The position numbers and the translations under genes are program-made. This document shows, piece by piece, positions 1 through 23,068 of a stretch of DNA of 23,068 nucleotides (within the stretch, counting starts at the first letter, position 1; the number at the start of each line of letters is the position of its first letter). Source of the DNA: Laetiporus sulphureus 93-53 (lineage: Eukaryota > Basidiomycota > Agaricomycetes > Polyporales > Laetiporaceae); contig NW_024468597.1 of assembly GCF_001632365.1 (NCBI RefSeq), forward strand, positions 22,399 to 45,466, in the 5' to 3' direction. The notes beneath the pieces are model-generated. The model made no database searches. It was not told the DNA's origin and was given only the letters and a program-made list of their open reading frames with translations.

Positions 1-2
1 TT

Positions 3-3000
3 TCCCACTTGGATGCGGAGCACTTCGAGAACAATGTTCTCTCTAACATTACTGAGGAGCAGCTGCTCAACTCCTTGCATGACTCGCTGGCATGCGAAGG
101 TCGATTAACTGCAAGGATCAAGTCTCAAATGACCAGCATGCATACATTGCTTCACGCATTAAACATGGACTTCGCCATCACTCCTAAGCACGTTGACAAT
201 ACTGGGACCCATGACATCATTCCCTGTAGATCCATGTCTGACTGGAAAGCATCGTTGTCGATGGCGAGAGAACAGGTCATTCGCAATAGATCTGTTGCGG
301 CATCTCGGGTGACACCTGTGGATAAGTCCTCTTCCCACCATGTCACCGTTAATGGGCAAATGCTAAACTGCTTCGTTCCTGATTCCGTCATCGTCTTGAC
401 AAACAGTTCATCACCACGTCCACCTCCGGGCCATGCAACAATCCCGCTGTCAATTGAGGACAGTACGATCGCTCTTGTAATTCACATATTACAGTCATTT
501 AGTCTGAATGTCGAACAGGAACGTGCATTTCACATTATTTCTCGCTGGCTCCTTCACAGAGAGACACATCCATTGCAAATGTATCTCGGAGGACCTGGTG
601 GGACGGGAAAATCTCAAGTCATACGAGCTGTGTCCTCCTTCCTGACTAAACGTGGGATATCATTTCGTCTTATGCTTCTTGCTCCCACAGGCTCTGCTGC
701 ATGTGTAATCTCTGGCTCTACTTATCATTCTGTCCTCGGTTTCAACCATAACTCAGACCATGCTGGATGTTCAAGCGCCGCTGTGTTGTCCAAGGTCCGT
801 GAGCGTCTAGATAACGTAGATGTGGTGTTCATTGACAAAATCTCTATGGTTTCATGTACGGATATGTATCGTATCAGTGCTCAAATCTCTAAGGCGCTCG
901 GCGTGACCGACAAACCGTTTGGTGGCTTGGGGGTCATTCTCGCAGGTGATTTTGCGCAATTACCCCCTGCCGGAAGCGGTGCCTCGTCATTGTATTCAAA
1001 CAGCATTGGTGCATGGTCATCTGCCCATTCATTACATGCCCAGCAGGCTGTGTTAGGTAAAGCACTATGACATCAAGTAACGACAGTTGTTATTTTGAGA
1101 CGTAACATGCGTCAACAGGGATTGACGCCTGAAGACTGTGCTTTTCGCCAAGCGCTGCAGAACATGAGGCTGAAGGCCTGTACGCCTGAAGACATCGCGT
1201 TATTGCGAACGCGTGTTGTCACTTCCGCCGGCTTACATCACTTAATGTCCGATCCCAATTTTCGGAACATATCTATTATCACTGCCCTGAACAGTCACCG
1301 AGACGCTATCAATGAAGTGAGCTCACGTCGCTTTGCTACAGAGAATGGACAACAGCTGGTGCGATTTCATTCCATTGATTCCTGGTCCAATGTCCGTTCG
1401 AGTGACTCACTACGACAGACTCAGCGATTGCAACAACGAGCTGTCGATCCTAATCGATCCTCTGGTGATGTCTTACCAGGAATCCAGGAAATGCTCTGGG
1501 CACTGCCCCCTTCCCTTACTGCTCACCGTGCAGGTATTCTGACACTGTGCAGAGACATGCCGGTTATGCTGAAAAACAACGAGGCAACCGAATTATGTGC
1601 AACCAATGGTGCGGAGGCTTATGTGCTCAGCTGGGATTCACACCAGGATGCAGATGGACATGACATACTGGACACATTATTCGTCCGTCTCAAGAATCCT
1701 CCTCAGGTAGTTCAGCTTCCCGATCTCCCACCGAATGTAATTCCCCTGGTCCATGCAAAGACACATATCAAATGTACGCTTCCCAACGATTGTGTGGTCT
1801 ACATTGATCGCTCGCAGGCAAACGTGCTCCCCAATTTCGCGATGACCGATTTTGGATGCCAGGGGCGGACACGTCCACACAATCCGTGCCATCTTCGCTT
1901 TTGCAAGGGGCACCAGTCACTGTACACTTGCCTGGCACGCAGTGCATCTCTAAAAGGTACGCTGATTCTCGATGGCATCGATGACTCCAAGATCACTGGC
2001 GGTTTGAATGGTGCTCTTAGACGAGAGTTCCGAGAGCTCGAGATTCTGGATGAAATCACTCGGTTGCATCTGGAAGATGCGCTTCCCCCTTCTATCAGCG
2101 GTTGCACGCGGGCGTCATTAGTCAAGACTTTTCAGGCCACAAACGGATGTCAATACATTCCTCATAATGTGGAACAGCTCCTTGACTGGTCACAAGAGCC
2201 CATCTCGTCTCTCCTGCCTCCCCCTGAACCTCCGCACTGGCAATTACTGGGCAAAAAGGTTAAAAGAGATCTCGCAGCGAACAGTAACCGGCCCGAACGT
2301 TCGAAACGACGTACCAAAGATAACTGGCTTCCTCCCTCATCGCTCCCCACGAAGCGCGCTAAAACGATCACGTCCATCTCTGTTCCTACCACTTCGTCTT
2401 CTGCCAAACACGGATCTTCCGTCGTACTGCTCGGGTCTGAACATGCTACGCCTTCGAATCGCGTTCCCTCTGCAACTCCTCCATCCGGTCTGATCTGGGA
2501 CCGGCAGAATTGGAGCTGCGCTTACGATTCGGTGTTAACTGTCCTGTGGAACATCTATGCCGACAGAGGCGGACAGTTTTTTTCCCGCATTGCGTCAGCC
2601 AGTGCCCTGCTGCAGCACGTTGAGGTCAGCTTTCAATCGTGCACAGCTGATCGTCACTTCTTGGAACTAGCACGAAATGCTCTCCGCGACCGTCTCTCAT
2701 CTCTCGAGCTGCAGTCCTTCCCTCGCTCTGGCCCTGTCGGGTGCGCAGCATCTGACCTCGTGGAACGTCTCTTCACCGTCGATCCAACTACCTGCTCATT
2801 AGTGTCTACATGCCTTACATGCCCGGAAGCCACCCTATTAAATCATATGCTCCAGCCGATTGCGAACGTCTCATTCAGCATCTATCCTTTTCACTGGGAC
2901 GACGTCGAACCGCGACCATCCACACAGACCACATCCCAATGCATGCACACTCTCTTCCGTGCACGACGTGCTTCCCGTTGTCAAGCTTGTCATGGGTACA

Positions 3001-3176
3001 CTGAGAGTCGGATCGTGATTCATCGGGCCCCTGCCATTTTTGCCCTGGAAGTACAGTCAGGATCGATACCTGGCCAGCCAATCATTCAAGTACAGAGAAC
3101 GTGTGTGTTAACAACTGATCGTGGAGATGCTAACGACCCACACCCAGGAATCGCCGACGCCGCACAGAACCACTAA
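3..3176 (+). pseudogene. Helitron-type PIF1-like DNA helicase fused to USP-like protease domain, inactivated and 3'-truncated
   Basis: One reading frame runs from the window edge to 3176, broken only by TGA at 1068-1070. It encodes a PIF1-family helicase of the kind carried by fungal Helitrons, which unwinds DNA during rolling-circle transposition. Visible motifs are Walker A GGPGGTGKS (588-614), the Walker B strand VVFID followed by Lys (834-839), GDFAQLPP (motif III), and the late helicase block QGRTRP...LARSASLKGT. Near 2500 a ubiquitin-specific-protease-like (C19) domain starts with Cys box NWSCAYDS (Cys at 2517-2519). It is followed by two CxxC knuckles (2811-2822, 2979-2990) like the USP zinc ribbon. 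No His box follows, and the frame runs into T-poor sequence near 3115. In this family I expect Glu after the Walker B Asp (here Lys), and Trp at the TGA in the conserved ALWHQ...VVILR..MRQ stretch. Both can arise by G-to-A changes. The 5' end lies outside the window. Confidence 0.5.
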
Positions 3177-3180
3177 ACCG

Positions 3181-3420
3181 ACCAAAAAAGAGCCAACGAG
3201 AGCACACACGCGAAACACAAAGGGAGACAAACCCGGCAGGAGAGAAACACAGAATCAACAACCACCGAGACCCAACAACGGCACAACACGAAAGAAACAA
3301 ACGCCACCAGGGACAGCAAGAGTACACACAAGGAAACAAATACCGCACAACACAAGGACGCAAGCACGCAAAACGAGCGAAGCGCGCGAAAACTCAAACG
3401 ACCCCGAACCCCCAAGAAGG
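3181..3420. repeat. Nearly T-free low-complexity tract (A/C/G only)
   Basis: Counting by eye gives 0, 1, 2 and 1 T in four successive 60-base blocks, 4 in 240, while A dominates. The tract starts within about 70 bases of where the helicase homology stops. It is not a simple tandem repeat. Any reading frame here would be an artefact rich in Lys, Arg, Thr, Pro and Gln. Confidence 0.5.
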
Positions 3421-3828
3421 ACACAAAAGAAAAGAACAACTGACAAGCACACACCAAAGCATAGCCAGCCCCAATATCCCAACAAATCTGCCCAGCGTAA
3501 TTTATACCGCTCCGCGAAAATCTTTGTATGCCATCGTAACCTCCGTTGCTACAGGTCCCGTCGCTTTTTCCTCTACTATACAACAGATCACCACACCGTT
3601 TTCTTTCTATACTTATTATGTACATATATCAGTCTTCCGACCTGTTATTTGGAACCGGCACGGCCGCGCCAACTCCACCCAAGTTGTAAACAGGGGTGCC
3701 GCATATCACCCCTTATAAGCATTCTGTCAGACGTTGGCGGATGTGGCGTGCTCGAGTACGCTAAACCGTAAGCAGCGAATTTGCCAGCTTAAGGCTTATG
3801 TAAGCCTGTCAAGCAGCCGCGTCAATAA

Positions 3829-3851
3829 CCAAATAACCTTCTGTTATTTGG
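3829..3851. repeat. Perfect 9-bp hairpin at the edge of the duplicated unit
   Basis: Arms CCAAATAAC (3829-3837) and GTTATTTGG (3843-3851) are exact reverse complements around a 5-base loop. The hairpin lies within 10 bases of the point where homology between copy 1 and copy 3 starts. Helitron-like elements carry a small hairpin near the 3' end, so it may mark an element boundary, but the usual CTRR terminus is not seen. Confidence 0.5.
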
Positions 3852-3888
3852 AATCCCGGTCGCCTGCAATGATCTTTGATCACTATAG

Positions 3889-3908
3889 ATGCATCAATTT
3901 TGATACAT
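3889..3908. promoter_or_regulatory. Near-palindromic upstream element shared by copies 1 and 3
   Basis: ATGCATCA and TGATACAT are 8-base arms matching at 7 of 8 positions around a 4-base spacer. The element is repeated in inverted orientation at 22837-22856, embedded in a block (GATACATATACCCCC, CAGCAACGA) that is among the best-conserved parts of the two upstream regions. It may be a binding site for a dimeric factor. It lies about 1 kb from the start codons, so its role is a guess. Confidence 0.5.
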
Positions 3909-4793
3909 ATACCCCCAGCAACGAGAACTTACAGAGATGCAGAAGACTTTTCATTGTGCCGTCAAGTATGTGCACACTAGTGGTCCACCTCGCCGGCTGT
4001 TCTCACATCGCACGCACACTCTCATTTAGTCCTCTTTCCTCCGAGTCGTAGCACTGTCATGGTCGCTTTCCATCAATCTTTCCAAGAAACTTTCTGTTGG
4101 TCGCTCATGGAACGCTCAGTCGCTTAATTGCCAATACTTAGTCCCAGGATCAATCATTCTATGATTTCTGGGCCTGCTTCGCGCACCGTGACGATTGGAA
4201 CAACTAAGACATATCAAATCATCATCGCGGGAAGAAAGTACAGAGAGATGTTCTTAAATGAGTGTTGTCTCAGTGTGTAATGTTTCACCTTCGCGTGCGA
4301 GGTGAGTCCCATGTTATGTCTTACCTCAAAATGTGTTCATTCCGCTGCTCAGTGCGAGATCTTGGTTACTCACTGAGGTGTCGCCGATTACACAGCGTGT
4401 CTTTGACTAGCTCCGTCGCTGCTACCGGTGACGTGATTGATGAGACACACTCTCCTTTGCTTTGAGCTTTAGGCTATGAAAGCTACGACAGCCAAGAATC
4501 CCGGAACGTTGAATTGGCGATTGAAACCTGTTCTTGGGGGGTATATGCGCAGTTTGCTCTCGGGCAAGCCCTGTACGTGTAATCTGAGTATCACGTCGAC
4601 GCGGTGTGCTAGGAAAGCTGTGACCACGCTCATCTAGTGATCGAGTTGCAGGGGGTTCGGTCGTCATGGTAGCCAGCAACGGATCAAAAATTTGGGTTTT
4701 TTTGGTTATGTGCGCATGATAGAGTCATGCATTGTGAGTCACTATCTGCTTTGCCGAACTCATCTGCAGATGAGCAGGGTTGCACCGTATATT

Positions 4794-4838
4794 GGGTGAT
4801 GTGACATTGTATTATAATGGAACATGGACTTATAAATA
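4794..4838 (+). promoter_or_regulatory. Core promoter of DUF6533 copy 1
   Basis: GGGTGATGTGACATT (4794-4808) is followed by TATAAATA (4831-4838), 58 bases before the start codon. Copy 2 has GGGTGATGTAACGTT (9615-9629) and TATAAG (9652-9657) at matching spacing. Such conservation upstream of an otherwise drifting region supports a real promoter. Confidence 0.5.
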
Positions 4839-4895
4839 GGCCGACTCCCAGCCGCTTCACAATCCATATCCAATCCCTTCAGGCTTCACCTAGAC

Positions 4896-6705
4896 ATGTC
4901 TACAACAGCATCTGAAGCAACCACTCTATTGAAAGAAGGGTGTGTCTCTTCAGATAGTCCAAACTGTACTGCATTGAATAATGTATCGTCAGCTTTATAC
5001 AAGGCTACACTGTTATTGCCGGCGCAGGCCAGTCGGGCATTTCTTGCTCATTACTCGTTGCTCATTTTACGATTTTGCTTCATACAGCGCTCATATTCTT
5101 CAACCATGTCATAACTTCCGGCCAGGAGGTCCAGCTGTTCTGGGGAGAGCGCTCGTTTTCTGCATGGTTGTTCTTTGCCAATCGGATGCTCGCTTTGGGC
5201 TATGCGGCCGTTTCTGTTTGGTCCCTCATGAACTTTGACACAGTAATGGTACGTGAATCAATGTTGTCTCATTTGGATATACCTTCGACCGACTGATATT
5301 GTAGAGGTAAATGGGCTCCTGTTGCCACATTCATTCGCATCTGACTGTTACTATCTCGTAGTTGTATGGCATACTTCGTGACGAGCGCTCTGCTTACCAT
5401 ACTTGCCGACATGATCTTAGGGGGTAGGTTGGCATGCCTCATGACGCATTATCATAGCTCAAATATAGCCAAGTGGTTTCAATTCTGCGAATCTATGCCG
5501 TGACAGGTGGCGATCGACGGCCTGTTATGCTCCTCACACTGCTTCTGGTCTTCAACGTGATTGCAAACATCTACACTGGTATGCTTCCTTCTGATTGGGA
5601 CATATTCTCGATTGGCTTATGTTAAATTTATGCGAAGGCTGCATTGCAATATCATATTCCCTGGTCATTTTGAATAGCACACCCATATGCATCCCGTCCA
5701 GCAGTTCAGCGCAAGATATCGGTACAATGTATGTAAGCCGGTATCTTCAGTAAATCTATACTTCCTTATGTGTTTCTCAATAGATGTGAGTCCGAACCAA
5801 GGCATGCTTTCCTCCATACTCCTTTGATTATTGCACCACAGTGGAAGTACTCACTACGGTCTGTGCTACAATTTTCGACATCATGACGCTTGCAATTCTC
5901 TAGTGCAAGCTATACGTCCACCATAGACCCGCCAATGTTGGCATTCTGTCTACGAAGAAACCATCACTTGCGGCACTACTTCTTAGAGATGGTACGGCTA
6001 TCGGACAATAACTATGGGTCTCTGATCGAATGACACTTTCGGCCATGATTTTCATAGGCACAATTCAGTTGACGTGAGAATGGAATCGAATGCAATTTGT
6101 CATCGTCTGAAGCATATTGTTCAGAGCTCTAATGCTACTGAACTTACTTACAATTGTATTGAACTTCCTGAACCTCGTAAGTGTATGCCCTTTCAATCCA
6201 TCCTATATCTTCCACTAGATCCTGATTGCTCTGCCATACATGATTCTGAACACGGTAGACTGTTGCAAATATCGTCGCTGATTGGGAATACTCGTGAAAC
6301 AATCCTCTTGCATTTTATCTACCAATGGCACACTGACAATTTTACAGACTAGTTCCCATTCTGATCTCTCGTATCCTCCTCAACATCTGAGCCGCCGCGC
6401 GATCCACACGCGGAGAGCAGTCTCAAACGCCCTCCTTCGTCCGGTCGCAGAATGGGCCCCAGACACAAGCGGACGTCGAGAACATGTCATTCGAATTGAA
6501 CATCCTCAGCAGCACCGAACAAGCTCAGCAGACCGATCTCGCTCATGCGTCAGGCTCCATTGAACATGATCAAATCATTGCCGAACCGCGCAACATGGCA
6601 GACAATGTTGCTATCGTTGGCGATGCTCATCAGGACATCAACGAGGAAGAGAGGATGGGCGAAGTCGAGGAAGAGATGCTATCGGATGAGGAGAACGATG
6701 TGTGA
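4896..6705 (+). pseudogene. DUF6533-type seven-membrane-segment protein, copy 1: two in-frame stops
   Basis: Exons by homology to copies 2 and 3: 4896-4939, 4993-5027, 5088-5248, 5305-5306, 5362-5423, 5474-5578, 5638-5728, 5784-5785, 5842-5991, 6058-6073, 6125-6176, 6259-6293, 6348-6705. They sum to 1113 nt, an exact multiple of 3, so splicing still works on paper. TAG at 5901-5903 replaces the Trp of ILWYKL in membrane segment 5. TGA at 6388-6390 replaces an Arg (CGA in copy 2) just after segment 7. Intron 2 has a GC donor (GCCAGT). The DUF6533 region in exons 2-3 reads LIFFNHVITSGQEVQLFW. The acidic tail (ending SDEENDV) is still open. A truncated product ending in segment 5 is possible, but recent inactivation is the simpler reading. 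Function of the family is unknown. Confidence 0.5.
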
Positions 6706-7330
6706 GGGGAGAGAACGGGCCTTCAAGCCGAGCTGTGGCATCGACGGTGATTACATTTTCACTTGCTATTTGTAAGTCGCACATCATTCTTCATACGCTC
6801 GATCTCATCCGGCTGTATTCGCAGATTTTCCCCGCACAACTTCAGCAGATGCGCGTCGTGCTACAGATCTTGTTGATATGTTTCTCGCATGAACATCCGT
6901 ACTACGCAATTGCATCTATAATTGAGTTTCCACACGAATGCTGGGGACACTCTGTGCGCTGTCTATTCTGGATGAGCCATCGAGTTGTTGGATATGCACG
7001 CTGTACGGGCCGCTCCACTGTTGGGTAACAGCTGCTGTAAGCTACGTGTCGCTTGTCAACTGCTGCGACGCATAGCTATAGCATTGAAGGTCGCCATCAT
7101 AGGTTGGCGTGGAGGCCAGAAAGACCACATTCGCAGTGTGGTCTTGGATTCGTTCAGTTATATCATGCATTTCCGCGAAACCACCGTACGGTCCCATTAA
7201 GTTGGGTGAGAAAGGCTGCATAAACAGGATGCCCGAAAGCTGATCAGGGCCTTCGATCGACTCAATAGGCGAAACCTCGAAGAAAATGGACGACATAAAG
7301 ATGACGGACATACGCATGACAAAGTGAAAT
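6706..7330. repeat. Downstream flank of copy 1, direct repeat of 11509-12137
   Basis: From the stop codon onward this segment matches the copy 2 downstream flank for about 620 bases, for example CTTGCTATTTGTAAGT, TTCTCGCATGAACATCCGTACTA and CTGGATGAGCCATCG, with small indels. Homology fades near 7330. On the minus strand 7317-7180 encodes MR.SVIFMSSIFFEV.PIESIE.PDQL-like sequence, also present at 12125-11985. I do not recognise the protein, and frame conservation over so short a stretch could be incidental. Confidence 0.5.
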
Positions 7331-8067
7331 TACTGCGAGTTCACCCAGCGCAGAGCATTCTGATGCGGCTGTGTGACTGGACGTCCAAGATATGATGGGG
7401 TTGATGTGAGGGCTCATCGAAGTAAGCTCCCTACACAGTTCGTCTGTGGCACTGATCTCCATGGAGACATTGAAAGCGACTGCTGAAATGCGGAGGAACC
7501 AATGCCACAAAGGGATCGAGAGTACAATCAAGCGAGGTGAGATCTATTACGAATGACAGTGCAAGCAATCTGACTAGATAGTGATGTGCTGGTGTGCTCA
7601 GAAACCGTTTCTTCAACGACGTCTTCCGGCCGCATCGTATGAGCATTGAATATTGATGGTCGAGTTTTGAACCCAGCTTTCGACTTCGCCATCGAGATGG
7701 GTTCGTACTATCGAATTGAGGCGCGATATGGCGTGTTACCTAAGCGACACATTGCGAGTAGAATACGAGCACAGCTCCGTCTCATGAGAAAGCTGATGAG
7801 CTGCCACGCAGACACCTCGGCGGAACATGATGTCGAGGCTGTCCATGGACTGCACGAGGTGATTGGCGATAGGGAAAAATCCTGTTCTGATCGCAAATAG
7901 CTAGAATTGAGCGCTTTGCATCGGTGAACATGCATGGTACGACGAAAATTATGAGCAAAATGTGACTGCTCGAGGAGACCGGACTGGCAGGCGAACAAAC
8001 GAAATTCAGTGATAGATCAACATCGAAATGGATAGTTTGTCCAAGAAAGAGTCCTCACATCATATTT

Positions 8068-8223
8068 TCAGGCCTTGTTGATAGGTCGATTTTCATACGT
8101 ATCATCACTTTTCATATCAGCCGCAATAGGCACCTTCTCAACCCAGGCATGGATTCGACGTGCCAGCTTGTCGTTGTGCAACAAAGGAAAACCAGCGCCC
8201 AATGAGAAAGCACAGATACCCGG
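8068..8223 (-). pseudogene. C-terminal fragment of an unrecognised protein
   Basis: On the minus strand, 8223 down to a TGA at 8068-8070 reads GICAFSLGAGFPLLHNDK, then LARRIHAWVEKVPIAADMK, ending ENRPINKA. The mix of hydrophobic start, basic helix and charged tail looks like a genuine protein C-terminus. Upstream the frame meets stops (TGA, TAA near 8230), so the rest is lost, frameshifted or in another exon. I do not recognise the family. Confidence 0.5.
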
Positions 8224-8687
8224 TTATAGGGTTCAGCTGTCCCAGCGCTCGTAAGAACAACAGCCTTTCCACAATTTGACAGCCAGCAGAAGCTGAAGGC
8301 CAGGCCCTTCAAAATTGGAGCTGCATGCATATGGAGCGCAAATGGGGGTATTGCACGGAATCATGTCCCGACCGGCACCGAAACGCCCGTCGAGAGACAC
8401 AGATCGGATAGAAACGGATTTAAGCGATAGGGCGTTGACAGATGTATCAAGGTACAAGGCAACAGCACCGTACATTTTGACCAATGGATGGCATGTAAGG
8501 CATAGAGTGAGGTGAGATGAAACGACAATACAGATTCTACTGACTCATCTGAGATTATGAAAGTCGAACACCTGCTGAACTCGCCGAGCCTTCCGCTGCT
8601 CAACGCGGAGCAACACTTCGCCGAGGAGACATACCGATGTTTGCACCCGCACGAGTCAACGTGCTAGGAAGATTCTCATCGTGCCTA

Positions 8688-8758
8688 CGGGAATCCCCGA
8701 GCTCGCATATTGCAAGGTAGGCAGCCCGCCTTGAAATATGCGAACTCGGCGATTCGGG
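8688..8758. repeat. 30-bp imperfect inverted repeat (hairpin)
   Basis: Left arm 8688-8717 and right arm 8729-8758 pair at 25 of 30 positions around an 11-base loop. The core is AATATGCGA / TCGCATATT. GCTAGGA (8663-8669) and its complement TCCTAGC (8785-8791) extend the symmetry outward with an offset. It could be a small foldback element or a cruciform. No target-site duplication is evident. Confidence 0.5.
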
Positions 8759-8892
8759 AATGGTCCTTGATAGTATGTGGAGAGTCCTAGCTTTTGCAGT
8801 GGTCGCTCTGCGTGGAGTTCGAAAGTGTCGAGTTCTCTCACCTGTCGTTGCAGTGCGGCACTAAGCCTGGACTAAATTCACGCGCCTGTGCG

Positions 8893-8943
8893 TGATTGGT
8901 CGGGCGTGCGTGGCAGAATGATCGGGCACGATTACCACGCCAC
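8893..8943 (-). promoter_or_regulatory. Divergent CCAAT module upstream of copy 2
   Basis: Read on the minus strand, the segment contains GTGGCGTGGTAATCGT and, further on, CGCCCGACCAATCA. The same pair (GTGGCGTGGTAGTCGT, CGTCCGACCAATCA) occurs at 22915-22958 upstream of copy 3. In both places it points away from the DUF6533 gene, so it belongs to the duplicated unit and may be the promoter of a once-divergent neighbour. Confidence 0.5.
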
Positions 8944-9707
8944 GGGCGCGTCTCCACAAGGCGTTGCCTGAGGAGGTCCTACCAATACTCAAATCATGAT
9001 TTCGGCCAAGCCTCTCCTGGAGTCCTGTAGTGAAGATACGATAGTCAAGGCATGCCGTCTTCTCGTCATGTTAGTCACTCTCGCAAAGGTGAACTCCATC
9101 TGTCATGCACGTCGTCTTTGTTTGTTCACGGTTCACTTAGAACTGAACTGAACCGCCGGTGTTGTCAAACCGTCAATCAATTATTCCGCAGTTGCCGGCC
9201 TCTCCGACGTTTCTCCTGCGAGCATTCACCACTACATTTTGAGCAGGACTTGACTGTCACGGGGCATATTCTACCCTCGCTTTTGCGGGTCCCCTGTACG
9301 CGTGCGACGTTTATCGTTTCCTCAGCTGATAGTTACCAGGAGATCCCTCCGGCTATTCCTTCCCGTCATGCAGTTCAGTTATGAGGTTGCAGTTGTCACA
9401 GCATACAGCAACGGATCAAGTTGAACACAGCTTCTTCTCATAATCTCATGATTCTCATCTCATATGAGCCGAGCGACCTTTCCATCCCGATGTGCATATC
9501 TCTCTCAGTTGCGATTCTATGCATACGCGAATGATGAAGTCATTGGTTCTGAGCCACTTTTTATTTTGCAGACCTCATCGTAGGTGAGTTGGCTCACAGT
9601 ATATGTTAATAGGCGGGTGATGTAACGTTACTATCTGATGCCATACGGCGTTATAAGCAGGCTGACTTCCGACTACTCTAAGTCGACGTCCGTTCTCTCT
9701 ACTAGGC
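8944..9707 (+). other. Upstream region of DUF6533 copy 2
   Basis: No credible gene; an open stretch at 9052-9384 has no recognisable content. Patches match the other copies: GCAACGGATCAA at 9410-9421 (4675-4686 in copy 1, inverted at 22069-22080), a CCCTGTACGYG patch near 9292, and the stretch directly inside the CCAAT module (GTTGCCTG near 8963). Core promoter elements are at 9615-9657. Confidence 0.5.
9615..9657 (+). promoter_or_regulatory. Core promoter of DUF6533 copy 2
   Basis: GGGTGATGTAACGTT (9615-9629) and TATAAG (9652-9657), the latter 56 bases before the start codon, align with GGGTGATGTGACATT and TATAAATA of copy 1. The sequence after TATA (CAGGCTGACTTCC) is also shared with copy 1 (AGGCCGACTCCC). 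Confidence 0.5.
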
Positions 9708-11508
9708 ATGTCTGTCGCCGCCTCCGAAGCAATCACCTTTTTGGACAATTCGTGCGTCTTTAGATAGTTGAGATGCGTTGCATTAAATGATGCATTATCA
9801 GCTTTACAGCAAGCTATGCTTTTGTAGCCGGCGCAGGTTAATCGGACACTTATCGGTTAACACTGACTGATTGTTGACGTTTCCATTCAAACAGCGCTCA
9901 TATTGTTCGACCATGCCATAACATTTGGCCAGCAGGTCCAATTGTTCTGGGCCGAGAGGTCGTTCTCCACATGGTTGTTTTTTGCTAATCAGGCGCTTTC
10001 ACTGAGCTATGCGATCATTTCCGTTTTGTCCCTCGTGAACTTTAGCACAGTAACCGTACGTGGAACCATATTGTCTCGCATGGATACACCTTCGACTTAC
10101 AAACATTGCAGGGGCGAGTTGTTTCCTGTTGTCACATAAATTCGCGTCTAACTATTCTTACGTTGTAGTTGTATGGCAAGCCTCGTGATGAGCGGACTGC
10201 TTAGAATACTCACCGGAGCAATCTCAGAAAGTAAGCTAGTGTGCTTCATGAAACATTCTCACAGCTCAAACATAGCGAAGCGGCTACAATATTGCGAATA
10301 TATGCCGTGACAGGTGGTGATCGAAGGCTTGTTATCCTCCTTGCACTGCTTGCGGTCTTCAATGTGATCACAAACGTCTACGTCTGTACGTTTCCTCCTG
10401 ATTGGGACATGTTTTGATTGACTTATCATGAATTCATGAAAAGGCTTCACCCGAGTGTCGTATTCTGTGTTTGTACTGGATGGCGCAGAAATATGCACCG
10501 AGTCCAGCAGTCCTAGTTCAGTGGAAGATGTCATTGCAAAGTATAAAAGCCACTTATTTCAGTGAATCTGAACTTGCTTATCTGATTCTCAATAGATGTT
10601 AGTCAGAACTCGGGATTTCTTGCCTCCATATTTCATTGACAATTGCACCGCAGTGGACAAAGTCAATGCGGCCTGTGGTTCACTTTTCGCCATCATGGCG
10701 CTCGCAATTCTCTGGTACAAGCTATATGATCGCCATAGACCAGCCGTGGTTGACATCCTGTCTACGAGGAATCCATCGCTTGCGGCACTGCTACTCAGAG
10801 ATGGTACGGATATCTGACAATGACTGTGGGTCTCTGAGCTCGAATGACATTTGTGCCCACTATTTTCACAGGCACGATTCAATTAACGTGAGACGTAGTG
10901 TTGACATGAGTTGGCAACGTCTGAAGCACATTATTTAGAGCTCTATTACTAATGAGCTTACTTGCGACTGTGTTAGACTTCCTGGACATCGTAAGTGCAT
11001 GCACCCTATATTATCCGCTGGATCCTAACTAATCTGTCGTACATGATTATGGACATGCTAGAATGTCGAAAATGTCGTCGCTTATTTGGAATTTTCGTGG
11101 GGCAATCTTCTTACATTTTCTCTGCCAATGACACACTGAAGATTCTACAGACTCACTCCCGTTCTGATCTCTCGTGCTCTCCTCAACATCCGAGCCGCAG
11201 CGCGGTCCACACGAGGAGAACAGTCCCAAACGCCCTCCTTCGTCCAGTCAGACCGAGGGCTCCAGTCACAAGCAGACGTCGAGAACATGTCGTTCGAATT
11301 GAACATCCTCGGCAGCACCGAACAAGCCCGGGAGACTGATCGCACTCACCCACAAGACTCTGCGGAACATGATGAAATCATTGCCGAACCGCGCAACATG
11401 GCAGACAATGCTGCTATCGCGGGCGATGCTCATCAGGACGTGAACGAGGAAGAGGGGATGGACGAAGTCGAGGAAGAGATGATGTCGGATTGGGAGAATG
11501 ACGAGTGA
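9708..11508 (+). CDS. DUF6533-type seven-membrane-segment protein, copy 2 (intact, 13 exons)
   Basis: Exons: 9708-9751, 9802-9836, 9895-10055, 10112-10113, 10169-10230, 10281-10385, 10444-10540, 10596-10597, 10654-10803, 10872-10887, 10939-10990, 11062-11096, 11151-11508. They total 1119 nt, giving 372 aa. Introns are 50-71 nt. Exons 2-3 carry the DUF6533 signature (ALILFDHAITFGQQVQLFW). Seven hydrophobic segments follow the family pattern: exons 2-3, 3, 5-6 (ending ILRIYAV), 6, 9 (FAIMALAILWYKLY), 10-11 and 12-13 (PVLISRALLNI). The tail is acidic and ends SDWENDE. Members of this family are membrane proteins of unknown function in Agaricomycetes. Exons 4 and 8 are only 2 nt, and both are needed to keep frame. 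Intron 4 has a GC donor (GCGAGT); intron 5 needs an AAG acceptor. The start is the first ATG after the TATA box and is shared with copy 1. Confidence 0.5.
10112..10113 (+). other. 2-nt exon 4 of copy 2 (microexon A)
   Basis: GG sits between TTGCAG and donor GCGAGT. It supplies the first two bases of a Gly codon completed by T at 10169, followed by the conserved Cys. Exon 3 ends in phase 0 and exon 5 is open only in the frame needing two extra bases. Copy 1 has AG (5305-5306), copy 3 AG (21149-21150). Confidence 0.5.
10596..10597 (+). other. 2-nt exon 8 of copy 2 (microexon B)
   Basis: AT lies between CTCAATAG and donor GTTAGT. Its A completes a Lys codon begun by AA at the end of exon 7, and its T begins a Leu codon finished by TG at 10654. 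Copy 1 has AT (5784-5785), copy 3 GT (20659-20660). Flanking introns are 55 and 56 nt. Confidence 0.5.
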
Positions 11509-12137
11509 GGGGAGAGAATGGGCCTTGAAATCGAGCTGTCAGATTCACTGTGATCGTCCATTTACTTGCTATTTGTAAGTGGCACGTTAGTCTTCATACG
11601 CCCCATCTCATCCGGCTTCATTCGCAGATTCTCTCCGCACAACCTCAGCGGATATGCGTCGTGCTATAGATCTTGTTTGACATGTTTCTCGCATGAACAT
11701 CCGTACTAACTAATTGTATCTGCGATTGAGTTTTCACACGTATGCTATGGAATATACCGTGCCCCCCCTATTCTGGATGAGCCATCGGGTTATCGAGGAT
11801 GCACGCCGAACGGACCGCTCTACTCATTGCGTAACAGCCTGTCAGCTACTGTATGCTACGTGCTGCCTGTCCACTGCTGTGATGCATAGCTATAGCATTG
11901 GAGGTTGGCATGAATAGGTCGGCGCGGAGGCCAGAGAGACTACAGTCGCAGTGTGGTCTTGGATTTAATACGCATTTCCGCGAAAACACCCTGCGCTTTG
12001 ATTGATATCGGTGAGAAAGACTGCATAGACAGGATGCCTTGGAGCTGATCAGGGCATTCTATTGACTCAAGAGGCCAAACCTCGAAGAAAATGCATGAAG
12101 TAAGAACGACGGACGTACGCATCACGAAGTCAGAACT
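11509..12137. repeat. Downstream flank of copy 2, direct repeat of 6706-7330
   Basis: This matches the copy 1 downstream flank to about 12137, after which the two sequences diverge abruptly. A minus-strand stretch at 12125-11985 encodes SCIFFEVWPLESIE-like sequence corresponding to 7317-7180. No gene is recognised. Confidence 0.5.
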
Positions 12138-14240
12138 CAGTGAATTATGCTGGCAGATTCTCGACTATATGCTCGTGCGGGCCAGCTCCTGCACATCGCA
12201 GTCCGTTTCACGCGATCCAACCTCTACGCTATTATTCTGTTCGTATTTCCGAGCCCTGTACTAGCTAGCGTCAGAACTGTGTGTGCCCGATTTTCTCCGA
12301 GACGTAGACTTCTCATTCCTCTCAAGAGGCGCGTTATGATGTAGCACGCCAGTGCTGAGCGCTGCACGCTGCGCGCTGAATATCCTAATGTGCCTTGATT
12401 CATTCATGCAGAAAACATTATTCGGGAAAGAGCGACACCGTGGGTTTACCGCACGAATGGAGCCTAGTATTCTAGATCTTGGAACTGGAATAGCGCGTGT
12501 ACCGATCCCTTGTGGGCATAGACACGTATCTCGAAGGGAAAACGAAACATTGGCGCATGTAACTCAGCGCTGGTACCAGAGAGATCGCACTGGAGTTGTG
12601 AGATTGCCTCCGAGCTTCATCACGTGATCATCTCAGGTCTTAGCACCTTGCAGAGCTCGTTCTGCCAGCAAGCTCACGCGCACGTCTCGTCTCGACCACG
12701 TATAGGCTCAGCACTCGAGGACATCTGCTCAATTTAAGAGTCACAACAGTGTAGGAAACACACTTCCGAGGTACAACCACTGACGAAAAAATGAGGATGT
12801 CTGCGAGACGGCTTCCGCTGATGGTTCAGGTTGTTGGGGGGTGACCGCCTCGCGCGGTGGGAAAGATGTGGCCTCATAAAGCATCAAAGTAACCGTCGAG
12901 CGAGTTGAGTCGGGGTACGCGTCGGTGAACAAGCACACATGGAAAGGACGGTGCAGCGTCATCGTGGACGAGGCCTAGTTCTCCCCAGCCACAACGGTAC
13001 GCTAGATGGCCTGACCACGACAGTACGAGCTGATGTGAATGCAAGATCCGCTTGACCCAGACTTTTGCTTGAACTTCAGACAGTCCCCATTCCGTTCGTC
13101 GCACTCACACAGTTGACCATGCAGAGGCGCGTTTGGAGCATGGAAGCGCAGAGTATCTTAATGAGGTGGGTGACGGTATGCGCCTAGGCCGCACGTCGGA
13201 GACTACGGCCAGAAACCGGACCTAACCGTGGGCGCTTGAGCGCTGTCTGAGCGGAGCTCGACACGATCTACGGATGAAAAGAGGCCAGGAGAGCCCAGAC
13301 GAACCGAGTGGCGCAGCACATATATGTAGGAGGGGCGATTGAAGCAAAGGGTGGAGTAGATTTATTATTAAGAAGGCCGATTATTAAGAAGGCCGACAGG
13401 ACGGATCGATGGCTTCGAAGTCCAGCGTCGTCCCCTGCCTGTTATATGGCGAGACGCATGTCGAACGTCTACATAGCAGCTGAGCTGCCGAAGCTCCGTG
13501 TATATAAGTCACAGGGACATCCATAAAAGCTGGAGCAGTCTCTTTGGATGACGAAATTCGCTGGAGCGTCTGAGCGGTGTACACGATCAGTTTGAGGATG
13601 CGAAGAATCGGCAGGGCCAGGCTCTGCATTGCGCTGCGTGGAAATCATTGGGTAACGTCGACGTTTCCAGTCTGGTGGAGATTTGCGACGGTCGAGCACA
13701 ACGCGTCGGCGAGCCTAGGCCTCCAAGAGTGCTCCGACTACGTTGACGGTATGATTGCGACTGACGCCCGACTAGAGCTTCTTGAGCTGTTTTTTCGAAT
13801 ATTCTGCGAGCTTCTGCCCCACACTGGAGTGGGGCCGCCTAGCCAGCAAATCTGGCGATTCATCTCGTTGCAAGAGCCATTTTTTTTCCTGAACTGCTCA
13901 CGGCCGAGATCGTTGCGCTTTGGTCTCCGAGATAGCTCGATGCGAGGAGCACAGCTGAAGCACAGCTTGTTGACATCGTTCCAAGTATAGATGGATTTTT
14001 TCATAATCCAGACATGGCGGAAAGCGATGGAGAGCACGGCTGGTTCCCGACTTTGATTCGCCAGTATTGCAATACGTCAAGGACCCGGCCGCATCTCGAC
14101 CGCCCGAGTGCCGATCGCGGAGAGCGCCGGGATGCGATTGGGGGACGCATTCCTGGGCGCCGCGGGGTGAGATCGGGCATCGATGGCGCAGTGGACTGCA
14201 GTGGAGCGGACACGCGCGCTGTGCCTCGCCACGCCGGACC
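12138..14240. other. Gene-free segment, nothing recognised
   Basis: Open frames are short (mostly under 100 codons, the longest 137), overlap on both strands and match nothing I know. One plus frame at 12352-12627 contains ILDLGTGIA, which recalls a methyltransferase motif I, but nothing around it supports this. A 16-base tandem duplication lies at 13365-13396. GC content rises towards 14050-14240 as the promoter of the next gene is approached. Confidence 0.5.
13365..13396. repeat. Perfect tandem duplication of a 16-base unit
   Basis: TTATTAAGAAGGCCGA occurs twice without a gap (13365-13380, 13381-13396). It is too short to classify and is probably a replication-slippage product. Confidence 0.5.
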
Positions 14241-14284
14241 TATATACACGCCACCGCGGTGTCCCCTCTCTCCCTCCTTCTCTC
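14241..14284 (+). promoter_or_regulatory. TATA box and CT-rich tract upstream of the 14474 gene
   Basis: TATATA at 14241-14246 is followed by a pyrimidine-rich run (CCCCTCTCTCCCTCCTTCTC, about 14263-14282). TATA plus CT-rich stretches before the transcription start are typical of well-expressed fungal genes. The remaining 190 bases to the start codon would be 5' leader. Confidence 0.5.
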
Positions 14285-14473
14285 ATCGTAGATGGCCTAT
14301 ACGTCCCCTTGCCTATACTCGTTATTTTTCGTTGACAGACTAATCTGAATACCCCGAAAGCTACTGCCGCGAGAGGTAATTCGCTTCCCCGTTATGGAAG
14401 CCGCGTGTAAAACTGACTTCAAGACATCCGCGCACAACTGAGCCTGTGCTCGCATACCCCACCCCCACACTTC

Positions 14474-15499
14474 ATGGTGGCCGCCGCCGCCACCATGATT
14501 TTTGCCTCCGCATCCCGCGCCACCGCCGCTCCTGCTGCCGGCGCCTTCCCGATGCTTGGCCGCGCAGACCGCAGGCACTCTGCGCATGGCGGCCGCGCGC
14601 ACACCGATACCGACACCGCCCCAGCCGGCAAGCCCGCCTTGAGAGGGACGGTCACGCTCACCGCAGACCAGTTCACTCACCTCCTCTCGCTCATCCACTT
14701 CCCCTCCGCCGCATCTCTCACCCGCTCCCCAGCCGCCACCCGTTCGCCTGCTCCTCCACTCGTCCGTGCGCGCTCGAGCCCGCTGCCTGTCTCGCCAAAG
14801 ACCGAGCACCAGTTCCCGGCATTCAGCGCATACCCGAACGCGAAGACGAGCCCGTCCGTTGCGGGAAAATCTTTGCCTGAGCTGTTTCCCACGGTCGAGC
14901 CGGGCGTGCTGCTCGATATTGCACGGCACGCGTTCGATCCGTACGATCTCTACAAGCTCGACGCGAACTACCGCGCACACGTGTTGGAGCACGCCTCCCT
15001 TACGCCGCTCCCGGCGTCCCCCCTCCCATTCTCCTCGTTTCCCTCCGCATTCGCACAGCACGCACTCGGCCCACGCGAGTTCATCATGCGCTTCTACCCC
15101 TCCTTGTCCTCGCTCTTCGCCCCACTCTCAACGTACTTCCGCATTCTCCTTGCCTTTACCGCCTCTTCCGGCTCTGTCGACGCTACACACACCCTCGCAT
15201 CTGCCACCAAGGAGTACCTTGCTCGTCTCGTGTCGTTCAGTGAGGAGTATCACTGGTCTGTAGTCCTTCCGTATCACATGGCGTTTCATGAAAAGCGGCT
15301 AGACGAGATGCGCAAGGGAGAGTTTGACGGCTGGGCAGAAGTGGACTTGACGCTGTTGGTGAAGTTCTTGGAGGACGAAGAGGCGCATAAAGAGGCCGAA
15401 GAAGATACTGAAGGAAGTACGATCGACAGCGAGGAGATGAATGTGCGGAGCGCCGACGTTGACGCCCCGGGGGGCGGACGGCCCGTTGCCGCTTTATAA
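14474..15499 (+). CDS. GC-rich single-exon gene, Gag-like or conserved fungal protein of unknown function
   Basis: One uninterrupted 341-codon frame with strongly C-ended codons. Residues 1-50 are Ala-rich and low complexity. Near 58-75 is a short block (TVTLTADQFTHLLSLIHF). A Pro/Ser/Ala linker follows, then a conserved-looking helical region: FPTVEPGVLLDIARHAFDP, YDLYKLDANYR, REFIMRFYPSLSSLFAPLST, and YHWSVVLPYHMAFHEKRLDEMR followed by GEFDGW. The C-terminus is acidic and disordered. From memory, the DLYKLD and YHxxxHxxR(M) pattern resembles Agaricomycete proteins often found with retroelements, so Gag-like is a tentative label. No polymerase, zinc knuckle or LTR is seen nearby. The second ATG (14495) has an ideal context, GCCGCCGCCGCCACCATGA, and may be the true start, giving 334 aa. 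Composition differs sharply from its neighbours. Confidence 0.5.
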   Translation: MVAAAATMIFASASRATAAPAAGAFPMLGRADRRHSAHGGRAHTDTDTAPAGKPALRGTVTLTADQFTHLLSLIHFPSAASLTRSPAATRSPAPPLVRARSSPLPVSPKTEHQFPAFSAYPNAKTSPSVAGKSLPELFPTVEPGVLLDIARHAFDPYDLYKLDANYRAHVLEHASLTPLPASPLPFSSFPSAFAQHALGPREFIMRFYPSLSSLFAPLSTYFRILLAFTASSGSVDATHTLASATKEYLARLVSFSEEYHWSVVLPYHMAFHEKRLDEMRKGEFDGWAEVDLTLLVKFLEDEEAHKEAEEDTEGSTIDSEEMNVRSADVDAPGGGRPVAAL

Positions 15500-15875
15500 C
15501 CACTCGTAGCTGTGCTTGCTCTGCACGGCGCATACATTTCGGTCTTGCTTCACCTGTATCTTGTTACAGACCAGCAATCGTCCCATCTGGCGCGAACGCC
15601 TTCCCTCAATCAACCATCGTGAAGCTCCATCCTGGCTCGCAGATCCCTTGCCTCTCCGCACTGGTTTTTCTTCCCAGCGAACGTCGCACTCGCATCTTCG
15701 TAACATCTGTAGGTAAGGCCTGCTCGTATATCATATTTCCTCTTGTCGTCCATCGTCGGTTTTAGGTTCTTCTTAGCATTTTTGGTGATTCTACATATAT
15801 CTGTATTGTGATCGCGAAGGCCTGCGTCCGCTAGGCATTCCGGGGCGGCTATATGCGCGGTCCGAGGCCCCGATA

Positions 15876-15906
15876 CCATCCATCCATCCATCCATTCATC
15901 CATTCA
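15876..15906. repeat. CCAT tetranucleotide microsatellite
   Basis: Five CCAT units are followed by TCAT, CCAT and TCA. This is a short simple repeat with recent interruptions. Confidence 0.5.
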
Positions 15907-15963
15907 GACGATTTAGTCCAGACTTTGACGTGTGCTTGTATCCATACATTTCGATCTTATCTT

Positions 15964-15991
15964 TATATATCAGCGACAGCACTGATATATA
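15964..15991. repeat. Perfect 10-bp hairpin
   Basis: TATATATCAG (15964-15973) and CTGATATATA (15982-15991) pair exactly around the 8-base loop CGACAGCA. It lies about 465 bases after the 14474 gene. It could act in 3' processing but has no confirmed role. Confidence 0.5.
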
Positions 15992-17047
15992 TGCGTGAAA
16001 CTAGGACGTCGGATCATAAAGAGCGATCGATGAATGTGGTCCCTGTATGCGCCTGTGAAATTGGATACGCGATATCTTGCGATTCGAGCTGAGCGCTTGG
16101 ACGCCGAGCATTGCGCGTGCCGTCTCGGAGTCAAGGTGTTTTTCTGGAACGTATCCACTGTGAGAGGTCAGCATGCTCGTTTGGGACAATATCTTGGAAC
16201 TGAAGCCTCGAAAACTGCGACACTCAGGCAAACGTACCTGCCTTTTTCGGATGACCACACAAGACCTCGGCTGTTGATAAATGTATCTTCAACTCTTCAC
16301 AATCAGCACCGCTATTAGCTGATTATCTATCGGACGAAAACAGAGAGATCTCAAAGCAGCATCGGATCCCATCATGAACCCCAAATAAAGCATGCCATTT
16401 GGCAAAATGATGAGCTTTCAAGCGCATTTGCACATCTGACTCTACACTGCCAAGCAAGGCCACTGCAGGATGATAGACGAGTACGCATACGGAACAAATC
16501 GACCAATAGTCCAAATATTTCCAAAAATCAGAATCACGGGGCGCAAATGAAAACCAGCACATAAGCACAGAACCAAGTCCCGGCGAAGATCATGGGGTTC
16601 CTCGGTCTTGAGCAGAACAGCTGGAGGTCTCCTCCTCTTCCTCCTCTGGGACTATGCCAGATTCGTTTTCTACGAGCCCGATGACGCATTGTCAGGTCCG
16701 TTATCATCGTGCACCTACCGGAAGGATCGCTATGAAGTATGAACACGTTTCTCGGCATGTGAGAGCTGGACAGCAATACAATGAAGATTTAGGCGACTGG
16801 AGCCCGTTGAAGCGAAGTCCCGTCTCATGAGGTAGGCAACTTTCGAGTAGTTTGAGGCACTGGAAAAGTAAGTGGTCCAAAAAACCCGCCATGATAAGCC
16901 TCGATAGCAGACATGGAGAAATACCATCAAACTTTTGGGAACTCATGCATTCGAGCGCGCATGTTGGACACCTGGTCGAGCTGTGGACGGGTAAACCACC
17001 GTGGGTGATCGCACTTGCCATTTCGATAAACGTAGCGCCGGTCCTCG

Positions 17048-17302
17048 CACAGCGTGCATAGCAACATTTTTCCATTGGAAAACAATAAAGAAACTCTGAA
17101 AACATATTAAGCTTTGATTTGGAAAAATGGTGAAGAAATTAGAAGCTTCCTCCATCATTAAATTGCTATATCTGGGCATACACTACCCAAATATGGAGCA
17201 CTTTACATAATAGTTTTTAACATTTTTTCAAAGTAAGGCTTTATATTCTTTTACTATATTTTCATCATTTCTTCAGTGGAAAAATATTGCTATGACGCTG
17301 TG
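17048..17302. mobile_element. 255-bp MITE (non-autonomous foldback DNA transposon)
   Basis: The ends are inverted repeats of about 30 bp beginning CACAGCGT and continuing CATAGCAA(C/T)ATTTTTCCA. Left 17048-17077 and right 17274-17302 differ by one inserted G and two substitutions. A second inverted pair (17109-17129 and 17221-17241) sits exactly symmetrically about the centre. The interior is AT-rich and non-coding, unlike its flanks. TCG flanks both ends (17045-17047, 17303-17305), giving a possible 3-bp target duplication. If the element is taken to start at CAG (17050), the ends resemble hAT termini with an imperfect TCGCA flank instead. The superfamily is therefore unresolved. Confidence 0.5.
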
Positions 17303-19685
17303 TCGCATAATACCGTGGCATTGGCGCCCGTTGTAGCCGGCCCTAGCCGGCCTCAACCTGGTCACGCTGAACTCTTGAGTATGGGGAATCTTGACGTTTC
17401 TCTTGTGCGTGTGCTGTAGCCTACCACAAACAACATGATCTCTGTGTTACGCAGGATGGTGAACCTGGACACGTCCCAATCTCTCTGAACCTCCCTGCAT
17501 CTGCTCGATTTGCTCTCATGTTCAACGTTCATGTCCTATGACTTGTCTACTCGGTATTTTTGCAGTTCCTTGCTCCTCCGCTTTCAACCTGCTCTGGCGT
17601 AATTCTCTTGAGTTTGCATCGATGCCGTGCACCAGAAGTGCCGCCGATTCGCGCTCTCACTGCGACCATATGGCGCTTTTTACGAGGAATCGAAGATAGA
17701 CTGTGTGCAATCGGTGCGATGTGGATGCTCAGCGGATGATACGGGGCATGTGAGTCGAAACACACACTCTCGCCTGAATGAGAAGATCTCACGTGTAGTC
17801 GAGTCGACAAGCTCCCTTCACCCTCGTGCCGTCCGTTCAATTGCTAGAAACACAGACAGGCTTTCTAGTCAGAGCTTGCCTATCAATGCTATGTTTGCTC
17901 ATTCCGCCGACCGTCTTAAAGGTAGCTTGCATGCTGTACGTTCTGCAGTCCTCACATCCGCCAATCATCGACTGAGAGAAACGCACAGCTCTTCTCGGTG
18001 TCTGGCTCGCCTCATCTGACGTTTGATAGCATCTATCGCTGCTGGCACACATTGATCTGAATGAAACAGGCCTGTCCCGTCATTTTCATCTGTTAGTGAT
18101 AATCATGCAGGAAATCGTACAATAACCTCATCTTCCGATTGTCGGGCGGTTGTGTGAGGTAACAAGGCGGACAAGGCAAACTTATGACTCATTTCCGGCA
18201 TCTTTGTGATGATCTCATCTGAGCTCAGAGCAAGTTAGAATGCGGCACCACGTTTGCGTTTGCACGCGCCGATACAGGACATTGCTGCATTGTTCGCAGA
18301 GTCGGGGCCCCTACGCAGTGCTAGTAAGCCCAAAGTGTTGATGGCTTGCGCTCAATATCCAACCCGCTGACTGTGAGTTTTCCATTGTATCATGATGATC
18401 GCGCACTCACCGAGAATATCTAACTGCTGTGCTACTTGTCGAGATGGTGCCGCGGCGGGAAGCAAGGATTATACTGAAGATCATCAAGATAGCTCACGCG
18501 GTTCTCATGGGCGAGGAAGATGGTTGAAAACTCTGAAATCAGCGAGCACTACGCAGCCTCAAAAGATTTGCAATGAACGACACTGACGCTCGTTCCCTTC
18601 TGTCCTCGTGCAGCGGAGACCCATGGTCGAGGACATTGCATACGCTCCGACCACAGACTACTCACGACCAGTGAACTGGGGCGCTCCCTTTGAGCAATTG
18701 CTGCACACTCGACTCCTACGACCCGTGCAACTCTCTCGTTGAACAACATGGTGCGGATCCTCGACTCAGCTATGTCTCGCTTGATCTCGTCGTTACAGAG
18801 CTGTTGCACCTGCTTTCATGTCGTGTTACTCAGGCTGAAGGGCCAACGATGACCGTACGCCGTGCACAATGGTCCACGGCTTGAATCTGTGTTCTAATGT
18901 GGTGTCAAGCACCAATTAATGGACATCAATATTCGAGTTCGGCGCTGTGCATTGTATAGACGACGATAACGCAATTGCAGTGATATTAGGATCGAATCAG
19001 TCTCGACTGAGGCCAAGCGGCTCGAGGCACTGTGAATTTCACAATTATTTCGAAAATTGTTCTGCAGGATTGTTCCGGCCGGTATCATCCTTTTAAAGTT
19101 CGCAGAATGTTGCGCTCCCTCAGCGGTGTCATGTCGCCTCGTCGACAGAACTCAACCCACCGCTCGGAGTTCTGCAATCGTCATGTCTCAATCCACGTGT
19201 TGTTCCTTGAACGTCCTCATGACTTTCTGTGATGCGAAACAGGCAGTGAGCATGCGACTGATTGCTATGCATAACGGCTTTGTGCACTGACCAGTACGAC
19301 GAGGTACTCAAGCATAGCAGAATATGACGCTGGAAAGGCTTCATTCAAATCCTCGCACGCCGATGACAGACCTGATATAATATCGAGATACAAAGCTATG
19401 CGAATCATGCACGCCATATAGGTATGGCATAATTACAGCGCAGAACAAGCATACAACGAAGACACCGGGAACACTGGTCAATGAGGGATGCATATGTGGG
19501 ATGGTCTAGAGACTAATAAATACGGGGCCGGGTATCAAAGCATTCTGCTCCAGTAAGTAACTTGAGGGCCATGAGAGACATCGCAGTACAGGTTGTATAA
19601 ATGCCAATGCGGATGTCGTGTGTCTGGCAATGGGCTCACCGATATGACCACAAATGCTGAAGTAGCAATGAAGCATAGGGTCGCC
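17303..19685. other. Gene-free segment, only weak coding-like stretches
   Basis: Nothing recognised. A plus frame at 17627-18019 (130 codons) is Ser/Arg-rich without domain features. A minus frame at 18809-18549 begins MQQLCNDEIKRDIAESRIR and could be part of an exon (a CAG acceptor lies just upstream on that strand), but no partner exons were found. No tRNA-like or tandem structure was noticed. Confidence 0.5.
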
Positions 19686-21562
19686 TCATTCCTCATCGTA
19701 ATAATCTGTCTCCCAATCATCCTCTTCTTCGAAACGGTTGATAGCCACTCGCTCCAGGTCCTCCCCGTGCGTCTCTCCCGAGCGTTCAGTCGTCATGCTT
19801 TCCGGAGCTTCTGCGTTTTCATGGTTACAAACCTTAGCAGAAGGACCGGCGATGACTCCCTCATCAATGATAGCATTCGACTGGTCCATACGGGCCATGG
19901 AACGTCTTGCCTCCATTCCCGACGCGATGATGCTGTTCAAGGAATCGGAAGGGATTATGAGGTCGGGAAGATGTGCCTCAGTCTGGACTCCATGACCCGA
20001 GCGCACGAATGATGGAGTGCTGGATTGTTCTCCACGTGTAGCCATTGCTGTCTCATGGATGTTCAGCAGCATACGAGAGACGAGGATGGCAACAAGCCTG
20101 GGAGATAAATTAGAGATTGTTTTGGTTTCAACCAGAAATCGTGAAGGCTGACGGTGGTTGCAAGTTGTTGAAGATGTATTGACCTTGCTAGAATGTGGAA
20201 GTGCACGGTAACATAACGTACCAGAAGTTCAGCATTATCAACAGGGATTTGATTTGAGAGCTAGTATGCTAACCTGATCAGCAATGGACAGCACTTCTCC
20301 GACCACATTCATGAGTAACAATGTTCTGTGGCTATCTTTCAGTTTTACTCCAGACGTGAGTGCGGGTCTCGCACATGAATTGAATTGTGCCTACAAGAAG
20401 GATAAAGACAGATCAGCCAGCATTACACACGACACTGCCTCATGTTCTCACCATCCCGTAGTAGCAATATTGCAAGCGATGACTTTCGCGGAAATATTGT
20501 AGGAGAAGTCAAGCTGAGACTGCTGGCCAGCGTTCTCCAAATGATGCCAATCACCGCGATGTTGGCAACCATAGAAACTACGAGGGATGCAATAGACACT
20601 ATTATGCAATCGTCAAGATAGGCTCATTTCGGGAAGATAGTCCTTGTATTCAGCTTACACCTGAACGTTTACGGATGAGAAGGAGAAAGAAGGATTAGAT
20701 GGATCGAACGTTTACTTTGAGGAGGTGTTCGCAAAGGAGTCTTGTGTGAAACCGTTGCATACCGCGGTTGGTCCTAGAACGATGACCTCGTACGATATGT
20801 TCACAAATGCTTTTCGCAAAGACAGAGCTGATGAGGAGATGATTTGTTCAGGAACATTTTCGGCATGAAACGTACCGAACACAGTATTAAACCCGATCAT
20901 TGCAACAAATAGCAGCGCTAAAGGTATCGTAGGACGCCAATCGCGAGAGGTTATTGCATAAACTCGCAATAACGTGACCACTGGCGCAAGATATCAGCGA
21001 CTTTCTGGAGTTCAAAGAACACAAACGTGCCTCCGGATACTATCGAAATAGCGAGGTCGCTACCGTATAAAATGTTTGATACCATCTCACAGCTGAAACT
21101 TAGGCATTGATAACGTTCGACGCAGCATCATACACTTGGGCAACTAACCTCTATTAAAATGTGCTGTCACAAGACCATGATATGTAGAGTTTTAGAATAA
21201 CACCTACGGCCGTAGAGTGAACATTGATCAAGGATACAACCGACGATGTGCCATAAACGAGAGCAGCCAGTCGATTGATGAAGAACAGAATTGTTGAGGG
21301 TGTTCGGTTTGACCACATGAATTTGACCTCTTGACCGAGCGTGATGACATGTTCGTAGAACATGAGCGCTATATACGACCGTTATTACGACGTAGTATAA
21401 TCAGAAACGCAGATAGTACTAACCTGCTCCAGCTGCAAGGGCACAATTCGATATGAAGCTATGTGAGATACACCTTGAGTTCGATGGATAAGCCATTGGA
21501 GAACATTAGCGAGCTCACCTATCCTCAAATAAAGCGATTGCGTCATAGTTCGCGCTGGCCAT
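19686..21562 (-). CDS. DUF6533-type seven-membrane-segment protein, copy 3 (intact, 13 exons, minus strand)
   Basis: Exons in transcript order: 21562-21519, 21458-21424, 21368-21208, 21150-21149, 21092-21031, 20980-20876, 20809-20716, 20660-20659, 20598-20452, 20390-20375, 20325-20274, 20187-20153, 20097-19686. They total 1167 nt, giving 388 aa. Exon lengths equal those of copy 2 except exons 7 (94), 9 (147) and 13 (412), all frame-preserving. The DUF6533 signature reads ALMFYEHVITLGQEVKFMW, followed by TPSTILFFINRLAALVYG. Segment 3 ends LLRVYAIT, segment 5 contains SMVANIAVIGIIW, segment 7 AILVSRMLLNI. The tail is longer than in copy 2 and ends WETDYYDEE. Intron 5 has a GC donor (GCACGT). 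It is the most diverged of the three and an independent check on the 2-nt exons. Function is unknown. Confidence 0.5.
20659..20660 (-). other. 2-nt exon 8 of copy 3 (microexon B)
   Basis: GT (minus strand) follows CGTTCAG and precedes donor GTAAGC. G completes Lys (AA+G) and T starts Leu (T+TG), the same split as in copy 2. The following 60-nt intron has TTGAC near its acceptor, aligned with the same motif in copy 2. Confidence 0.5.
21149..21150 (-). other. 2-nt exon 4 of copy 3 (microexon A)
   Basis: AG (minus strand) sits between TTTTAATAG and donor GTTAGT. Joined to C at 21092 it makes Ser before the conserved Cys. Flanking introns are 57 and 56 nt. Confidence 0.5.
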
Positions 21563-22892
21563 GCTGCTGACGGGCAAGCGAGTGGAGGCGACGTTTAAGC
21601 AATAGCTACTCAGACGGTGCTATTTGACCTGTTAGGAGTGTTTCCATCAGATACTTGGTAAGGAGGATCAGGAAGCATAAGTAGGTTTCTTGACAGAGCT
21701 GAGCAGTCAATTGAGGGTATCACGCGCTCTCACCGACAACAATCAGCTGAATTTTCAATGATTGGCGGCCATATCACCTTGGTACTGCCTTCGAGCAGGC
21801 GTTGAGAGCTCCAAAGGCGTTGAGTGTATGTAATCTCCATCTTCAACAAAGATATCAGTAGAGACATGCTAGCAGATTGTATCAGAACACTCTATACGGT
21901 ATAACCCTGTTCACTTGCAGATGGGTTCAGCAAAGCAGGTAGTGGCCCATAATGCATGACTGTATCACGCAGACGTCAACGAAAACGGCAACTGAACGAA
22001 GTATGCACTTCGGAATGAAGAAATCACGCGTCTCACATGAGGGATCGCGGAAGGAAAGCAAATTCTTGATCCGTTGCTGGCTGCCATGACGATCGAACCG
22101 CTTGCAATCTGATCACTAGATGAGCATGGTCAGAGCTTTCCTAGCAAACTCGGTTGAAGAGATAATCCGATCACATACACAGGGCTTTACCGAGAGCCAC
22201 CTGTGCACATACCCCCAAAGAACCGGTTTCAATCACCAATTCAACGTCCCGGACTTCTTGGCTATCATATTTTCATAACGTAGAGCTCAAAGCAAAGGAA
22301 AGAGCGTCTGATCAATCATGCTACTGAGAGTAACGACGGAGCTAGCGAAAGACACGTGGTATAACAAGCGATGCTTCAGTTGGTAACCAAGATTTCGCAC
22401 TGAGCAGCGGACAGAACACATTCTGAGGTAAGATCTAACATGGGACTCACCTCACACGCAAAGATGGAACAATTGCATTGCTCAACACGTTCATGCAGCA
22501 CCCATATAAGAATACCTTGTTCTACTCTCTTCCCGTGGTGATGGTTTGATATGTTCTCGTTATTCCGGTCGTTCACGAGACAGGCCCAAAAATCGTAGAA
22601 TGATTGACCATGGGGTTTAGCATTGGCAATTGGGTGACTGAGCCTTCCACGAGCGACCAAGCAGAAAATTAATGGAAAGCGACCATGATAGTGCTACATT
22701 TCGTAAGGAAAGAGGAATAAGCGAGAGTGTACGCGTGATGTGAGAACAGCCGGTGAGGCGGATCACTGCCAGTGGTGCGCGCATACTTGACGACACGAAG
22801 GGAATGTCTTCTTCCTCTTTCGTTGCTGGGGGGTATATGTATCAAAACTGATGCATTCATAGTGATCAAGGATTATTCAAGCTGGAGCAGGC
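21563..22892 (-). other. Upstream region of DUF6533 copy 3, inverted homologue of 3858-4895
   Basis: No gene recognised; a minus frame at 22660-22376 is open here but not in the copy 1 counterpart, so it is probably not coding. The region is about 300 bases longer than its copy 1 equivalent. It has a CCAAT motif on the minus strand near 21755. The TATA-like sequence expected near 21630 is weak (TCAAATAG). Confidence 0.5.
22837..22856. promoter_or_regulatory. Near-palindromic upstream element, copy 3 side
   Basis: ATGTATCA and TGATGCAT flank AAAC; this is the inverted counterpart of 3889-3908. One base differs in the spacer, and the arms are the same. Confidence 0.5.
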
Positions 22893-22914
22893 AACTGTAG
22901 CAGGAGATGCGCAT

Positions 22915-23068
22915 GTGGCGTGGTAGTCGTCACGTCCCCGAGGGCGTCCGACCAATCAGAACTGCTCTATGTATGTCACGGTTTTTCCGCGCCACAAGTC
23001 TCAAGCGCCCACGAACCATTATTTATCCACCCATATACCATATATAGTATGTACCACTACGCCTCCAC
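22915..23068 (+). promoter_or_regulatory. CCAAT module and AT-rich sequence pointing out of the window
   Basis: GTGGCGTGGTAGTCGT (22915-22930) and CGTCCGACCAATCA (22945-22958) match the divergent module of copy 2. After it come TTATTTATCC and a TATATAGTA stretch near 23040, so a plus-strand gene may start beyond the window edge. Confidence 0.5.

Follow-up and report, generated by a model that had tools for sequence, protein, structure and literature searches.

The window analysed here is a 23,068 nt stretch of contig C88 in the genome sequence of Laetiporus sulphureus 93-53 (38.6 Mb, 124 contigs), which was surveyed as a whole. It carries three copies of a gene for a DUF6533 protein (Pfam PF20151): copy A at approximately 4896-6705 and copy B at 9708..11508, both on the + strand, and copy C on the - strand. 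Copy C corresponds to LAESUDRAFT_732482 of L. sulphureus 93-53 (100% identity, 88% of the query covered) and scores 49.8 bits against DUF6533, with 35.1 bits for copy B, both above the curated cut-off of 24.1 bits. Genome-wide there are 115 DUF6533 matches at E <= 0.01, 112 of which, by our own count of rows, are above the Pfam cut-off. At the start of the window there is an ORF for a PIF1-like helicase (3-1070, + strand; PF05970, 75 bits), which terminates in a stop codon (1068-1070), and behind it lies a 693 amino acid ORF without a Pfam match (1095-3176, + strand); together these look like an interrupted Helitron-type element adjoining the DUF6533 array. A 341 amino acid intronless ORF (14474-15499, + strand), also without a Pfam match, lies between copies B and C.

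As modelled, copy B encodes its DUF6533 protein in 13 exons. Exons 1 (9708-9751, 44 nt), 2 (9802-9836, 35 nt), and 3 (9895-10055, 161 nt) are followed by an exon 4 of 2 nt (10112-10113), where GG supplies positions 1 and 2 of a Gly codon and the donor is of the GC type (GCGAGT). Beyond exons 5 (10169-10230, 62 nt), 6 (10281-10385, 105 nt), and 7 (10444-10540, 97 nt) are intron 7 (10541-10595, 55 nt, GTATAA...ATAG), a second exon of 2 nt, exon 8 (10596-10597, AT), and intron 8 (10598-10653, 56 nt, GTTAGT...GCAG). The gene is completed by exons 9 (10654-10803, 150 nt), 10 (10872-10887, 16 nt), 11 (10939-10990, 52 nt), 12 (11062-11096, 35 nt), and 13 (11151-11505, 355 nt), with a stop codon at 11506-11508.

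The order of the 13 exons is the same in copy C, with slight differences in length. Here exon 4 is AG (21149-21150, - strand), the first two bases of a Ser codon, AGC, and exon 8 is GT (20659-20660, - strand), between intron 7 (20661-20715, - strand, 55 nt) and intron 8 (20599-20658, - strand, 60 nt, donor GTAAGC); exon 9 (20452-20598, - strand) is 147 nt and exon 10 (20375-20390, - strand) is 16 nt. An exon 10 of 16 nt is placed in nearly all of the paralogs modelled, including copies B and C. In both copies exon 7 ends with AA, two bases into a codon, and exon 9 starts with TG, the last two bases of a codon. The A of exon 8 in copy B completes AAA (Lys) and the T begins TTG (Leu), while in copy C the G completes AAG (Lys) and the T again begins TTG (Leu). 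The sequences around exon 8, AG|AT|GTTAGT in copy B and AG|GT|GTAAGC in copy C, are acceptable splice sites within introns of 55-60 nt. Both copies are open over exons 1-11 when exons 4 and 8 are included, and dropping either causes a frameshift; in the case of exon 8 this is immediate, with a stop 25 codons later in copy B and 70 codons later in copy C.

Copy A has an exon 4 of AG (5305-5306, + strand) and an exon 8 of AT (5784-5785, + strand) with intact splice sites, in which the first base completes an Ile codon and the second begins a Leu codon, TTG. This copy is interrupted by in-frame stops in exon 9 (TAG) and exon 13 (TGA), and although its splice sites are otherwise good it is probably a pseudogene. 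The intron before exon 8 is 55 nt in each of the three copies. The sequence-only reading, for which these three copies were available, had placed a 2 nt exon at each of the exon 8 positions given here, with the donors GTGAGT, GTTAGT, and GTAAGC downstream in copies A, B, and C, introns of 56-60 nt after them, and a split between an Ile or Lys codon and a Leu codon. All of this is borne out, the introns measuring 56, 56, and 60 nt. That exon 8 is required for the frame, as was also claimed, is true of copies B and C, where its loss shifts the frame, but copy A carries in-frame stops.

The models of copies A, B, and C were made by hand before any public protein was examined. The public protein for copy C, P0001, is reproduced through both 2 nt exons (the first 300 of 360 residues were compared and are identical), and that for copy B, P0049 (LAESUDRAFT_732477), reads ...VEDVIAKLDKVNAACGS..., that is, through exon 8, such that the exon 8 first proposed from the DNA is matched exactly in both. 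P0001 is without exons 1 and 2, however, and P0049 is without exons 10 and 12 and part of exon 11, which means that these are not clean full-length transcript models. P0049 also skips exon 4, with exon 3 lengthened by 17 nt instead. Elsewhere, P0007 (L084) uses exon 4, but has Thr-Val at the exon 8 site (site B, the exon 4 site being site A) where the DNA model gives Thr-Leu, and no splice choice giving this Val was found at site B of L084. P0052 (L013) fits exon 8, although a donor at +2 would give an identical protein. Neither 2 nt exon is used in P0002 (L094), which has a 23 nt exon 4 and has lost nearly all of exon 7, or in P0051 (L009), which has single introns at both sites and a long frameshifted stretch between them. 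P0015 (L058) has no 2 nt exon at site A and aligns irregularly around site B, and in P0053 and P0056 the region between or around the sites is read otherwise than modelled. The public annotation is inconsistent, supporting the 2 nt exons for some genes while missing them for others.

The frame requirement, the splice sites, the conservation among paralogs, and the agreement of the public models for copies B and C are all seen in the sequence for exon 8. Taken together, these suggest, with a probability that we put at about 0.9, that exon 8 is a real and constitutive 2 nt coding exon in a 13-exon DUF6533 gene, and that exon 4 is another.

The wider family was modelled using a purpose-written spliced protein-to-DNA aligner in which exons of any length are permitted. 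The 59 loci modelled comprise the three window copies, 15 loci of similar DNA, the 40 highest-ranking DUF6533 matches from beyond the window, and L094; by our own count, 58 of the 115 DUF6533 matches are outside the modelled set. Queries came from other genes only, never from the gene being modelled, and their micro-exon codons were replaced by X. Where there was no close query, exon 4 was misplaced in copies B and C and exon 8 in copy A, and the models used are those from close queries with masked codons. Both 2 nt exons are present at the same two positions in 44 of the 59 loci. A further 7 loci have one only (exon 4 in L056, L067, L074, L090, and L091; exon 8 in L019 and L054), and the remaining 8 have neither. 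These counts lean towards the pattern since the choice of queries favoured genes already having both exons. The claim that a second 2 nt exon exists in the same genes is upheld at the level of sequence, and the number of loci that have both would suggest that exons 4 and 8 are an old feature of the gene family. The sequence-only reading was right on the sequence and largely right on its meaning.

Among the eight loci with neither exon, L020 and L023 are damaged, and L059, L061, L063, L068, L079, and L086 are poorly aligned. By eye, motifs resembling the site B exon can be made out in some of the eight. As one control, the final models place internal 2 nt exons elsewhere at just two loci, L067 with two and L086 with one, to which an earlier round of alignment added L064 and L079. 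As another, an extra locus, L095, was modelled from its paralog L015 with the codons masked, and residues 1-242 are those of public protein P0054, with both 2 nt exons (AG and AT); the P0054 sequence was known before the L095 DNA was modelled, but it was not an input. The exon-7 donor of L095 is GTTTGT, and there is therefore no donor at +2.

Exon 4 is AG in 38 of 49 genes, and supplies codon positions 1 and 2, in most cases of a Ser codon, directly before a conserved Cys (the residue after site A being Cys in 47/49). Exon 8 is more varied, being AT in 18, AC in 11, and GT in 6 of 46 genes, with Lys-Leu as the residue pair at site B in 23. Skipping exon 8 leads to a premature stop in 39 of the 46 genes that have it. 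Of the 44 models with both exons, 42 are stop-free over the part modelled, roughly exons 1-12; L010 and L011 have a stop just past that part. Pairwise identity among these models ranges from 13 to 94%, with a median of 26%, and they fall into 10 groups at 40%.

That the genes have decayed, with the frame logic no longer under selection and the element present by chance or shared descent, is a very improbable explanation of these data. There are in-frame stops in copy A and in the longest models of L010, L011, L017, and L019, and the codon-position bias in the near group is weak (0.326, 0.301, and 0.267 in exon 7; 0.196, 0.218, and 0.262 in exon 9), too weak for the bias in substitutions to serve as proof of the frame, a use for which it was dropped. 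Against decay, there are the 42 stop-free models with both exons, the conservation of the residues encoded by the split codons, and the fact that both positions are common to distant subfamilies.

Chance was assessed using 300 dinucleotide shuffles per gene, searched for AG-NN-G[TC] elements flanked on each side by an intron of 44 nt or more. Any such element occurs in 11.2% of shuffles at site A and 6.9% at site B (for site B a mean over 46 genes), and one that also has a GTRnG donor in 1.3% and 0.6%, respectively; these values, like those for conservation, are descriptive and not probabilities, as the paralogs are related and tests overstate significance. Of 18 aligned copies, 16 retain an intact exon 8 element in the same position, the exceptions being L020, which lacks the acceptor AG, and L023, which is rearranged. 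Among 15 near copies, the block from -3 to +8 at site B has an identity of 0.952, first of the 94 intron windows of 11 nt, compared with 0.716 and 0.732 in the flanking intron bodies. The signal is weaker at site A, where among 14 copies the block has an identity of 0.787 against 0.673 and 0.724 in the intron bodies, and the best window (0.893) starts 8 nt upstream of the exon.

These data also bear on the possibility that exons 7 and 9 are joined across a single long intron, the frame being restored by a shift of its donor or acceptor and the AG-NN-GT element left unused, which we consider improbable, though less so than decay. In eight paralogs (L013, L014, L015, L016, L018, L019, L021, and L022) the exon-7 donor is GTGT, which creates a second donor 2 nt downstream; splicing from it would leave the residues unchanged with exon 8 omitted, which makes these loci natural bypass candidates. 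L020 also has GTGTGT there, with its exon-8 acceptor lost, but is damaged elsewhere. A GC-donor intron of 114 nt (GCCACT) in copy B costs only 4.4 alignment points, and the single introns of P0051 at L009 are in keeping with such a reading. Yet all eight GTGT copies retain the element, as AG|NN|GTGAGT, the +2 GT is absent from copies A, B, and C, L009-L012, and L095, the element is the most conserved stretch of intron in the near group, and the reading frame of P0051 is shifted between the two sites. Frame-keeping single introns with canonical sites shifted by up to 45 nt were enumerated in 49 genes for site A and 46 for site B, all chosen for having the 2 nt exon. Many of these genes offer such an alternative, but the reading was rejected, the best-shared alternative being found in 18/49 and 13/46, respectively; no one alternative is common to more than 13 of the 46 genes at site B. 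There is no in-frame single-intron alternative with a GTRnG donor in 23/49 genes at site A and 26/46 at site B.

Destroying the exon-8 acceptor has a large cost in copy C (35.8 alignment points), L080 (46.3), and L083 (30.5), and a small one in copy B (4.4), copy A (3.5), and the GTGT copies (0.8 to 3.3); for the exon-4 acceptor the losses are 6.3 in copy B, 8.9 in copy C, and 0.3 in L011. The small costs are explained by alternative choices of splice site that can patch the frame. At the nine loci inspected, these patches involve poorer sites, residues that are lost, changed, or added, or another tiny exon.

Retention of a neighbouring intron was also tried and rejected: at site A the preceding intron is in frame and open in 1/49 genes and the following intron in 0/49, and at site B in 0/46 and 5/46, respectively. 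Among the matches listed, no intron-free copy joining exons 7, 8, and 9 was seen. Recursive splice sites, or zero-length exons, in the long introns of animals consist of an acceptor and then a donor, and are removed sequentially with no coding bases kept. The 2 nt exons differ in that two coding bases are retained, and a zero-length exon was rejected here since these bases are needed for the frame. The same requirement leaves hardly any credence for a stwintron, in which introns are nested and no exon is left between them: two abutting U2-type introns of approximately 55 nt would need successive splicing, as do ascomycete stwintrons in the part of that account available (PMC6616335), but removal of everything between exons 7 and 9 leaves the frame 2 nt short and breaks copies B and C.

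If exon 8 is a coding exon, it would sit between two ordinary short U2-type introns of 55 and 56-60 nt, each of which may be recognised separately by intron definition, with no special factor required. The introns flanking the 2 nt exons have median lengths of 54.5 to 57 nt, and in fungi with short introns the splice sites are described, in the passages available, as pairing across the intron (PMC6616335). With only 2 nt between them, the two neighbouring introns would not have room to be processed simultaneously, and would presumably be removed one after the other. The order of removal may be free, because removal of one would leave a normal pair of splice sites for the other. We infer that splicing is sequential, that either order works, and that the bases of exon 8 are present in the mature mRNA, where they would restore the frame, at site B with one base completing a Lys-type codon and the other beginning a Leu-type codon; skipping of exon 8 would shift the frame.

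The two sites differ in their donors. Exon 8 ends in a pyrimidine (T or C) in 44/46 genes, and the donor after it is GTRAGY in 32/44, compared with 81/319 for the other introns of the same models, some of the latter being doubtful introns close to model ends. The donor after exon 4 is weak, with GTRnG in 16/44 against 236/319 in that same comparison set, and is GC in 5/44. AG is the exonic consensus before a donor. A strong donor after exon 8, which rarely ends in G, and a weak one after exon 4, which is mostly AG, can be read as compensation for U1 pairing. Motifs resembling branch sites are above the shuffle expectation in three of the four classes of intron (28, 33, and 32 of 44, against approximately 13), while those before exon 4 are not above chance (15/44, with 13.8 expected from shuffles).

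A tree was made from 42 models of L. sulphureus genes together with 18 proteins of other origin. In it, L057 and L058 cluster with proteins from Amylocystis, Daedalea, Rhodofomes, and Fomitopsis and with that of one further contig (support 95/86), and branch apart from the other L. sulphureus groups having both exons, although several of the deep branches are long or open. If this grouping is right, then the 2 nt exons would be older than those polypore splits. Four of the proteins from other sources (P0003, P0004, P0008, and P0010) align without gaps at both sites, while others are gapped or have extra residues; the gap-free alignments demonstrate a shared frame and not shared exons. P0003, 355 residues from a 1472 nt contig and gap-free through both sites, is probably from spliced RNA. 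On this evidence it is an even bet whether the DUF6533 family, with its 115 matches, has kept two obligatory 2 nt exons in each gene from a time that precedes the divergence of its subfamilies and of several polypore lineages.

Exons of less than a codon have been reported in plants. The 1 nt exon of Arabidopsis APC11 (Guo and Liu 2015, PMC4674806) is, as far as the available text goes, similar in being constitutive, located between two introns, required for the frame, and missed in annotation, and its authors favoured intron definition with the introns removed one after another. It differs in that there is one such exon of 1 nt in a plant gene, with an upstream intron of approximately 333 nt, whereas the DUF6533 genes have two exons of 2 nt each, in dozens of paralogs of a fungus, among introns of approximately 55 nt. 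The conserved plant 1 nt microexons in APC11 and VPS55 (Yu et al. 2022, PMC8831610) are likewise very small, conserved, and missed by annotation, and the VPS55 exon is followed by a strong conserved donor (GTRAGT), comparable to the strong donor after exon 8. In the portions available, those are two clusters of single 1 nt exons, rather than two exons per gene, and the term 2-nt is absent (PMC8831610).

In fungi, the ascomycete stwintrons share with the DUF6533 genes short U2 introns and successive splicing by intron definition, but are nested with no exon between, where the DUF6533 genes keep two bases (PMC6616335, in the part available). The P450 genes of Phanerochaete chrysosporium are also a basidiomycete family with very small exons and introns of 45-55 bp, the shortest exon in the available passages being 6 bp as opposed to 2 nt (PMC1184071). 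In Trichoderma virens, inclusion of the Xlr2 microexon alters the protein, although there it is a regulated switch in a single ascomycete gene; its authors considered functional microexons to be previously undescribed in filamentous fungi, and a 2 nt exon is not found in the passages available (PMC11121469). No 2 nt exon was found in the accessible parts of the open-licence literature, nor are tiny exons reported in the passages of DUF6533 literature found. Exons of 1 nt are already known in plants. The wider finding here, beyond the three window copies, is what appears to be a pair of 2 nt exons common to most of the DUF6533 members examined.

DUF6533 appears to be a large receptor-like family, the predicted fold of which resembles GPCRs at modest scores. 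The structure model of P0001, the protein of copy C, has a mean pLDDT of 73.3, with seven long helices, a hairpin, and a long low-confidence tail. In a Foldseek search the 50 matches listed are GPCRs by title (best E 6.7e-5), with modest query TM-scores of 0.29-0.44. In this model, using our numbering of the helices, the residues encoded across the 2 nt exons lie where the third helix begins and inside the fifth. SNB1 of Coprinopsis cinerea, which is required for patterning of the fruiting body, contains DUF6533 according to the passages available (PMC10949477), and the involvement of the domain in a fruiting-body protein means that correct gene models matter. If the 2 nt exons are real, several public models of the family are wrong, such as that of L009 with its long frameshifted middle.

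If this reading is true, 2 nt exons would be no lone curiosity, but a regular and old trait of a gene family, present in many copies. There would be dozens of natural variants, with exons of AT, AC, GT, CT, and TT, GT and GC donors, and the GTGT bypass candidates, in which the requirements of the spliceosome at the smallest exon sizes could be worked out, and an almost untested extreme of splicing would become easy to study in a wood-decay fungus. Were the pair also to have been retained throughout the family, there would be well over a hundred 2 nt exons in the genome, kept for a long time despite two exact splicing events each and a frameshift whenever one is skipped, and these tiny exons may gate receptor expression through splicing.
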